A DNA stretch of 64,000 nt from Sphingomonas sp. GTDB lineage: Bacteria; Pseudomonadota; Alphaproteobacteria; Sphingomonadales; Sphingomonadaceae. Made by a program: the position numbers and the translations under genes. The stretch's first letter is position 1; each line of letters opens with the position of its first letter. Below are positions 1 through 64,000 of this stretch, in pieces. The notes beneath the pieces were generated by a model. The model searched no databases and was not told the DNA's origin. It saw nothing but the letters and a program-made list of their open reading frames with translations. The stretch covers positions 806,001 through 870,000 of the forward strand of contig NZ_JAFKMA010000001.1 in NCBI RefSeq assembly GCF_017304635.1. Reading direction: 5' to 3'.

Positions 1-257
1 TCCTCCGCGATCGGGACGCGGACTTCGCCGCCGACGACCGACTGGTCGCGACCGAAGAACAATTCGTGCGCGCCCGACACCAGCCAGTCGTTGCGGTTGA
101 CCAGCGCGATCACGCCGAGTCCGATCGCGAAGATCCCGATCCAGGCCGCCGCCATCACGCCGATCCGCCCGATCGGCAATCGTCGCGCGAGCAACGCCGA
201 CAGCGGCAGGACCAGCAGCATGACGTAGAAGATCGCGTTCTCGGTCTGATCGTTCAT
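1..257 (-). CDS. Retropepsin-like aspartic protease, N-terminal part (runs off window)
   Basis: The reading frame starts at an ATG at 257 and runs off the left edge after about 85 codons. It begins MNDQTENAIFYVMLL and shows two predicted membrane segments (about residues 8-24 and 34-52), followed by FFGRDQSVVGGEVRVPIAED. This layout fits the membrane-anchored clan AA aspartic protease family (TIGR02281) that sphingomonads carry beside this operon. The catalytic DTGA motif would lie outside the window, so the assignment rests on the N-terminus and context. The start codon overlaps the stop of the upstream PhnP-like gene (ATGA), so the two are probably translationally coupled. It could instead be another small membrane protein. 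Confidence 0.6.
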   Translation of the reverse strand, partial: MNDQTENAIFYVMLLVLPLSALLARRLPIGRIGVMAAAWIGIFAIGLGVIALVNRNDWLVSGAHELFFGRDQSVVGGEVRVPIAE

Positions 258-1024
258 CGGCCGACCTCGATTTCCAGTCCGTCATGCCCCGGCACGACGC
301 CGGGCGGCAGCTCGGCGAGCAGCGTCGCATAGTCCATCGACTGGTCGAGATGCGTCAACACCGTCTGTCGGGGCGCGAGTTCGGCAATCCACGGCAAGGC
401 CTGGGCGAGGTGCGGATGGCTGGGATGCGGTGCGCGGCGCAGGACGTCGACGATCCACACGTCGAGACCTTGATAAAGTGCATGCATGTCGGCTGTTAAA
501 TCATGGAAATCCGTCGCATATCCGATCACGCCGCCATCGGCCATGAACCGCAGCCCGGCCGAGGTGATGTTCGCATGCGGCTGATCGACCACCGTCAGCG
601 CGATATCGCCGATCGTCAGCCGGTCCGGCAGCAAATCGAGCGTCGCGGTCGGCGGATAGCCATCCTTGCCTTCGAACACGTAGGCGAAGCGATCGCGCAA
701 CACCGCCGCCGTCTCCGCGCGCGCGAACCCACGGACGGGCGCTCGCATCGCGTGATAGATTTGCCGCAAGTCGTCGATGCCATGCGTGTGGTCGGCATGG
801 TCGTGCGTCCAGATCACCGCGTCGACCTGATCGATTTCCGCGGCCAGCAATTGCTCGCGCATGTCCGGCCCGGTGTCGACCAGGATACGCGTCGTCGCGG
901 TCTCGACCAGGATCGACGCGCGCGTTCGGCGATTGCGGGAATCCGCAGGGTCGCAGGCGCCCCAATCGTTACCGATCCGCGGCACGCCGGAGGATGTCCC
1001 GCAGCCGAGAATGCGGACCTTCAC
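254..1024 (-). CDS. MBL-fold metallo-hydrolase, PhnP-like
   Basis: This 256-residue metallo-beta-lactamase-fold hydrolase begins MKVRILGCGTSSGVPRIG, the glycine-rich opening typical of PhnP/phosphoribosyl cyclic phosphodiesterase relatives. The metal-binding THDHADH motif is at residues 73-79. Later histidines (QPHAN, and DFH near residue 173) and the C-terminal LTHLDQSMDY complete a two-metal site. The family hydrolyses cyclic phosphodiesters; no phosphonate genes are nearby, so the substrate here is unknown. It overlaps tatD upstream and the retropepsin-like gene downstream by 4 bases each, so it is part of the metG-holB-tmk operon. Family call firm, substrate not. Confidence 0.88.
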   Translation of the reverse strand: MKVRILGCGTSSGVPRIGNDWGACDPADSRNRRTRASILVETATTRILVDTGPDMREQLLAAEIDQVDAVIWTHDHADHTHGIDDLRQIYHAMRAPVRGFARAETAAVLRDRFAYVFEGKDGYPPTATLDLLPDRLTIGDIALTVVDQPHANITSAGLRFMADGGVIGYATDFHDLTADMHALYQGLDVWIVDVLRRAPHPSHPHLAQALPWIAELAPRQTVLTHLDQSMDYATLLAELPPGVVPGHDGLEIEVGR

Positions 1025-1800
1025 GCCAGCGTTTTCGCGAACAATCGGTGGAAATTGGCGCGCGTCGCCTCAGCCAGCGCCTCGGGCTCCTCCCCCCGAA
1101 GCGCGGCCAGAAAACGACACGTGTCGGCCACGAAGGCGGGCTCCCCCGTCTTCCCCCGGTTGGGCACCGGCGCTAGGAACGGCGCGTCGGTTTCGATCAG
1201 CAAGCGATCGAGCGGCAGGCGCTTGGCGGTCGCTTGCAGATCGGTCGCGTTCTTGAACGTCACGATACCGGAAATGGATATATAAAGTCCTAATTCCAAT
1301 GCCTTGTCGGCAAACTCTCCACTCGCGGTGAAGCAATGGATGACACCCGGATAGGCGCCCTGCTCCATTTCGTCGCGCAGGATCGCGATCGTGTCGTCCT
1401 CGGCGTCGCGGGTGTGGACGACGATCGGCAGCCTGGTCTCGCGGCACGCAGCGATGTGCGCGCGAAAGCTCGCCTGCTGGCGGTCGCGGTCGGAATGGTC
1501 GTAATAATAATCGAGCCCGGACTCGCCGATCCCGACCACGCGCGGATGCGCCGCTCGCGCGATCAGCTTTGCCGTATCGATATGCGGATGCTGGTCCGCC
1601 TCGTGCGGATGGATGCCGACCGTCGCCCAGACATCCGGCTCGCGCTCGGCGACGGCGACGACGTCGTCCCATTCGCGTTCGCGGGTCGAGATGTTGAGCA
1701 TCGCGACCACCCCGCGCTCCCGCGCACGGGCGAGCACGGTATCCTGCTGCTCGGCCAACCCTTTGTAATTCATATGACAATGGCTGTCGGCAAGCTTCAC
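1021..1800 (-). CDS. TatD family metal-dependent hydrolase
   Basis: This 259-residue protein belongs to the TatD deoxyribonuclease family of TIM-barrel metal-dependent hydrolases. The N-terminal DSHCH (residues 5-9) supplies the HxH metal ligands. GIHPHEA, GESGLDYYYDHSD, VVHTRDAED and the late LLIETDAPFLAP with its conserved aspartate follow in the usual order. TatD homologues act as 3'-5' exonucleases or DNases on damaged DNA, and some members edit D-aminoacyl-tRNA. The gene sits directly after metG with a 4-base ATGA overlap, a pairing common in bacteria (metG-ycfH). The start ATG at 1800 is fixed by that overlap. Confidence 0.93.
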   Translation of the reverse strand: MKLADSHCHMNYKGLAEQQDTVLARARERGVVAMLNISTREREWDDVVAVAEREPDVWATVGIHPHEADQHPHIDTAKLIARAAHPRVVGIGESGLDYYYDHSDRDRQQASFRAHIAACRETRLPIVVHTRDAEDDTIAILRDEMEQGAYPGVIHCFTASGEFADKALELGLYISISGIVTFKNATDLQATAKRLPLDRLLIETDAPFLAPVPNRGKTGEPAFVADTCRFLAALRGEEPEALAEATRANFHRLFAKTLA

Positions 1801-3326
1801 ACCGCCATCTCCAGCCGCGGGAACACGCCGCTCGGCACCGGCAGCGCGATGCCGCTTTCGATCGGGCGATCGAGCGCGGCGAAGTCGCGAACGTCCGTCC
1901 CCTGCCCCAACAGGTCGAGCAGCTTGTCGGCACTCTCCGGCATCACCCAGCGGGTCATCAGCGCTAGGCGGCGGATCGCTTCGGCGGTGTAATAGAGGAT
2001 CGTGTCGGCGCGCGCCGGATCGGTCTTGCGCACCGCCCAGGGCGCCTGGTCGGCGAAATACTGGTTGGCGTCGCGCGCCGCGGCCCAGATCGCCTCGAGC
2101 GCGGTATGGATCGCAAGCTCGCCCATCGCGGCGTGCATTCCGGCTTCGGCCGCCTTCACGCTCTCGACCAGTGCTTCCTCGGCCGCGGTCGGCTCCCCCG
2201 CCGCCGGCACCGCCGCGCCGTTCTTGGCGATGATCGACAGGCAGCGCTGGGCGAGGTTGCCGAGGTTATTGGCCAGGTCGGCATTACACCGCGTGACGAT
2301 CGCCTCTTCCGAATAGCTGCCGTCCTGCCCGAACGACACTTCGCGCAGCAGGAAGTAGCGCAGCGGATCGACGCCGAAGCGATCGGCCAGTTCGATCGGG
2401 TCGGTGACGTTGCCCAGACTCTTCGACATCTTCTCCCCGCGGTTGAGCAGGAAGCCGTGTCCGAACACCTGCCGCGGCAGCGCGATCTTCGCACTCATCA
2501 GGAAAGCCGGCCAGTAAACCGCATGAAATCGCACGATATCCTTGCCGATCAGGTGCAGATCGGCCGGCCAGTATTTGCCGAGCGGACCGTCGAAATCGGG
2601 ATAGCCGATGCCGGTCAGGTAATTGGTCAGCGCGTCGACCCATACGTACATGACGTGTCCGTCGCTGCCGGGCACCTTGACCCCCCAGTCGAAACTGGTG
2701 CGCGACACCGACAGGTCGCTGAGGCCACCCTCGACGAAACGCAGCACTTCGTTGTGCCGCGCTTCGGGCCGGATGAAGTCCGGGTTGGCGGCGTAATGGT
2801 CGAGCAGCGGCTGTTGGTATTTCGACAGGCGGAAGAACCACGTCTCCTCCGCAGTCCACTCGACCGGCGTGCCCTGCGGCGACAGCTTTGCGCCGCCCTC
2901 GCCCGCGACCAGTTCCTTCTCGTCGTAGAACGCTTCGTCGCGAACCGAATACCAGCCTTCGTAGCGATCGAGATAGAGGTCGCCGGCATCGGCCATCGCC
3001 TGCCACAGCGCCTGGCTGGCGGCATGGTGATCGGGCTCGACGGTACGAATGAAACGATCGTACGAGATGTTCAGACGATCATCCATCACCTTGAAATAGC
3101 CCGACATCTCATCGGCCAGCGCGCGCGTTTCGACACCGCGGTCTCGCGCGGCCTGGACCATCTTGAGCCCATGCTCGTCGGTGCCGGTCTGGAACCGCAC
3201 GTCGCGGCCCGACAGCCGGTGGTAGCGCGCGATGGCATCGGCGGCGATCGCTTCATAGGCGTGACCGATATGCGGGCGACCGTTGGGGTAGCTGATCGCG
3301 GTGGTGATGTAATAGGGCTCGGCCAT
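1797..3326 (-). CDS. metG: Methionine--tRNA ligase
   Basis: This class I aminoacyl-tRNA synthetase of 509 residues charges tRNA-Met. The HIGH signature is at residues 19-22 (PHIGHAYEA) and the KMSKS loop (GEKMSKSLGNV) is near residue 298. The length matches the short form without a C-terminal EMAPII-like tRNA-binding domain. The sequence after WFFRLSKYQ and the anticodon-binding helical domain are intact. It follows holB with an 18-base gap and overlaps tatD by 4 bases, so it is transcribed as part of the operon. The ATG at 3326 begins MAEPYYITTAISYPNG, the expected N-terminus. I see no T-box or other leader. Confidence 0.97.
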   Translation of the reverse strand: MAEPYYITTAISYPNGRPHIGHAYEAIAADAIARYHRLSGRDVRFQTGTDEHGLKMVQAARDRGVETRALADEMSGYFKVMDDRLNISYDRFIRTVEPDHHAASQALWQAMADAGDLYLDRYEGWYSVRDEAFYDEKELVAGEGGAKLSPQGTPVEWTAEETWFFRLSKYQQPLLDHYAANPDFIRPEARHNEVLRFVEGGLSDLSVSRTSFDWGVKVPGSDGHVMYVWVDALTNYLTGIGYPDFDGPLGKYWPADLHLIGKDIVRFHAVYWPAFLMSAKIALPRQVFGHGFLLNRGEKMSKSLGNVTDPIELADRFGVDPLRYFLLREVSFGQDGSYSEEAIVTRCNADLANNLGNLAQRCLSIIAKNGAAVPAAGEPTAAEEALVESVKAAEAGMHAAMGELAIHTALEAIWAAARDANQYFADQAPWAVRKTDPARADTILYYTAEAIRRLALMTRWVMPESADKLLDLLGQGTDVRDFAALDRPIESGIALPVPSGVFPRLEMAV

Positions 3327-3344
3327 CGCCCTGCCCTAGCGGCG

Positions 3345-4301
3345 TCAGCCGGGATTCGCCAGCGATGCGACGATCCCGCTCATCTCGAACACCGTCCCCT
3401 GCGCATCGAGCGACAGGCCGAGCGCCGCGGCGGCGAGGTTGCGCGCGGCGTCGTGCGCGTCGAGCGCCTGGCGCAGCGCCGGCCCGCTACGTTCGCGCGC
3501 GCGGGCGGCGATGAAACGCGGGGCTCGGTCGAGGAACGCTTCGTAGCGCGTCTGCGCGGCCTTGAGCGCCAGCGAACTCGCCAGCTTCGAACGCACCGCG
3601 TTGCTCGCGTCGCCGCGCGCGAGGTCGGCCAGCGATCCGTCGATGCCGGCGATGTCGAGCCCGGCCATCGCCAGCGCCGCCGCCGGCGACCCCTCCCCCA
3701 CGCGCACTAGCTCGGCGATCTCGCTCGGCACCGCGCCGGCGCCGGCCAGCGCCATCCGCATGTCGTCTTCGTCCAGCGGCTCGAACCGCAGCATCCGGCA
3801 GCGCGAGCGGATCGTCGGCAGCAACCGCGACGGCGCGTGGCTGACGAGCAGGAACACCGTGCCGGCGGGCGGTTCCTCGAGGTTCTTGAGCAACGCGTTC
3901 GAGGCGCCGGGGCGTTCGAGATCGTCGGCGGTGTCGATCAGGACGACCCGGCGATCCGAATAGGTCGGCTTGATCCCGAGGAAATGGTCGAGTTCGCGGA
4001 CCTGATCGACCTTGATGCTGCGCGCGAGGCCCTGGTCGGGCTTCTTCTCGTCCTTGGGCAAGCGTTCGAGCAGCTTGAAGTCGGGATGCGCGCCGGCCTC
4101 CATCAACTGCCAGGTCCGGTCGCCCTCGAGCACGGCGAAGTCGCCGCGGCCGGCCAGCAATCGGCGCGCGGCGAGGCGCGCGAAACTCGCCTTGCCGATC
4201 CCCTCCGGTCCCGCGAAAATCCACGCATGATGCATCGCGCCGCTCGCGATCGCCTCGGAAAGAGCGTCCCGCGCTCGATCGTTACCGTACAATGGCGTCA
4301 T
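3345..4301 (-). CDS. holB: DNA polymerase III subunit delta'
   Basis: This 318-residue clamp-loader subunit helps open and load the beta sliding clamp. The N-terminal AAA+ core has a P-loop, GPEGIGKA (residues 31-38), and a DTADD segment. The SRC motif (IRSRCRMLRF) is the arginine-finger region typical of delta'/gamma subunits. Between P-loop and sensor lies a charged stretch (LPKDEKKPDQG) often seen in alphaproteobacterial HolB. It overlaps tmk by 4 bases (ATGA), the conserved tmk-holB pairing. The position of metG and tatD after it matches many proteobacterial genomes. Confidence 0.93.
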   Translation of the reverse strand: MTPLYGNDRARDALSEAIASGAMHHAWIFAGPEGIGKASFARLAARRLLAGRGDFAVLEGDRTWQLMEAGAHPDFKLLERLPKDEKKPDQGLARSIKVDQVRELDHFLGIKPTYSDRRVVLIDTADDLERPGASNALLKNLEEPPAGTVFLLVSHAPSRLLPTIRSRCRMLRFEPLDEDDMRMALAGAGAVPSEIAELVRVGEGSPAAALAMAGLDIAGIDGSLADLARGDASNAVRSKLASSLALKAAQTRYEAFLDRAPRFIAARARERSGPALRQALDAHDAARNLAAAALGLSLDAQGTVFEMSGIVASLANPG

Positions 4302-4927
4302 GGCAGCAGGTCGGCGACCGCATCCCAGACTGCCTCGGCGACGGCATCGACCGACCCGCCGGCATCGACCAGCCGCACCCGATCCGGCTCGGCTTTTGCG
4401 AAGCGGCGGAAGGCGGCGGCGACATCATCGTGGAACGCGCGACCGCGCGCGGCGAAGCGATCGGCGGCGGCGCCGTCGCGTTGCGCGGCGCGCTCGGCCC
4501 CCACTTCCGGCGAAACTTCCAGCACCAGCGTCCGGTCGGGCAGCAGTCCGCGCGACCCGAAGCCGTGCAGCGCCAGCACCGCGGCATCGTCGATCCCGCC
4601 GGCCACACCCTGATACGCGCGCGACGAATCGATGAAGCGGTCGCACAGCACCCAGGTGCCGGCGCCGATCGCCGGGCGGATCGTCTTTTCGACATGATCG
4701 GCGCGCGCCGCGGCGAACAGCAGCGCCTCGCTATGCGCGCTCCAGCGTTCGATCGCGCCGTGCATCAGCAGTTCGCGGATCGCCTCCGCCCCGGGACTGC
4801 CACCGGGCTCGCGCGTCGTCAGCACCTCGACGCCAGCCGCGCGCAGACGATCGGCGAGCAGCCGGATCTGAGTCGACTTGCCCGCGCCCTCGCCGCCTTC
4901 AATCGACAGGAACCGTCCCGGCGCCAT
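4298..4927 (-). CDS. tmk: Thymidylate (dTMP) kinase
   Basis: This 209-residue kinase phosphorylates dTMP to dTDP. The P-loop GGEGAGKST is at residues 11-19. The DRF motif with following serines (LCDRFIDSSRAYQG) forms the nucleotide-binding and lid region. TREPGGSPGAEAIR is the conserved dTMP-contacting segment. The length is typical. It is preceded by a D-Ala-D-Ala carboxypeptidase gene (15-base gap) and followed by holB with a 4-base overlap, so precursor supply and clamp loading are coupled in one transcript. ATG start at 4927. Confidence 0.95.
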   Translation of the reverse strand: MAPGRFLSIEGGEGAGKSTQIRLLADRLRAAGVEVLTTREPGGSPGAEAIRELLMHGAIERWSAHSEALLFAAARADHVEKTIRPAIGAGTWVLCDRFIDSSRAYQGVAGGIDDAAVLALHGFGSRGLLPDRTLVLEVSPEVGAERAAQRDGAAADRFAARGRAFHDDVAAAFRRFAKAEPDRVRLVDAGGSVDAVAEAVWDAVADLLP

Positions 4928-4942
4928 CGCCCGCGCGAGTCC

Positions 4943-6100
4943 TCAGCCGCCGAACAGCTGCTTCAGCCCCGCCCAGGCGCGTCCGAAGAACCCGGCCTGG
5001 CCGACGTCGCTCGCCGCCACCAGCGGAAAGCGCTGGTCGCTCTGGCCCGGCACCTTGACGATCAGGTCGGCGACGTGATCGCCCGCCTTGATCGGCGCCT
5101 TGAGCGGGCCGTCATAGACGACCGATGCGGTCATCGATGGGTTGCTGCCTGACGGCACCGTCACCGCCAGATTGTCCTGCGCGACCAGGCCGACATTGCT
5201 CGCCGAGCCGAGCTGGACGTCGGCGGTGGCGACCTGCCGCCCCTTCCCCACCACCGGCTTGCTGCTCCACGCGCCGAAACCCCATTTCATGAAGTTGATC
5301 GACTGTTCCTTGCGGCCGTTGAAACTGTCGAGCCCGGCCAGCACCATCACCAGCCGGCGCCCGTTCTGGATCGCCGATCCGGTGAAGCTGTAGCCGGCCT
5401 CCTCGGTATGGCCGGTCTTCAAGCCATCGGCGCCGGCGACATTGCCGAGCAGCGGGTCGCGATTGTCCTGCGTGATGTTGCTGCCGTTGCCGAGCTGCTT
5501 GCCCCAGGTGAAGTTCGGCAGCGAGTAATAGCGCCGATAGAGGTCCGGAAAGTCGCGGATCGTCGCCGACGCCAGCGTCGTGAGGTCGCGCGCGGTGACG
5601 TAGGTGACGCCGCCGTCGGGCCAGCCGTTCGAGGTGCCGAAATGGCTGTTGGTCATGCCCAGCTTCTTCGCGGCATCGTTCATCCGCTCGGTGAACGCCT
5701 GTTCGTTGCCCGACAGCCCCTCGGCCAGCACTACGCAGGCATCGTTGCCCGACAGCGTGACGATACCCTTCAGCAGATTGTCGACGCTGACATTCTCGCC
5801 CGCCGACAGGAACATGGTCGACCCCTGGCTGTGCCACTTGCGCCAGGTCTCGGGCTGGACGGTAATCATCTTCTGCGCGTTCAGCTCGCCGCGCTTTATC
5901 ATGTCGAACACGACATAGACCGTCATCATCTTCGCCATCGACGCCGGCGGCATGCGGCGATCGGCATCCTTGGCGAACAGCACCGCGTTCGAGCTCAGGT
6001 CGACCATATAGGCGATCGGCGCCGGCGTCTGGAATTCGGGCGCGGCGAAGGCGGGGACGGTCAGCGACGCGGCGGCGAGGAGGAGGGCGAGCTTTTTCAT
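4943..6100 (-). CDS. D-alanyl-D-alanine carboxypeptidase (PBP5/6 type)
   Basis: This periplasmic penicillin-binding protein of 385 residues trims the terminal D-Ala from peptidoglycan stem peptides. A signal peptide (MKKLALLLAAASLTVPAFA) is followed by the catalytic SMAK tetrad (S54-K57), SGN (117-119) and KTG (228-230). The C-terminal beta domain and a final amphipathic stretch (GRAWAGLKQLFGG) match membrane-associated DacA/DacC proteins. I chose the ATG at 6100 because the frame further upstream only adds a non-signal-like extension. It lies downstream of the SPOR protein and transglycosylase genes, forming a wall-remodelling block. Confidence 0.95.
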   Translation of the reverse strand: MKKLALLLAAASLTVPAFAAPEFQTPAPIAYMVDLSSNAVLFAKDADRRMPPASMAKMMTVYVVFDMIKRGELNAQKMITVQPETWRKWHSQGSTMFLSAGENVSVDNLLKGIVTLSGNDACVVLAEGLSGNEQAFTERMNDAAKKLGMTNSHFGTSNGWPDGGVTYVTARDLTTLASATIRDFPDLYRRYYSLPNFTWGKQLGNGSNITQDNRDPLLGNVAGADGLKTGHTEEAGYSFTGSAIQNGRRLVMVLAGLDSFNGRKEQSINFMKWGFGAWSSKPVVGKGRQVATADVQLGSASNVGLVAQDNLAVTVPSGSNPSMTASVVYDGPLKAPIKAGDHVADLIVKVPGQSDQRFPLVAASDVGQAGFFGRAWAGLKQLFGG

Positions 6101-6132
6101 CGAATCGAGTGGCTTCCGTGAGTGGAGTCGGA

Positions 6133-6984
6133 TCAATTGTCGCGAACGACGCGGGCCTGGGCATAGCCCCGCTTGACGGCGGCGTCACGCGCTCGTGCGG
6201 CTTGCGCGGCGGTGACGTAGGGGCCGGTGCGGACGCGGTAGAGAGCGCCGGCGGGCGAGACGCTGCCGCCGATGCTGCGCGCGAGGGCATTGGCGCGGTC
6301 GGCGGTGCTGAACGCGGCGAGCTGGACGTAGAGGTGCGCGTTGGCGGTGGGTGGCGGTGACGGCGCGGCCGCTGGCTTGCGGACCATCGGCGGCCTGGCC
6401 GACGCGAGTGCCGGGCGTGCCGATGGCGTCGGCGCGACCACCGCTTTGGCGCCCTTCCCCGACCGTGTCGTCGCCGCGACCGGCTTGGCGGGCAGGCGCG
6501 TGCGCAGCCCCGCGAGCAACGCCGCCGGGGCGTCGAGCCGCGGCGATGGCGGGCGTCCATTGGCCAGGGCGTTCTGGTCGGCCGGCGACGGCGTGACGCG
6601 ACGGATGCGTACCGCGCCGCGCCCCTCCAGCCCGATCGCGGCGGCGGCGGCCGGGGACAGCCATGCCAGCGTCCCGACCGGCGCATCCTCGCCGTCCGAT
6701 CGCACCAGCGTCGTCCGCCCGCTGTCGAGCATCGTCACCTCGGCATAGCCACCGGCCGGGATACCGCGCAGCTTGGCGACGTAGGTGGCGGGCGCATCGG
6801 TCGCGACGGCGGCATAGCCGACCTCGTCGAGACGATCCGCGCCGCGATCGGACGTGGCGCTCGGCCCGGTCGACGGCGGCGGCCCGTCGCGCGCGTCGTC
6901 GGGACGCGGCGCGGTCTGGGCCGCGGCACTACCCGCGACCAGCACCGCCAGCGCGGCGACCCACATCCTATTGTTCGACGGCAT
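6133..6984 (-). CDS. SPOR-domain protein with degenerate RlpA-like domain
   Basis: This 283-residue secreted protein starts with a signal peptide ending near GSAAAQ. Residues about 52-130 look like a decayed RlpA double-psi barrel: EVTMLDSGRTTLVRSDGE and LSPAAAAAIGLEGRGAVRIRRV echo RlpA's DNGRSVVVRINDRG and LSRAAAERLG segments. I cannot find the usual SWYG and NDRGP catalytic parts. A low-complexity Ala/Pro linker follows, then a C-terminal SPOR domain (about 207-283, YVQLAAFSTADRANALARS) that binds denuded septal glycan. The gene lies between an MltB transglycosylase and a D-Ala-D-Ala carboxypeptidase. SPOR call firm, RlpA ancestry inferred. Confidence 0.8.
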   Translation of the reverse strand: MPSNNRMWVAALAVLVAGSAAAQTAPRPDDARDGPPPSTGPSATSDRGADRLDEVGYAAVATDAPATYVAKLRGIPAGGYAEVTMLDSGRTTLVRSDGEDAPVGTLAWLSPAAAAAIGLEGRGAVRIRRVTPSPADQNALANGRPPSPRLDAPAALLAGLRTRLPAKPVAATTRSGKGAKAVVAPTPSARPALASARPPMVRKPAAAPSPPPTANAHLYVQLAAFSTADRANALARSIGGSVSPAGALYRVRTGPYVTAAQAARARDAAVKRGYAQARVVRDN

Positions 6985-8014
6985 CGGCCAGCAACCCCAC
7001 GCTAATGGCGTAGAAATTGGAGCAATTGTAATCGAGAATCACGCGGTAATTGCCGGTCAGCAGATAGGCGGTCTGGCCCGGCCCGTCGGGCTCGATCAGC
7101 GTCGCCTGCACCGAATCCGCCGGCAGCGGCCGGCCGGCGGGCATCACGCCCAGCGCGCGCCATTCGGCGATCGAGCGCCAGCCGCTCGCGCGGGCGAACA
7201 CGCGGGGACACCGCGGCGAGATCAGCCGGTTGGTCACCATGCTGCGGTCGAACCCGGCGGGCAGCGTCACCGCGACGCCCCAGGGCTGGCCGCGCCGCCA
7301 GCCAGCATTGTAGAAATAATTGCCGATCGACGCGAGCGTATCGGCATCGCTCGACCAGATGTCGGCGCGACCGTCGCCGTCGCCGTCCCGCGCCAGCCGC
7401 AGATAGACCGAAGGCAGGAATTGCGGCCCGCCCATCGCGCCGGCCCAGCTGCCGACCAGTTTCTCGCGCGGGATACCGCGATCGACGATCTTCAGCGTCG
7501 CGATGAACTCGTTGGCGAACAGGTCGCGGCGGCGCCCCTCATAGGCCAAAGTCGCCAGCGCGCGCGGCAGGTCGAACGTGCCCATCACCTTGCCGTAGCT
7601 GGTCTCGTGCCCCCAGATCGCGACCATGATCGATTCGGGGACGCCGGTCTCCGCCTCGATCCGCGCCAACCGCGGGCGCTGCGCGAGATATTTGTCGCGA
7701 CCCTGCGCGATCAGCGCGGCGCCGAGATGCTGGCGGAGATAGGGCGCGAGCGGCGGGTTGGCGTTCGACGGATTGGCCGGATTGCCGCCGGGTTGCGCGC
7801 GGTCGAGCTCGATCACGCGCGGATTGAGCGTCAGGCCGGCAATGACCGAATCGGCCGTGGCGGGGCGCACACCCTGCGCGATCGCCTGCGCGCGCAAGGT
7901 CTGGAGATAGGACTGGAAACCGACCTCGTCGCTGCTTTGACCATGCGCACTTGCGCTCAGCCCGACCAGCAGGAGCGCGCCCGCCATTCCCTTGATACCG
8001 CCACAACCCCGCAT
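6968..8014 (-). CDS. Lytic murein transglycosylase, MltB family
   Basis: This enzyme of about 348 residues cleaves the MurNAc-GlcNAc bond to give anhydro-muropeptides. The catalytic region is recognisable: VAIWGHETSYGKVMG contains the glutamate, followed by RRDLFANEFIATLKI, GSWAGAMGGPQFLPSVYLRLA and DGDGDGRADIWSSDADTL, all typical of SLT_2/MltB domains. There is no C-terminal peptidoglycan-binding domain. A signal peptide (GMAGALLLVGLSASAHG) precedes it. I chose the ATG at 8014; a GTG at 8074 is an alternative that would add 20 residues. The 3' end overlaps the start of the SPOR-protein gene by 17 bases, suggesting co-expression. Confidence 0.85.
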   Translation of the reverse strand: MRGCGGIKGMAGALLLVGLSASAHGQSSDEVGFQSYLQTLRAQAIAQGVRPATADSVIAGLTLNPRVIELDRAQPGGNPANPSNANPPLAPYLRQHLGAALIAQGRDKYLAQRPRLARIEAETGVPESIMVAIWGHETSYGKVMGTFDLPRALATLAYEGRRRDLFANEFIATLKIVDRGIPREKLVGSWAGAMGGPQFLPSVYLRLARDGDGDGRADIWSSDADTLASIGNYFYNAGWRRGQPWGVAVTLPAGFDRSMVTNRLISPRCPRVFARASGWRSIAEWRALGVMPAGRPLPADSVQATLIEPDGPGQTAYLLTGNYRVILDYNCSNFYAISVGLLADAVEQ

Positions 8015-8107
8015 CGTGCGACCGTGCCACAGCGACGCCGCCGCGGGAATCCCCGATCGTCGTACGGCTTGCACAAATCACCGCCCTTGCCCAAAGCGGG
8101 CCCGCGC

Positions 8108-8198
<91 letters not shown>

Positions 8199-8209
8199 CG
8201 CAGTGCGCA

Positions 8210-8227
8210 CGTCGGCTAAAGCCGACG
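8210..8227. terminator. Hairpin downstream of tRNA-Ser
   Basis: A 7-bp stem (CGTCGGC / GCCGACG) with a TAAA loop lies 13 bases after the tRNA. There is no U-run, so it may be a processing or Rho-associated structure rather than a full intrinsic terminator. Confidence 0.4.
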
Positions 8228-8269
8228 AGACGCGCCAGCGCGGCCGGCTTGGCACCGCCAAGTCCGACG

Positions 8270-8286
8270 GCGTGGCTTCGCCACGC
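8270..8286. repeat. Short perfect hairpin between tRNA-Ser and PilZ gene
   Basis: GCGTGGC (8270-8276), loop TTC, GCCACGC (8280-8286). It lies just past the 3' end of the PilZ gene on the opposite strand and may end its transcript. It has no T-tract. Confidence 0.4.
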
Positions 8287-8298
8287 TGCGCTCTCAAC

Positions 8299-8640
8299 TC
8301 AGATAGCCCCCAACCCCACCAGTTCCTCGAACTGGTCCATCGTCAGCGGCGACACGAACTGGCACCCGGCCTGGAAATCGTCGGCCCAGCGCACCACCGC
8401 CGCGACCTGACCGATCCCGGGCAGCGTCAGCGAGATGGTGGTGTCTTTCTTGAGCGCCGAATAGCTGCTCAACCGCGCGCCTTCGGGCGACAGGTCGGTG
8501 ATCCGGCAGGCCGTCCGGTCGAGCCCGCCGCGCACCAGCTTGGCGTCGAGCGACACCGTCGCGCGCGCGCTCTTGCGGAGTGGATGAGCGTCGGCTGGCG
8601 CGTAATCGGCACGGATATTGGTGGGCCTGGCTTCGATCAT
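8299..8640 (-). CDS. PilZ domain protein (putative c-di-GMP receptor)
   Basis: This 113-residue single-domain protein carries both halves of the c-di-GMP binding signature: RKSAR (residues 22-26, RxxxR) and DLSPEGA (DxSxxG), followed by the beta-barrel segment SLTLPGIGQVAAVVRWAD. It therefore probably binds cyclic di-GMP and acts as a small cytoplasmic adaptor. No output domain is attached, and no motility or cellulose genes lie nearby to indicate the target. It is monocistronic between tRNA-Ser and the rpmE terminator. Confidence 0.85.
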   Translation of the reverse strand: MIEARPTNIRADYAPADAHPLRKSARATVSLDAKLVRGGLDRTACRITDLSPEGARLSSYSALKKDTTISLTLPGIGQVAAVVRWADDFQAGCQFVSPLTMDQFEELVGLGAI

Positions 8641-8689
8641 GTCGGCCAGCCTAAGCCGAACAAGCCTAACGCCGCGTTAAGCACGCAAA

Positions 8690-8721
8690 ACCGCCGCGCG
8701 CCGGGGTCGGCGCGCGGCGGT
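8690..8721 (-). terminator. Rho-independent terminator of rpmE
   Basis: A perfect 13-bp GC stem (8690-8702 with 8709-8721) has a 6-base loop and, read on the minus strand, is followed by TTTT. It lies 17 bases after the rpmE stop codon. Confidence 0.9.
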
Positions 8722-8737
8722 CGTGGTGCCGATCGGC

Positions 8738-8968
8738 TTACTTCTTGGTGAGGTTGAGGCCGCCGAAACGCTTGTTGAAGCGCGCCACCTGGCCGCCCGC
8801 ATCCAGCATCTGGCCGCGACCGCCGGTCCAGGCCGGGTGCGACAGCGGGTCGATCTCGAGCGTCATCGTGTCGCCTTCCTTGCCCCAGGTGGAGCGAGTC
8901 TGGTACTCGGTGCCGTCGGTCATCTTGACCGTAATCATGTGATAATCGGGATGCGTATCGGCCTTCAC
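8738..8968 (-). CDS. rpmE: 50S ribosomal protein L31, cysteine-free form
   Basis: This 76-residue ribosomal protein ([19 protein letters not shown]) has the characteristic [16 protein letters not shown] and RFNKRFGGL core. It contains no cysteine, so it is the zinc-independent (C-minus) type that remains on the ribosome under zinc limitation. A strong intrinsic terminator follows immediately. Upstream is fabZ with about 100 bases between, so it probably has its own promoter. Confidence 0.96.
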
Positions 8969-9064
8969 GGGTAATTCCTTTGATGTGCCGCCGGTTTCCG
9001 ACCGGCCGCGAAGGGCGCGCGCCTAGCAGGCACGCGAGATATTTTCAACAGCATGGTGCAATCG

Positions 9065-9559
9065 TCAGTCGCTCGGCGGATCGGCGATCATCGCGGTGAA
9101 TTCGCATTCGGTCGCGACCTCGCCGTCGAGCAGCGCCTTGCCGGCGAACTTGCATACGCGGCTGCGCTTCTGGACGAACTCGACCTCGAGCCGCAGCAGC
9201 ACGCCGGGCTCGACCGGCTTGCGGAACTTCACCCCGTCGATCGACATGAAATAGACGAGCTTGCCGGAGCCGGCGAGGCCCAGGCTCTCGACCGCGAGCA
9301 CGCCGGCGGCCTGTGCCAGCGCTTCGACCTGGAGCACACCCGGCATGATCGGCCTTTCCGGGAAATGCCCCTGGAAGAATTCCTCGTTCATGCTGACCGC
9401 CTTGATCGCGGCGATCGACCGGTCGGGGATCAACTCCTCGACCCGGTCGACCAACAGCATCGGATAGCGATGCGGCAGCGCCGCCATCACGCGCTTGATG
9501 TCAAGCGGGGCCCCCGCGGAAGCGGGGGTGGACGTCGCTGCCGGGGTGTCGTCGCTCAC
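9065..9559 (-). CDS. fabZ: 3-hydroxyacyl-ACP dehydratase FabZ
   Basis: This hot-dog-fold enzyme of 164 residues dehydrates 3-hydroxyacyl-ACP in fatty acid synthesis. The catalytic pair is H65 ([13 protein letters not shown]) and E79 (VLQVEALAQ). The first 20 residues are an Ala/Pro/Thr-rich extension absent from E. coli FabZ, and part of its DNA is a perfect palindrome resembling a REP core (9511-9528). The start overlaps the Skp-like gene by 4 bases. In most proteobacteria fabZ sits between lpxD and lpxA; neither is present here, fitting a sphingomonad that makes glycosphingolipids instead of lipopolysaccharide. Confidence 0.96.
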
Positions 9560-10197
9560 CGGGTGCGACGCGTGCCGGTCGGCGCCGGCGTCGGCGTGGT
9601 GACGGGCGCGGCGGGCGCCGCCGCCTGGCCAGCCTGGCCCGGCTGCCAGTTGGCGGGCGGGGTGATGCTGACCGCGGCGGTGTTCTTGTTCATCTCCGCC
9701 GTGATGTCGTCGGTGATATTGGCGGTGTTATCGGCCGTCAGCACCGCTTCCGGACGCACGACCAGCGAGATGCGCTTGGCGGCGAGCACATTCTTGAACG
9801 CGGTCTGCAGGCGCGGGCTGAGTTGCTCGATGACATAGGCACGAGCGCGCAGCGCGGGCAGTTCGGCGGTCGCGGCCTGCTGTTCCTGCTGCTGGATCGA
9901 CGCGAAGTTCGGCGCGGCGCGCATGCGAGCGAGCTCCTGCTCGTCGAGCTGGCCGTCCTTGTTGGTGTCGAACACCTGCTCCTGCGGCCCCAGCGCCTTG
10001 CGGATCGATTCGGCCTGGTCGAGCTGCGTCTTGTAGGTCGTGCGGATCTGGTTGATCGCGTTGGTGAAGGCGACCGACTGCGTCAGCGCAGCCTGCGGAT
10101 CGGCGACCGCGGCGGTCTGCGCCGAAGCCGACGACGCGGCGAGCATGCCGGTCAGCGCGATGGCGCCGAGGCCGAGCGAGGTGATCTTGATGGTCAT
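9556..10197 (-). CDS. OmpH/Skp family periplasmic chaperone with EF-hand loop
   Basis: This 213-residue protein has a signal peptide (about residues 1-26, ending SASAQ) and a mainly helical, glutamine-rich OmpH/Skp body. Its place immediately after bamA (TGATG overlap) supports an outer membrane protein chaperone role. Unusually, residues 77-88 ([12 protein letters not shown]) form a perfect 12-residue EF-hand calcium loop with acidic ligands at positions 1, 5, 9 and 12 and Asn at 3. A Pro/Ala/Thr-rich C-terminal tail follows. I chose the ATG at 10197 because an N-terminal signal peptide begins there; longer frames run antisense-like into bamA. Confidence 0.85.
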
Positions 10198-12977
10198 CAG
10201 AATTGGGTTCCTACGTTGAAGGTCACAAGTTTGGTGTCGTCGCCCTTGTCGTGGAGCAACGCTTTCGCGATATCGATGCGCAACGGCCCGAACGGCGAAT
10301 TCCAGTTCACCCCGAAACCGATCGAGATGCGCGGCCGCGGCGAGTCGCCGACGAACCGCTCCAGGTACGGGCCGTACGGCACCGAGTAATTGCTGTTGGC
10401 CGACGACCCGGCGCACGCGCCGCCGTACGTCGCCGAATAACCGGTCGCGCAGGTCGTCAACAGGCTGGGGTTCGTCGCGTCGGTCGACGGCACCTGGTAC
10501 AACGGCACCTGCGTCCCGTTCACGGTCGCATATTGCTGCTGCTGGTACGGCTGAACGATGCCGTTGACGACCGGATAGCATGGCGTGGTCTGGCCGGTCG
10601 TGCAGGTCGTCGTCAGCTGCGGCCGACGCACGCCGAACACGGCGCCGACGTCCATGAAGATGCTCGGCCGCAAGCCCAGCTCGCGCACGCCGCCGCCGAG
10701 CGGCGGTTCGAGTTCGAACCGGACCAGGTAATAGGCCCGGCCGCCCAGCGCATCGTCGATGATCGAGTTCTTGTCGGTCGACAGCGTCTGCGTCGTGACG
10801 CCGGTCGTCGCGTCGGTGTTGGTGACGTACGGGATGCGCTGAACGCGCGGGCCGACGCCGCGGATGTCGAAGCCGCGAATCTGCGGCTCGCCCAAGTAGA
10901 AGCGGTCGGTGATGCGGATCGGATCGCTGCCGTCGGCCGGCGTGCTTTGCAGGCTCTTGATGTAGCCGGCCTCGCCATTGACCGAGAAGATCCAGCCCTT
11001 GCCGAGGTTCATGTACTTGCTCGCCTCGATACGCGAGCGGATGTAGCGGACGTCGCCGCCCAACCCGGCGACATCCTGGCTCAGCACCAGCCGCTTGCCG
11101 GCGGTCGGACGCAGGCGGCTGTTCAGGCTGTCATAGACCAGCGAATAGCCGATCATCGACGTCACGCGGTTGCCGATCGCGTCGCAGAGGTAGCGTCCGG
11201 CGACGAACGGGTTGCAGACGCCGTTGGTGAAATAGGTCGCCTGGTCCAGCCCGACCTTGTCGAACGTCAGCCCGTAGCGGCCGGACAGCGACCAATATTC
11301 GGTCAGCGGCACGCCGGTGCGCACCTGGAACCCGGTCGAGACCTGCGAATAGGTCGTCTGACGCTGGTCGCCGATATAGTTGAACGAGTTATAGTCGCGG
11401 CGGAAGATGTCGACGCCGACGGCGACGTTCTTGTCGAACAGATACGGCTCGGTGAAGCCCAGGCTGACCGACTTCGAATAGACCGAATAGTCGACGTTGG
11501 CGCGCAGTTCCTGGCCCTTGCCGCGGAAGTTGCGCTGGGTGATGCCGGCCTGGATGATGAACCGCTCGAGGCTCGAATAACCCGCCGACAGCGACAGTTC
11601 GCCGGTCGGCTTTTCCTCGACGTTCGCGTTGAGCACGACGCGGTCGGCGGCCGAGCCCTGCTCGTTCTTGATCTCGAACTTGTCCTGAAAGAAGCCGAGC
11701 GAATTGATGCGGTCGGTCGAGCGCTTGACCTGGAAGCTGTTGAAGGCGTCACCCTCCGCCAGACGGATTTCGCGGCGGATCACCTTGTCCTGGGTCTGGC
11801 GGTTGCCGGTGATCTCGATCCGCTCGACATAGGTCCGCTTGGCCTCGGCGATGTGGAAGTTGATCGCCATCGTCAGGTTTTCTTTGTTCGGCACGAACTC
11901 CGGGTTCACTTCGGTGAACGCGTAGCCGAACAGCCCGGCGGTCTGGCTGAGGCTGTCGACCGTGTCCTCGACCTTCTTGGCGTTGTACCAGTCGCCCTTC
12001 GTGATGCCGAGCGACGAGGCGAGCTTCTTGTTGTCGAAGTCGCGGATGTCGCTGTCGACGGTCACGTCGCCGAACTTGTAGCGCGGCCCTTCCTCGACCA
12101 CGTAGGTGATGATGAAATCACGCTTGTCAGGCGTCAGTTCGGCCACCGCGGAGGTCACGCGGAAATCGGCATAGCCCTGCGTCAGATAGAACTTGCGCAG
12201 CTGCTGCTGATCGTAGGCCAGGCGATCCTGGTCGTACGACGTGTTCGACGAGAAGAAGCGGAAGAAGCGCGCCTGCTTCGTCACCATCTGCTGGCGCAGC
12301 TTGTCGTCGGAGAAGACCTGGTTGCCGATGATGTTGATCGCTCGGACCTTCGACTTCGGCCCCTCGTCGATCTCGAACACCACGTCGACGCGGTTCTGGT
12401 CGAGGCTGACCATCTTCGGCTCGATCCGCGCGGCGAAGCGGCCCTGGCGGCGATAGAGCTCGACGATGCGGCCGACGTCCTGACGGACGGCCGTGCGCGT
12501 GAAGATCTGGCGCGGCGCGAGCTTGATTTCCTTCGTGATCTTGTCCGACTTGAGGGTCGAATTGCCCTCCAGGATCACGCGGTTGATGATCGGGTTCTCG
12601 CGGATGCGCAGCGTGATGTCGCCGGTCTCCGCGCCGGCGATCGACACGTCGGCGAACAGGTCGCTCGCGTAGAGATCGCGGATCGCCTGGTCGAGCGTCT
12701 CGTTCGAATAGGCCTGGCCGACGCGCAGCTTTGTGTAGCTCAGCACCGTCTCGGGCTCGATCCGCTGCGATCCCTCGACGCGCAGCGAGTGGATCACGCG
12801 CTGCGGCGCGACCGCCGCCGGCACCGGCGCGGGAGTCGCCGGCGCGGCCGGGGTCGGCGCGGCCGCCGGCGCCTTGCGCGGCGCGGTCTGCGCCATCGCC
12901 ACCGGCGACAGGATCGTCCCCGCCATCAACACCGCGGCGGCGCGCGTCCCGAACTTCGAAGCCTTGATAATCACCAT
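10197..12977 (-). CDS. bamA: Outer membrane protein assembly factor BamA
   Basis: This Omp85 protein of 926 residues is the core of the beta-barrel assembly machine. A signal peptide and Pro/Ala-rich linker precede five POTRA repeats (from about residue 62, VIHSLRVEGSQRIEP) and a 16-strand barrel ending in the aromatic C-terminus NVGTQF. The penultimate barrel segment VNWNSPFGPLRIDIA is the family signature. The extracellular loop before it, encoded at about 10385-10620, is roughly 80 residues long, Gln/Tyr/Thr-rich and contains four cysteines, longer than in enteric BamA. Upstream is rseP, downstream the skp-like gene with a one-base overlap. Confidence 0.97.
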   Translation of the reverse strand: MVIIKASKFGTRAAAVLMAGTILSPVAMAQTAPRKAPAAAPTPAAPATPAPVPAAVAPQRVIHSLRVEGSQRIEPETVLSYTKLRVGQAYSNETLDQAIRDLYASDLFADVSIAGAETGDITLRIRENPIINRVILEGNSTLKSDKITKEIKLAPRQIFTRTAVRQDVGRIVELYRRQGRFAARIEPKMVSLDQNRVDVVFEIDEGPKSKVRAINIIGNQVFSDDKLRQQMVTKQARFFRFFSSNTSYDQDRLAYDQQQLRKFYLTQGYADFRVTSAVAELTPDKRDFIITYVVEEGPRYKFGDVTVDSDIRDFDNKKLASSLGITKGDWYNAKKVEDTVDSLSQTAGLFGYAFTEVNPEFVPNKENLTMAINFHIAEAKRTYVERIEITGNRQTQDKVIRREIRLAEGDAFNSFQVKRSTDRINSLGFFQDKFEIKNEQGSAADRVVLNANVEEKPTGELSLSAGYSSLERFIIQAGITQRNFRGKGQELRANVDYSVYSKSVSLGFTEPYLFDKNVAVGVDIFRRDYNSFNYIGDQRQTTYSQVSTGFQVRTGVPLTEYWSLSGRYGLTFDKVGLDQATYFTNGVCNPFVAGRYLCDAIGNRVTSMIGYSLVYDSLNSRLRPTAGKRLVLSQDVAGLGGDVRYIRSRIEASKYMNLGKGWIFSVNGEAGYIKSLQSTPADGSDPIRITDRFYLGEPQIRGFDIRGVGPRVQRIPYVTNTDATTGVTTQTLSTDKNSIIDDALGGRAYYLVRFELEPPLGGGVRELGLRPSIFMDVGAVFGVRRPQLTTTCTTGQTTPCYPVVNGIVQPYQQQQYATVNGTQVPLYQVPSTDATNPSLLTTCATGYSATYGGACAGSSANSNYSVPYGPYLERFVGDSPRPRISIGFGVNWNSPFGPLRIDIAKALLHDKGDDTKLVTFNVGTQF

Positions 12978-13064
12978 TCCACCCCAGCCGGATAGCCACT
13001 TGCCGTCGCGTATGAACCGGCGCGCCCGCCCTGCCCCACTTGGGTCAACCGATCAACCCGGCCC

Positions 13065-14195
13065 TCACCCGATCAATCCCTTAAGGTGCTGCCAAAGCCC
13101 GACCTTGCCGAGATCGTTGAACGTCACGACTAGGAACAGCGCCAGGATCACCGCCAGTCCACCGCGGAACGCCCATTCCTGGATCTGCGGCGTCACCGGA
13201 CGCCGCCGCACCGCCTCGATTGCATAGAACAGCAAATGTCCACCATCTAGCATCGGAACTGGCAACAGGTTGATGAACCCCAAATTAATCGAAATGAACG
13301 CGATCAGGCTGACGAAGTCGATCCAGCCCAGGCTCAATTGTTCGCCCGATACTTTCGCCATGCTGACGATACCGGACATGTCCTTGACCGAGCGCTCGCC
13401 GATCAGCAGCTGGCCCAGCGTCTCGCCGGTCATGCGGATCAGGTCGCCGACCTGGCCGATCGCCACGATCGGCGCCTCCAGCACGCCGACCCGCGCGAAC
13501 CGTACTTCGCCCGGATGGACGCCGAGCACGCCGATATCCTGCGCGTTGCCGAACTTGTCGGTCTGGCGCGCGGTTCCGATGACGCCGTCCGCCGACAAAT
13601 GCCGGCCGCCGCGATCGTAATCGACGCGGACCGGCTGGCCGGCGCGGATCACGACGTACATGCGCAGTTCGTCGAAGGTATCGACGGGGCGTCCGCCGAT
13701 CGCGGTGATGCGGTCGCCGGGCTGCAAACCGATGCTCGCCGCCATCGTCCCCTGCTCGACCGAGCCGACCTGCGTCGTCGTCGTGCTGACGCCATAGGCC
13801 AGCGCGAACCCGGTCAGGATCAGCACCGCCAGCAGGAAATTGGTCACCGGCCCGGCCAGCACGACGATCGCGCGCTGCCACACCTTCTTCGACTGGAACG
13901 TCCTGGCGCGCTCTTCGGGCGGGAGCGCGAGCCACGCCGGATCGGTCAGCCCGGCCGGGCTCATGTCGCCGGCGAAGCGGACATAGCCGCCGAGCGGCAG
14001 CACCGACAGCTTCCACCGCGTGCCGCGCTTGTCGGTCCAGCCGGCGATCTCCGGCCCGAACCCGATCGAGAAGGCGTCCGCCTTGATCCCGAACCAACGC
14101 CCGGCGAAATAATGGCCGAGCTCGTGAAAGAAGACGAGCGGCCCCAGCATCAGCACGAAGGCGACGAGCGTGAGGATGATTCCGGGGCTCTGCAT
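13065..14195 (-). CDS. rseP: RIP metalloprotease RseP (site-2 protease)
   Basis: This inner-membrane zinc protease of 376 residues cleaves membrane-embedded anti-sigma factors and signal peptide remnants. HELGH is at residues 24-28. A PDZ domain occupies the middle (VEQGTMAASIGLQPGDRITAIGG split by linker), and the second metal motif lies in NLLPVPMLDGG near the C-terminus. I chose the ATG at 14195, which overlaps the dxr stop as TGATG; a TTG 12 bases upstream is less likely. Gene order dxr-rseP-bamA is conserved in proteobacteria and links envelope stress sensing to barrel assembly. Confidence 0.95.
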   Translation of the reverse strand: MQSPGIILTLVAFVLMLGPLVFFHELGHYFAGRWFGIKADAFSIGFGPEIAGWTDKRGTRWKLSVLPLGGYVRFAGDMSPAGLTDPAWLALPPEERARTFQSKKVWQRAIVVLAGPVTNFLLAVLILTGFALAYGVSTTTTQVGSVEQGTMAASIGLQPGDRITAIGGRPVDTFDELRMYVVIRAGQPVRVDYDRGGRHLSADGVIGTARQTDKFGNAQDIGVLGVHPGEVRFARVGVLEAPIVAIGQVGDLIRMTGETLGQLLIGERSVKDMSGIVSMAKVSGEQLSLGWIDFVSLIAFISINLGFINLLPVPMLDGGHLLFYAIEAVRRRPVTPQIQEWAFRGGLAVILALFLVVTFNDLGKVGLWQHLKGLIG

Positions 14196-15352
14196 CAGGT
14201 CACGCAATCCTCTACACGTTCACCTGCGATCCTGCGTGCCCCCGCGTCGATCGCCAGGACCTCGTCCAGCGTTTCCGGCGCCGGCGGGTCGTACCGGTCG
14301 AGCGTATCGCCGACGATTGCGGCAATTTCGAGGAAGCCGATGCGACGATCGAGGAAAGCCGCCACCGCGACTTCGTTGGCGGCGTTCAGGATGGCGGGAC
14401 GCGCGCCGCTTGCCTCCAATGCCTGACGCGCGAGGGCCAGCGCCGGGAACCGCTCGGCATCGGGTGCGGCGAAATCGAGGCGGCCGATCGCGACCAGATC
14501 CAGCGGTGCCATCGGCGTCGCGATCCGGTCCGGCCAGGCCAGGCAATGCGCGATCGGCACCCGCATGTCGGGCGGGCCGAGCTGCGCCAGCGTCGAGCCG
14601 TCGACATATTCGACCAGCGAGTGGATCACCGATTGCGGATGGATGACGATCTCGATCCGCTCGGGCGGCACCGGGAACAGCCGCGCCGCCTCGATCAGCT
14701 CCAACCCCTTGTTCATCAGGGTCGCCGAATCGACCGAGATCTTGGCCCCCATCGACCAATTGGGGTGCGCGACCGCCTGCTCCGGCGTGACGTCGCGCAT
14801 CGCGTCGCAAGTCCAGTCGCGGAACGGGCCGCCGCTCGCGGTCAGGATGATGCGGCGGACGCGGTCGATCTGTCTGGGGTCGAGGCACTGGAAGATGGCG
14901 TTGTGCTCGGAATCGGCCGGCAGCAGCGTCGCGCCCGATCGCCGCGCCGCCGCCAGGATCACGTCGCCGGCCGACACCAGCGGCTCCTTGTTGGCGAGTA
15001 CCACCGTGCCGCCCGCCTCGATCGCCGCCATCACCGGACCGAGCCCGGCGACTCCGACGATCGCCGCCATCGTCAGGTCGGCACCCGATCGCGCGGCCTC
15101 GCAGACCGCCCGCGCGCCACCGGCCGTGCCGATATTGGTGCCGCGCAACGCCTCGCGCAGCGCCGGCAGGCAGCTCTCGTCGGCGACCACCGCCAGTTCC
15201 GCGCGCGTCCGGATCGCCGCTGCCGCCAGTCGCTCGACGTCGCAATTGGCGGTCAGCGCCATGACGCGGAACCGGTCGGGCGAGCGCTCGATCAGGTCGA
15301 GCGTCGAGGTGCCGACCGATCCGGTCGCGCCCAGGACGGTGATCGATTTCAT
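14195..15352 (-). CDS. dxr: 1-deoxy-D-xylulose 5-phosphate reductoisomerase
   Basis: This 385-residue enzyme catalyses the first committed step of the MEP isoprenoid pathway, converting DXP to MEP with NADPH. The nucleotide-binding loop GATGSVG is at residues 8-14. [11 protein letters not shown], the substrate/metal segment [15 protein letters not shown] and the [17 protein letters not shown] motif are intact. The ATG at 15352 overlaps the cdsA stop by 4 bases. Its product leads to isopentenyl diphosphate, used by UppS two genes upstream, so the operon joins precursor and carrier-lipid synthesis. Confidence 0.97.
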
Positions 15353-16155
15353 CGAACCAGCAGGACCAGCAACGCCGCGACCGGAGCCACCGGGACCAGC
15401 CCATCGAGCCGATCGAGCACGCCGCCATGGCCGGGCAGCAGATTGCCGCTGTCCTTCTTCCCCGCGCGCCGCTTCAGCCAGCTTTCGAACAGGTCGCCGC
15501 CCTGCGCAAGCGTGGCGAGCACCGGCGTCGTCAGCGCGAGCAGCAGGGGCAGGCCGGCGAACCCGTGCAGGAAAAAGGCGAACAATGTCGCCGCCGCCAT
15601 CCCGCCGATCAGCCCCGCCCAGGTCTTGTTCGGGCTGACGCGTGGCGCGAGCTTCGGCCCGCCGATGAAGCGCCCGGCGAAATAGGCGCCGATATCGGTC
15701 GACCACACCAGCGCCAGCGTCCAGATCGTGTAGAGCAGGCCGATATGCCCCAGCCGGACGGTGTTCTCCTGCCGGATCAGCAGCAGCGCCAGCACCGGCA
15801 CCCCGACATAGACCACGCCCCACGCCAGCCACGCCCGCCGCGTTACCGCGCCGACGAAGAAGAACGCCGCGAAGATCAGCCCGAGCGCCAGAAACCCCGG
15901 CCCCGCCGCGACCCCGGGCGTCATGATCGCCAGCGGCACGAACAGCGCGTAGAGCGCCAGCCGCTTCGGCCAAGACGGCGTGTCGAACAGGTCGGCCCAC
16001 TCCGCCATCATCGCCAGCGCGATTACCGTCAGCAACGCCCAGAACACGATCCCGCCCAGGATCACCGCAACCAGCGCGACCGTGATGAGCGCCAGCCCGG
16101 TGACGACGCGTAGCACCAGTTCGGACGGTTGTCTGGGCTTGGCGGGATCTCTCAC
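15349..16155 (-). CDS. cdsA: Phosphatidate cytidylyltransferase
   Basis: This polytopic inner-membrane enzyme of 268 residues makes CDP-diacylglycerol from phosphatidate and CTP. Multiple hydrophobic segments lead to the family signature region: [27 protein letters not shown] and [11 protein letters not shown] near the C-terminus. The preferred start is a GTG at 16155 ([12 protein letters not shown]), 7 bases after the uppS stop; the frame upstream of it is antisense-like arginine-rich sequence. It feeds PssA and Psd, encoded at 21-22.6 kb. Confidence 0.93.
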
Positions 16156-16162
16156 CGGCGGC

Positions 16163-16906
16163 TCACAACCCGCCGAAGCGGCGCTGGCGCTGGCCGAACG
16201 CCGCGACCGCCTCGCCCAGCGCGGCTTCGTCGAAATCGGGCCACAGCGTGTCGACGAACAGCAGTTCGGCATAGGCCGCCTGCCACAACAGGAAATTGGA
16301 CAGCCGCTGCTCGCCCGAGGTGCGGATCAGCAGGTCGAGCGGCGGCAGGTCGGACGTTTCGAGCAGGCCCTCGATCGCCGCAGCGTCGATCTCCGCCGCC
16401 GCCATCGCGCCATCACGGACTCGCTCGGCCAGCACGCGCGTGGCCTTGGCCAATTCCGCCTGCGACCCGTAATTGAGCGCGATCACCAGCAGCGGACCCG
16501 TGTTGCTCGCCGTCCGCGCCATCGCGTCGTCGATCATCGCCACCGTGTCGGGCGAGAAGCGGCGGTAGTCGCCGATGATCCGCAGCCGCACGTTGTCACG
16601 GATGATCTCCGCCAGGTCGTTGCGGATGAACCAGCGCAACAGGCCCATCAGGTCGCCGACTTCCTCGGCCGGGCGGCGCCAGTTCTCCGACGAGAAGGCA
16701 TAGAGCGTCAGCGCCTCGACCCCCAGCCGCCGCGCCTCGCGCGACACGCGGCGGACCGCCTCGACGCCCTGCTTGTGCCCGGCGAGCCGCGGCAGATGCC
16801 GCTTCTTCGCCCAGCGCCCGTTGCCGTCCATGATGATCGCGACGTGGCGCGGCAGCACGCCGCCGCCGATCGCGATCGCGGGATCCGCCGCCATGACCCT
16901 GCCCAT
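16163..16906 (-). CDS. uppS: Isoprenyl transferase (undecaprenyl diphosphate synthase)
   Basis: This cis-prenyltransferase of 247 residues builds the C55 carrier lipid for peptidoglycan and polysaccharide export. The catalytic aspartate D27 is in IIMDGNGRWAKKR. HKQGVEAVRR, TLYAFSSENWRRP and the late LLIRTSGEQRLSNFLLWQ and LWPDFDE motifs are all present. It lies between frr (separated by a palindromic repeat pair) and cdsA, as in most proteobacteria. A second in-frame ATG 12 bases downstream (MAADPAI) could be the true start. Confidence 0.97.
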   Translation of the reverse strand: MGRVMAADPAIAIGGGVLPRHVAIIMDGNGRWAKKRHLPRLAGHKQGVEAVRRVSREARRLGVEALTLYAFSSENWRRPAEEVGDLMGLLRWFIRNDLAEIIRDNVRLRIIGDYRRFSPDTVAMIDDAMARTASNTGPLLVIALNYGSQAELAKATRVLAERVRDGAMAAAEIDAAAIEGLLETSDLPPLDLLIRTSGEQRLSNFLLWQAAYAELLFVDTLWPDFDEAALGEAVAAFGQRQRRFGGL

Positions 16907-16908
16907 CC

Positions 16909-17017
16909 GTCATTCCCGCAAAAGCGGGGACCCATCTCCGGCGGCGGTCCGACACGGCAACGGCCGTTGCAGGGCGGGCAAGCTCGGAAGCTGGGTCCCC
17001 GCTTTCGCGGGGCTGAC
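16909..17017. repeat. Inverted pair of REP-like palindromes between frr and uppS
   Basis: Two copies of a REP-like unit face each other. The left arm reads GTCATTCCCGCAAAAGCGGGG at its outer end (given here in part: GTCATTCCCGC core, 16909 onward); the right arm ends CGGGGCTGAC at 17017. Each arm contains its own stem of the CCCGC/GCGGG type followed by ACCCA. The same family recurs at 45755-45840. Such paired units usually sit between genes and may form mRNA stabilising or attenuating hairpins. Confidence 0.75.
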
Positions 17018-17046
17018 GTTGATGGAGAGGGCGAACGCGCCGCGCG

Positions 17047-17604
17047 TCACTGGCCCAGGATTTCCTTTTCCTTCGACTGCGCGGCGGCGTCGATGTCGGC
17101 GATGGTGCTATCGGTCAGCTTCTGCACCTCGGTCTCGTGGCGCTTGCGCTCGTCTTCCGAATAGACGCCCTTCTTCTCGTCGGTCTTCAGGCTGTCCATT
17201 CCGTCCCGGCGGACGTTGCGGGCGGCGATGCGCGCCTTCTCCGCATAGCTGCCGGCGAGCTTCGCCAGTTCCTTGCGGCGTTCCTCGGTCAGATCGGGTA
17301 TCGGCAGGCGCAGCGTGTTGCCGTCGTTGATCGGGTTGAGCCCGAGCCCGGCCGAACGGATCGCCTTTTCCACCGGGCCGATGTTCGACTTGTCCCACAC
17401 CTGCACCGACAGCATGCGCGGCTCCGGCGCCGATACCGTCGCGACCTGGTTGAGCGGCATGTGTGCGCCGTACACCTCGACCGTGATCGGATCGAGCAAC
17501 GCGGTCGACGCGCGACCGGTGCGCAAGCCGCCCAGGTCATGCTTCAGCGCCTCGACGCTGCCCGCCATGCGGCGCTCCAGGTCGGCCTTGTCGTAAGCGG
17601 CCAT
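17047..17604 (-). CDS. frr: Ribosome recycling factor
   Basis: This 185-residue factor splits post-termination ribosomes together with EF-G. The N-terminal helix [25 protein letters not shown], the [21 protein letters not shown] domain and the C-terminal helical [23 protein letters not shown] match the family over its full length. It follows pyrH by 10 bases, keeping the rpsB-tsf-pyrH-frr order. A REP-like pair separates it from uppS. ATG at 17604. Confidence 0.97.
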
Positions 17605-17614
17605 CGTCTCTCTC

Positions 17615-18337
17615 CTATCCGTTCCGTACCACCGTCGAAACGCCTTCGCCGCGCAGCACCGAGGCGAGGTTGCCCGGTTCGCGGATATTGAAGACGACGA
17701 TCGGAATATCGTTGTCGCGGCACAACGCGATCGCGCTCGCGTCCATGACCTTGAGGTTGTCGGCGAGCACCGTGTCGTAGCTCACCGTGTCGTAGCGCTT
17801 GGCCGACGCATCCTGCTTCGGGTCGGCATCGTACACGCCGTCGACCGAGGTGCCCTTGAACAGCGCGTCGCACTTCATTTCCGCCGCGCGCAGGGCGGCG
17901 CCACTGTCGGTCGTGAAGAACGGCGAGCCGACGCCGGCGGCGAAGATCACGATCCGCCCCTTTTCCAGGTGCCGCATCGCGCGGCGGCGGATGAAGGGTT
18001 CGCACACGCTCGCCATCGGGATCGCCGACTGGACGCGAGTCTCGACGCCGATCTGCTCGAGCGCGTTCTGCACGGCCAGCGCGTTCATCACGGTCGCCAG
18101 CATGCCCATGTAATCGCCGGTCGCACGATCCATCCCGCGCGCCGCGCCCGCCATTCCACGGAAGATGTTGCCGCCGCCGACCACCACGCACAGCTCGTGC
18201 CCGGCATCGCGCGCATCCTTGATCTCGCCGGCGACGCGTGCGGTGACGGTCGGATCGATCGCCAGACCACCGCCCTCGCCCATCAGGACCTCGCCCGAGA
18301 GTTTCAGGAGGATGCGTTTATAGGCTGGCGCGGTCAC
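17615..18337 (-). CDS. pyrH: UMP kinase
   Basis: This hexameric amino-acid-kinase-fold enzyme of 240 residues converts UMP to UDP in pyrimidine nucleotide synthesis. [26 protein letters not shown], the [17 protein letters not shown] segment and the aspartates in [10 protein letters not shown] are diagnostic. It lies between tsf and frr. A large mirrored repeat (18404-18534) separates it from tsf, so its dosage relative to tsf may be affected by hairpins in the transcript. Confidence 0.97.
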
Positions 18338-18403
18338 ATGATTCTCAAGCGGCTGAAGGGAGCGGCGCGGACCTTAGGCGGGGTGCGATTTTCGCACAAC
18401 CAA

Positions 18404-18534
18404 TTCCCTCTCCCATCGGGAGAGGGACGAGCGCCAGAGGCGCGGAAGGGTGAGGGCTAAGTCGAAACGCTTTCGACCCTTCCCTCACCCTGCGGCGCTA
18501 CGCGCCTTGCCCCTCTCCCGACGGGAGAGGGGAA
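18404..18534. repeat. About 130-bp mirrored inverted repeat between tsf and pyrH
   Basis: The element is nearly symmetrical. The outer hairpins are TCCCTCTCCCATCGGGAGAG at the left and CCCTCTCCCGACGGGAGAGG at the right. Inner segments (GGCGCGGAAGGGTGAGGG and its counterpart CCCTTCCCTCACCCTGCGGC) are complementary, and the exact centre is a perfect 7-bp hairpin GTCGAAA-CGC-TTTCGAC (18461-18477). This is the structure of a small non-coding palindromic element or MITE. No coding sequence is present. Confidence 0.8.
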
Positions 18535-18574
18535 GAGCAGGTCGCCCCGCCCCTTCATCCGTTCGACGGCAGCC

Positions 18575-19513
18575 TTACGCCGGCTGCTTGACGCCCGAGG
18601 CGGCGGCGACTTCGGCGGCGAAGTCGCTCTCTTCCTTCTCGATCCCCTCGCCGAGCTGGAAGCGGACATAGTCGGTCAGCACGATCGGCGAACCGGCTTC
18701 CTTGGCGGCGGCGGCGATCACGTCCTGCACCGGGGTCTTGCCGTCCATCACGAACGCCTGCGTCAGCAGCGCGTTTTCCTTCAGGAACTTGTCGACCGGG
18801 CCGTTCAGGATCTTCTCGGCGATCTCCGGCGGCTTGCCGACGATCTTGTCGGCGTTCTTCTCGCGCAGCACCGCGCGCTCGCGCTCGACGATCGCGGGGT
18901 CGATGCCGTCCGCGTTCAGCGCCAGCGGGAAAGCGGCGGCGACGTGCATCGCGATCTGCTTGCCCAGCGCTTCGAGCTTGTCGGCGGGCGCGGCGCTTTC
19001 CAGCGCGACGAGCACGCCGATCTTGCCGAGGCCCGGCGCCTGCGCGTTGTGCACGTACGGCACGACCACGCCCTGGCTCACTTCGAGCTGGCGGGCGCGG
19101 CGCAGGTTCTGGTTCTCGCCGATCGTCGCGATGTTGTTGGTCAGCACTTCCTCGACGGTCTTGCCGTTCAGGTCGGCCGCCTTGATCGTCGCGATGTCGT
19201 CGCCCTTCGCCAGCGCGACCTGAGTCACGTCGCGGACGAACGACTGGAACTGGTCGTTCTTGGCGACGAAGTCGGTTTCCGAATTGACTTCGACCGCCGC
19301 ACCCTTGGTGCCGCTGACGGCGACGCCGACCAAGCCCTCGGCCGCGGTGCGGCTCGACTTCTTGGCGGCGGCCGCGAGGCCCTTGGTGCGCAGCCAGTCC
19401 ATCGCCGCGTCCATGTCGCCGGCGGTTTCGTTAAGCGCCTTCTTGCAATCCATCATGCCGGCGCCGCTCTTCTCGCGCAGGTCCTTGACCATCGCTGCCG
19501 TGATATCGGCCAT
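18575..19513 (-). CDS. tsf: Elongation factor Ts
   Basis: This 312-residue guanine-nucleotide exchange factor recycles EF-Tu-GDP. The N-terminal UBA-like domain [19 protein letters not shown] and [16 protein letters not shown] are textbook, and [11 protein letters not shown] is the EF-Tu-contacting segment. The ATG at 19513 follows an AGAGGAAT ribosome binding site. It is 84 bases downstream of rpsB, with which it forms the usual operon. A short charged C-terminal extension ([21 protein letters not shown]) is normal for alphaproteobacteria. Confidence 0.97.
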
Positions 19514-19597
19514 CTCAAATTCCTCTATTTTGCATATGAACGCGGCGGGACAGAGCCGAATGCGCCCTGCCCCGCCGATGTTTCATTCCGGCGACGC

Positions 19598-20407
19598 TCA
19601 GGCGTCGAGCTGGCGCTCGGCCTCGGCGGCCATCTCGGCCTGCTGCGGCTCTTCCACGGTCAGCGCTTCCTCGACCGGCGCTTCGACCTGGGCGCCCAAG
19701 TCGACGCCACGGCGCGACTGCTGCTCCTGGCCGCCACGCGTCGCGGCGATCGCGACCGCCTCGCAATACAGGCGGATGGCGCGGGCCGCGTCGTCGTTCG
19801 CCGGCACCGGGAACGCGATGCCGTCCGGCGACACGTTCGAATCGAGGATCGCGACGACCGGGATGCCCAGCGTGTTGGCTTCCTTGATCGCCAGCTCTTC
19901 CTTGTTGGCGTCGATCACGAACATCACGTCGGGCACGCCGCCCATGTCGCGGATGCCGCCCAGCGACAGTTCGAGCTTGTCGCGCTCGCGGGTGAGTTGC
20001 AGCACTTCCTTCTTGGTCAGGCCGTGCGTGTCGCCCGATAGCTGCTCTTCCAGGCTCTTCAGCCGGCGGATCGAGTTCGAGATCGTCTTCCAGTTGGTGA
20101 GCATGCCGCCCAGCCAGCGGTGGTTGACGAAATGCTGGCCGGCCTTGCGCGCGGCTTCCGCGATCGGCTCCTGCGCCTGGCGCTTGGTGCCGACGAACAG
20201 CACCTTGCCGCCCGACGCGACCGACGACGACACGAATTCGAGCGCGCGCGCGAACAGCGGCACGGTCTGCGACAGATCGAGGATGTGAACGCCGTTGCGA
20301 TCGCCGAAGATGTAGGGTTTCATCTTCGGGTTCCAGCGATGGGTCTGGTGTCCGAAGTGCGCACCAGTCTCGACGAGCTGCTGCATGGAGACGACGGGTG
20401 CCGCCAT
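19598..20407 (-). CDS. rpsB: 30S ribosomal protein S2
   Basis: This 269-residue small-subunit protein starts [20 protein letters not shown], followed by the invariant [17 protein letters not shown] and [16 protein letters not shown] segments. The ATG at 20407 is preceded by AAGGAG. The C-terminal glutamine/glutamate-rich tail ([19 protein letters not shown]) is longer than in E. coli S2, as common in sphingomonads. Its promoter appears to lie about 230 bases upstream, leaving a long leader that could host autogenous control by S2. Confidence 0.97.
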
Positions 20408-20636
20408 AGGGATAACTCCTTCCGGTTGAGCCTCTGGGAAGCGGATGACGCGAACGGCCGGTCGGCCGGTTGCGCACCGGGCTATGATGCTTCCCATGCG
20501 GTGTTGAGGGCGCGCCGTTAGCGGAGGTGCCGACGAAAGGCAAGTGAGGGCGATTTCGCGTGTTGAAACACCATCCGCTGCGGTGGGCGACCTCAACAGC
20601 TCGTCTCAACGGCTATTTGTTGCTCGGTTCGTCGTC

Positions 20637-20642
20637 ATAATA
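20637..20642 (-). promoter_or_regulatory. Putative extended -10 promoter of rpsB-tsf
   Basis: On the minus strand the sequence reads GTGCTATTATG, an extended -10 (TGC-TATTAT). I see no good -35 hexamer at 17 bases. Transcription would begin near 20630 and give a leader of about 220 bases before the rpsB start. Confidence 0.45.
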
Positions 20643-20751
20643 GCACGCTTTATCGTTACGTTTATGTGACAATCCTTTGGTCAACGTTCGCATATGCTGC
20701 TGACCCACCCCCATACGGCCAACTTATTCCCGGTATGTTCTCGTTTTTCGC

Positions 20752-20781
20752 TTGACGGATAGAACATCAACAGAACATACA
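20752..20781 (+). promoter_or_regulatory. Putative SOS promoter with LexA box
   Basis: TTGACG (20752-20757) is a good -35 hexamer and CATACA (20776-20781) a weak -10 at 18-base spacing. Between and over them lies GAAC-ATCAACA-GAAC (20762-20776), the reverse complement of the alphaproteobacterial LexA operator GTTC-N7-GTTC. A bound repressor would cover the promoter. The same motif with the same 7-base spacer lies in the recA promoter at 35618-35632. Confidence 0.75.
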
Positions 20782-20868
20782 GCGATCATCAACAGGACAC
20801 GGAACCAAGGGAAACGACAGGCCGTTGATTTCCCATCGGATGTCGTCCGATCGAAGGGGATTAACGCG

Positions 20869-21090
20869 ATGATGATGCTGGCCATCCTGACATTCGCCGG
20901 TGCTTTTGCCGCCGCGGCTTTCGTCATCTACGCGACGGTGACGCCTTCGCTCGACAAGATCCGCCTGGCGCTGAGCGGCCAGGGCGTCGCGTCGATCCTG
21001 CCGCCGCTGCCTCCGCGCCGCGCCTCGACCCTGCGGGTTACGCCGAGCCGCCCGGCGCTGGCGCCGTCATACTGGCGCGCTGCCGCCTGA
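20869..21090 (+). CDS. Small membrane protein, probably LexA-regulated
   Basis: This 73-residue protein has no family I recognise. It begins MMMLAILTFAGAFAAAAFVIY, one membrane-spanning helix, followed by a proline- and arginine-rich soluble tail ([28 protein letters not shown]). The ATG at 20869 has an AAGGGG ribosome binding site; a longer frame from 20752 would start inside the promoter and is unlikely. A LexA-type operator lies about 95 bases upstream, so the gene is probably induced by DNA damage. Small one-helix SOS proteins such as Caulobacter SidA inhibit division; that role is only a hypothesis here. Its 3' end overlaps pssA by 53 bases on the opposite strand. Confidence 0.65.
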   Translation: MMMLAILTFAGAFAAAAFVIYATVTPSLDKIRLALSGQGVASILPPLPPRRASTLRVTPSRPALAPSYWRAAA

Positions 21091-21880
21091 CCTTCGCATA
21101 GCCCCGCACGCTGAGCGGGATGAGCGCGAGGTAGAAGACGCAGACCGCCGCCAGCGTATGCCAGGGCATCGAGATCAGCGCCGCGCCGACCGCGACGATT
21201 ACCACCAGCGCCTCGAATCGGATCCGCCGCCGCAGCTTGATCGACGACCAGCCGTAGGTCGGCAGGCTCGACACCATCAGGATCGCGACGAACGCCACCC
21301 ACGGCGCGACCAGCCAAGGCGAGCGCAGCCACTCGGCGCCGCTGATGAACCACAGATACATCGGCAGCATCGCCCCGATTGCGCCGGCCGGCGCGGGGAT
21401 ACCGGTCAGGTAGCCGGCCGCCTTGCGCGGCTGGTCGCTGGCATCGATCGCAGCGTTGAACCGGGCCAGGCGGAGCGCGGCGAACACCGCGAACAGCAAG
21501 GCGCAGACCCAGCCGAAGCGCGGCGAATCGGTCAGCGACCAAAGGTAGAGGATCAGCGACGGCGCGACCCCGAACGAGATCGCATCGCTTAGCGAATCGA
21601 GCTCCGCCCCGAACCGGCTGGTCCCGCGCAGCAACCGCGCGACGCGCCCGTCGACGCCGTCGAGCACGCCTGCGACCAGGATCATCGTCACCGCCAGTTC
21701 CCACCGGCTGGTGTCGATCGGCAGGCCGGAGCCGCCGGTCGGCACGCTCGCCGCCGCGATCGCGAACCGCACCCCGGTCAAGCCGGAACACAGCGCCAGC
21801 GCGGTCAGCGCGTTCGGCGTGATCGTACGCAGCGGCAGGCCCTGCTGCGCCCGCCGCCGCAACGTGCGCGGCGGCCTCAT
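21038..21880 (-). CDS. pssA: CDP-diacylglycerol--serine O-phosphatidyltransferase
   Basis: This multi-pass membrane enzyme of 280 residues makes phosphatidylserine from CDP-diacylglycerol and serine. The CDP-alcohol phosphotransferase signature is complete: [13 protein letters not shown] followed by GAELDSLSD, with all catalytic aspartates. About eight hydrophobic segments are visible. The ATG at 21880 overlaps the psd stop by 4 bases, so the two consecutive steps to phosphatidylethanolamine are co-translated. Its last 53 bases are antisense to the small SOS gene. Confidence 0.95.
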
Positions 21881-22596
21881 TGGGTGACGCCGCTCACCGC
21901 CTCGCCGCCGACGCGGCCGATGATCGTCTCGCCGGCGATGGTGCGCTGGCCCAGCGCGACCTGGCACGCCGTATCGGGCGGCAGGAATACGTCGACGCGG
22001 CTGCCGAAGCGGATCAGGCCGACACGCTGCCCGGCGGCGATCATGTCGCCCTCCTTCACGAACGCCAGGATCCGCCGCGCGACGAGACCCGCGATCTGGG
22101 TGAAGCCGATCAGGCGGCCGTCCTTCCCTTCGACGACGATGTGCTGCCGCTCATTCTCCTCGCTCGCCTTGTCGAGATCGGCGTTGAGGAACTTGCCGGA
22201 GATGTAGACGACCCGCCGGATCGTCCCCGCGATCGGCGTGCGGTTCACGTGGACGTCGAACACGCTCATGAAGATCGACACGCGCACCAGCGGCGCCTCG
22301 CCCAGGATGGCGAGTTCGGGCGGCGGCATCACCGGCTGGATCATCGTGACCAGCCCGTCGGCCGGCGCGATCACCAGATCGTCGCCGCGCGGCGTCACCC
22401 GGATCGGATCGCGAAAGAACGCCGCAACGAAGACGGTCAGGAAGACGAGCGGCCAGAACAGGACGTTCCAGATCAGCAGCGACAGCAACGCCGCCACCCC
22501 GACGATGACGACGTAGCGCGTCCCCTCGGGGTGCATGCTGGGGAATCGCCACTTGACGGTGGTCGTGCCGGTACCCGGCGGATCGATCGAAGGCAT
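21877..22596 (-). CDS. psd: Phosphatidylserine decarboxylase proenzyme
   Basis: This 239-residue enzyme of the short, PsdA-like class decarboxylates phosphatidylserine to phosphatidylethanolamine. Two N-terminal membrane segments precede [22 protein letters not shown] and [13 protein letters not shown]. The self-cleavage site that generates the pyruvoyl group is in [13 protein letters not shown], where the serine follows FG. It heads the psd-pssA operon and is divergent from icd across about 290 bases. ATG at 22596 (MPSIDPPG). Confidence 0.95.
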
Positions 22597-22888
22597 CGCC
22601 GGTCTCTACCCCCCTCGCCGCGGCGAGACAATGCGCTGTCCTACAGGCGCCGCGCTGGGATAGGATGCGCACGAACCGCTCTTTGACATCGCCGACACCG
22701 CTCCACGCCGCCGACGCTCGCGTTGTCACGGTATCGGCAACGCTCCTCGACCTCGCCGTCGAGCGTGACCTCATCGACCGCGCTACCCCCGTCAAGTTTG
22801 TCAAGTTTGGCCATGGTGCGCCCCGCTTGACCCCCCTCCCCGCTTCCTCCTAGAGCCACCGGCAAACCTCCCTTTCAGGAAAGCGAAC
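22597..22888. other. Divergent psd/icd intergenic region
   Basis: These 292 bases hold no convincing gene. A tandem 9-mer, GTCAAGTTT twice (22791-22799 and 22800-22808), lies 80 bases before icd, and AGGAAA precedes the icd ATG. Promoters for both genes must lie here, but I cannot place clear hexamers. Confidence 0.5.
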
Positions 22889-24109
22889 ATGGCCAAGATC
22901 AAGGTGAAGACGCCCGTCGTGGAGATCGACGGCGACGAAATGACGCGGATCATCTGGGAATGGATCCGCGAGCGCCTTATCAAGCCGTATCTCGACATCG
23001 AACTCGATTATTACGACCTCGGCATCGAACATCGCGACGCGACCGACGACCAGGTAACGATCGACGCCGCGCACGCGACGCAGAAATACGGCGTCGCGGT
23101 CAAGTGCGCGACGATCACCCCGGACGAGGCGCGCGTCGAGGAATTCAACCTGAAGGCGATGTGGAAGTCGCCCAACGGCACGATCCGCAACATCCTGGGC
23201 GGCACCATCTTCCGCGAGCCGATCGTGATCTCGAACGTGCCGCGCCTGATCCCCGGCTGGACCAAGCCGATCGTGGTCGGGCGCCACGCGTTCGGCGACC
23301 AGTATCGCGCGACCGACTTCCGCGTGCCCGGCCCCGGCAAGCTGTCGATCAGCTGGGTCGGCACCAACGGCGAGCGGATCGACAAGGACGTGTTCGACTT
23401 CCCGTCGTCGGGCGTCGCGATGGCGATGTACAACCTCGACGATTCGATCCGCGACTTCGCGCGCGCCTCGATGCACTACGGCCTCAACCTAAAGTGGCCG
23501 GTTTACCTGTCGACCAAGAACACCATCCTCAAGGCGTATGACGGCCGCTTCAAGGACCTGTTCCAGGAAGTGTTCGACGCCGAGTTCGCCGACAAGTTCA
23601 AGGCGGCGAACATCGTCTATGAGCATCGCCTGATCGACGACATGGTCGCCAGCGCGCTCAAGTGGAGCGGCGAGTTCGTCTGGGCCTGCAAGAACTATGA
23701 CGGCGACGTCCAGTCGGATCAGGTCGCGCAGGGGTTCGGCTCGCTCGGCCTGATGACCTCGGTCCTGCTGTCGCCCGACGGCAAGACGGTCGAGGCGGAA
23801 GCCGCGCACGGCACCGTCACGCGGCACTATCGCCAGCACCAGCAGGGCAAGGCGACCTCGACCAACCCGATCGCGTCGATCTTCGCCTGGACCGGCGGCC
23901 TTAAGTATCGCGGCAAGTTCGACGACACGCCCGACGTCACCCGCTTCGCCGAGGAGCTTGAGAAGGTCTGCATCGAGACCGTCGAGAGCGGCAAGATGAC
24001 CAAGGACCTCGCGCTGCTGATCGGCCCCGACCAGGCGTGGATGACCACCGAGCAGTTCTTCGAGGCGATCCGCGAGAACCTCGAAGCCAAGATGGCGAAC
24101 TGGGGTTGA
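22889..24109 (+). CDS. icd: NADP-dependent isocitrate dehydrogenase
   Basis: This TCA-cycle enzyme of 406 residues oxidises isocitrate to 2-oxoglutarate. It is the eukaryote-like dimeric NADP type: [38 protein letters not shown] (substrate serine), [13 protein letters not shown] and [18 protein letters not shown] (NADP-binding) are all recognisable. The AGGAAA site is 8 bases before the ATG. Only 8 bases separate it from the alpha/beta hydrolase gene downstream, which is probably co-transcribed. Confidence 0.97.
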
Positions 24110-24117
24110 TCCGCACA

Positions 24118-25047
24118 ATGTTGCTCGCGGCAGCGTCGATGCTGCCGCAGGTATCCGCCGCCGCCCCCCCGGCGATGCAGGCTCCGAAGGCGCAGATGAC
24201 AGCGCCGGGGCCTGGCGGTATACAGATCGAGCAACAGGGCGTGATCGGTAACTGGTACGCACCAGCCGTCGGTCAGGTGATGCCTGCGATCCTGCTGCTC
24301 GGCGGGTCGGAGGGAGGATTGAGCAGCGGAACCGACCGCATGGCGCAAGCCCTTCACACGGCTGGGTTCGCTGTCCTCCAATTGGCTTATTATCGCGCGC
24401 CGGGACAAAGCGACGCGCTGGCGCTGATCCCGCTCGAAACCTTCGACCACGCGTTGCACTGGATTGCCCATCAACCGGGCGTGGATGCCAAGCGGATCGG
24501 AATGGTCGGCGGCTCCAAGGGCGCGGAAGCCGCGTTGCTGGTCGCGGCGCGCCATCCGGAAGTTCGCGCCGTCGTCGCCGGCATGCCCTCGAGTGTCGCG
24601 TGGCCGGGCATCAATTGGACCGGCATCGAGAATCGCGCGTCGTGGACGGCCGCCGGCAATCCCGTACCCACATTGCCCTATGGTATGCCCGGTCCGAATG
24701 GGGTGCTGGACGTCTATGCCAACGGGCTGAAGAGCTTGGCAGCACACGCCGCTGCACGCATCCAGGTCGAAAGGATCGCGGGAAAAGTCCTTCTGGTGTG
24801 CGGGGAGAAAGACAAACTCTGGCCATCGTGCCCGATGGCTCAGCAAATCCGTGCCAGGCAACCGAGGGCGCAGGTTCTTGCCTATGCCGATGCTGGCCAC
24901 GCGGTATTTGGCGTTCCGCTAGCACCGGACAGTCCAGCTCTGCCGTCGCTTGCACAATTAGGTGGAACAGCGGCGGGCAATCAGGCCGCGCGCATCGACG
25001 GCTGGCCGCGCGTGATTGCTTTCCTCCACGCGGCATTGGTGCGGTGA
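24118..25047 (+). CDS. Secreted alpha/beta hydrolase, acyl-CoA thioester hydrolase (BAAT C-terminal) family
   Basis: This 309-residue hydrolase has a short signal peptide (MLLAAASMLPQVSAAAP). The core resembles the BAAT/acyl-CoA thioesterase C-terminal domain: ILLLGGSEGGLSSG, DAKRIGMVGGSKGAEAALLVA (nucleophile serine in GGSKGA), LLVCGEKDKLWPSC (acid residue region) and ADAGHAVFG (catalytic histidine). The true substrate is unknown; a periplasmic location makes acyl-CoA unlikely. It follows icd by 8 bases. Third-position GC is a little lower than in icd, but nothing else suggests transfer. A start a few codons upstream (TTG) is possible. Confidence 0.8.
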   Translation: MLLAAASMLPQVSAAAPPAMQAPKAQMTAPGPGGIQIEQQGVIGNWYAPAVGQVMPAILLLGGSEGGLSSGTDRMAQALHTAGFAVLQLAYYRAPGQSDALALIPLETFDHALHWIAHQPGVDAKRIGMVGGSKGAEAALLVAARHPEVRAVVAGMPSSVAWPGINWTGIENRASWTAAGNPVPTLPYGMPGPNGVLDVYANGLKSLAAHAAARIQVERIAGKVLLVCGEKDKLWPSCPMAQQIRARQPRAQVLAYADAGHAVFGVPLAPDSPALPSLAQLGGTAAGNQAARIDGWPRVIAFLHAALVR

Positions 25048-25108
25048 CGGCGCGAAAAAACTAGCCTTCTGACCTGACAAACCCGCCCCGGCCTGCTTTG
25101 ATGCAACC

Positions 25109-26863
25109 ATGTCGGTCGGACTCGAAAACAAGGGCTTCAGCGACGCGCTGGTCATCCTGGGCGCGGCGGGGATCGTGATCCCGACCTTCGCGCGATTCCG
25201 GATCAGCCCGGTAATCGGCTTCATCCTGGTCGGCATGCTGGTCGGCCCGGCCGGGCTCGGCGCGCTGGTCGGGCAGTATCCGTGGCTCTACCACGTTACC
25301 ATTTCCGACCCGCACGCGATCGAGCCATTCGCCGAGTTCGGCATCACGCTGTTGCTGTTCTCGATCGGGCTGGAACTGTCGCTGAAGCGGCTGTGGGCGA
25401 TGCGCGGATCGGTGTTCGGAATCGGCGCGTCGGAACTGTTCGGGTGCGCCGCGGTGATCGGCGCGGCGTTGCTCGCGACCGGGAGCAGCTGGGGCGCCGG
25501 GCTCGGGCTCGGACTGGCGCTGGCCTTGTCGTCGACGGCTTTGGTCCTGCCGATCGCCGGCACCAGCAGTCCGGTCGGGCGTGCTGCCTTCGCGATGCTG
25601 CTGTTCGAGGATCTGGCGCTGGTCCCGATCATCTTCGCATTGAGTGCGCTCGGCGGGCGCGGCGGCAATATCGGATCGGTGCTGCTATGGGGCGCCGTTG
25701 CGATCGTCGCGATCTTCCTGGTCGGGCGCTTCCTGCTGCCGCGCCTGTTCGCGCAGGCTGCACGGACCAAGAGCCCGGAATTGTTCTTGGCGATCTCGCT
25801 ACTGGTGGTGATCGTCGCCAGTCTCGCGACCACCGCCGCGGGCCTGTCGCCGATCGTCGGCGCGCTGCTCGCAGGCGTGCTGATCGCCGAGACCGAATAT
25901 CACAGCGAGGTCGAGGTCATCACGGCACCGTTCAAGGGCCTCGCGCTCGGCGTGTTCCTCATCACCGTTGGCATGAGTCTCAACCTCGAGACGCTGCTCG
26001 CGCGCTGGGTCGATTTCGTCGGTGCGCTGGCGGGGGTGATCGCGGTCAAGGCGCTGGTCACCTTCCTGCTGTTGCGCGTGTCGGGCGCGCGGGCCGGCAC
26101 GTCGGCGGAGACCAGCCTGCTGATGTCGAGCCCGTCCGAGACGACGCTGATCGTGCTCGGCACGGCGGCGGCGGCGGGGTTGATCGCCGGTGAAGATGCC
26201 GCATTCTGGCAGACGGTCACGGCGCTCGGCCTGACAATCACGCCCGCGCTCGCCGAGATCGGTCGCCTCGTATCGCGCCGGATCGAAGCACGCGACGAAT
26301 CCGCCCCCGACCTGCAACTGACCGAGGAAGGCCCCGGCACCGTCGTGATCGGATTCGGGCGGGTCGGTCGGATGGTCGCCGACATGCTGATGGAGCACGG
26401 CCAGCGCTATGTCGCGGTCGAGGCGGACATCGATGCCGCCGCCGCCGCCCGACGTGAGGGCTATTCGGTGATCTTCGGCGACGTCGCACGAGTCGAGCTG
26501 GTCGACCGGCTTAACCTGGGCCGGGCGAAGGCGCTGGTGCTAACGATGGACGATCCCGTGTTGACCGTGCGGCTGACCAAGCGGGTGCGCGGTTGGGTGC
26601 CAACGTTGCCGATCATCGCCCGCGCACGGGACGCGAGCCACGCCGCGGAACTCTACCGGGCCGGCGTGACGGACGCGGTGCCCGAGACGCTCGAAAGTTC
26701 GCTGCAACTGTCAGAGGCGGTATTGGTCGACCTCGGCGTCGCGATGGGGCCGGTGATCGCCTCGATCCACGAAAAGCGCGACGAACTGCGCAAGGCGATC
26801 AAGGACGAGGCTGACCTCGACCGCGAGCCACGCATCCGGCGGGTGCGGCGCGCCGACGCCTAG
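25109..26863 (+). CDS. Monovalent cation:proton antiporter-2 (CPA2), KefB/YbaL type
   Basis: This 584-residue inner-membrane antiporter has about 12 hydrophobic segments containing [33 protein letters not shown] and [15 protein letters not shown], typical of Kef/YbaL transporters. A cytoplasmic RCK/TrkA-N domain (from about residue 410) begins [17 protein letters not shown] with a Rossmann GxGxxG motif. The protein probably exports K+ or Na+ in exchange for protons, gated by nucleotide binding. Its stop overlaps the alaS stop by 4 bases on opposite strands. Confidence 0.92.
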
Positions 26864-29502
26864 CCGCCGAGCGCCGAGCGCACGGCCGCGACCGCCTCCG
26901 CGCCCTTCGATCCGTCCGGCCCACCGCCCTGTGCCATGTCGGGCCGGCCGCCGCCGCCTTGGCCACCGAGCGCCGCGACTGCCGTCCGCAGCAGGTCGAC
27001 CGCGTTGAGCGTGCCGATCAAGTCGTCGGTCACGCCGACCGCGACCGACGCGCGGCCGTCATTGACCGCGACGATCACCGCCACGCCTGAACCGATCCGT
27101 TGCTTGGCGTCGTCGACCGCGCCGCGCAGGCCCTTCGGATCGAGCCCCTCGACCACTTGCGCGGCGAAGGCTATGCCATTGACCTGTTCCGGCCCGGCCG
27201 GAGCCGCGCCGCCTCCGCCACCCAGCGCGAGCGCCTTCTTCGCTTCGGCCAGTTCGCGTTCGAGCCGGCGCCGATCCTCGACCAGCGCCGCGACCCGTGC
27301 CGGCACCTCGTCGGGCGACGCCTTCAACGCCGCCGCCGCCTCGCGCAACTTTTCGTCTCTGCTGGCGAGATAGGCGCGCGCCGCCTCGCCGGTCAGCGCC
27401 TCGACACGGCGCACGCCCGACGACACCGCGCCTTCGTTCACCAGCTTGAACAGCCCGATCTCGCCGGTTGCGCGGACATGCGTGCCGCCGCACAGTTCGA
27501 GGCTGTAGGTGGCGTCGCCGTCGCGACCCATCGACACCACGCGGACCTCGTCGCCATATTTCTCGCCAAACAGCGCCATCGCACCTTCGGCGATCGCTTC
27601 GTCCGGGGTCATCAGCCGCGTCGCGATCGCGTCATTCTGGCGGATATAGGCGTTGACGTCGGCCTCGACCTCGGCGAGCCGCGCCGGATCGACCGCGGTC
27701 GGTTGCGAGAAGTCGAAGCGCAGCCGCTCGGGCGCGACCAGCGATCCCTTCTGCGCGACGTGCGTCCCCAACCGCTCGCGCAACGCGGCGTGCAGCAGGT
27801 GCGTCGCCGAATGGTTGGCGCGGATCGCGTTGCGGCGCTCGCCATCGACCGTCAGGTGCAGCGCATCGCCCAGCCTGATCGTGCCCTGCTCGATCTTGGC
27901 GCGGTGCGCCCACAGCCGGCCGAGATGCTTCTGCGTGTCGAAGATGCGGGCTTTCACGCTCCCGTTGCTGGCGATACCGGCATCGCCGACCTGGCCGCCG
28001 CTTTCGGCATAGAACGGCGTCTGGTTGAGGATGATGTCGACCTCGTCGCCCGCCGTCGCACTGTCGACCCGCGCGCCGTCCTTGACCAGCGCGATGACCT
28101 CGCCCTCGCCCTCTTCCGACGTATAGCCCTGAAACTCGGTCCCGCCCTGTTCCTCGACGAGGTCGTACCAGAGCTCGTCGGACGCCTTCTCGCCCGACCC
28201 TTTCCAGGCGGCGCGGGCGGCGCGCTTCTGCTCGGCCATCGCGGCGTCGAAGCCCTCGCGGTCGACCTGATAGCCCTGGCTGCGCAGTGCATCCTCGGTC
28301 AGGTCGTAGGGGAAGCCATAGGTGTCGTAGAGTCGGAACGCCGTTTCACCGGCCAGCGTGCCACCCTCGGCCAGTCCCGCCGTCGCCTCGTCGAGCAGCT
28401 TGAGCCCGCGGTCGAGCGTCTTGCGGAACTGCGTTTCCTCCTGTTGCAACGTCGCCTCGATCAGCGGCTGCGCCCGGACGAGTTCCGGATAGGCCGCGCC
28501 CATCTCCGCGACCAGTGCCGGAACCAGCCGCGCCATCAACGGCTCCTTCGCGCCGAGCAGGTGCGCATGCCGCATCGCGCGGCGCATGATGCGGCGAAGC
28601 ACGTAGCCGCGCCCCTCGTTCGCCGGCAGCACGCCGTCCGCGACCAGGAAGCCAGACGACCGCAGATGGTCGGCGATCACGCGATGGCTTGCCATCTCGT
28701 CGCCGACCGCCTTGGTGTGCGTCAGCGCTTCCGACGCGGCAATGAGCGCCTTGAACGTGTCGGTGTCGTAATTGTCGTGGACGCCCTGCAACACCGCAGC
28801 GATCCGTTCGAGGCCCATGCCGGTATCGATCGACGGCTTGGGCAGGTTACCGACGATCTCGTTCGCCTCCTGCTCGAACTGCATGAAGACCAGGTTCCAA
28901 ACCTCGACGAAACGATCGCCGTCCTCGTCCGGCGATCCCGGCGGACCGCCCGGGATATGGTCGCCATGGTCGTAGAAGATTTCCGAACACGGCCCGCACG
29001 GACCGTTGTCGCCCATCGCCCAGAAATTGTCCTTGGTCGGGATGCGGATGATGCGATGGTCGGGCAGGCTGGCGATCTTCTTCCACAGATCGAACGCCTC
29101 GTCGTCGGTATGATAGACGGTCGCGGTCAGCCGGTCCGGGTCGATCCCCCATTCCTGCGTCAGCAACCCCCAGGCGAGCCCGATCGCGCGCTCCTTGAAA
29201 TAATCGCCGAACGAGAAATTGCCGAGCATTTCGAAGAAGGTGTGGTGCCGCGCGGTGTAGCCGACATTGTCGAGGTCATTATGCTTGCCGCCGGCGCGCA
29301 CGCATTTCTGGCTCGACGTCGCGGTCGAATAGGGGCGCGTCTCCAGCCCCGTGAAGACGTTCTTGAACGGCACCATGCCCGCGTTGACGAACATCAGCGT
29401 CGGGTCGTTCTGCGGCACCAGCGGCGCCGACGGAACGATGGCGTGACCGTTGGCGGCAAAGTAATCGAGGAAGCTGCGGCGGATGTCGTTGGTCGAGGTC
29501 AT
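26860..29502 (-). CDS. alaS: Alanine--tRNA ligase
   Basis: This 880-residue class II synthetase has an attached editing domain. The N-terminal [22 protein letters not shown] and [19 protein letters not shown] are the catalytic core. The editing site shows [17 protein letters not shown] and a late CGGTHV. The C-terminal domain (coiled coil and DHHA1) ends with the glycine-rich region near [11 protein letters not shown]. It overlaps the start of the convergent antiporter's end by 4 bases, and its ATG overlaps the M50 gene's stop, so it is translated downstream of that gene. Confidence 0.97.
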
Positions 29503-30128
29503 GGTGGCGACTTAGGCGAGCCGCCTCCGCGGCTCAAGCTGTCAACCGCCGATCCGGACATCCGCCCCCTAAGTATCAAATATCGCCAAATCCGCATGCC
29601 GTCGCTGTGGTCGAAGGGGATCAGATTACTCAACCCCATGCCGATCGACACCAACATGAATGCTATCGCCATCGAGATGCCGACTGGTTCGTCATAGCGC
29701 CCGTACGACGATTGGTAAGTCGATGTATAAGCGAACATACCCACTACAACCGCCGTCGCGACATTAGCCACGGGGCCGGCCGCAGCGATCAGCGCATGCC
29801 TGACATTCGCGGAAATACGATCGAGATTGTAAGTCACACAACCACCGATGTCGCCATGTCCCGCACGTCTAACAATGCGCAGCCGGCGTGAGCGGACAGA
29901 AAACTCGAAGGGAAGCACGACAATTTTGTGGATCGTAGCGCCAAGCCGCCACGCCATGGCGGCATGGGCGAGTTCGTGGATCAGCACGGCCAGAAAGGTA
30001 ACCAGGCTGGCGGCCATAACCCCGCCGACCCAGCCGAACGCCCAGCGATGCCCCTGCAACGCGCCGAGCGCGGCGAATGCCGTCAGCACGAGAACCGCCT
30101 TAGCGACCAAACGAAGACCGGCTCTCAT
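29499..30128 (-). CDS. M50 family membrane metallopeptidase
   Basis: This 209-residue multi-pass protein has the two site-2-protease metal motifs: HELAH at residues 51-55 and N168-L-I-P-F-D-H-S-D176-G177 (NxxPxxxxDG). There is no PDZ or CBS domain, so it is a minimal intramembrane or membrane-facing protease of the S2P/SpoIVFB group. Its DNA is visibly richer in A and T than its neighbours. The ATG at 30128 overlaps the M24 peptidase stop by 4 bases, and its stop overlaps the alaS start, giving a tightly packed three-gene unit. Substrate unknown. Confidence 0.8.
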
Positions 30129-31387
30129 CCGAACGGACGATCGATCGACGGCGGCGGCGCGCTGAACCATTGCGGCCCGGTCGCGGTCATGTGGAAGCAG
30201 TCCTCCAGCCGCACGCCGAACTTCCCCGGAATGTAGATGCCGGGCTCGTTGGAAAAGCACATGCCCTGCGCAAGCGGCGTAGTCTCGCCGCGCACCAGAT
30301 TGACCGGCTCGTGCCCGTCGAGCCCGATGCCGTGCCCGGTACGATGCGAGCAGCCGGGCAGCTTGTAGCCGGGGCCGTAGCCGAAACTCTCGTACAATTT
30401 GCGGATCGCGACATCCACGCTGCCGGCCGGCGCGCCGAGCTTCGCCGCGGCGAAGACGGTCTGCTGACCCCGATGCACCTGGTCCCACACGGTGCGCTGC
30501 TCCTTGCTGGGGCTGCCTAACACGAACGTGCGCGAGACGTCCGACTGATACCCCTCGACCGTGCAGCCGCAATCCATCAACACGATCTCGCCCGCGGCGA
30601 CCTTGTGCACCGCCTTCGTGCCGTGCGGATACGCTGCCGCTTCGCCGATCAGGACGAGGCTGAATTCGGGATCGCCGCCCAGTTTGCCGGTCGCCGCGTC
30701 CATCATCGCGCTGATGTCGCGCCCGGTCATGCCCGCCTCGACTCGCGGATGCACCCAGCGATAGGCGGCGATGGTGACGTCGGTCGCCAGCTGCATCAGC
30801 GCGAGTTCGGCCGGCGTCTTTATCATCCGGCACCCGCGCACGACGGGATTGGCCGATACGATCCGCGCGCCTGGCATGGCATGCGCCAGCATGTCGGGGA
30901 TGAAGAATCGCACGGTCTCCTCGATCCCAACCGGACGACCAGCCAGCTTGCGATCGCGCAGGAACCCGGCGACCACCTTGAGCGGGTCCTCGTCCTCCTG
31001 CCACACGCGTACCTCGACCGGGATGGCGAGCGTCTCGCGCATCCGCAGTTCCTCGAAATAGGGCGAGACGATGCATGGCTCGCCCTCGACCGGCAGCACG
31101 GTGAGCATCGCGCGTTCGCTCCGCCCCCAACGGATACCGGTGAAATATACAAGCGAAGAGCCCGGCTCGATCAACACCGCCCCGATACCGTTCGCCTTCA
31201 TCAACGCCTGCGCGCGATCGAGCCGGCGACGACGCTCGTCCGGGCCGATCGGGACCGCGCCTCTGGTCATGTCGCTCAAGGCGGCGAGATCGGGTTCAGC
31301 CGCTCGCGCTACAGCGGGGATCAACGGCACGGCGACGGCGGCCGCGAGCAAGGCGCGGCGGTTCAGGGCAGTCGACGGATCGGGCAT
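30125..31387 (-). CDS. M24 family metallopeptidase (Xaa-Pro aminopeptidase-like), exported
   Basis: This protein of about 420 residues has a twin-arginine-like signal (LNRRALLAAAVAVPLIPAVARA) and a two-domain Xaa-Pro peptidase fold. Metal ligands are visible in VLMDCGCTVEGYQSDVSRTF (two aspartates), CSHRTGHGIGLDGHE (histidine), GMCFSNEPGIY and VRLEDCFHM (two glutamates). It probably trims peptides with proline in the second position in the periplasm. I chose the ATG at 31387 because the RR signal begins shortly after it; longer starts lack a signal. It is divergent from the symporter gene across 73 bases. Confidence 0.88.
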   Translation of the reverse strand: MPDPSTALNRRALLAAAVAVPLIPAVARAAEPDLAALSDMTRGAVPIGPDERRRRLDRAQALMKANGIGAVLIEPGSSLVYFTGIRWGRSERAMLTVLPVEGEPCIVSPYFEELRMRETLAIPVEVRVWQEDEDPLKVVAGFLRDRKLAGRPVGIEETVRFFIPDMLAHAMPGARIVSANPVVRGCRMIKTPAELALMQLATDVTIAAYRWVHPRVEAGMTGRDISAMMDAATGKLGGDPEFSLVLIGEAAAYPHGTKAVHKVAAGEIVLMDCGCTVEGYQSDVSRTFVLGSPSKEQRTVWDQVHRGQQTVFAAAKLGAPAGSVDVAIRKLYESFGYGPGYKLPGCSHRTGHGIGLDGHEPVNLVRGETTPLAQGMCFSNEPGIYIPGKFGVRLEDCFHMTATGPQWFSAPPPSIDRPFG

Positions 31388-31460
31388 CGCGGCACGATAG
31401 GGTGCTTGACCTGACGCTCGCAATCCCCTTCGCTCGCGCGCACTTGCGGGGAGAGCATGT

Positions 31461-32774
31461 GTGGCCAAGCGACTGACGACCTTCATCCTGATCGGGCTGG
31501 TGCTCGGCATCGCGATCGGCTGGGCGGTCAACGCGCATTACGACGACGGCACTCCGGCGGCAGCCGCGCACCTGAAGGCGATCGCCGGGTACATCACCAT
31601 CGTCACGACGATTTTCCTCCAGCTTATCAAGATGATTATCGCGCCCCTCGTCTTCTCGACGCTGGTGGTCGGCATCGCGCACATGGGCGACACGGCGGCG
31701 CTCGGCCGGGTCGGACTCAAGTCGTTCGGCTGGTTTGTCGGGGCGAGCCTGTTGTCGCTGACGCTCGGCCTCATCCTCGTCCACCTGTTGCAACCCGGCC
31801 TCGGGCTGAACCTGCCGGTGCCGCCGGTCACGGAGAAAGCCGGCCTCGATACGGCAGGATTCGACCCGACCAAGATCGTCAAGCATATCTTCCCGGCCTC
31901 GATCGTCGACGTGATGGCGACCAACGAGATCCTGCCGATCGTGGTCTTCTCGCTGTTCTTCGGCGTCGCGATCACGGCAGTCGGCGAGAAGGCGAAGCCG
32001 ATCGTGCGTGGACTGGAAGGCGTCGCGGCGGTGATGTTGCAAATCACCGATTACGTGATGCGGTTCGCGCCGTTCGCCGTATTCGCGGCGGTGTGCGCAG
32101 CGCTGGTCGAGCATGGACCGCGGGTGATCGGCAAACTCGCCTACTTCATGGGCAGCGTCTATGTCGGGCTCGGCACGCTGTGGCTGCTGCTCGGCATGAT
32201 CGCGTTCCTGTTCCTGGGACGGCGCGTCCTCGACCTGTTGCGCTACATTCGCGAGCCGGCGTTGCTCGCTTTCTCGACTGCATCGTCTGAAGCGGCGTTC
32301 CCGCGCACGCTGGAGGCGCTCGACCGGTTCGGCGTGCCGCGGCGCATCTCCAGCTTCGTCCTCCCGCTCGGCTATTCGTTCAACCTCGACGGGTCGATGA
32401 TGTACATGACGTTCGCGTCGCTGTTCATCGCGCAGGCCTATGGCATCCAGCTTACGCTTGGCACGCAGATCGGCATGCTGCTGATGCTGATGATTACGTC
32501 GAAGGGGATCGCCGGCGTGCCGCGCGCCAGCCTGGTCGTGATCGCCGCGAACCTATCCAACTTCGGTATTCCGGAGGCCGGCCTGCTGCTGGTGCTGGCG
32601 ATCGACAATTTCCTCGACATGGGACGGTCGGCGACCAACGTGCTGGGCAATGCGATCGCCGCCAGCGTCGTCGCGCGCTGGGAGGGGCAGCTCGGTCCTG
32701 AGACCGCGCCCGAGGTCGAGCCGCCGCATGCGCCGAGCCACGGGCTTGCGGGCGACGCGCGTCCTCAAGCGTAG
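31461..32774 (+). CDS. Dicarboxylate/amino acid:cation symporter (DctA/GltP family)
   Basis: This 437-residue transporter of the DAACS family imports C4-dicarboxylates or acidic amino acids with H+ or Na+. Diagnostic segments are FLQLIKMIIAPLVFSTLVVGI, the re-entrant loop AFSTASSEAAFPRTLEAL with its serine-rich motif, SFVLPLGYSFNLDGSMMY and the C-terminal IDNFLDMGRSATNVLGNAIAA. It starts at a GTG (31461) preceded by GGGGAGAG. The 3' end overlaps the convergent GST gene by 10 bases. The exact substrate cannot be read from the sequence. Confidence 0.93.
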   Translation: MAKRLTTFILIGLVLGIAIGWAVNAHYDDGTPAAAAHLKAIAGYITIVTTIFLQLIKMIIAPLVFSTLVVGIAHMGDTAALGRVGLKSFGWFVGASLLSLTLGLILVHLLQPGLGLNLPVPPVTEKAGLDTAGFDPTKIVKHIFPASIVDVMATNEILPIVVFSLFFGVAITAVGEKAKPIVRGLEGVAAVMLQITDYVMRFAPFAVFAAVCAALVEHGPRVIGKLAYFMGSVYVGLGTLWLLLGMIAFLFLGRRVLDLLRYIREPALLAFSTASSEAAFPRTLEALDRFGVPRRISSFVLPLGYSFNLDGSMMYMTFASLFIAQAYGIQLTLGTQIGMLLMLMITSKGIAGVPRASLVVIAANLSNFGIPEAGLLLVLAIDNFLDMGRSATNVLGNAIAASVVARWEGQLGPETAPEVEPPHAPSHGLAGDARPQA

Positions 32775-33391
32775 GCGTACGGCCCGCCCCGTTCCAGCGC
32801 GTGCTGGTAGGCGGGGCGAGCATGAATCTTCGCCAGCCACGCCATCGTCGCCGGCCGTGACGCGCCGAGCCCCGCCCGGCTGACCGCCGCTTCGAGCGGG
32901 AAGCTCATCATGATGTCCGCCGCCGACATCGCGTCGCCGGCGAACCATGGCCGCTGCGCGAGCTCGCTTTCGACATAATCGAGGTGGCGGTCGATCATCG
33001 GCTGGATTCGCCTGATCGCGGCCTTGCCCATCAGCGGAATGCGCGAGACCACCAGCATCACGAGCAAGGGCGGCATCAGCGACCCTTCGGCGTAATGCAG
33101 GAACTGACGATAGCGCAGCACGGCGTCGCGATGCGTCGGCGGGCCGAGCCGGCCGTCGGCCTTCTCGACCAGATACTCGCAGATCGCGCCGGTCTCGACG
33201 ATCATCCTGCTGTCGTCTTCCAGCACCGGCGACTTGCCGAGCGGGTGAACGGCGCGCAATGCCGCCGGGGCCAGCATCGTCTTGGCGTCGCGCTGATAGT
33301 GTTTGATCTCGTACGGCAGGTCGAGCTCTTCGAGCATCCACAGGATACGTTGCGAGCGCGAATTGTTGAGGTGATGGACGATCAGCGTCAT
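32765..33391 (-). CDS. Glutathione S-transferase family protein
   Basis: This 208-residue GST has an N-terminal thioredoxin-like domain (MTLIVHHLNNSRSQRILWMLEELDLPYE) in which NNSRSQR supplies the catalytic serine region, then HPLGKSPVLEDD and the cis-proline, and a helical C-terminal domain ending MAWLAKIHARPAYQHALE. It resembles bacterial beta/theta-type GSTs and probably conjugates or reduces small electrophiles. The ATG at 33391 overlaps the methyltransferase stop by 4 bases, so the two form an operon. Confidence 0.9.
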   Translation of the reverse strand: MTLIVHHLNNSRSQRILWMLEELDLPYEIKHYQRDAKTMLAPAALRAVHPLGKSPVLEDDSRMIVETGAICEYLVEKADGRLGPPTHRDAVLRYRQFLHYAEGSLMPPLLVMLVVSRIPLMGKAAIRRIQPMIDRHLDYVESELAQRPWFAGDAMSAADIMMSFPLEAAVSRAGLGASRPATMAWLAKIHARPAYQHALERGGPYAYA

Positions 33392-34236
33392 GCGGTGCCT
33401 CCCTGCTCGACGGCGTGACACGTCCAGACCCAGGCCGCCGCGGGAAAATCGACGGCGCCGTTCACCTCGCGACTGGCGAGAAAAGCGCGCAGCCGATCGC
33501 GGCCGGCCGCGCGCGCGTCGTCGTCGAGCGACGCGAGATGCATCGCGGACGGACCGATGCGGCTGAACAGCGCGAGTGCTTCTTCCACCGCATCCGGCCC
33601 CTCGCCCGCGCGGTAGCGATAGTCGACCGCCTGCGGCTCACCGCGCCAGCCGCTGGCCGTGAGGATTCGTTCGACTCGCGTCGGATCGGCGAAGGCAAAC
33701 GGGCCCGGCGGCGGCTCGCTGCCGGCCGGCGGTGGCGGCGGTGGCGACCCACCGGCTGCGGCGACGGTCTCCGCCGCCCAGGGGTTGAGCGCGGGCGAGC
33801 GAAAACAGGAAAAGACGAATGCCGCATCCGGCGCAGCGGCGCGGCGGAACGCGCCGAACGCGGCGACCGGATCGTCGAAGAACATGACGCCGTGGCGTGA
33901 GCAGAACAGGTCGACACCGCGTTCGGTCAGGTCGGTCGCGTCGCCAGCCTCGAACCGCAGATTGGCGTGTCCGGCGCCGCGCGCGCGTGCGGCCTCTACC
34001 AGTTGCGGCGATATGTCGCGTCCGATCACCGTCAGCGACGGCCGCGCTTCGGCGAGCGCGATCGCCGTCGCCCCGGCTCCGCATCCGATGTCGATCGCCG
34101 TCCCCGACTTCGGCGCAACAGCGAGGATCGCCGCATCAAGCTTGGTCGCCAGGTTCGAAAAGCTCAGATCGGTCCGTCGCCATTCGCTTGCCCAGCTATC
34201 GCCAGTGCGGCCTGCCCAATCGCGCATTTCGGTCAT
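33388..34236 (-). CDS. Class I SAM-dependent methyltransferase
   Basis: This 282-residue protein has a Rossmann SAM-binding motif, GTAIDIGCGAGATAIALAEA, followed by VIGRDISPQLVEAARARG (acidic ribose ligand) and FCSRHGVMFFDDP. The substrate is unknown. The ATG at 34236 follows AGGAGGGAC, a strong ribosome binding site; a longer frame lacks one. It is the first gene of a two-gene unit with the GST. A glycine/proline-rich loop (GGSPPPPPPAGSEPPPG) sits in the middle and is likely a flexible linker. Confidence 0.88.
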   Translation of the reverse strand: MTEMRDWAGRTGDSWASEWRRTDLSFSNLATKLDAAILAVAPKSGTAIDIGCGAGATAIALAEARPSLTVIGRDISPQLVEAARARGAGHANLRFEAGDATDLTERGVDLFCSRHGVMFFDDPVAAFGAFRRAAAPDAAFVFSCFRSPALNPWAAETVAAAGGSPPPPPPAGSEPPPGPFAFADPTRVERILTASGWRGEPQAVDYRYRAGEGPDAVEEALALFSRIGPSAMHLASLDDDARAAGRDRLRAFLASREVNGAVDFPAAAWVWTCHAVEQGGTA

Positions 34237-34323
34237 CGCGTCCCTCCTGTCGCAGCCGGCATAGCATGGCGTAGCGGTGGAGCCCACGGCGACGCGATGG
34301 TGTGGACAACGTGCTACAACATG

Positions 34324-34350
34324 AAAGGCCCGCGACGCACGCGGGCCTTT
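34324..34350 (-). terminator. Intrinsic terminator downstream of recA
   Basis: A perfect 11-bp stem, AAAGGCCCGCG with CGCGGGCCTTT, has a 5-base loop and lies about 107 bases after the recA stop on the minus strand. On that strand the stem is followed by CATGTTG rather than a long U-run, but the terminal TTT is part of the stem. Confidence 0.75.
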
Positions 34351-34456
34351 CCGGGGATATGCGGCGGAAACGGGGGCTCGCCGCAGGACTTGAAAGCGTT
34401 AACGTGGATCAAGCCGGTTGGTTGCATTGCAGCAATATGACAACCGGCGTCGGCGA

Positions 34457-35509
34457 TCAGAGGTCGTCATCCTCCGACGGACCCGCCATCATCTCCTCGG
34501 CGACGGCTTCTGTCCGGCTGCGGATCGCCTTTTCCAGGCGATCGGCCATGTCGGGATTTTCCCTGAGGAACGTCTTGGCGTTCTCACGACCCTGGCCGAT
34601 GCGTACGCTGTCGTAGCTGAACCACGCGCCCGACTTCTCGACCAGCCCGGCCTTGACACCGAGGTCGAGAATCTCGCCGATCTTCGAGATACCTTCGCCG
34701 TACATGATGTCGAACTCGACCTGCTTGAACGGCGGGGCGACCTTGTTCTTGACCACCTTCACGCGAGTCGTGTTGCCGGTCACCTCGTCACGATCCTTGA
34801 TCGCACCGGTGCGGCGGATATCGAGGCGGACCGAGGCGTAGAATTTGAGCGCGTTACCGCCGGTCGTCGTCTCCGGATTGCCGTACATCACGCCGATCTT
34901 CATGCGCAGCTGGTTGATGAAGATCACCATGCAGCGCGAACGACTGATCGAGCCGGTCAGCTTGCGGAGGGACTGCGACATCAGCCGCGCCTGCAGGCCG
35001 ACATGACTGTCGCCCATCTCGCCCTCGATTTCCGCGCGCGGCACCAGCGCGGCGACCGAGTCCACCACCAACACGTCGATCGCGTTCGAGCGGACCAAGG
35101 TATCGGTGATTTCCAGCGCCTGCTCGCCCGTATCCGGCTGCGATACGATCAGTTCGTCGATGTTGACGCCCAGTTTCTTGGCATAGACCGGATCGAGCGC
35201 GTGCTCAGCATCGACGAACGCGGCGGTGCCGCCATGTTTCTGCGCCTCGGCGATGACGTGGAGCGCCAGCGTCGTCTTGCCCGAGCTTTCCGGGCCATAG
35301 ACCTCGATCACGCGCCCGCGCGGCAGGCCGCCGACGCCGAGCGCGATGTCGAGCCCGAGCGACCCGGTCGAGATCGCCTCGACCTGCATCGTCTCCTTCG
35401 AACCCAGCTTCATCGCCGAGCCCTTGCCGAATGCGCGGTCGATCTGCGCGAGCGCGGCTTCGAGCGCCTTCGCGCGCTCGCCGGATGTCTTGTCGGAGCT
35501 CAATGCCAT
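34457..35509 (-). CDS. recA: Recombinase RecA
   Basis: This 350-residue recombinase forms filaments on single-stranded DNA, drives homologous pairing and triggers LexA self-cleavage. The Walker A motif GPESSGKTT is at residues 72-80, with [16 protein letters not shown] as Walker B and [18 protein letters not shown] as the L2 DNA-binding region. The acidic C-terminal tail ends SEDDDL. I chose the ATG at 35509 ([10 protein letters not shown]), the conserved N-terminus. A LexA box overlaps its -35 region, so it is autoregulated by SOS. Confidence 0.98.
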
Positions 35510-35594
35510 GGGAGAGTCGATGACCTTCAAAGATGCCGCCACTAGTTGCCTCCATCGCCTACCGCGAACCACGTCCGCGTCAATCACGTTCGAT

Positions 35595-35632
35595 TGTGTA
35601 TCGCGTTTGTTCTCTTGGAACAAGAGGCGAAC
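35595..35632 (-). promoter_or_regulatory. recA promoter with LexA (SOS) box
   Basis: On the minus strand, GTTC-GCCTCTT-GTTC (35618-35632) is an exact GTTC-N7-GTTC operator. Its second GTTC lies within TTGTTC (35618-35623), a -35-like hexamer, followed at 17 bases by TACACA (35595-35600) as a -10. Transcription would begin near 35588, leaving a leader of about 79 bases. Confidence 0.85.
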
Positions 35633-35719
35633 GAAATATTTTCTGCTTTTGTTCTTTTGCTGTGCGCTGGCGTCACGAAGGGCCTTGCCCCCGACCCACG
35701 CTCACGCGATGCTCGGCCC

Positions 35720-36739
35720 ATGACGGCCGACCTCGCCACCTTCATCACCGGTCTGCCCAAGGCCGAACTCCACCTTCATATCGAGGGTAGTCTCGAGCCC
35801 GAATTGATGTTCGCGCTGGCCGAGCGCAACGGTATCGCGATTCCGTTCGCGTCGGTCGAGGAGGTTCGCGCGGCCTATTCCTTCGCCAACCTCCAGGATT
35901 TCCTCGACATCTATTATGCAGGCGCGAGCGTGCTAGTTACCGAGGCCGATTTCCGCGACATGGCGATCGCCTATTTCGATCGCGCCGCCGCCGACGGCGT
36001 CGTCCATGCCGAAATCTTCTTCGACCCGCAGACTCACACCGATCGCGGCGTCGCGTTCGACACGGTGATGCGCGGGCTGCTGGCGGGCATGGCGGCGGCC
36101 GAGGCGACGCACGGCCTGACGTCGAAGCTGATCCTGTGTTTCCTCCGCCACCTGAGCGAGGAGGCAGCGTTCGCGACGCTGCGTCAGGCAGAGCCGTGGC
36201 TCGATCGCATCGCCGGGGTCGGCCTCGATTCGTCGGAGGTCGGGCATCCGCCGGAAAAGTTCGCCCGCGTGTTCGCCGCCGCGCGCGCCAAGGGGCTGCG
36301 GCTGGTCGCGCATGCCGGCGAGGAAGGACCGCCCGACTATGTCCACCAGGCGCTCGACCTGCTCGGCATCGACCGGCTCGACCACGGCAATCGCAGCCTG
36401 GAGGATCCGGTGCTGACCGCGCGGCTGGCACGGACGGGGATGACGCTGACAGTGTGCCCGCTGTCCAACGTCAAGCTGTGCAACGTTGCCTCGATCGACG
36501 CGCACCCGATCGACCGCATGCTGAAGCTCGGCTTGCGCGCGACGATCAACTCGGACGATCCGGCCTATTTCGGCGGCTATATCGGGGAGAATTTCCGTGC
36601 GGCGGCCGAAGCGCGCGGGCTCGACCGCGACGATCTGGCGACGCTGGCGCGCAATTCGTTCCTGGGCTCGTTCCTGAGCGACGACGAGGTCGCCGTGCAC
36701 CTCGCCCGACTCGACACCTATATGGAGGGTCACGCCTGA
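35720..36739 (+). CDS. Adenine deaminase (adenosine deaminase superfamily)
   Basis: This 339-residue TIM-barrel hydrolase is closest in sequence pattern to bacterial and yeast adenine deaminases (Aah1 type) rather than adenosine deaminase. The N-terminal AELHLHIEGSLEPELMFALAER (metal histidines H18, H20), DPQTHTDRG, LDSSEVGHPP, HAGEEGPPDYV and NSDDPAYFGGY motifs follow the same order. It converts adenine to hypoxanthine and ammonia. The next gene is a phosphoribosyltransferase overlapping it (TGATG), suggesting an adenine-to-IMP salvage pair. I chose the ATG at 35720 because the upstream frame is recA-promoter DNA. Confidence 0.88.
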   Translation: MTADLATFITGLPKAELHLHIEGSLEPELMFALAERNGIAIPFASVEEVRAAYSFANLQDFLDIYYAGASVLVTEADFRDMAIAYFDRAAADGVVHAEIFFDPQTHTDRGVAFDTVMRGLLAGMAAAEATHGLTSKLILCFLRHLSEEAAFATLRQAEPWLDRIAGVGLDSSEVGHPPEKFARVFAAARAKGLRLVAHAGEEGPPDYVHQALDLLGIDRLDHGNRSLEDPVLTARLARTGMTLTVCPLSNVKLCNVASIDAHPIDRMLKLGLRATINSDDPAYFGGYIGENFRAAAEARGLDRDDLATLARNSFLGSFLSDDEVAVHLARLDTYMEGHA

Positions 36740-37254
36740 TGCCGGTCTTCACCCCGATCGCGCACGATACGTTCGTCGGACAGGTGCACAAGTTGGCCGC
36801 CGCGCTGGCCGAGAGCGAATGGACGCCGAGCTTCATCATCGGCATCGGTCGCGGCGGGCTCGCGCCGGCGGTCTATCTCAGCCACGCGACCGGTCTGCCG
36901 ATGCTGTCGGTCGATCATTCGAGCCAGGTCGAGGATTTCTCCGACGCGCCGCTGGTGCGGCTGGCGGCGCGGACGCGCGACGGCGAGCGACTGCTGTTCG
37001 TCGACGACATCAACGATACCGGCGCGACGATCGGCAAGCTGCGCGCGGCGCTGGCGACGGCGGGAGCGGCGGGCGATCATGTCCGGTTCGCGACGTTGCT
37101 CGACAATGTCCGTTCGCAGGAGGTGGTCGAGTATCGCGCCGAGACGATCGACCGGCAGGTGCAGAAGGACTGGTTCGTGTTCCCGTGGGAAGCGGTCGCC
37201 CCGCAGGCGTCGCTGGATGCCGACGCGGCGGCCGTGCCGGAGCGGATCGCCTAG
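36739..37254 (+). CDS. Purine-type phosphoribosyltransferase
   Basis: This 171-residue phosphoribosyltransferase has the PRPP-binding signature VDDINDTGAT at residues 88-97, with IGIGRGGLAPAVYLSH upstream and KDWFVFPWEA near the C-terminus. This resembles xanthine/hypoxanthine-guanine phosphoribosyltransferases (Gpt/HPRT group). It is co-translated with adenine deaminase (one-base overlap), which suggests the hypoxanthine product is converted to IMP. Substrate preference cannot be read directly. Its stop overlaps the convergent response-regulator stop by 4 bases. Confidence 0.85.
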   Translation: MPVFTPIAHDTFVGQVHKLAAALAESEWTPSFIIGIGRGGLAPAVYLSHATGLPMLSVDHSSQVEDFSDAPLVRLAARTRDGERLLFVDDINDTGATIGKLRAALATAGAAGDHVRFATLLDNVRSQEVVEYRAETIDRQVQKDWFVFPWEAVAPQASLDADAAAVPERIA

Positions 37255-37595
37255 CCCAGCGCGGCCAGCGCCTTTTCCATGCCGTCCATCGTGAACGGCT
37301 TCGACAGCCGCGGTCGGTCGGCATGGCCGTCCACCACTTCGTCGCCGCCGCTCGACAGCACGAACGGAATGCCCTTTTCGGCGAGCGCATCGGCGACCGG
37401 CCAGCTCTTCTCGCCGCCCGACAGGTTGACATCGAGGATCACCGCATCTGGCGTCTCGTCGGCGATCGTCGCCAGCGCGGATTGCACGGTGTCGCAGGTG
37501 CCCACGCAGGTCTTGCCCAGGGCATCGACGAAATCCTCCAGCATCATGGCGATAAGGGGTTCGTCCTCGACGATCAGGATACGCTGTACTGTCAT
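37251..37595 (-). CDS. Single-domain response regulator
   Basis: This 114-residue CheY-like receiver has no output domain. The acidic pair is in LIVEDEP, the phosphoacceptor D55 is in AVILDVNLSGG, the switch serine in FVLSSGG and the lysine in RLSKPF. It starts 12 bases after the cckA stop, so the two are probably co-transcribed. In Caulobacter, CckA signals through ChpT to CtrA and to the single-domain regulator CpdR, but this protein lacks clear CpdR resemblance, so it may instead act as a phosphate sink or bind CckA-related kinases. Confidence 0.85.
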   Translation of the reverse strand: MTVQRILIVEDEPLIAMMLEDFVDALGKTCVGTCDTVQSALATIADETPDAVILDVNLSGGEKSWPVADALAEKGIPFVLSSGGDEVVDGHADRPRLSKPFTMDGMEKALAALG

Positions 37596-37607
37596 GCCGC
37601 GCTTCTG

Positions 37608-40007
37608 TCAGGCGGCGCGCGCGGCGGCAAGCACATCCCGTGCCGCTTCGGCAAGTTGCTGTACCGAAAAGGGCTTGGGCAGGAAGGCGACGTTGTCGAG
37701 GTCGATCGACTTGCGCAATTGCTCCTCGGCATAGCCCGACATGAACAGGATCGGCAAGTCCGGATGCTGCGCCCGCGCGTGGCGAACCATCGTCGGCCCG
37801 TCCATCGTCGGCATGACCACGTCGGAAATGAGTAGATCGGGCCGCTCGCCCGCCGCCAGCAATTCCAGCGCCGCCTCGCCATGTTCGGCGGTCAGCACCT
37901 TGTAGCCCTGTCGCGCCAGCGCGCGTTCGGCGACGGCGCGGACCATGTCCTCGTCCTCGACCAGCAGGATCGTGCCACTTCCCCACAGGTCGCTCGATTT
38001 CTCAGACCGCGCGGCGGTCGGCGCCTTGGCGGCGGGCGCGTCGGCGGTGTGGACCGGCAGGTAGATGGTGAAGGTCGCCCCCTGCCCCGGCTTCGAATCA
38101 GCGAAGATGTAGCCGCCCGATTGCTTGACGATGCCGTACACGGTCGACAGGCCGAGCCCGGTGCCTTTTCCCACTTCCTTGGTGGTGAAGAACGGCTCGA
38201 AGATCTTGCCGACGATCTCCGGCGGGATGCCAATGCCGGTGTCGCTGATCTCCAGCACCGAATAATCGGCGACGGGCAGGATGTCGTTGCCCATCTTGCG
38301 CACCTGCGCGGCGGAGACCGCACGGCAGGCGATGGTGAGCGTGCCGCCGCTCGCATCCTTCGCCAGCATCGCGTCGCGCGCGTTGACCGCCAAGTTGACG
38401 ACGACCTGTTCGAGCTGCCCCGGATCGGCGCGGACCGGTCCCAGGTCGCGTCCGTGGCGGACCTCCAGCTTCACCGTTTCGCCCATCAGCCGTTTGAGCA
38501 GTTGCGACACTTCGGAGATCACGTCAGGTAGTTGCAGCACTTGCGGGCGCAGCGTCTGCTGGCGCGAGAAGGCAAGCAACTGGCGGGTCAGGCTGGCGGC
38601 GCGGTTCGAGTTGGCCTTGACCTGCTGGATATCGTCATAATCGCTGTCGCCGGGCGAGTGGCGCATCAGCATCAGGTCGCAATGGCCGATGATCGCGGTC
38701 AGGATGTTGTTGAAATCGTGCGCGACGCCACCCGCCAGCTGGCCGACCGCCTGCATCTTGGTCGCCTGCGCCACTTCGCGCTTCAGCCGCGTCTCCTCGC
38801 CATTGTCTTTGAGGCTGAGCAGCACCGCGGCGTCGCCGAGCCCACGCGCGCCGGCGATCGTGAGCGCGACCGGTTCGTCGGGATGATCCTTCAGGCGGAT
38901 GGCCATATCGGTGGTGTGCGTAGCGCCGTTGGCGAAGCGGCGGATGGCGTCGGCCACCGCCGCCTTGTCCTCGCGCACGACGAGGTCGCCGGGATAGAGC
39001 GGCGGGTGTAGCGGATCGACTTGCGCGGCGCGGACGAACGGATCGTTCATCTGCACGAACCGCCCGTCGCGATCCACGAGAGCGAGCCCGACCGGCAGCA
39101 GCGAGATCAGGCTTTTCACGTGCGCCGCCGCCGACGCGCCGATCGCCGGCCGCCCGCTATCCTCGTCGTCGAGCAACGCGACCAGGATCGGCGCGTCATC
39201 GCCTTCGAGGAACGGAATCTGGAGGATGCGCAGCGGATTGCCCTTGGTGCCCTCGCGCTCGAACCGGACCTGGCCGCTGGCGTCGGCGGTCAGAAACCGC
39301 GCGAAGTCGCGCCCGACGACGACGCTCTCCTCATGCCCCATCGACCGCTCGCGCAGTACGCGGTTGGCGGCGAGCAGCTTGCCGTCATGCGCGATCAGCG
39401 CCGCCATGATCCCGGCGGCGGCAAGGCGATCGCCGATCTGGCCCGCGATCATCGCCTGTACCTCGGTTGCGAGATCGAGGCCCTGCGCAGCATGGAACCG
39501 CCACACCAGCATGTCCTCGCTCTCGCCCGCCCGCTCGATCGCGACCGCCAGCGCGGCGCCGCGGCTGGACATGCGCGGCAATTCGGCCGAGCCGTCGCGC
39601 CACGCGGTGCGGCCGGCACTCGCCAGTTCCGCAGCGCCATTGCCGTCGAGCGGCAGGCCGGGCGGGGTCGGATATCCGCCGAACTGCTGTCGATAGCGAT
39701 CGTTGGCGCAGATCAGGCGGCCGGCGCGATCGGTGACCGCGAGCGCGTCGTCGCTGGCGGCGGCAAGTGCCCGCGCGACGCTCCAGTCGGTGTCGGGGAT
39801 CGCGTCATGGCCCGATCGCGTGAAACGCGACCAGGCGAACGCCGCCCCGACCAGCACCAGCATCGCCGCGGCGAACCCCGCCGCGACCGCCGCGCTGTGC
39901 AGCACCAGCAACGCCACCGCCGCCGCGCCGAGCCCGCAGGCACCGGCGACCACCAGCGCTTGGCGCTGGCCGGCATCGAGATCGGTGTTCAGGGGACGCG
40001 ATGCCAT
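37608..40007 (-). CDS. cckA: Hybrid histidine kinase CckA
   Basis: This 799-residue membrane kinase controls the cell-cycle phosphorelay of alphaproteobacteria. Two N-terminal transmembrane segments are followed by PAS-like domains, then the dimerisation/phosphoacceptor GGVAHDFNNILTAIIGH (histidine near residue 427), with the CckA-typical MLMRHSPGDSDYDDIQQV and LLAFSRQQTLRPQVLQL. An ATPase domain (NLAVNARDAM, ISDTGIGIPPE, GTGLGLSTVYG) and a C-terminal receiver (LLVEDEDM, LISDVVMP with its aspartate near 728) complete it. It lies 12 bases upstream of a single-domain regulator gene. ATG at 40007. Confidence 0.93.
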   Translation of the reverse strand: MASRPLNTDLDAGQRQALVVAGACGLGAAAVALLVLHSAAVAAGFAAAMLVLVGAAFAWSRFTRSGHDAIPDTDWSVARALAAASDDALAVTDRAGRLICANDRYRQQFGGYPTPPGLPLDGNGAAELASAGRTAWRDGSAELPRMSSRGAALAVAIERAGESEDMLVWRFHAAQGLDLATEVQAMIAGQIGDRLAAAGIMAALIAHDGKLLAANRVLRERSMGHEESVVVGRDFARFLTADASGQVRFEREGTKGNPLRILQIPFLEGDDAPILVALLDDEDSGRPAIGASAAAHVKSLISLLPVGLALVDRDGRFVQMNDPFVRAAQVDPLHPPLYPGDLVVREDKAAVADAIRRFANGATHTTDMAIRLKDHPDEPVALTIAGARGLGDAAVLLSLKDNGEETRLKREVAQATKMQAVGQLAGGVAHDFNNILTAIIGHCDLMLMRHSPGDSDYDDIQQVKANSNRAASLTRQLLAFSRQQTLRPQVLQLPDVISEVSQLLKRLMGETVKLEVRHGRDLGPVRADPGQLEQVVVNLAVNARDAMLAKDASGGTLTIACRAVSAAQVRKMGNDILPVADYSVLEISDTGIGIPPEIVGKIFEPFFTTKEVGKGTGLGLSTVYGIVKQSGGYIFADSKPGQGATFTIYLPVHTADAPAAKAPTAARSEKSSDLWGSGTILLVEDEDMVRAVAERALARQGYKVLTAEHGEAALELLAAGERPDLLISDVVMPTMDGPTMVRHARAQHPDLPILFMSGYAEEQLRKSIDLDNVAFLPKPFSVQQLAEAARDVLAAARAA

Positions 40008-40165
40008 CGGGGCATCCTTGGGGGCGGTCGTGCGATCAGGTCAAGCGCAACGAGGAAACGGCCGGGATCGGGAGTAAATCCCGATCCCGTCGGACGCGCC
40101 TGCGGCGCGCCGGCCGGCCGGGCGCGGTCTCGCCAGCAGCTACGCTGCCGGCGTGCCGCACCGGC

Positions 40166-42175
40166 TTACCAAATCCTGACCCGCGCGTCCGGCGCCAGAT
40201 ACAGCTTGCCCTGCGGCCCGACGCTGAACGCCGCGTACCACGGGTCCATGTTCCGGACGATGTCGGCACGGTACGGGTTCGGCGAGTGCGGATCGGTCAG
40301 CAACCGCTGGATCCGCGTCTTTTCGCGCATGTTCTGCCGCCACACCTGCGCCCAGCCGAGATAGAAACGCTGGTCGCCGGTCAGACCGCCGATCACCGGC
40401 GCCGGCTTGCCGCCAAGGGCCGCATGATAGGCGTCGTACGCGGTGCTGAGGCCGGCGAGGTCGGCGGAATTCTCGCCCAGCGTCAGCCGCCCTTTCACAT
40501 GATAGCCCGGCAGCGGCTCGTACGCGTCGTACTGCGCCGCCAGCTTGTCCTCGAGCGCGTTGAAGCGCTTCACGTCCTCGTCGGTCCACCACTGGCCGAG
40601 CTTGCCGTGCAGGTCGTATTTCGCGCCCTGGTCGTCGAAATGATGGCTCATCTCGTGCCCGATCACCGCGCCGATGCCGCCATAATTGACCGCCATGTCG
40701 GCCTTCGGATCGAAGAAGGGCGGCTGCAGGATCGAGGCCGGGAACACGATCTCGACCATGCCGAAATTGGCATAGGCGTTGACCGTCATCGGGGTCATCC
40801 CCCACTCCCACCGCTGCAACGGCTTGCCGAGGTGCGACACGTCGTAGTCGTGATCCCACTGCTCGGCGCGGACCTTGTTGCCGAATGCGTCGCCGGCCGT
40901 GATCGTCAGGTTGGCGTAGCTGCGCCAGCGCGACGGATAACCGATCTTGGGCGTGAACGCGGCGAGCTTCGCATGCGCCTTCGCCTTCGTTTCGGGCGCC
41001 ATCCAGGTCAGGTTATCGATCCGCCGGTTCATCGCGGTGATGATGTTCTTGACCAGCTTGTCGGCTGCCGCCTTCGTCTCGGGCGGGAAGTATTTCGCGA
41101 CGTAGAGCTGCGACACGTCGTCGGACAACGCGCCGCTGGTGAACGAGACCGCGCGCTTCCACCGCACCTCCTGCTGCGGCGTGCCCGACAGTGTGGTGCC
41201 GTAGAACGCGAAGCGCTCCTGGTCGAACATCTGCGGCAGGACGTCGGCATAGCTGTCGAGCGTCCGTACCATCAACTGGTCCTTCAGCACCTCGATCGGC
41301 GTGTCGGCGACCAGCTTGGCGATGCCGGTGACCGCGCTCGGCTGGGCGACGATGAGACTGTCGACCGGCGTGCCGTTCGCGCGCAGATAGGCGGCGAAGT
41401 CGTAGCCCGGCGCCGATTGCTGCAACTGCGCGACAGTCATCTTGTTGTAGGTCTTGTCGGCATCGCGGCTGTCGATGCGCGTCCAGCTGACCTGCGCGAT
41501 CTGCGTCTCGAACGCGACGATCGCGTCGGCGCGTGCATCGGCATTGGGTTCGCCGGCCAGCGTGAACAGCTTCGCCAGATGCTGCTGATACGCCGCCTTC
41601 ACCGACGCCAGCTTGGGATCGGCGCTGAGATAATAGTCGCGGTCGGGCAGGCCCAGGCCGGACTGGCGCAGCCCGACGACATAGACTTCCGGGTTCTTCT
41701 CGTCCTGACCGACGCCCCAGCCGAGCGGGCCGCCGACGCCCATCCGGTTCGCCTGGGCGAGCAACGCGGGATAGCTAGCCTTGTCCGACAGCGCCTTCAC
41801 CTTGCTCAGCCACGGCATCGCCGGCGCCAATCCCTTGGCGTCGATCGCGGCGGTGTCGAGATAGGTGGAATAGGCGGTGCCCATCTTCGATCCCGACACC
41901 TTCGCCTGGGCCTCCAGGATGCCGCGGGTCCGGTCGCGCGACAGGTCGGCGAGCATGTCGAAGGTGCCGTACGACGACTTGTCGGCGGGAATCGCGGTGT
42001 CCTTCGCCCAGGTACCGTTGGCGAAACCGTAGAAGTCGTCGCCGGGCGCGACCGACTTGTCCATTCCGGCATCGTCGAAGCCGAACGTGCCGATCTGGGG
42101 CCGGCCGGCCGATTGGGCGAGAGCGCCGCTGGCCAGAGCAGAGGCAGCGAGCAGGGCAAAGAATGCAGGTTTCAT
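40166..42175 (-). CDS. M13 family metallopeptidase (neprilysin/PepO-like), exported
   Basis: This 669-residue zinc endopeptidase has a signal peptide (MKPAFFALLAASALASGALAQ). The N-terminal Peptidase_M13_N domain spans roughly residues 40-430. The catalytic C-terminal domain has VNAYANFGMVEIVFPASIL, AVIGHEMSHHFDDQGAKYD (HExxH) and ENSADLAGLSTAYDAY (third ligand glutamate). It ends VRIW, like other PepO proteins. It probably degrades oligopeptides in the periplasm. It is followed by a 158-base gap and cckA, and preceded by smpB. Confidence 0.95.
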   Translation of the reverse strand: MKPAFFALLAASALASGALAQSAGRPQIGTFGFDDAGMDKSVAPGDDFYGFANGTWAKDTAIPADKSSYGTFDMLADLSRDRTRGILEAQAKVSGSKMGTAYSTYLDTAAIDAKGLAPAMPWLSKVKALSDKASYPALLAQANRMGVGGPLGWGVGQDEKNPEVYVVGLRQSGLGLPDRDYYLSADPKLASVKAAYQQHLAKLFTLAGEPNADARADAIVAFETQIAQVSWTRIDSRDADKTYNKMTVAQLQQSAPGYDFAAYLRANGTPVDSLIVAQPSAVTGIAKLVADTPIEVLKDQLMVRTLDSYADVLPQMFDQERFAFYGTTLSGTPQQEVRWKRAVSFTSGALSDDVSQLYVAKYFPPETKAAADKLVKNIITAMNRRIDNLTWMAPETKAKAHAKLAAFTPKIGYPSRWRSYANLTITAGDAFGNKVRAEQWDHDYDVSHLGKPLQRWEWGMTPMTVNAYANFGMVEIVFPASILQPPFFDPKADMAVNYGGIGAVIGHEMSHHFDDQGAKYDLHGKLGQWWTDEDVKRFNALEDKLAAQYDAYEPLPGYHVKGRLTLGENSADLAGLSTAYDAYHAALGGKPAPVIGGLTGDQRFYLGWAQVWRQNMREKTRIQRLLTDPHSPNPYRADIVRNMDPWYAAFSVGPQGKLYLAPDARVRIW

Positions 42176-42272
42176 GGATGGACAGCCTTTCGCGGAACTG
42201 ACGGCGTTCTACGCAGGCGACACGCCGAGTCAAACCGGTCGGCGGCGATTTTTCCGGTGTCGGGTTAGAGCC

Positions 42273-42758
42273 TTAGCGATTTTCGCGCAGGATACGACCG
42301 GCTTCCTTCTTCCAGTCGCGTTCCTTGATATGCTCGCGCTTGTCGTGCGCCTTGCGACCCTTCGCCAGCGCCAGCTCGACCTTCGCCCGCCCCTGCCCGT
42401 TGAAGTAGATCATCAATGGCACCAGCGTCATGCCCTCGCGCGCGACCGCGCCGTGCAGCTTGTTGATCTCGCGCGCGTGGAGCAACAGCTTGCGCGGCCG
42501 CTTGGGCTCGTGGTTGAAGCGGTTGCCGTGGCTGAACTCGGGAATGTTCGAATTGACCAGCCACACGCCGCCATCGGCCGACACCTCGGCATAGCTCTCC
42601 GCGATCGACCCCTCGCCGAAGCGGAGCGACTTCACCTCGGTCCCCGTGAGCGCGATCCCGGCCTCGTAGGTCGTGTCGATCGCATAATCGAACCGCGCAC
42701 GCCGGTTCTCGGCGACGACCTTCTTCTTGTCGAACGTGGCAGGCTTGGGACGCGGCAT
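42273..42758 (-). CDS. smpB: SsrA-binding protein SmpB
   Basis: This 161-residue tmRNA-binding protein drives trans-translation rescue of stalled ribosomes. The core [29 protein letters not shown], the [13 protein letters not shown] segment and the basic C-terminal tail [28 protein letters not shown] (the part that enters the mRNA channel) are intact. I chose the ATG at 42758 ([13 protein letters not shown]). It lies 31 bases after dapA, a pairing conserved in alphaproteobacteria. The tmRNA gene itself is not in this window. Confidence 0.97.
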
Positions 42759-42789
42759 CAGGCGGCGGGATGTAGTGGGCTGATGGCGG

Positions 42790-43674
42790 TTATGCCAGCC
42801 CTGCCCCCGCCATCGCCGCGTCGATCGCCGCACGGCTCGCCTCGCCGGGTTCAGTCATCGGCAGGCGGAGGTGGAGCGGCCAATCGGGTTTGACCTTGCC
42901 CAGCGCGTACTTGACCGGGCCGGGCGAGGCGTCGGTGAACATCGCGACGTGAAGCGCGAACAGGCGGTCGTGGAGCGCGAGTGCGGCCGCCGTATCGCCC
43001 TTCGCCCAGGCCGCCTGGAACTCGGCGCACAGCCGCGGCGCGACGTTGGCGGTGACCGAGATGCACCCCGTCCCGCCCATCGCGTTGAACGCCAGTGCGG
43101 TCTCGTCATTTCCCGACAACTGGACGAAATCGGCGCCGCAGCCGAGCCGCTGCTCCGTCACGCGTGCGAGCGATCCGGTCGCATCCTTCACCCCGATGAA
43201 GCGATCCGGGAACGCCTTGACGATCCGCGCCATCGTCGCTGGCTGGATGTCGGTCACCGTACGGCCTGGCACGTTGTAGAGCACGATCGGCAGGCTGGTC
43301 GCCGCCGCCACCGCGGCGAAGTGGCGGAAAATGCCCTCCTGGCTCGGGCGATTGTAATAGGGCGGCACCATCAGCGCGGCGTCGGCGCCGGCGGCCTGGG
43401 CGGCCTCGACGTTGCCGATGGCGACGCGGGTGTCGTTCGATCCCGCGCCGGCCAGGACCGGTACGCGTCCCTTCGCCTGTTCGACGCAGATGCGGACGAT
43501 CGTGAAATGCTCGTCGAAGGTCAGCGTCGCCGCTTCGCCCGTCGTCCCGCACGGCACCAGTCCGGCCGACCCCTGCTCGATCTGCCAGTCGACCAGCGCG
43601 CGGAACGCGTCCTCGACGAACGCGCCGTCCGCCGCGAACGGCGTCACCAAGGCCGGGATCGATCCCGAAAACAT
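42790..43674 (-). CDS. dapA: 4-hydroxy-tetrahydrodipicolinate synthase
   Basis: This TIM-barrel enzyme of 294 residues condenses pyruvate and aspartate semialdehyde in lysine and diaminopimelate synthesis. The signature [14 protein letters not shown], the tyrosine in LYNVPGRT and the Schiff-base lysine in [11 protein letters not shown] are all present. It supplies meso-diaminopimelate for the wall, fitting nearby wall enzymes. It precedes smpB in the same direction and is divergent from the transglycosylase gene. ATG at 43674 ([13 protein letters not shown]). Confidence 0.97.
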
Positions 43675-43747
43675 CTGCTCACTCCTGCGACGCGGCGGGC
43701 ATGGTTGACGCTTGTTGCCGCTTTACCGGCCTGACAGATAGGGCGCG

Positions 43748-45745
43748 ATGTCCTATCCTGTCCACATGATCGCTCCCTGGATCAAGGCCGGCCTGCTCGC
43801 GGTCGGCGCGTCGGGCGTCGCCGCCGGCGTCGCGTTGCAGAATCAGGCGCCCGCTACCTGGGGCCAGTCGGTCGGCGCGGTGCCGAGCGACCCGGCCAAC
43901 GCCACGCTGTCGGCGGCGATCACCGAATGGCGCTCGCTGCTGCAAACCAGCAACGGGCCGTTCGACAGTTATGCCCGGTTCCTGGTCGCGCATCCCGGCT
44001 GGCCCAACGATAGCCAGCTACGCCGCGCGGCGGAGGCGGCGCTGGCGAAACCGGGCTGGTCGCCGAGCCTCGCGGTCGCATTCTTCCGCCGCTACCCGCC
44101 GCAGAATGCGACGGCCTGGGTGCGGTTCGCGCAAGGACTGGCGGCGACGGGGGCGACAAGCGAGGCGAAGAATGCCGCGCGCACCGGCTGGACGATGGGT
44201 GCGCTGTCGCCCGACGACGAGGCGCTGGTACTGGCCAACTGGTCGGACGCGTTGAGCCCGGCGGACCACGACCTGCGGATGGACCAGTTGCTCTGGCAGG
44301 GGCAGACCAGCGCCGCGGCCCGCCAAATCCTGCTGACCAGCGCCGGCCGGCGGCCGCTGTTCCAGGCGCGGCTCGATCTGCGCACGTCCGGGTCGATGGC
44401 GGGGAGCGCGGATGCGATCGGCGCGGGTGATCCGGGCTATCTCGCCGACAAGGTTGCATGGCTGACGTCGTCGGGTGCCGCGCCGTCAGCGCGCGCATTG
44501 CTGGCGCAACCGCACCGCTTCACCAGCCGGCCGCTCGACGTCGATCGCTGGTACGACCTGTTGCTTCGCCAGGCGCGGGCGGCGGGGACGGCGGGCGACT
44601 ACACCACGGCCTACGCCATCGCGAGCCAGGTCGATGACGCCTATCCCGCCGGCACCGACGTGTCGCTCCGGCCCTATGGCGAGCGCGATCCTTACACCGA
44701 CCTCGTCTGGCTGGCGGGACAGACAGCATACAAGCGGCTGGCGCGGCCGGCCGACGCGGCGGCGATGTTCGTGCGCTATACCGGCGGCTCGCGCTCGACC
44801 GCGCTGAAGGCGAAGGGTTTCTACTGGGCGGGCCGCGCGGCGGAAGCGGCGGGTCAGGCGAACCAGGCGCGCGACTATCTCGCCCGCGCCGCCACGTATC
44901 GCGACCAGTTCTACGGCCAGCTCGCGTCGGAACGCCTCGGCCTGCCGCTGACCGCGCCGACCGACGCGATCGACCGCCCGGTCGATCCGGCGCAGCGCCA
45001 GGCGTTCTACGCCAGCGAAGTCGTGCGGGCGGCGCAGTTCCTCGGCGCGATCGGCGATCACGAGGGGCAGTCGGCGTTCGTCCGCCGCATCGCCGACGAC
45101 GCGACCAGCCCGAGCGACCACGCGCTCGCCGCCGAGCTGGCCAAGAAGATACAGCGTCCCGACCTCGCCGTGATGGTCGGGCGCAGCGCGCTGCTCAACG
45201 GCGTCAGCGACTATACGCTGACCGGCTTCCCTACGTTCAACGTGCCGCCCAGCGTCGTCACCGGATGGAGCGTCGCGCATGGCATCATGCGGCAGGAAAG
45301 CCAGTTCGACCGCGCTCTCATCAGCCGCGTCGGCGCGCGCGGCGTGATGCAGCTGATGCCCGGCACCGCGCGCGAACAGGCGACGAAGCTCGGCCTGCCC
45401 TGGGACCAGGGGATGCTGCTGACCAGCACCGACTACAACATCCAGCTCGGCACCGCCTATTTCCAGCGGCTCTACAACCTCTACGGCAGTTATCCGCTGG
45501 CGATCGCGGCGTACAATGCCGGCGGCGGCAACGTGAACAAGTGGCTGGCGGCGAACGGCGATCCGCGCACCGGTGCGGTCGACTGGATCGACTGGATCGA
45601 GGCGATCCCGTTTGATGAGACCAAGCGCTACGTCCAGCACGTGCTCGAGAATGCGGTGGTCTACGACCTCATCAACCCGGCGCGCGCGACCTCGGTCGGG
45701 CCGGCGCGGCTGAGCTGGTATATCGGCAACAAGCAGCCGGGGTGA
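43748..45745 (+). CDS. Soluble lytic murein transglycosylase (Slt70-like)
   Basis: This 665-residue exported enzyme has a long alpha-superhelical N-terminal region (alanine-rich helices, about residues 60-480) and a C-terminal SLT domain. The catalytic glutamate is in GIMRQESQFD near residue 517, followed by SRVGARGVMQLMPGTA, YNIQLGTAYFQRL and AIAAYNAGGGNVNKW, the complete family signature. It cleaves peptidoglycan between MurNAc and GlcNAc. The start could be the ATG at 43748 (MSYPVHM) or 18 bases later (MIAPWIK). A REP-like pair follows it. Confidence 0.93.
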   Translation: MSYPVHMIAPWIKAGLLAVGASGVAAGVALQNQAPATWGQSVGAVPSDPANATLSAAITEWRSLLQTSNGPFDSYARFLVAHPGWPNDSQLRRAAEAALAKPGWSPSLAVAFFRRYPPQNATAWVRFAQGLAATGATSEAKNAARTGWTMGALSPDDEALVLANWSDALSPADHDLRMDQLLWQGQTSAAARQILLTSAGRRPLFQARLDLRTSGSMAGSADAIGAGDPGYLADKVAWLTSSGAAPSARALLAQPHRFTSRPLDVDRWYDLLLRQARAAGTAGDYTTAYAIASQVDDAYPAGTDVSLRPYGERDPYTDLVWLAGQTAYKRLARPADAAAMFVRYTGGSRSTALKAKGFYWAGRAAEAAGQANQARDYLARAATYRDQFYGQLASERLGLPLTAPTDAIDRPVDPAQRQAFYASEVVRAAQFLGAIGDHEGQSAFVRRIADDATSPSDHALAAELAKKIQRPDLAVMVGRSALLNGVSDYTLTGFPTFNVPPSVVTGWSVAHGIMRQESQFDRALISRVGARGVMQLMPGTAREQATKLGLPWDQGMLLTSTDYNIQLGTAYFQRLYNLYGSYPLAIAAYNAGGGNVNKWLAANGDPRTGAVDWIDWIEAIPFDETKRYVQHVLENAVVYDLINPARATSVGPARLSWYIGNKQPG

Positions 45746-45754
45746 CTTTCCGGC

Positions 45755-45840
45755 GTCATCCCCGCGAAAGCGGGGACCCATCTCCCGTGTGCGCCGGCCG
45801 GATATGACGGGTGATGGGTTCCCGCTTTCGCGGGAATGAC
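45755..45840. repeat. Inverted pair of REP-like palindromes between slt and greB
   Basis: The left unit (from 45755) reads GTCATCCCCGCGAAAGCGGG and the right unit ends TTTCGCGGGAATGAC at 45840; each is followed inward by the same ACCCATC text. They are mirror copies of the family also seen at 16909-17017. Together they could form a long cruciform or terminate the slt transcript. Confidence 0.78.
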
Positions 45841-45854
45841 GATAAGGGAAAGAC

Positions 45855-46346
45855 GTGAGCAACGACCGCCCCAATTACATCACGCCCGCTGGCTATGCGA
45901 CGCTGCGGGCCGAGTACGAGCAACTGCTGTCAGAGGAGCGGCCGAAGCTGGTCGAGGTCATCAGCTGGGCGGCCGGCAACGGCGACCGGTCGGAGAATGG
46001 CGACTATATCTACGGTCGCCAGCGGCTGCGCCAGATCGACCGGCGGCTGGGCTGGCTGGCGAAGCGGATGAAGGCGGCGAAGGTGGTCGATCCCGCCGCC
46101 GCGCCGGACCGGACGCGCGTTTTCTTCGGCGCGACCGTGACGATCGCCGACGAGGACGACAACAATCGCACGCTGCAACTGGTCGGCGACGACGAGGCGA
46201 ACGCCGGGCAAGGCCGCGTCGGCTGGGGATCGCCACTCGCTCGCGCGCTGCGTGGGGCCGCGGTCGGCGACGTACGGCGGGTTGCACTACCCGCCGGTGA
46301 GCGCGAATATGAGGTCATGACGATTACCTACCCGGCGCCGCGATGA
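45855..46346 (+). CDS. greB: Transcription elongation factor GreB
   Basis: This 163-residue factor rescues backtracked RNA polymerase by stimulating cleavage of the 3' RNA end. The N-terminal coiled coil carries the acidic tip (NGDRSENGDYIYGRQRLRQID), and the C-terminal FKBP-like domain includes FFGATVTIADEDD and GWGSPLARALRGAAVGD. The start is a GTG (45855) after AAGGGAAAG. Its stop overlaps the NYN-domain gene's ATG (ATGA), so the two proteins are co-translated. Confidence 0.93.
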   Translation: MSNDRPNYITPAGYATLRAEYEQLLSEERPKLVEVISWAAGNGDRSENGDYIYGRQRLRQIDRRLGWLAKRMKAAKVVDPAAAPDRTRVFFGATVTIADEDDNNRTLQLVGDDEANAGQGRVGWGSPLARALRGAAVGDVRRVALPAGEREYEVMTITYPAPR

Positions 46347-47101
46347 CCGACGCCGTCCCGACCCGCAACATCGCGCTCCTGATCGATGCCGACAACGCCT
46401 CGTCGACGACGTTCGACCCGGTGCTGACCGTCCTCGCCGAGCTCGGGACGGTCACCGTGCGGCGTGTCTATGGCAACTGGTCGAAGCCCGCGTTGAAGGG
46501 TTGGGTCGACATGTCGCTGAAGCACGGCATCGAGCCGCAGCAGCAGTTCGACCTCACCAAGGGCAAGAACGCGACCGACATGAAGATGACGATCGACGCG
46601 ATGGACCTGCTCTATCGCGGCAACGTCCAGGGATTCGGCATCATGTCGTCGGACAGCGACTTCATGCCGCTGGCGACGCGCATCCGGCAGCAGGGTCTGC
46701 CAGTCTATGGCTTCGGCACGTCGCGCACTCCCGCACCGTTCCAGCAGGCCTGTACCCGCTTCATCGACACCGGCGTGCTGCCGACGGAAGTAAACGCGCC
46801 GGTCGTTTCGCTCGAGGTTCCGCTCGCCGAATCGCTGCCGCCGCCGGTCGGTTCCACGTCGAGCGCGAAGACGGTCGATTCCGACCTGCTCAAGCTGCTG
46901 ATCGACAGCTACGACAACGTGAAGCGGGACGAGCGTGGCTTCGTCAATCTGTCGACCATGGGCCAGCTCGCCGCGAACCGGTCCAGCTTCGACGCGCGCA
47001 ACTATGGGTTCAAGCGGCTGTCCGATTTGATCGAGGCGGTGCCCAACTTCACGACCGAGCGGCGTGAGGGCGGACAGATGTTCGTGAAACGCATCCGTTG
47101 A
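46343..47101 (+). CDS. NYN domain protein with C-terminal OST-HTH (LOTUS) domain
   Basis: This 252-residue protein combines two RNA-related domains. The N-terminal PIN-like NYN domain (about 9-150) keeps acidic residues D15, D17, D79 and D104/D106 (LLIDADNASS, KNATDMKMT, SSDSDFMPLA), consistent with a metal-dependent ribonuclease. A low-complexity linker leads to a C-terminal OST-HTH/LOTUS domain (about 184-252, LLKLLIDSYDNVKRDERGF, LSDLIEAVPNF), a fold that binds RNA or G-rich structures. It overlaps greB by 4 bases, linking it to RNA polymerase rescue. Its substrate is not known. Confidence 0.88.
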   Translation: MTDAVPTRNIALLIDADNASSTTFDPVLTVLAELGTVTVRRVYGNWSKPALKGWVDMSLKHGIEPQQQFDLTKGKNATDMKMTIDAMDLLYRGNVQGFGIMSSDSDFMPLATRIRQQGLPVYGFGTSRTPAPFQQACTRFIDTGVLPTEVNAPVVSLEVPLAESLPPPVGSTSSAKTVDSDLLKLLIDSYDNVKRDERGFVNLSTMGQLAANRSSFDARNYGFKRLSDLIEAVPNFTTERREGGQMFVKRIR

Positions 47102-47115
47102 ACCGGCGTCCCTTA

Positions 47116-47187
47116 CGGTAACGCGGTAACGGAGCGTTTCGTGTTCCGCTCTGGTGACGGCGCAACGCATCCGTTACGCCTGTAACG
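47116..47187. promoter_or_regulatory. Cluster of GTAACG half-sites upstream of doxX-like gene
   Basis: CGGTAACG occurs twice in tandem (47116-47123, 47124-47131), and 40 bases later CGTTAC-GCCT-GTAACG forms an inverted repeat (47172-47187) just before the AGGAG ribosome binding site. Four copies of one 6-mer in 72 bases look like an operator for an unidentified repressor. Confidence 0.45.
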
Positions 47188-47201
47188 AACAGGAGAAATC
47201 G

Positions 47202-47582
47202 ATGCCCATTCCCGCCAGCTGGTCGCCCCGTCTGCTCTCGCTGCTCCGCATCGTCGTCGGGCTCGGGTTCCTGTCGCACGGCGTGTCGAAGTTCTTCGGC
47301 ATCCCGCCCTTTCCGATGCCGCTCAACCCGCTGCTGACCGCGGCCGGCGCGCTCGAACTCGTGGGCGGCGCATTGATCCTCATCGGCCTGTTCACGCGAC
47401 CGGTTGCGTTTCTCCTCTCGGGGCAGATGGCGGTCGCCTATTTCATGGCGCATGCGCCCAAGGGCTTCTTTCCCGCCGCGAACGGCGGCGAGGCGGCGAT
47501 GCTATACTGCTTCGTGTTCCTGTATCTCGCCGCGGCCGGGGCTGGACCGTGGAGCATCGACGCGATCCGCGATCGGGGTTGA
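47202..47582 (+). CDS. DoxX family membrane protein
   Basis: This 126-residue inner-membrane protein has four hydrophobic helices. The family-typical SLLRIVVGLGFLSHGVSKFFG, ELVGGALILIGLFTRPVAF and QMAVAYFMAHAPKGFFPAANGG are visible. DoxX proteins are small membrane subunits linked to redox or thiol stress, but their reaction is poorly defined. The ATG at 47202 follows AGGAG at ideal spacing, and a cluster of GTAACG motifs just upstream may control it. Confidence 0.9.
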   Translation: MPIPASWSPRLLSLLRIVVGLGFLSHGVSKFFGIPPFPMPLNPLLTAAGALELVGGALILIGLFTRPVAFLLSGQMAVAYFMAHAPKGFFPAANGGEAAMLYCFVFLYLAAAGAGPWSIDAIRDRG

Positions 47583-47768
47583 CGCGCTTTTCGCCGGCGC
47601 GACCGATCCGCGACGCAGACCGCCGCTCGGTTCATCGTATTTGCCGCTCCGCTCCCGCTAAGCCGCTCCGCCGGCGCGATAAACCGCGCGCGGTCGATCT
47701 CCGTCCCTACCGCGCCGCGATGCTAGCGTCGCACGCGACAGGGCGGGTCATGGTTTTGGGGATGGAAG

Positions 47769-48047
47769 ATGGGGATCATGCAGCGGGTGGTGGTGACCGG
47801 TAAGGTCCATCAGGTGGGATTTCGCGACTTCACGGTGCGCCGCGCGCAGTCGCTCGGCGTGACCGGCTGGGTCCGCAACCGGCAGGACGGATCGGTCGAA
47901 ATTCTGGCGTCGGGCGAGGACGAGGCGGTCGCCGCTTTGGTCGACGCCTGCCGCCAGGGACCGCCGCTCGCCCGGGTCGATCACGTCGAGGCGTATAACG
48001 AGGACGGGCAGACGGTGAAGGGGTTCACGAAGCGGTTCACGGCCTAA
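47769..48047 (+). CDS. acyP: Acylphosphatase
   Basis: This 92-residue enzyme hydrolyses acyl phosphates such as acetyl phosphate. The active site is complete: GKVHQVGFRDF (phosphate loop with R19) and GVTGWVRNRQDGSVE (N37). The ATG at 47769 is preceded by a weak GAAGAT site. It is convergent with the methyltransferase gene, with an 11-base overlap of their 3' ends. About 190 bases of non-coding DNA separate it from the DoxX gene. Confidence 0.95.
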   Translation: MGIMQRVVVTGKVHQVGFRDFTVRRAQSLGVTGWVRNRQDGSVEILASGEDEAVAALVDACRQGPPLARVDHVEAYNEDGQTVKGFTKRFTA

Positions 48048-48792
48048 TCGGCTTGACGAACTTCAGCGCATACTGGTCGGTATGGCCCTGCACCTTCTTG
48101 TCGAAAATTGGGAGCGTGTGATCGTCCGATGGACGCCGCAGGAAATTGCCCTCATCGACCAGTTTGAAGCCGACCGACGTCACTTCGCGGATCACCTTGA
48201 TGCGCTCGATCCGGTGCAGCTTGGCGATCGCTGCATCGTCGGTTCCCGGCAGCGCTTCGTGATCGAGGATGAAGAAGATGCCTCCCGGCTTGAGCGCCGC
48301 GAAGACGCCGCGGTCGAACGCGATCGTGTCGACGACGCCGAACTGGGCGATCTTGAGGTCGTGATAGTTTTGCGTGACCCAGGCGAGGTCGAGTGGCTTG
48401 GGAAAATCCACCGTCCCGAACGGTCGGGCAGCGATCGAGACGTTAGCGTACTTACCGTCGGCGAGCAGCGCATCGTCGGCCTTGACCGCACCCTTCCAAC
48501 GGTCGTTCTCGATGCCGTAGACATGGCCGCGCGGACCGACCACGCGGCTCAACATGCGAGTGAAATAGCCGCCGCCGGGGTAGAACTCGCCCACGGTCAT
48601 TCCGGGCTTCACCCCCGCGAACACCAGCGTTTCAGCGGGTTTTCGGTTAGCGTCGGTGTCTCGCTCCGCCGCCGGCCTGGCCGGGTCGGCGACGGCGGTG
48701 GTGACGTAGGATCGTATCGCGGACGGTGCGGCATGGATCGCGACCGGCGCCGCGATCCCGAGCGCGAGAATGACGATCGGCAAACGGACCAT
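48037..48792 (-). CDS. Exported SAM-dependent methyltransferase-like protein
   Basis: This 251-residue protein has a signal peptide (VRLPIVILALGIAAPVAIHA). The methyltransferase-like fold shows ETLVFAGVKPGMTVGEFYPGGGYFTRML (modified SAM loop), GHVYGIEND and LKPGGIFFILDHEA, matching a group of predicted periplasmic methyltransferases (COG4798). Catalysis outside the cytoplasm would require exported SAM, so the activity is uncertain and it may have been repurposed. It overlaps acyP convergently by 11 bases. Confidence 0.82.
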   Translation of the reverse strand: MVRLPIVILALGIAAPVAIHAAPSAIRSYVTTAVADPARPAAERDTDANRKPAETLVFAGVKPGMTVGEFYPGGGYFTRMLSRVVGPRGHVYGIENDRWKGAVKADDALLADGKYANVSIAARPFGTVDFPKPLDLAWVTQNYHDLKIAQFGVVDTIAFDRGVFAALKPGGIFFILDHEALPGTDDAAIAKLHRIERIKVIREVTSVGFKLVDEGNFLRRPSDDHTLPIFDKKVQGHTDQYALKFVKPIRP

Positions 48793-48875
48793 GATGCCTC
48801 TCCTTCAGTGTGTTAGGAGATCATCACAGCCCGTGCCGGTTGTCAAAGCGATTGTCGGGCGCGGCTGACCGCGCC

Positions 48876-50555
48876 TCAGCGCGTCAGCTTCTTGTACGCC
48901 AGCGCGGTCGGGCGGTCGGCCGCATCGCCCAAACGACGGCGCTTGTCTTCCTCGTACGATTCGAAATTGCCCTCGAACCACTCGACATGGCTGTTGCCCT
49001 CGAACGCCAGGATGTGCGTGCACAGGCGGTCGAGGAAGAAGCGGTCGTGGCTGATGACCACGGCGCAGCCCGCGAAATTCTCGATCGCTTCTTCCAGCGC
49101 ACCGAGCGTCTCGACGTCGAGGTCGTTGGTCGGCTCGTCGAGCAGCAGCACGTTGCCGCCGCGTTTCAGCATCTTGGCGATGTTGACGCGATTGCGTTCG
49201 CCGCCCGACAGTTTGCCGACATTCTTCTGCTGGTCGGCGCCCTTGAAGTTGAACGCGCCGACATAGGCGCGGGTCGACTGGTCGTGTCCGTTGACCTTCA
49301 TGTAGTCGAGCCCGTCCGAGATTTCCTGCCAGACGTTCTTCGACGGATCGAGATGGTCACGGCTCTGGTCGACATAGCCGAGGCGGACGGTGGTCCCCTT
49401 CTCGATCGTGCCCTCGTCGGGCGTCTCGCTGCCGATGATGAGCTTGAACAGGGTCGACTTGCCTGCGCCGTTCGGCCCGATCACGCCGACGATGCCGCCG
49501 GCGGGCAGCGTGAACGACAGGTTCTCGAACAGCAGTTTGTCGCCATACGCCTTCGACAGGTTCTCGACCTCGATCACCTTGCCGCCCAGCCGCTCGGGCA
49601 CCTGGATGACGATCTGCGCCTTGCCGGGCGTGCGGTTCTGTTGCGCTTCGACCAGTTGCTCGAACTTAGCGATACGCGCCTTCGACTTGGTCTGGCGCGC
49701 CTTGGCGCCCTGCCGGATCCACTCCAGCTCGTCCTTGATCGCCTTCTGGCGACCGGATTCCTCGCGATCCTCCTGCTCGAGCCGCTTCGACTTCTTCTCG
49801 AGATAGGTCGAGTAATTGCCCTCGTAGGGGAAATATTTGCCGCGATCGATCTCGAGGATCCAGTCGACCACGTTGTCGAGGAAATAGCGGTCGTGCGTAA
49901 TCATCAGCACGGCGCCGGCATATTCCTTGAGGTGATTTTCGAGCCACTCGACGCTTTCGGCATCGAGATGGTTGGTCGGTTCGTCGAGCAGCAGGATCGA
50001 CGGCTTCTGGATCAGCAGCCGCGTCAGCGCGACGCGGCGCTTCTCACCGCCCGACAGATTGTCGACCGGCGAATCCGACGGCGGACAGCGCAGCGCTTCC
50101 ATCGCCAGTTCGAGCTGGCTGTCGAGGCTCCAGCCGTCGACCGCGTCGATCTTGCCCTGAAGCTCGCCCATCTCCTCCATCAGCGCGTCGAAGTCGGTAT
50201 CGTCCTTCGGGTCGCCCATCTCGGCCGAGATCGCGTTGAAGCGATCGACCATGTCGGCGACGCCGCGCGCGCCGTCCTTCACGTTCTCCAACACCGTCTT
50301 GGTCGGATCGAGCTCGGGCTCCTGCTCCAGATAGCCGACGGTGATGTTCTCGCCCGGCCATGCCTCGCCGCTGAAATCCTTGTCGACGCCGGCCATGATC
50401 TTCATCAGCGTCGACTTGCCGGCGCCGTTCGGGCCGACGATGCCGATCTTGGCACCCTGATAGAATTGCAGGTTGATGTTGTTCAGCACCGGCTTTTGAG
50501 CACCGGGGAAGGACTTCGTCATGTCCTTCATGACGAATGCGTATTGGGCGGCCAT
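48876..50555 (-). CDS. ettA: Energy-dependent translational throttle protein EttA
   Basis: This ABC-F ATPase of 559 residues binds the ribosomal E site and gates the first elongation cycles according to ATP/ADP level. There are two ABC domains with GPNGAGKSTLMK (first) and GPNGAGKSTLFK (second), signature motifs LSGGEKRRVALTRLL and LSGGERNRVNIAKML, and LLLDEPTNHLDAESV and LLLDEPTNDLDVETL. The arm between them and the length match EttA rather than other ABC-F proteins. It contains no membrane segment. It has its own upstream region of about 235 bases shared with a divergent PEP-CTERM gene. Confidence 0.94.
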   Translation of the reverse strand: MAAQYAFVMKDMTKSFPGAQKPVLNNINLQFYQGAKIGIVGPNGAGKSTLMKIMAGVDKDFSGEAWPGENITVGYLEQEPELDPTKTVLENVKDGARGVADMVDRFNAISAEMGDPKDDTDFDALMEEMGELQGKIDAVDGWSLDSQLELAMEALRCPPSDSPVDNLSGGEKRRVALTRLLIQKPSILLLDEPTNHLDAESVEWLENHLKEYAGAVLMITHDRYFLDNVVDWILEIDRGKYFPYEGNYSTYLEKKSKRLEQEDREESGRQKAIKDELEWIRQGAKARQTKSKARIAKFEQLVEAQQNRTPGKAQIVIQVPERLGGKVIEVENLSKAYGDKLLFENLSFTLPAGGIVGVIGPNGAGKSTLFKLIIGSETPDEGTIEKGTTVRLGYVDQSRDHLDPSKNVWQEISDGLDYMKVNGHDQSTRAYVGAFNFKGADQQKNVGKLSGGERNRVNIAKMLKRGGNVLLLDEPTNDLDVETLGALEEAIENFAGCAVVISHDRFFLDRLCTHILAFEGNSHVEWFEGNFESYEEDKRRRLGDAADRPTALAYKKLTR

Positions 50556-50791
50556 AAGGGCGCGAAGCTCCGATTTGTGAGGCTGTGGGAAACGGTAGCC
50601 GCGATGTAGCGACGGGGCCGCCCGATGGCAATTGCCGCACAGGCGGCGCTTGTCCGGTCGCTAACGCGCCGGCCCGACGTCCCACCGCGAGACGGTCTCC
50701 AAACGCAACGGAAATTAAGCTTTACAGCAGATTAACAAGCGCCCATGCCGGCCGCCAAGCGGTAGTGGGCGTAACCTGAAAGGGGTTTTGT

Positions 50792-51430
50792 ATGAAGGCG
50801 TTGATGATGGCTGCGGCGGCAGCGATTGCGGTGGCGAGTGCGGCACCGGCCTCGGCGGATATCGCCGATGGCAGCTTCGAGACTCAGGGTGCGGCGATGG
50901 CCGGCTCGAACTACTGCTATTTCGGACAGAGCTGCGCGGTGAACTCGCCGTGGACCGGCAATGCCAATGCCGGCCTGCAGAACGAGAATAACGGCGCCTG
51001 GCCCGGTGCGCCGACTCCGTCGGGCACCTATTACGCGTTCATCCAGAACACCGGCTCGTTCGGGCAGACCTTCTCGCTCAACGCCGGCACCTATGCGCTC
51101 AGCTGGCTGGCGGCGGGGCGCCCGGCGGGCTGCTGCCAGGGCAACCAGCAGTACAACGTGCTGTTCGACGGCAACGTGATCTATACCGGCTCGACCACGA
51201 CCGGCCAGGCGTTCACGAACATCGGCAGCAACCCGTTCGTCGTCACGACGAGCGGCAATCACACGCTGACGTTCCAGGGCCTGTCGGCTGGTCCCGACAA
51301 CACCGCGTTCATCGACAATGTCAGCCTGGCGGCGGTTCCCGAGCCGGCGACCTGGGCGATGATGATGCTGGGCTTCGGCATGGTTGGCTATGGCCTGCGC
51401 CGCCGTTCGGCGAAGGTCGCGTTCGCCTGA
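50792..51430 (+). CDS. PEPxxWA-CTERM sorting domain protein
   Basis: This 212-residue secreted protein has an N-terminal signal peptide (MKALMMAAAAAIAVASAAPASA) and a C-terminal PEP-CTERM anchor: VPEPATWAMMML (from about residue 182), a hydrophobic helix and the basic stop GLRRRSAK. Exosortase would cleave near the PEP motif and move it to the surface. The middle is rich in Asn, Gly, Ser, Thr and aromatics, and looks like a beta-sandwich carbohydrate-binding type domain. It is divergent from ettA. No exosortase gene is in this window. An intrinsic terminator follows. Confidence 0.92.
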   Translation: MKALMMAAAAAIAVASAAPASADIADGSFETQGAAMAGSNYCYFGQSCAVNSPWTGNANAGLQNENNGAWPGAPTPSGTYYAFIQNTGSFGQTFSLNAGTYALSWLAAGRPAGCCQGNQQYNVLFDGNVIYTGSTTTGQAFTNIGSNPFVVTTSGNHTLTFQGLSAGPDNTAFIDNVSLAAVPEPATWAMMMLGFGMVGYGLRRRSAKVAFA

Positions 51431-51454
51431 TATCGACCCGGCGGGGGTGAGAGA

Positions 51455-51485
51455 GGCGGTGCGGGGCAACCCGCGCCGCCTTTTT
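51455..51485 (+). terminator. Intrinsic terminator of the PEP-CTERM gene
   Basis: An 11-bp stem (GGCGGTGCGGG with CCCGCGCCGCC) is closed by a GCAA tetraloop and followed by TTTTT (51481-51485). It begins 25 bases after the stop codon. Confidence 0.93.
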
Positions 51486-51533
51486 CGTGGGCGCCCGATT
51501 GGCATCGCTGCATCGCGCGCTTAGGGTGGCGTG

Positions 51534-52934
51534 ATGCAAAAAGTCCTCCTGGCCGGCGCACTTGGCGCCCTGCTCGCTTCCCCTGTCGTGGCCCAGCGCG
51601 CCATCCCGGATCCGGTCAAGGTCGACCCCGCCGTCGCCAAGGCCCGGGATGCGGCGCTGAAGGACGACGTCGCCTACGCCATCGTCGGCGACCTCACGAC
51701 CGAAGTCGGCCAGCGTCTGGCGGCGACCGAGGCGGAGGCGCGCGCCCGTGCCTGGGCGGTCGTGCGGCTGAAGGCACTCGGCTTCAAGAACGTCCATATC
51801 GAGACGTACACGATGCCGGTCTGGGTGCGCGGTGAAGAGAAAGCGGAGATCGTCGCCCCCTATCCGCAGAAGCTGGTGATCGCCGCCCTCGGCCGCTCGG
51901 GCGCGACCCCGCTGGCCGGAATCACTGCACCGGTGGTCTATTTCCCGACCTTCGCCGATCTGGTCGCGGCGCCGGAGGGCAGCCTGCGCGGCAAGATCGC
52001 CTTCGTCTCCAACCAGATGCGCGCGACGCAGGACGGCAGCGGGTACGGCGCCTATGGCTCCGCGCGCTTCGTCGGCGCCGATGTCGCCGCGAAGAAGGGC
52101 GCGGCGGCGATCCTGATCCGCTCGATCGGCAGCGACCATGGCCGCTGGCCACACACCGGCGGGACCAACTGGTCGCCGGGCACGACGCCGATCCCCGCCG
52201 CCGCGCTGTCGGTCGCCGATGCCGAGCAGCTCGAACGCATCTTCGCGCGCACCCACAAGGTGTCGCTGCACCTGACGCTGACGCCGCGCAGCTTGCCCGA
52301 CGCCGAATCGGGCAACGTCGTCGCCGAAGTCCCGGGCACTGACCCGAAGGCGGGCGCGATCGTGATCGGCGGGCATCTCGACAGTTGGGACCTCGCGACC
52401 GGGGCGATCGACGACGGCGCCGGCGTCGCGATCACGACGGCGGCGGCCAAGCGACTGCTCGACGCCCCCCGCCCCCGCCGCACGATCCGCGTCGTCTGGT
52501 TCGGGGCGGAAGAGCCGGGCGGGTTCGGCGGCGAGGCCTACGCCAAGGTGCACGCGAGCGAGAAATTCGCGATGGCCGCCGAATCGGACTTCGGCGCCGA
52601 CAATGTCTGGCGGTTCAGCACCAATTTCCCCGACAGCGCGAAGGCGGTCGGCGACCGGCTGGCGGCGGCGCTCGCCCCGCTGGGGATCGTGCGCAGCCGC
52701 GAGGTCGCCGGCGACGGCACCGATGTCGGGCCGCTGTTCAAGCTGGGTACGCCGGCGGTCGACCTCAACCAGGACGGCACGCGCTATTTCGACTGGCACC
52801 ACACGCCGGAGGACACGCTCGACAAGATCGATCCCGAGCAATTGCGCCAGAACGTCGCCGCCTGGACGACGATGTTGTGGATCGTCGCCAATGCGCGAGA
52901 GGATTGGGGCACCGTTACGCCCAAGGGTCGCTGA
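51534..52934 (+). CDS. M28 family metallopeptidase, exported
   Basis: This 466-residue protein starts with a signal peptide (MQKVLLAGALGALLASPVVAQ). Between residues about 130 and 250 there is a PA-domain-like insert (APVVYFPTFADLVAAPEGSLRG). The dinuclear zinc site is visible in IVIGGHLDSWDLATGAIDDGAG (His, Asp), WFGAEEPGGFGG (Glu pair) and the late FDWHHTPEDTLDKID (His). It likely acts as a periplasmic aminopeptidase or carboxypeptidase, like bacterial M28 Zn-peptidases. The start could be GTG 51531 or ATG 51534. A small lipoprotein gene follows after 7 bases. Confidence 0.93.
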   Translation: MQKVLLAGALGALLASPVVAQRAIPDPVKVDPAVAKARDAALKDDVAYAIVGDLTTEVGQRLAATEAEARARAWAVVRLKALGFKNVHIETYTMPVWVRGEEKAEIVAPYPQKLVIAALGRSGATPLAGITAPVVYFPTFADLVAAPEGSLRGKIAFVSNQMRATQDGSGYGAYGSARFVGADVAAKKGAAAILIRSIGSDHGRWPHTGGTNWSPGTTPIPAAALSVADAEQLERIFARTHKVSLHLTLTPRSLPDAESGNVVAEVPGTDPKAGAIVIGGHLDSWDLATGAIDDGAGVAITTAAAKRLLDAPRPRRTIRVVWFGAEEPGGFGGEAYAKVHASEKFAMAAESDFGADNVWRFSTNFPDSAKAVGDRLAAALAPLGIVRSREVAGDGTDVGPLFKLGTPAVDLNQDGTRYFDWHHTPEDTLDKIDPEQLRQNVAAWTTMLWIVANAREDWGTVTPKGR

Positions 52935-52941
52935 GATCACC

Positions 52942-53187
52942 ATGGCACGATCGTCGCCCTTGATCGCACTGGCCGGACTGGCGCTGGCCGCCTGTTCGTC
53001 GAGCACGCCGCCGACCACCGAAAACGCCGCCAGGTCGGTCGAAGCCGATCTGGTCAACCAGGCCGCCGCGCTCGACGCCAACGTCAATGCCGAAGCCAAC
53101 CGCGCCGCGGCCGCCGCCATCGCCGAGGCGACCGCGCAAGCGGCGGCGGCGGGGAACAGCAGCGACGCAGTAGTCAACGCGCAGTAG
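52942..53187 (+). CDS. Small Ala/Asn-rich lipoprotein
   Basis: This 81-residue lipoprotein has a clear lipobox LAAC with the modified cysteine at position 18 (MARSSPLIALAGLALAAC). The mature part is short, rich in Ala, Asn and Glu, and likely one long helix (residues about 30-68), resembling Braun-type lipoproteins in overall form. It lacks the C-terminal lysine that would link to peptidoglycan. It lies 7 bases after the M28 peptidase gene and is probably co-transcribed with it. No family recognised. Confidence 0.75.
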   Translation: MARSSPLIALAGLALAACSSSTPPTTENAARSVEADLVNQAAALDANVNAEANRAAAAAIAEATAQAAAAGNSSDAVVNAQ

Positions 53188-53246
53188 CACCCGCCACCAT
53201 CGCGGTTGCGAGTTCGCGGCGGCTCCGCTATCGCCCCGCCTCCGGT

Positions 53247-53323
<77 letters not shown>

Positions 53324-53371
53324 AGTCCGATCTCGATCGGATCGCCGAACGATGCGTTGCGTCCTAGGGTG

Positions 53372-53448
53372 GGGCCTGTAGCTCAATTGGTTAGAGCTGG
53401 CCGCTCATAACGGCTAGGTTGCGGGTTCAAGTCCTGCCGGGCCCACCA
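53372..53448 (+). tRNA. tRNA with CAT anticodon (Ile2 or elongator Met)
   Basis: A 77-base tRNA 48 bases after tRNA-Pro. Acceptor GGGCCTG pairs with CGGGCCC, with a standard G1-C72, so it is not the initiator. The loop CTCATAA gives anticodon CAT. The GGGCCTG acceptor and T-arm resemble tRNA-Ile, so it may be the lysidine-modified tRNA-Ile2 that reads AUA, but it may equally be elongator Met. Confidence 0.85.
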
Positions 53449-53457
53449 ACTCCTCGC

Positions 53458-54444
53458 CTATCCCGCCGCGATCAGCGCATCGAGCCCGATCGGTTCGACA
53501 CCCAGCCGGGCGAGTTCGGCGAGGACACCGTCCCACCACGACCAGAACCGGCGAAGATCCTCCGCATCCCGGACGTAGGATGTATGCCCCGGCACCAACG
53601 ACGGCGAGTGGAACGCGAAGCTGAGGACGCGATCCCCCTCGCCCACGGCGATCCGGATCGCCGCGACGGCATCGCGCAGCGGAATGCCCTCTGGCGTCAG
53701 CGGGATACGCTGGAGCAGGTGCGTCCGCGCGAGCAGCGCGCGGCCCTTCGGTACCACACTCGCCGCGCGGTACAGCGCGTTGCCGCCCCGCCGCGCGGCG
53801 CCGGTGAACACCGTCGTCAACGGCAGTTCGATCACGCCCTCGCGCCGCCACGCCGCATTACCGATCGCGCGGAAATCCGGCCCGCTTTCGCGGCGATAGT
53901 CGAACCGGGGCCGCATCGAACTGTCGAGACGATAACCGCGCGACGCCAGCAGGCCGAAGCTGGCCGGCCCCAGCCCGTAGCGACCGGCGCGATACGCGGT
54001 CGGTCGCGCGCCGAACGCGCGTGCGATGGTATCGGTCAAAACGTCGAGCTTGGCCGCGTCCAACGCCGGCGGTAGGTTGCCGACGAAACTGTTGGGTGGC
54101 GTCAATGCTTCGTCGAACGGCGGGTTGACCCAGGGGTGAAGCTGCGTTCCGACGCTCGTGCCCCCGCCCAGCAACGGTCCGACCGTGTCGATCGCGCGCG
54201 CATCGGTCGCAACCGGGTAGTCTACCATCAGCGCCAGCGGGACACCGGCTGCGGCGAACCTAGCGTGCGCATCCGGCAGCGCGGCGATCGCGGACACCGA
54301 TCGGTTGTCGCGCGACAACGGCCTGGCCCAGTCGAACTCCTCCTCAACGTCGACGAACACGATGAAGCGGGTGCCGAAATCGGGTCCCCACGCGATCAGC
54401 TCGGCCGGCGACGGCGGCCGGGGACGGAAGGGCGCGATCGCCAT
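53458..54444 (-). CDS. Polysaccharide deacetylase-like protein, WalW type
   Basis: This 328-residue protein is of the NodB-like deacetylase superfamily. IVFVDVEEEFDWARPL supplies the acidic metal site (variant of TFDDG), SVGTQLHPWVNPPFDE the metal histidine and conserved HPW, and RPTAYRAGRYGLGPASF is the family arginine region. It resembles WalW-like proteins linked to surface polysaccharide synthesis. Its start codon lies just 1 base after the histidine kinase stop, so they are co-expressed. Its 3' end lies 9 bases from the CAT tRNA on the other strand. Substrate unknown. Confidence 0.78.
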   Translation of the reverse strand: MAIAPFRPRPPSPAELIAWGPDFGTRFIVFVDVEEEFDWARPLSRDNRSVSAIAALPDAHARFAAAGVPLALMVDYPVATDARAIDTVGPLLGGGTSVGTQLHPWVNPPFDEALTPPNSFVGNLPPALDAAKLDVLTDTIARAFGARPTAYRAGRYGLGPASFGLLASRGYRLDSSMRPRFDYRRESGPDFRAIGNAAWRREGVIELPLTTVFTGAARRGGNALYRAASVVPKGRALLARTHLLQRIPLTPEGIPLRDAVAAIRIAVGEGDRVLSFAFHSPSLVPGHTSYVRDAEDLRRFWSWWDGVLAELARLGVEPIGLDALIAAG

Positions 54445-54445
54445 G

Positions 54446-56116
54446 TTAGATCGAGGAAAGCTGCCCCACTTCCCGATCCAACGCCGCCGGCAGGCGCAAA
54501 GTCAAGCGTTCGCCGCCGATCGCGAGCCCGCCGCCGAGCTCGCTCGCGAGGTTGCGCGCCAGCCGCAACGCGAAACCGACGCCCAGCGTCGTTCCGTCGT
54601 CGGGCTCGCTGGCGCTGGACGACAGCAACTCGTCCTCGCTCCGCCCAAGGAACGCGCGCGGCCGGTCGATCGCGATCGTCACCGCCTCGCCGTCGATACC
54701 GGCATCGACTGCCAGCCGCTCGCCACGCGCGCAGGCGCCGACGCTGAGCGACAGCAACCGGCTGACGATCCGCGACACGGCGATGGTGTCGCCATGCACC
54801 GCCAGCGGCTCCGTCCCGTCATCGACGTCGAGCGTCGCGCCACGCAGGCGCAGCAACGGCTCGAGATCGCCGGCCAGCCGCGCCAATAGCGGGCCGACAG
54901 CAACGGTATCGGGTCGCAGCTCGAGAGCACCCTGCTCGATCCGGGCGACGGTATCGACATCGTCGATCGCGTTGAGCAGATCGCGCGTATTGGTGCGAAT
55001 GATCCCGGCCCGCTCGCGATAGACCGCCGGTGCCGGGCCGAGCACCTGGCCCTCGATCATCTCGGCGAAACCCGAAATCGCGTTGGTCGGGGTGCGCAGT
55101 TCATGAACCAGCGCGCGCAGCGCCTCGGCCGCCGGCGGGATCGGCCCGGCGCGCTCGTCGGATCGCGGGCGGCGGGCGACGCCGCGATAGCCGGTGAAGC
55201 GACCGTTGGCGGGATCGAACCCGGGGGTCGCCGAAATCTGCCAGTCACCCGCCGCCGCCGACACGCCCGGCACGACCAGCCGCGCATCGGCAAACGAGGC
55301 GCGGTGGCGGAATGCGCCGGCAACGACGCCGTCCGTCCGCGCGCCGATGCCGCCGAGCACGACGCCGATCAACGGCTCGCGCGGCGCCCCGTCGACCCAG
55401 CGGATCATGCCGCGCTCGTCGGTCTCGAAGCAGAAATGTCCGATCGGTTGCGCCGCCGCCAGAGCGGACGGGCCGCGATCGAGATCGCCGTGATCGCGCT
55501 GATACGCGTCGATCCGCGCCACCAAGTCGGCGATGGCGAACGCACCGGTCGGTTCGACCTCGACATCGTTGGCAGGTTCGGCGGGCAGCGTCGGGGTCAG
55601 ATCGATCGTGACGCCTTCGGGCTGCGGCAGCGCGAAGTCGACCGCGCCATAGCTGTCGAGTGCGCGTCCGACCGATGCCGGCAAGTCGCGACGATGCCGC
55701 AACAGCCCACGCGACGTCGGGGACAGGCCGGGGATCAACGACAGCCACTCGGCCTCGCTCAGCCGCGCGACCGCGATGACCGGCGCGGCGATGGCGGGCG
55801 AATCTTCGGCGAACAGGGCGACCAGCGCGAGCGGCGGGTCACCGAAGGCGACGCTGCGCGCGCTCGCCGACCGGACGCCGGCGGGAATCTGCGACCGGAT
55901 CGCCCGCAGCCGTTCGATCGCTGCGGCCGAATCGACGCGGCGCCGCGCGATCAGGTCGGTCAGCTGGCGCCACGCCGACTGCGCACCGAACGGAGTCGAC
56001 GCATCGGCGGCCAGGACCGTGTCGAGACTATCGTCGAACCGCAACTTACCCCCTACTGGCGACGCACTCTGCACCGTCGCGTAACGATTCCTTAACCGTG
56101 GCAAACCGCGATTCAA
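54446..56116 (-). CDS. Sensor histidine kinase-like protein, degenerate catalytic domain
   Basis: This protein of about 556 residues has a HisKA-like segment (ALVHELRTPTNAISGFAEMI, phosphoacceptor histidine near residue 339) after a PAS-like region. The ATPase part is altered: where an N-box would read NLLxNAxK, it has VSRLLSLSVGACARGER without asparagine, and the D-box is VTIAIDRPRAF instead of DxGxG. Only a G2-like TTLGVGFALRLAR remains. It may bind a partner and not phosphorylate it. There is no membrane segment. The start is unclear: TTG 56116 or GTG 56074. It is coupled to the deacetylase gene. Confidence 0.75.
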   Translation of the reverse strand: MNRGLPRLRNRYATVQSASPVGGKLRFDDSLDTVLAADASTPFGAQSAWRQLTDLIARRRVDSAAAIERLRAIRSQIPAGVRSASARSVAFGDPPLALVALFAEDSPAIAAPVIAVARLSEAEWLSLIPGLSPTSRGLLRHRRDLPASVGRALDSYGAVDFALPQPEGVTIDLTPTLPAEPANDVEVEPTGAFAIADLVARIDAYQRDHGDLDRGPSALAAAQPIGHFCFETDERGMIRWVDGAPREPLIGVVLGGIGARTDGVVAGAFRHRASFADARLVVPGVSAAAGDWQISATPGFDPANGRFTGYRGVARRPRSDERAGPIPPAAEALRALVHELRTPTNAISGFAEMIEGQVLGPAPAVYRERAGIIRTNTRDLLNAIDDVDTVARIEQGALELRPDTVAVGPLLARLAGDLEPLLRLRGATLDVDDGTEPLAVHGDTIAVSRIVSRLLSLSVGACARGERLAVDAGIDGEAVTIAIDRPRAFLGRSEDELLSSSASEPDDGTTLGVGFALRLARNLASELGGGLAIGGERLTLRLPAALDREVGQLSSI

Positions 56117-56221
56117 CGGTCCATTTTGGAGCGTCGCATAGTGGGACGATTGCGCGGCGATGAAATTATCTTATGACGGACCGTGCTGGCGCTGCGCCAA
56201 AATAACTGAAGGACGAAGAGG

Positions 56222-56683
56222 TTGGATCAGATCGATCGACGTATCCTGGAATTGCTGCAGGACGACGGCCGGATGACCAATGTCGAACTGGCCGAACGGG
56301 TCGGGCTGACCGCGCCGCCGTGCCTGCGCCGCGTCCGCGCGCTGGAGGAAGCGGGCGCGATCACCGGATATCATGCCGAACTCGACGCCGCGACGCTGGG
56401 CTATCCGATCACCGTCTTCGCGATGGTCAGCCTGCGCAGCCAGGCGGAGGCCGACCTCGCCGCGTTCGAACGCCATGTCGCGACCACTCCCGAAATCCGC
56501 GAATGCCACATGCTGAACGGCGAGATCGACTTCATCCTGAAGATCGTCGCCCGCGACCTGCGCGCGTTTCAGGACATCCTGACCACGCACCTGACCCCAG
56601 CGCCGAACGTCGCCAGCGTCAAGACGTCGCTGACGATCCGCACGTCGAAGCACCTGCCCGGCATTCCGGTCAACGCCGACTGA
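56222..56683 (+). CDS. Lrp/AsnC family transcriptional regulator
   Basis: This 153-residue feast/famine regulator has an N-terminal winged helix-turn-helix (LDQIDRRILELLQDDGRMTNVELAERVGL, APPCLRRVRALEEAGAI) and a C-terminal RAM domain (FAMVSLRSQAEADLAAFE, MLNGEIDFILKIVARD) that binds amino acids. It begins with TTG at 56222, supported by the AAGAGG site 3-5 bases upstream. It is divergent from the kinase-like gene by about 105 bases, so it may regulate that unit. The amino acid ligand cannot be inferred. Confidence 0.92.
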   Translation: MDQIDRRILELLQDDGRMTNVELAERVGLTAPPCLRRVRALEEAGAITGYHAELDAATLGYPITVFAMVSLRSQAEADLAAFERHVATTPEIRECHMLNGEIDFILKIVARDLRAFQDILTTHLTPAPNVASVKTSLTIRTSKHLPGIPVNAD

Positions 56684-56689
56684 CGAAAA

Positions 56690-56711
56690 GGGCGGCCGTC
56701 ACCGGCCGCCC
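56690..56711 (-). terminator. Bidirectional terminator between lrp and TPR-like gene
   Basis: GGGCGGCCG (56690-56698), loop TCAC, CGGCCGCCC (56703-56711) is a perfect 9-bp stem. On the minus strand it is followed by TTTTCG, so it serves mainly the TPR-like gene but can also terminate the lrp transcript. Confidence 0.85.
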
Positions 56712-56734
56712 CATCGCTTGCCCCGAAGCGCGAC

Positions 56735-58009
56735 TCAGCTCGTCGGCGGGTGGTCGAGCCAGGTCGACCAGAAGCCGGCGATGTCGCTGCGCGGTGCCGT
56801 CTTCACCAGATCGAACGCGGCCTTGGCGCCCACCTTGTCGCCCGACAGGGCCAACGCGATGCCCAGGTCGGTGTTCACCTGATCGGCGTTGACGCCGCCC
56901 TTGGTCAGCGACTGGCGATACAGTTCGACCGCCTTCGCATAGTCGCCGCGACCGAGATAGACGTCGGCGGTCTGCTGCGACAGCTGGCCGTTGGCGCTCG
57001 CGCCGGCCTTGGTCGCCAGCGCGGCCAGCGCCGAAGCCGACGAGATCTGGTTGGCCGCCGCCGTGCCCGTGGCGATCGCCGGCGAGCCCGCCGGGATCTT
57101 ACCGTTGGCGCGCCCCTCGTCGACCACCGCCTTGGCCTCGTCGGGCAGGCCGCTGTTGAACAGCCGCTGGGCGAACGCCTCGTAGGTGTATTGGTCGGCC
57201 AGCGCGTGCGTCTGACGCATCAGTCGCAGCAGGTCGATCGTCTGATACTTGTCGAGCGTCACCACCGGCTTCTGCGAATAGCCGTAATAGGACAAGGCAT
57301 CGCGCCACGACTTCGACGTCGGGATGCCGGCGACCCACCGTTGCAGCCACTTCACCGTGTCGCCGCGTAAATTTGCCTGGGCCGCATGCGCGAAGGCGTA
57401 TTTGTACTGATCCTCGGTCATCGGCTTGCCCGAGGCGTAATATGCGTCGAGCTCTGAGAGCGCGCCCGAATTGTCGCCGGCATGCTGCTTCGCATCGACC
57501 AGCAGCAGCGGCAGGTTGGGATCGACCGAGCCGGCCGCCTTGGCGCGGTTCAGATTGTCGATCGCGACCTTGTACTGCTTCTGCAGATAGGCGAGCCGGC
57601 CGCGCTCATAGGCATACCCCGCGACCTTGTCCGCCGGCAGCTTGGGGTTCGCGAGCAGCGCGTCGAGCGGCCCGACCACGGTGCTCGGATCGTACACGCC
57701 GTTGGTGCCCTGCGCCTTGGCCGCGGCGCGGTTGGCGTTGAGTTCGTACCGCGCCAGCTGGGCGTAATATTTCTCGTCGTCGCTTTTCGCGAGCGACTCC
57801 ATCTGGACCACGGCGACTTCCGACGCCGTGTCGTCCTTGGCGACGAAAGCGGCCTTTGCGCTGTTCAGCGCAGCACCGAACGCCGCGCTGACCTGCGGCC
57901 CGGCAGGCGCCTCTTCCTTCTTCTTGGCGAAGGCGGGCGGCGCGGCGACGACCGCTGCACCACCGGCCAGCATCGCCGCGGCGAGGGCGGCGGTCGAAAT
58001 CCTCTTCAT
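56735..58009 (-). CDS. Secreted protein with TPR-like helical repeats
   Basis: This 424-residue protein has a signal peptide (MKRISTAALAAAMLAGG, with the cleavage region at APPAFA) followed by helical repeats suggestive of TPRs: YERGRLAYLQKQYKVAIDNL, VDAKQHAGDNSGALSELDA and GRGDYAKAVELYRQSLTK. It probably acts as a periplasmic scaffold. The repeats are weak, so the exact fold is uncertain. The ATG at 58009 was chosen because a proper signal begins there. A GC-rich hairpin terminator lies after its stop on the minus strand. Function unknown. Confidence 0.75.
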   Translation of the reverse strand: MKRISTAALAAAMLAGGAAVVAAPPAFAKKKEEAPAGPQVSAAFGAALNSAKAAFVAKDDTASEVAVVQMESLAKSDDEKYYAQLARYELNANRAAAKAQGTNGVYDPSTVVGPLDALLANPKLPADKVAGYAYERGRLAYLQKQYKVAIDNLNRAKAAGSVDPNLPLLLVDAKQHAGDNSGALSELDAYYASGKPMTEDQYKYAFAHAAQANLRGDTVKWLQRWVAGIPTSKSWRDALSYYGYSQKPVVTLDKYQTIDLLRLMRQTHALADQYTYEAFAQRLFNSGLPDEAKAVVDEGRANGKIPAGSPAIATGTAAANQISSASALAALATKAGASANGQLSQQTADVYLGRGDYAKAVELYRQSLTKGGVNADQVNTDLGIALALSGDKVGAKAAFDLVKTAPRSDIAGFWSTWLDHPPTS

Positions 58010-58787
58010 CGCAAAAACTCTCCGTAAAAGGGCAAGGGGGAAGCCCGTCGCAGCCCCTCTAATCGGCACGCAACGGACGTTCAAGGCGCGACCGCGGCGA
58101 TGCCCGCCAACCGCTGAACGCCGATTGAACGGCGCGGTTGCGTATGGTGCCCCACCAGCGGAGGCGACATCATTACAAGCCGTCGTGCAGGCCCCGGTCT
58201 TTGCGTCCTGGACTCTGGCGCGGGAATGTCTCGTTTTCTACGATGATCGCAAAACATGGGGAAGATTCGTCGTGCTCGCTGTCTACCGGTTCTTGCTGCC
58301 TTTGCCGCTTCTACGGGGAGCGACGGCGCTGTCGTTGAACCCAATGGCGGCCGCAGCTATGCGGTGCGCGGCGGTGACGGTCACGACAGCTGCCAAGACG
58401 ACGGAGATGCTCACGTTAAGGTTCAGGCGGGCGATTTCCTGCTGATCGCCGCGCACGCCGTTCCCGCTGGCCAGAACCTGACGAGCCGGACCAACGACCT
58501 GTCGGTGATGATGGCCGCTCATGCCGTGTCGGCGGCCGAACAGCCGGCGCTGCGCGCATCCTGCGAACGCGACTACACCTAGGCCGCTTGTCGGCCGATC
58601 CGTTCGCGCGCAACCGGTGTTGTCGTCGACGCGACGACCGGAGTCGCAGAAGGGCAGCAAGACGTCCGATGCCGCCAGCTACAAGCAATGGATCGACCGA
58701 ATCGACGCGCGAATGACCGACAAGATGGTGCGCGATCGCGGTTTCGCGAACAATGACGCCTAATCAAGGCTATGTCGGCGATCAACT
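58010..58787. other. Stretch without a convincing gene (possible decayed sequence)
   Basis: About 780 bases hold only short, weakly coding frames. A plus-strand frame at 58256-58582 and another ending at 58763 (whose tail, SYKQWIDRIDARMTDKMVRD, looks protein-like) have no recognisable domain and overlap each other. The sequence may be a decayed gene next to the truncated acetyltransferase. No promoter or RNA is evident. Confidence 0.5.
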
Positions 58788-59186
58788 TTACGCAATGCCG
58801 GCATAGCCCCGAACATCCTCGACCGCTTGCCGCATCAGCGTCGGTCCCAGCCCGCCGCCATGCGTGAGCGACAGCGTGTAGATGCGGCGTAGTTCGATAT
58901 CGTCCGGCCGAGTCTCGACGGACGGCAGGTCCGGCGTCGTCAGGACGGAATAGCCGACCGGCGCGGCACCACGATCGGCGACGGCGAGCGCCACCCGGCT
59001 CGCAGCGTCGGCGATCCAGGCGCGAAAGACGTCGGGCGCATTCGCCTTCGCACAATGCGCGACGATGTCGGCTCCCTCCAGGATGCCGGCAAACGTTTCG
59101 AGGAAACAGGCCGAGGCGACCAGCGCGAGCGATGCGGCATCCGCCGCGCCCGCTCGCGTCAGGTGCCAGCCGGGATCAGCCGACAA
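58788..59186 (-). pseudogene. GNAT acetyltransferase remnant, truncated at its C-terminus
   Basis: This 132-residue frame starts as a GNAT enzyme (LTRAGAADAASLALVASACFLETF, VALAVADRGAAPVGYSVLTT, RIYTLSLTHGGGLGPTLMRQ with an acetyl-CoA loop of the GxGxxL type). It stops right after ALMRQAVEDVRGYAGIA-type sequence, before the beta strands and helix (the W..N..A..FY..GF segment) that complete the fold. It begins at TTG 59186, overlapping the ndk stop. A frameshift or deletion after position 58788 is likely. It could still express a shortened protein. Confidence 0.6.
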
Positions 59187-59598
59187 TTTCTTCCGGCTTG
59201 AAGAAGTACGCGATCTCGATCGCCGCATTCTCGTCCGAATCCGACCCGTGGACGGTGTTCGCCTCGATCGATTCGGCCAGTTCCTTGCGGATCGTGCCGG
59301 GCTCGGCATTGGCCGGGTTGGTCGCGCCCATCACGTCGCGGTTGCGCTGCATGGCGTTCTCGCCCTCCAGCACCTGCACCACCACCGGGCCGGAGATCAT
59401 GAAGTCGACCAGCTCGCCGAAGAACGGACGCTCCTTGTGCACCGCGTAGAAGCCCTCGGCCTGCTCGCGGGTCATGTGGATGCGCTTCGACGCGACGACG
59501 CGCAGCCCCGCCTCCTCCAGCATCTTGGTGACCGCGCCGGTCAGGTTGCGGCGGGTGGCGTCGGGCTTGATGATCGAAAACGTGCGTGAGACGGCCAT
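59176..59598 (-). CDS. ndk: Nucleoside diphosphate kinase
   Basis: This 140-residue enzyme transfers phosphate between NTPs and NDPs through a phosphohistidine. H117 is in [56 protein letters not shown] and [18 protein letters not shown] are standard. The ATG at 59598 is preceded by AGGAGCGAGC. It is 78 bases downstream of holC and overlaps the GNAT remnant by 11 bases. Length and residues are normal. Confidence 0.97.
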
Positions 59599-59676
59599 GG
59601 CGGTCGCTCGCTCCTCTTGGTTGTGCTGGTGGAAAACTGGCGGCTCCCTAGGCGGGCCGGGCGCCGCGCGCAACCC

Positions 59677-60117
59677 TCACGCCGCCTTGGACCAGCGGCC
59701 GTTCTCGTCCTGCTTCCAGTAATTGCGCCGGGTATCGGCGCGATCGGCCAGCCCTTTCCACGCCTCGCGTGCCGCGGCGATGTGATCGGCGTCGAAGAAG
59801 TGGAAGGCACGGTCGAAACCCAGCGCCGCGTCGCGCCACTCACCGTCGATCAGCGCGACGTTGCGCGCGGCGTTGGCCGGTTCGGGTGTGGCGGCGATCA
59901 GCACGGGTTGCAGGTCGTCCTCCTCCCCGCCCGCCTGGGCATGCGGCAGAAAACTGTCGGGGGCGTAGCTCCACAACAGTCGATCGATCGCCGCCCGCTG
60001 TGCCGCGTCGCCGCTGACGATCAGCAGCCGACCGCCCCCCGCCACCACCTTCTCGGCGATCTGCGGCAGCGCACGCTCGAGCGGGGTGGCGGTCAGGTGG
60101 TAGAAATCGACCTGCAT
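59677..60117 (-). CDS. holC: DNA polymerase III subunit chi
   Basis: This 146-residue subunit joins the clamp loader to SSB protein. MQVDFYHLTATPLERALPQIAEKV, RLLIVSGDAAQRAAIDRLLWSYAPDSFLPHA and the late RAFHFFDADHIAAAREAWKGLAD match alphaproteobacterial HolC. The ATG at 60117 was chosen because the longer frame adds antisense-like sequence. It lies between pepA (with a REP-like palindrome between them) and ndk. This is the same pepA-holC order as in E. coli. Confidence 0.93.
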   Translation of the reverse strand: MQVDFYHLTATPLERALPQIAEKVVAGGGRLLIVSGDAAQRAAIDRLLWSYAPDSFLPHAQAGGEEDDLQPVLIAATPEPANAARNVALIDGEWRDAALGFDRAFHFFDADHIAAAREAWKGLADRADTRRNYWKQDENGRWSKAA

Positions 60118-60131
60118 GTTGTTCCTGGCCC

Positions 60132-60157
60132 GTCGTCCCGGCGAAGGCCGGGGCGAC
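60132..60157. repeat. REP-like palindrome between pepA and holC
   Basis: GTCGTCCCGGCGAAGGCCGG continuing to GGCGAC is an imperfect inverted repeat with a GAA loop. It differs from the 16.9/45.8 kb family in its core (CCGGC instead of CCGC) and is likely another small palindromic repeat family. Confidence 0.55.
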
Positions 60158-60198
60158 TGGATTATCACATAGCGGCCACGGCCTATGCCGGGGTGAAG

Positions 60199-61659
60199 CT
60201 ACGCTTCAAAATTATCCGCGACGAAACGGTCGAGCAGCCGTACGCCATAACCGGTCGCGCCCTTGTCGTGCGTCGCGCCGGGCTTGTCGGCCCAGACCAC
60301 GCCGGCGATGTCGAGATGCGCCCATTTCACGCCCGCATCGACGAAGCGGCCGATGAACTGCGCCGCCGTGATCGACCCGGCGCCGCGCGGCCCGACATTC
60401 TTCATGTCGGCGATCGGCGAGTCGATCAGCTTGTTGTAGGTGTCCGACAGCGGGAAGCGCCACAACAGGTCACCCGTCGCCTTGCCCGCCACCAGCAGTT
60501 CGTCGGCCAGTCCGTCGTCGTTCGAAAACAGTCCGGCATGCTCGCTGCCCAGGCTGATAATCATAGCACCGGTCAGCGTCGCCAGATCGACGATCGTCTT
60601 CGGGCGATGCGTCTGCTGCACCCACGTCACGCAGTCGCACAGCACCAGCCGCCCCTCGGCATCGGTATTGAGCACTTCGATCGTCTGGCCCGACATGCTG
60701 GTCAGGACGTCGCCGGGGCGGATGGCATTACCATCCGGCATGTTTTCCACGAGGCCACAGACGCCGATGACGTTGGCCCTGGCCTTGCGGGTGGCGAGCG
60801 CCTTCATCGCGCCGACGACGGCGCCGGCGCCGCCCATGTCCCACTTCATGTCCTCCATGCCGGCGGCCGGCTTGATCGAGATGCCGCCGGTGTCGAAGGT
60901 CACGCCCTTGCCGACCAGCGCCAGGTCGGGATCGCCCGCGCTTTTTCCGTTCCATTTCAACGCCAGGAGGCGCGCTTCCCTGGCCGAACCCTGCGCCACG
61001 CCGAGCAACGCGCCCATGCCGAGCTTCGTCATGTCGTCCGGGCCGAGCACCGTGATCTCGAGCCCCAGCCTCTCGACCGACGCCGTCACGCGCTCCACGA
61101 AGGTCGCCGGATAGACGATGTTGGGTGGTTCCGAGACCAATGTACGGGTCAGGTCGAGCCCCGCCGTGACCGCTTCCTGTTGGATCCAGGAATCCTTCGC
61201 GTCGTCGGTTTGTGCGAGAATCGACACGTTTTCGAGCGTTCGCTTCTGCTTTTCGGGCAGTTTGGTGCGATACGTGTCGATCCGCCATGCCCGCTGCGCC
61301 AGCGCTCCGGCGAAGCGCGCGAGCGCCGCCGGCGCGGGGCTCGCATGGGTCACGTCGACCGCCGCATTCTTCGCCGTCGTCAGTAGCCGCGCGGTGACCG
61401 CGCCGCCCGCTTTCTCCCACTCCGCCTCGCTGCCGTCGCCGACACCGGTCAGCACGATACGGCGGATCGCGTCGCCGGCACCGGCGAAGGCCTCGACCGT
61501 CGCGCCGGCCTCGCCGTCGAACCGCGCGGCGGCGGCGGCCGCCTTCAGCACCGCAGCACCGCCTTGCGCGGACACGGCGGCGTCGAGCGCGCCCTTCGCG
61601 ACGGGGAGGACGAGGACCTCGGCATCCTGGGGCAGCGTGGTGGAAAACTCGATCTTCAT
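60199..61659 (-). CDS. pepA: Leucyl aminopeptidase (M17)
   Basis: This 486-residue hexameric aminopeptidase removes N-terminal residues and can double as a DNA-binding protein. The C-terminal catalytic domain has VGKGVTFDTGGISIKPAAGMEDMKWDM and the M17 signature VLNTDAEGRLVLCDC, with catalytic lysine and arginine in those segments. The N-terminal half is the variable macro-like domain. The order pepA-holC is conserved. The ATG at 61659 (MKIEFSTTLPQDAEV) is the natural start. It is divergent from lptD, sharing about 150 bases. Confidence 0.96.
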   Translation of the reverse strand: MKIEFSTTLPQDAEVLVLPVAKGALDAAVSAQGGAAVLKAAAAAARFDGEAGATVEAFAGAGDAIRRIVLTGVGDGSEAEWEKAGGAVTARLLTTAKNAAVDVTHASPAPAALARFAGALAQRAWRIDTYRTKLPEKQKRTLENVSILAQTDDAKDSWIQQEAVTAGLDLTRTLVSEPPNIVYPATFVERVTASVERLGLEITVLGPDDMTKLGMGALLGVAQGSAREARLLALKWNGKSAGDPDLALVGKGVTFDTGGISIKPAAGMEDMKWDMGGAGAVVGAMKALATRKARANVIGVCGLVENMPDGNAIRPGDVLTSMSGQTIEVLNTDAEGRLVLCDCVTWVQQTHRPKTIVDLATLTGAMIISLGSEHAGLFSNDDGLADELLVAGKATGDLLWRFPLSDTYNKLIDSPIADMKNVGPRGAGSITAAQFIGRFVDAGVKWAHLDIAGVVWADKPGATHDKGATGYGVRLLDRFVADNFEA

Positions 61660-61815
61660 GAAATGCGAACCTCGGTTGATTAGCGCCAGACAATGGCTGG
61701 ACGCTTCCTCCTAGGCCGCTATTGGCCGGGCTGCAAAGCGTTGCGGATGCCGCGCGGCGATGCGATACGGGTCAATGGGCGTCCCAACGTAGGGCGCCCG
61801 CGCAAAGGGTGGTTG

Positions 61816-64000
61816 GTGATCTTCACGCGTTCCGCATGTCTGGCCGGCTCCGCGATGCTGTTCGCGCTGGCGGCACGGCCGGCCCTGGCGCAGGACCTGC
61901 AGGATCGCCCGGTTCCGCCACCGCCGCCGTCCGACGCGCCGGCCCCGGCCAATTCGGACCAGGTGCAATTCTCCGCCGCCGCGCTGCAATACGACAACAA
62001 CACCGACATCGTGACCGCGACCGGCGACGTCCGCATGTACCGCGAGGGGCAGAAGCTGCGCTCCGACCAGGTCGTGTGGAACCGCAAGACCGGCCAGGTC
62101 GTCGCGACCGGCAACGTCGCCGTCACCAACCCGCAGGGCGACATCGCCTATGGCGACAAGATCGAGCTGACCGATTCGCTGAAGGACGGCGTGGTCGACA
62201 ACCTGCTGATCGTGCTCGAACAGGGCGGCCGGCTCGCCGCGGTCGAGGGCAAGCGCGACGAGGACGGCGTCGTGACGTTGAAGCGCGCGTCCTACACCGC
62301 CTGCTCGGTCACCGACTCGAACGGGTGCCCCAAGGAACCGTCGTGGAAGATCACCGCGATCCGCGTGGTGTACCGCCCCGATCGCCGCCGCATCTATTAT
62401 ACCGGTGCGCGCGTCCATCTGTTCGGTTTCGCGAGCATCCCGCTGCCGCGGCTGTCCAACCCGGTCGGCGACAATGCCGAGAGCGGGCTGCTGAGCCCGA
62501 TCATCCGCTACACCGCCGCCAACGGTTTCGAGGTCGCCGATCCCTATTACATCCGGCTCGCGCCCAATCGCGGGCTGATCGTCGCGCCGCATATCTACAG
62601 CAAGGTCGCGCCGATGCTGCAGGGCAGCTTCGAGGCGCTGACCGACAAGGGCGCGTATCGCATCATCGGCTATGCGACGGTGTCGCCGCGTAACGATTTC
62701 CTCAATCCGACCGGGCCGAACACGACGGCGTTCCGCGGTTACATCGACGGCATCGGCAAGTTCCAGCTCGACCCGAACTGGTCGATCACCGGATCGTTGC
62801 GGCTGACCACCGACCGCACCTTCCTGCGCCGGTACGACATCTCCAACGACGATCGGCTGCGCTCGACCGCCAGTCTCGAGCGGATCGACGCCAACAGCTA
62901 TCTCGGCATCACCGGGTGGTACGTCGAATCGCTGCGGCTGGGCGACAACCAGCGGTTGCAGCCGATCGCCCTGCCCGAGATCGACTATCGCCGCCGGATC
63001 GACGACGTGCTGGGCGGCCGCGTCGCCTTGCAGCTCAACACGCTCGCGATCACGCGTCCGGCGGGCCAGGACACGCAGCGCGCCTTCGCCAGCGCGCGCT
63101 GGGACTTGCGGCGGATTACGCCGTGGGGCCAGGAAGTCACGCTGACCGCCTATGCGCGCGGCGACGTCTATAATGCGAGCGACACGGCGGCGACGACGGT
63201 GGTCGCCTATCGTGGGCTGGAGGGCGTGCACGCGCGCGCGATCGGCGCGTTGGCGCTCGACATCAAATGGCCGCTGATCGGCGAGTTCCTGGGCGGTACG
63301 CAGCGGGTGACCCCACGCTTCCAGATCGTCGCCTCGCCCGGCACGCCCAACCTCAGCGTCCCCAACGAGGATGCCCGCGCGGTCGACCTGGAGGATTCGA
63401 ACCTCTTCGCGCTCAACCGCTTTCCGGGATACGACCGGTGGGAGGATTCGACCCGCTTCACCTACGGCGTCGACTATGCGCTCGACCTGCCGGGCGTCGC
63501 GGTCGACGCCAATATCGGCCAGAGCTATCGCCTGACCTCGCGGCCGTCGATCTTCCCCAACGGTACCGGCTTGAGCGAGCGCGTGTCGGACATCGTCGGG
63601 CGGACGGAAGTGCGCATCCGCGACTTCGTGTCGGTCATCCACCGCTACCGGCTCGACAAGGATAATTTCGCGGTCCGCCGCAACGAGATCGACGCGACGA
63701 TCGGGTCGAAGCAGACGTACGTCCTGCTCGGCTACCTCCGGCTGAACCGCAACATCGACCCGACGCTGGAGGATCTGCGCGACCGCGAGGAAGCCCGCGT
63801 CGGTGCGCGGGTCGGCTTCGGGCGGTTCTGGTCGATCTTCGGGTCGGCGACGATCGACCTGACCGACAAGGCGGAGGACCCGACCTCGATCGCCAACGGC
63901 TTCTCGCCGGTGCGGCACCGCCTGGGCGTGCAGTACGAGGACGACTGCCTCCGCCTGGGCGTGACGTGGCGGCGCGACTATCAGGATACCGGCGACGCCA
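61816..64000 (+). CDS. lptD: LPS-assembly protein LptD (open at right edge)
   Basis: This frame runs from a GTG at 61816 through the end of the window (728 codons) without a stop. A signal peptide (VIFTRSACLAGSAMLFALAARPALA) leads to an OstA/LptA-like jelly-roll domain (VQFSAAALQYDNNTDIVTATGDVRMYR, IAYGDKIELTDSL), then the beta barrel from about residue 210 (LPRLSNPVGDNAESGLLSP, FEVADPYYIRLAPNRGLIVAPH). The cysteine pair SYTACSVTDSNGCPK sits at the junction. LptD with LptE places amphiphilic glycolipids in the outer leaflet; in sphingomonads without LPS the cargo is probably glycosphingolipid. The start is the first credible in-frame codon before the signal; no ATG is in range. Confidence 0.93.
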   Translation, partial: MIFTRSACLAGSAMLFALAARPALAQDLQDRPVPPPPPSDAPAPANSDQVQFSAAALQYDNNTDIVTATGDVRMYREGQKLRSDQVVWNRKTGQVVATGNVAVTNPQGDIAYGDKIELTDSLKDGVVDNLLIVLEQGGRLAAVEGKRDEDGVVTLKRASYTACSVTDSNGCPKEPSWKITAIRVVYRPDRRRIYYTGARVHLFGFASIPLPRLSNPVGDNAESGLLSPIIRYTAANGFEVADPYYIRLAPNRGLIVAPHIYSKVAPMLQGSFEALTDKGAYRIIGYATVSPRNDFLNPTGPNTTAFRGYIDGIGKFQLDPNWSITGSLRLTTDRTFLRRYDISNDDRLRSTASLERIDANSYLGITGWYVESLRLGDNQRLQPIALPEIDYRRRIDDVLGGRVALQLNTLAITRPAGQDTQRAFASARWDLRRITPWGQEVTLTAYARGDVYNASDTAATTVVAYRGLEGVHARAIGALALDIKWPLIGEFLGGTQRVTPRFQIVASPGTPNLSVPNEDARAVDLEDSNLFALNRFPGYDRWEDSTRFTYGVDYALDLPGVAVDANIGQSYRLTSRPSIFPNGTGLSERVSDIVGRTEVRIRDFVSVIHRYRLDKDNFAVRRNEIDATIGSKQTYVLLGYLRLNRNIDPTLEDLRDREEARVGARVGFGRFWSIFGSATIDLTDKAEDPTSIANGFSPVRHRLGVQYEDDCLRLGVTWRRDYQDTGDA

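What the first reader, a model, noticed from the sequence alone, without database searches (positions are those of the whole stretch)
20752..21090. Unknown one-helix membrane protein behind a LexA-type promoter
The 73-residue protein at 20869-21090 has no recognised family. Its upstream region contains GAAC-N7-GAAC (20762-20776), the reverse complement of the alphaproteobacterial SOS operator, overlapping a TTGACG -35 and a weak -10. The same operator form sits in the recA promoter in this window (35618-35632). Small inner-membrane SOS proteins in Caulobacter (SidA) stop division by binding late divisome proteins; this protein has a comparable membrane helix with a proline-rich tail. No sequence homology is claimed.
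Basis: partly seen in the sequence, partly recalled or inferred. Interest (0 to 1): 0.78.

Follow-up and report, generated by a model that had tools for sequence, protein, structure and literature searches.

The report
SOS-controlled small membrane protein of sphingomonads
A tiny, unnamed membrane protein of sphingomonad bacteria carries the switch of the DNA-damage repressor in species after species, which makes it the best candidate for the brake that stops these bacteria dividing while they repair their DNA, although that function has not been tested.

Summary
The 73-aa ORF (20869-21090) is a real gene under purifying selection: one N-terminal membrane helix, a basic disordered tail, divergent from rpsB, convergent with pssA. 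A LexA-type box GTTC-N7-GTTC lies within 200 bp upstream in 85 of 90 distinct homologue loci and within 220 bp in 70 of 71 distinct named loci (flanking control bins 0 of 1575). A TTGAC-type -35 often precedes it by 3-5 bp, the place of a repressor. Where profiles fail, 12 of 15 readable same-family rpsB loci still carry box plus small membrane ORF; 0 of 13 outside the family do. In the own genome the box also precedes recA, lexA, uvrA, uvrD, a Y-family polymerase, mmcB, rmuC and an imuA-like gene. The C-terminal Ala-Ala is nearly invariant (85 of 89; own-genome background 12 of 207), perhaps a degradation signal.

SOS control is nearly certain by sequence. Blocking division, like SidA or SosA, is the best inference (about 0.5), untested. 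No named family matches. A new, lineage-wide member of a known kind.

The parts
20752..20757 (+). Candidate -35 element TTGACG
   Evidence: Sequence. For 85 of 120 boxes of the family (window included, second boxes of a pair too) a TTGACA-like hexamer (5 of 6 or better) lies in the 30 nt before the box, 74 occurrences at 3-5 bp; 16 of 360 control windows.
20762..20776 (-). LexA-type SOS operator GTTC-TGTTGAT-GTTC (GAAC-N7-GAAC on +)
   Evidence: box in the 200 bp upstream in 85 of 90 distinct homologue loci and in the 220 bp upstream in 70 of 71 distinct named loci; one base from the box GTTCTGTTAATGTTC before the own genome's Y-family polymerase gene.
20776..20781 (+). Weak candidate -10 (CATACA), 18-bp spacer from the -35
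   Evidence: Sequence only; the bases just after the box are most often ATA in the family (84, 70 and 55% of 120 boxes).
20853..20859 (+). Shine-Dalgarno-like GAAGGGG
   Evidence: Sequence.
20869..21090 (+). 73-aa small membrane protein gene, stop included
   Evidence: homologues; dN/dS median 0.25 over the first 48 residues, 51 pairs, all below 1.
20872..20973 (+). Predicted single helix, residues 2-35 (most hydrophobic 19 residues begin at about residue 3)
   Evidence: AlphaFold2: one helix H2-35, mean pLDDT 96, 98, 91 for the first three blocks of ten and 80 for residues 31-40, then 69 falling to 54; hydropathy and charge of the family.
21076..21087 (+). C-terminal Arg-Ala-Ala-Ala (candidate degradation signal)
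   Evidence: Family: 85 of 89 end in AA, three in VA, one in TA; own-genome background 12 of 207. Still AA in 12 of 14 loci for which no overlap with pssA was found.
19598..20407 (-). rpsB (neighbour, divergent)
   Evidence: Pfam Ribosomal_S2 E 3.9e-90.
21038..21889 (-). pssA (neighbour, convergent; its 3' end overlaps the last 53 bases of the small gene)
   Evidence: Pfam CDP-OH_P_transf E 1.1e-20; called pssA in the annotated relative; overlap in relatives.

Best explanation
A LexA-repressed gene for a short single-pass inner-membrane protein that acts as the SOS cell-division brake of sphingomonads. In undamaged cells LexA sits on the box between -35 and -10 and keeps the gene off. After DNA damage RecA triggers LexA self-cleavage and the protein is made; its N-terminal helix inserts in the inner membrane and, most likely by helix-helix contact with a late divisome protein (FtsW, FtsI or FtsN), blocks septum synthesis. 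The conserved C-terminal Ala-Ala then lets a cytoplasmic AAA+ protease such as ClpXP remove it, so that division resumes. Shown by sequence: the gene, the operator, its conservation and promoter position, the single predicted helix, the near-invariant C-terminus. Inferred: LexA binding and induction (about 0.95), division block (about 0.5), divisome target (about 0.4), protease-recognised tail in the cytoplasm (about 0.45).
For: SOS control: box in -200..0 in 85 of 90 distinct loci; other 200-bp bins 0-1 of 90-91 except 7 of 91 at +200..+400; opposite orientation 1 of 90. Named loci: 70 of 71 distinct, flanking bins 0 of 1575. The seven spacer bases vary while the half-sites stay. A -35 stands 3-5 bp before many boxes. 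The box follows the small ORF and not rpsB, e.g. 640 bp from rpsB but 88 bp from the ORF in L235, and is absent from 3 same-family and 13 outside rpsB loci without a boxed ORF. In the own genome the same box precedes recA, lexA (two boxes), uvrA, uvrD, a Y-family polymerase, mmcB, rmuC and an imuA-like gene. Protein: single helix; largest 19-residue hydropathy mean 2.2 on average, beginning at residue 3 (median); net charge 0 before it in 87 of 89 and +6.3 on average after it, which by the positive-inside rule (recalled) suggests N-out/C-in. Precedents: SidA (29 aa, SOS, FtsW) and DidA (71 aa, one helix, FtsN) in Caulobacter (PMC4211646, passages); SosA (77 aa, one N-terminal helix, same chromosomal place across staphylococci, proposed to be removed through its C-terminus by CtpA) (PMC6851548, passages); YneA binds FtsW by its TM helix, and ChiZ, SosA and SidA are modelled on FtsW (PMC13396833, passages).
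Against: No experiment: no LexA binding, induction, filamentation or interaction data. Single-helix SOS proteins with other jobs exist (DinQ, TisB). The tail is basic and probably cytoplasmic, whereas SosA's tail is extracellular and YneA's LysM works outside. In 74 of 80 loci with a convergent pssA the 3' ends overlap, so part of the tail conservation could come from pssA; the Ala-Ala survives where no overlap was found, but the ClpXP reading rests on recalled ssrA-like rules. Fast sequence drift is compatible with many functions. The homologue sets are not phylogenetically independent.
Confidence: 0.5

Rival explanations
1. An SOS-induced membrane-active peptide of the TisB/DinQ type: it depolarises or perturbs the inner membrane and causes growth arrest or dormancy rather than a specific divisome block.
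For: Single-helix SOS peptides with this effect exist in E. coli (DinQ, start of abstract in the listing; TisB, title and start of abstract in the listing). The helix is rich in small residues and uncharged.
Against: The protein carries a long basic tail and a near-invariant C-terminus, unlike the much shorter toxin peptides (sizes recalled). Control by an antisense RNA was not looked for.
Confidence: 0.15
2. An SOS-induced adaptor or modulator of something other than division: a membrane anchor for repair proteins, a protease adaptor, or a regulator of the neighbouring phospholipid gene pssA.
For: Neighbourhood rpsB-X-pssA in 75 of 91 distinct loci; 3' ends of X and pssA overlap in 74 of 80, so their transcripts are antisense at the end.
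Against: Copies for which no pssA was found keep the box and a C-terminal Ala (L097, L099, L100, L101, L125, L127), so pssA is not a needed partner.
Confidence: 0.25
3. The operator serves the divergent rpsB-tsf operon and the small ORF is a by-product.
For: The box lies in the shared rpsB upstream region in most loci.
Against: Box distance tracks the small ORF, not rpsB; 13 of 13 rpsB loci outside the family and the 3 same-family rpsB loci without a boxed ORF have no box; the ORF has median dN/dS 0.25; the -35 direction fits the ORF.
Confidence: 0.02
4. Chance operator and spurious ORF.
For: In the window alone the motif count is not above chance.
Against: Conservation in 85 of 90 and 70 of 71 loci; purifying selection.
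Confidence: 0.01

Closest known systems
SidA of Caulobacter crescentus
   Same: SOS-controlled small inner-membrane protein of an alphaproteobacterium (PMC4211646, passages)
   Different: 29 aa against 73; no long tail; no sequence relation tested; FtsW binding untested here
DidA of Caulobacter crescentus
   Same: 71 aa, one membrane helix, made after DNA damage
   Different: DidA is induced by DriD, independently of SOS; here the box is LexA-type
SosA of Staphylococcus
   Same: 77 aa, one N-terminal helix, same chromosomal place with 25-60% identity across the group, SOS-controlled, C-terminus proposed as the signal for removal
   Different: Gram-positive; tail extracellular and handled by CtpA; tail here is basic and probably cytoplasmic
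YneA / ChiZ
   Same: SOS-induced single-pass division inhibitors
   Different: They carry a LysM domain; none here
TisB / DinQ of E. coli
   Same: SOS-controlled single-helix membrane peptides
   Different: Shorter toxins with antisense RNA partners (partly recalled); no conserved basic tail

Membership tests
   20762-20776, between -35 and weak -10
Alphaproteobacterial LexA (SOS) regulon | Operator conserved upstream of relatives | tested here: met
   85 of 90 and 70 of 71 distinct loci
Alphaproteobacterial LexA (SOS) regulon | Genome has LexA and canonical targets with the same box | tested here: met
   lexA, recA, uvrA, uvrD, Y-family polymerase, mmcB, rmuC
Alphaproteobacterial LexA (SOS) regulon | LexA binding in vitro and RecA-dependent induction | not testable with these tools
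   needs experiment
SidA | 29-aa inner-membrane protein | tested here: not met
   73 aa, helix 2-35 and a further 38-residue tail
SidA | Sequence homology to SidA | not tested
   SidA's sequence was not fetched. A class-wide profile search matched 4 of 385 genomes: the own, one same-genus, and two weak hits broken by stops; it also missed same-family genomes that have the gene by place, so it is not sensitive
SidA | Binds FtsW and blocks division | not testable with these tools
   needs experiment
DidA | SOS-independent induction by DriD | tested here: inconclusive
   LexA box present; a DriD site was not looked for
YneA/ChiZ | LysM domain | tested here: not met
   no LysM match for the window protein or any of 26 members
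SosA | About 77 aa, N-terminal helix, C-terminal removal signal | tested here: inconclusive
   size and helix fit; conserved C-terminus fits; removal untested, tail predicted on the other side

The most novel reading that the evidence does not exclude
This is the founding member of a new, lineage-wide family of SOS checkpoint proteins of the Sphingomonadaceae, unrelated to SidA, DidA, YneA and SosA, that brakes septum synthesis from the membrane and carries its own off switch as a near-invariant C-terminal Ala-Ala degron read on the cytoplasmic side.
Probability: 0.35. Interest if true: 0.72.

Novelty: new member of a known kind. Interest (0 to 1): 0.62.

Why it matters
Ten full-text searches of the held library (listings only, some cut, e.g. 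12 of 117 papers shown) showed no paper on an SOS division inhibitor of sphingomonads; the one sphingomonad SOS data set seen (Sphingopyxis granuli, passages of PMC6472365) names repair genes in the passages seen. The gene was found in nearly every Sphingomonas genome of the order sample, so the question 'how do sphingomonads hold division during DNA repair' becomes testable with one deletion. The family would be an independent case for the recent idea that small SOS membrane proteins converge on FtsW (PMC13396833, passages), and the near-invariant C-terminus would tie checkpoint recovery to proteolysis. It drifts so fast that a profile search misses it in many genera while operator, place and C-terminus stay, a useful lesson for finding other such genes.

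Tried and rejected
Rejected: chance motif; operator for rpsB; C-terminal conservation as a mere by-product of the pssA overlap (14 loci without a found overlap: all end in Ala, 12 in Ala-Ala); tail-driven dN/dS (recomputed on the first 48 residues).

Dropped or missed: L003, L025 (not syntenic) and L108 (doubtful homologue) were left out of the dN/dS, -35 and codon counts, and L025 and L108 out of the C-terminus and charge counts; L025 and L108 stay in the box count as misses. 8 repeats among 99 loci and 8 among 80 were collapsed. Six of 91 loci lack an exact box: L003 (contig edge, hence 90), L025, L108, and L089, L113, L126, which have one-mismatch boxes. Of the 80 named loci L220 (contig edge) and L231 (56-aa reading, true start not found) lack it. 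From I fetched hits in short open frames and left most weak ones inside long frames or with stops, which look like other genes. Of 76 boxes in the own genome 56 were examined; many lie inside genes and others stand before genes without a known SOS role, so many are probably chance (reversed control 46).

Own error, mended: the rpsB query was translated one frame off (it had no internal stops); it found the right places, but its identities mean nothing. One search repeats the test with the right frame and its counts are used here.

Led nowhere: Pfam, NCBIfam, PHROGs and PDB searches; class-wide profile search; paper searches for sphingomonad SOS; passages of PMC13384398 on Caulobacter SOS. No complex prediction with FtsW was possible. 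A fold search was not run: one helix would give meaningless matches.

Full report
The observation. The window belongs to a 3.18-Mb genome whose genus is Sphingomonas: same-genus contigs have the lengths of named Sphingomonas contigs (for example G009:C11 and G059:C1 against S. citri and S. endophytica). The 73-aa ORF at 20869-21090 is as described, and GAAC-N7-GAAC is at 20762-20776 and 35618-35632; the second lies upstream of recA. In the window alone the motif is not above chance (3 seen, 1.76 expected), so the claim needed relatives.

Conservation of gene and operator. A one-sequence search found matches in 38 of 100 relatives, all in the same genus. A 24-sequence profile (24 of the first 30 loci) found 115 of 396 genomes of the order at E 0.01, many of the weak ones in long frames that look like other genes. 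In its printed table 45 same-genus genomes match, the own included; the only same-genus genome among the printed misses, G121, has the gene by place; 261 further misses were not printed. Reading the loci, a box GTTC-N7-GTTC in one fixed orientation stands in the 200 bp upstream of the start in 85 of 90 distinct loci with enough sequence, while the other 200-bp bins have it in 0-1 of 90-91, apart from 7 of 91 at +200..+400; opposite orientation 1 of 90, reversed-pattern controls 0 of 90 in the same bin. Five of those 7 downstream hits lie exactly 11 bp past the stop codon, in reach of pssA, so probably a coding pattern; I did not pursue it. A named set gives 70 of 71 distinct loci, with 0 of 1575 flanking bins in that orientation and 1 of 1575 in the other. 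Spacer bases differ from species to species, so the half-sites look selected. A TTGACA-like -35 precedes 85 of 120 boxes within 30 nt, mostly by 3-5 bp; control windows 16 of 360. Many loci have two boxes 23-34 bp apart. rpsB is divergent upstream and pssA convergent downstream in 75 of 91 distinct loci; 7 show only pssA, 6 only rpsB, 3 neither within the DNA held.

Beyond what profiles see. I gave 30 genomes to an rpsB-based look: 16 profile-negative ones of the same family and 14 outside it, of which 13 returned rpsB. Of the 16, 12 have a box followed by a 68-93 aa ORF with an N-terminal membrane stretch ending in Ala (10 in Ala-Ala, one VA, one TA); for one the contig ends there; 3 have no box, and of these G118 and G164 show no such ORF while G112 has a 98-aa ORF with a hydrophobic start that does not end in Ala. 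Of the 13 outside (11 of the same order, 2 of the class), none has a box or such an ORF. For the 12, homology rests on place, operator, size, helix and C-terminus, not on alignment. Boxed copies occur in about 15 genera (my count from the labels; the g37 copy is doubtful). In genus g36, 5 of 6 loci have rpsB divergent upstream and none of 6 shows pssA; one genome (L268) has two tandem small membrane ORFs ending in EAA, and in g37 (L266) a boxed ORF of this kind stands beside adk (gene name recalled).

The SOS regulon of this genome. The pattern occurs 76 times against 46 for its reversed control. Of 56 sites examined, those between genes include the starts of uvrA, lexA (two overlapping boxes), uvrD, a Y-family polymerase, mmcB, rmuC, two radical-SAM proteins, an imuA-like gene (40 bits, NCBIfam cut-off 150), DUF1810 and egtB, besides recA; several other intergenic sites stand before genes without a known SOS role. 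The polymerase box differs from the one studied here by one base.

The protein. AlphaFold2 gives one confident helix, residues 2-35, and a low-confidence tail without structure. Across 89 family members the length is 70-108, median 75; net charge before the most hydrophobic stretch is 0 in 87 and -1 in 2; after it +6.3 on average, range -1 to 10. By the positive-inside rule (recalled) this suggests a periplasmic N-terminus and a cytoplasmic tail. Invariant columns in a diverse 26-sequence alignment are a Phe in the helix and the last Ala, with the penultimate Ala nearly so. 85 of 89 end in AA against 12 of 207 predicted own-genome proteins. Because the 3' end overlaps pssA in 74 of 80 loci, I looked at the 14 loci without a found overlap: 12 end in AA and 14 in A. 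dN/dS over the first 48 residues, mostly clear of the overlap, has median 0.25 in 51 pairs, all below 1; the pairs are not independent.

Mechanism. LexA control is as well supported as sequence allows. The division brake is an inference from kind: LexA box, one helix, about 75 aa, a conserved C-terminus of the sort that proteases read, one copy found in the own genome. Precedents seen in passages: SidA and DidA, YneA, SosA. A C-terminal Ala-Ala resembles the ssrA class of ClpXP signals (recalled), which would give recovery after repair; that needs the tail in the cytoplasm, as the charges suggest. The main rivals are another SOS membrane function and a toxin of TisB/DinQ type.

What is known. 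No curated family or PDB sequence covers it (two stray weak hits are told under the observation check). In a public S. parapaucimobilis record it is 'hypothetical protein' with a start about 240 bases too early, so that the annotated gene (L269 2258-2737) runs across its box at 2309. Ten searches of the held library showed no paper on it (calls listed under Why it matters; listings, some cut); subscription papers and regulon databases were not searchable, so an entry there cannot be excluded.

Verdict. Observation confirmed; interpretation partly supported. Interest 0.62: not a new kind, but a well-conserved, unnamed SOS gene that makes an open question in a whole bacterial family directly testable.

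Noticed in passing
L143:2302-2451 (G000:C7:887801-887950): A 50-aa ORF with a hydrophobic, signal-like start lies divergent from rmuC across an SOS box; no match in 30 other genomes, so probably not a conserved gene.
   Followed up: partly
L132:1080-2336: An SOS-type box GTTCGCATTATGTTC touches the start of an EgtB (ergothioneine biosynthesis) gene, an unusual LexA target if real.
   Followed up: no
L051, L144, L060: Boxes before two radical-SAM genes (rSAM_link_UDG and PA0069 family) and between a DUF1810 gene and a 2'-5' RNA ligase-like gene suggest further little-studied SOS genes.
   Followed up: no
L268:5347-5619 and 5939-6229: Two tandem small ORFs with hydrophobic starts, both ending in EAA, at the rpsB locus of one genome; only the second has an exact box close upstream.
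   Followed up: partly
L269:2258-2737 (NZ_CP155750.1): Public annotation starts this gene upstream of its own operator (box at 2309), a likely wrong start codon.
   Followed up: yes
homologue loci, +200..+400 from the start: 7 of 91 loci have a further GAAC-N7-GAAC downstream of the gene; in 5 of them it lies exactly 11 bp past the stop codon. Not explained.
   Followed up: partly
L140:2311-2336: The lexA promoter of this genome has three GTTC half-sites 11 bp apart, i.e. two overlapping boxes.
   Followed up: no
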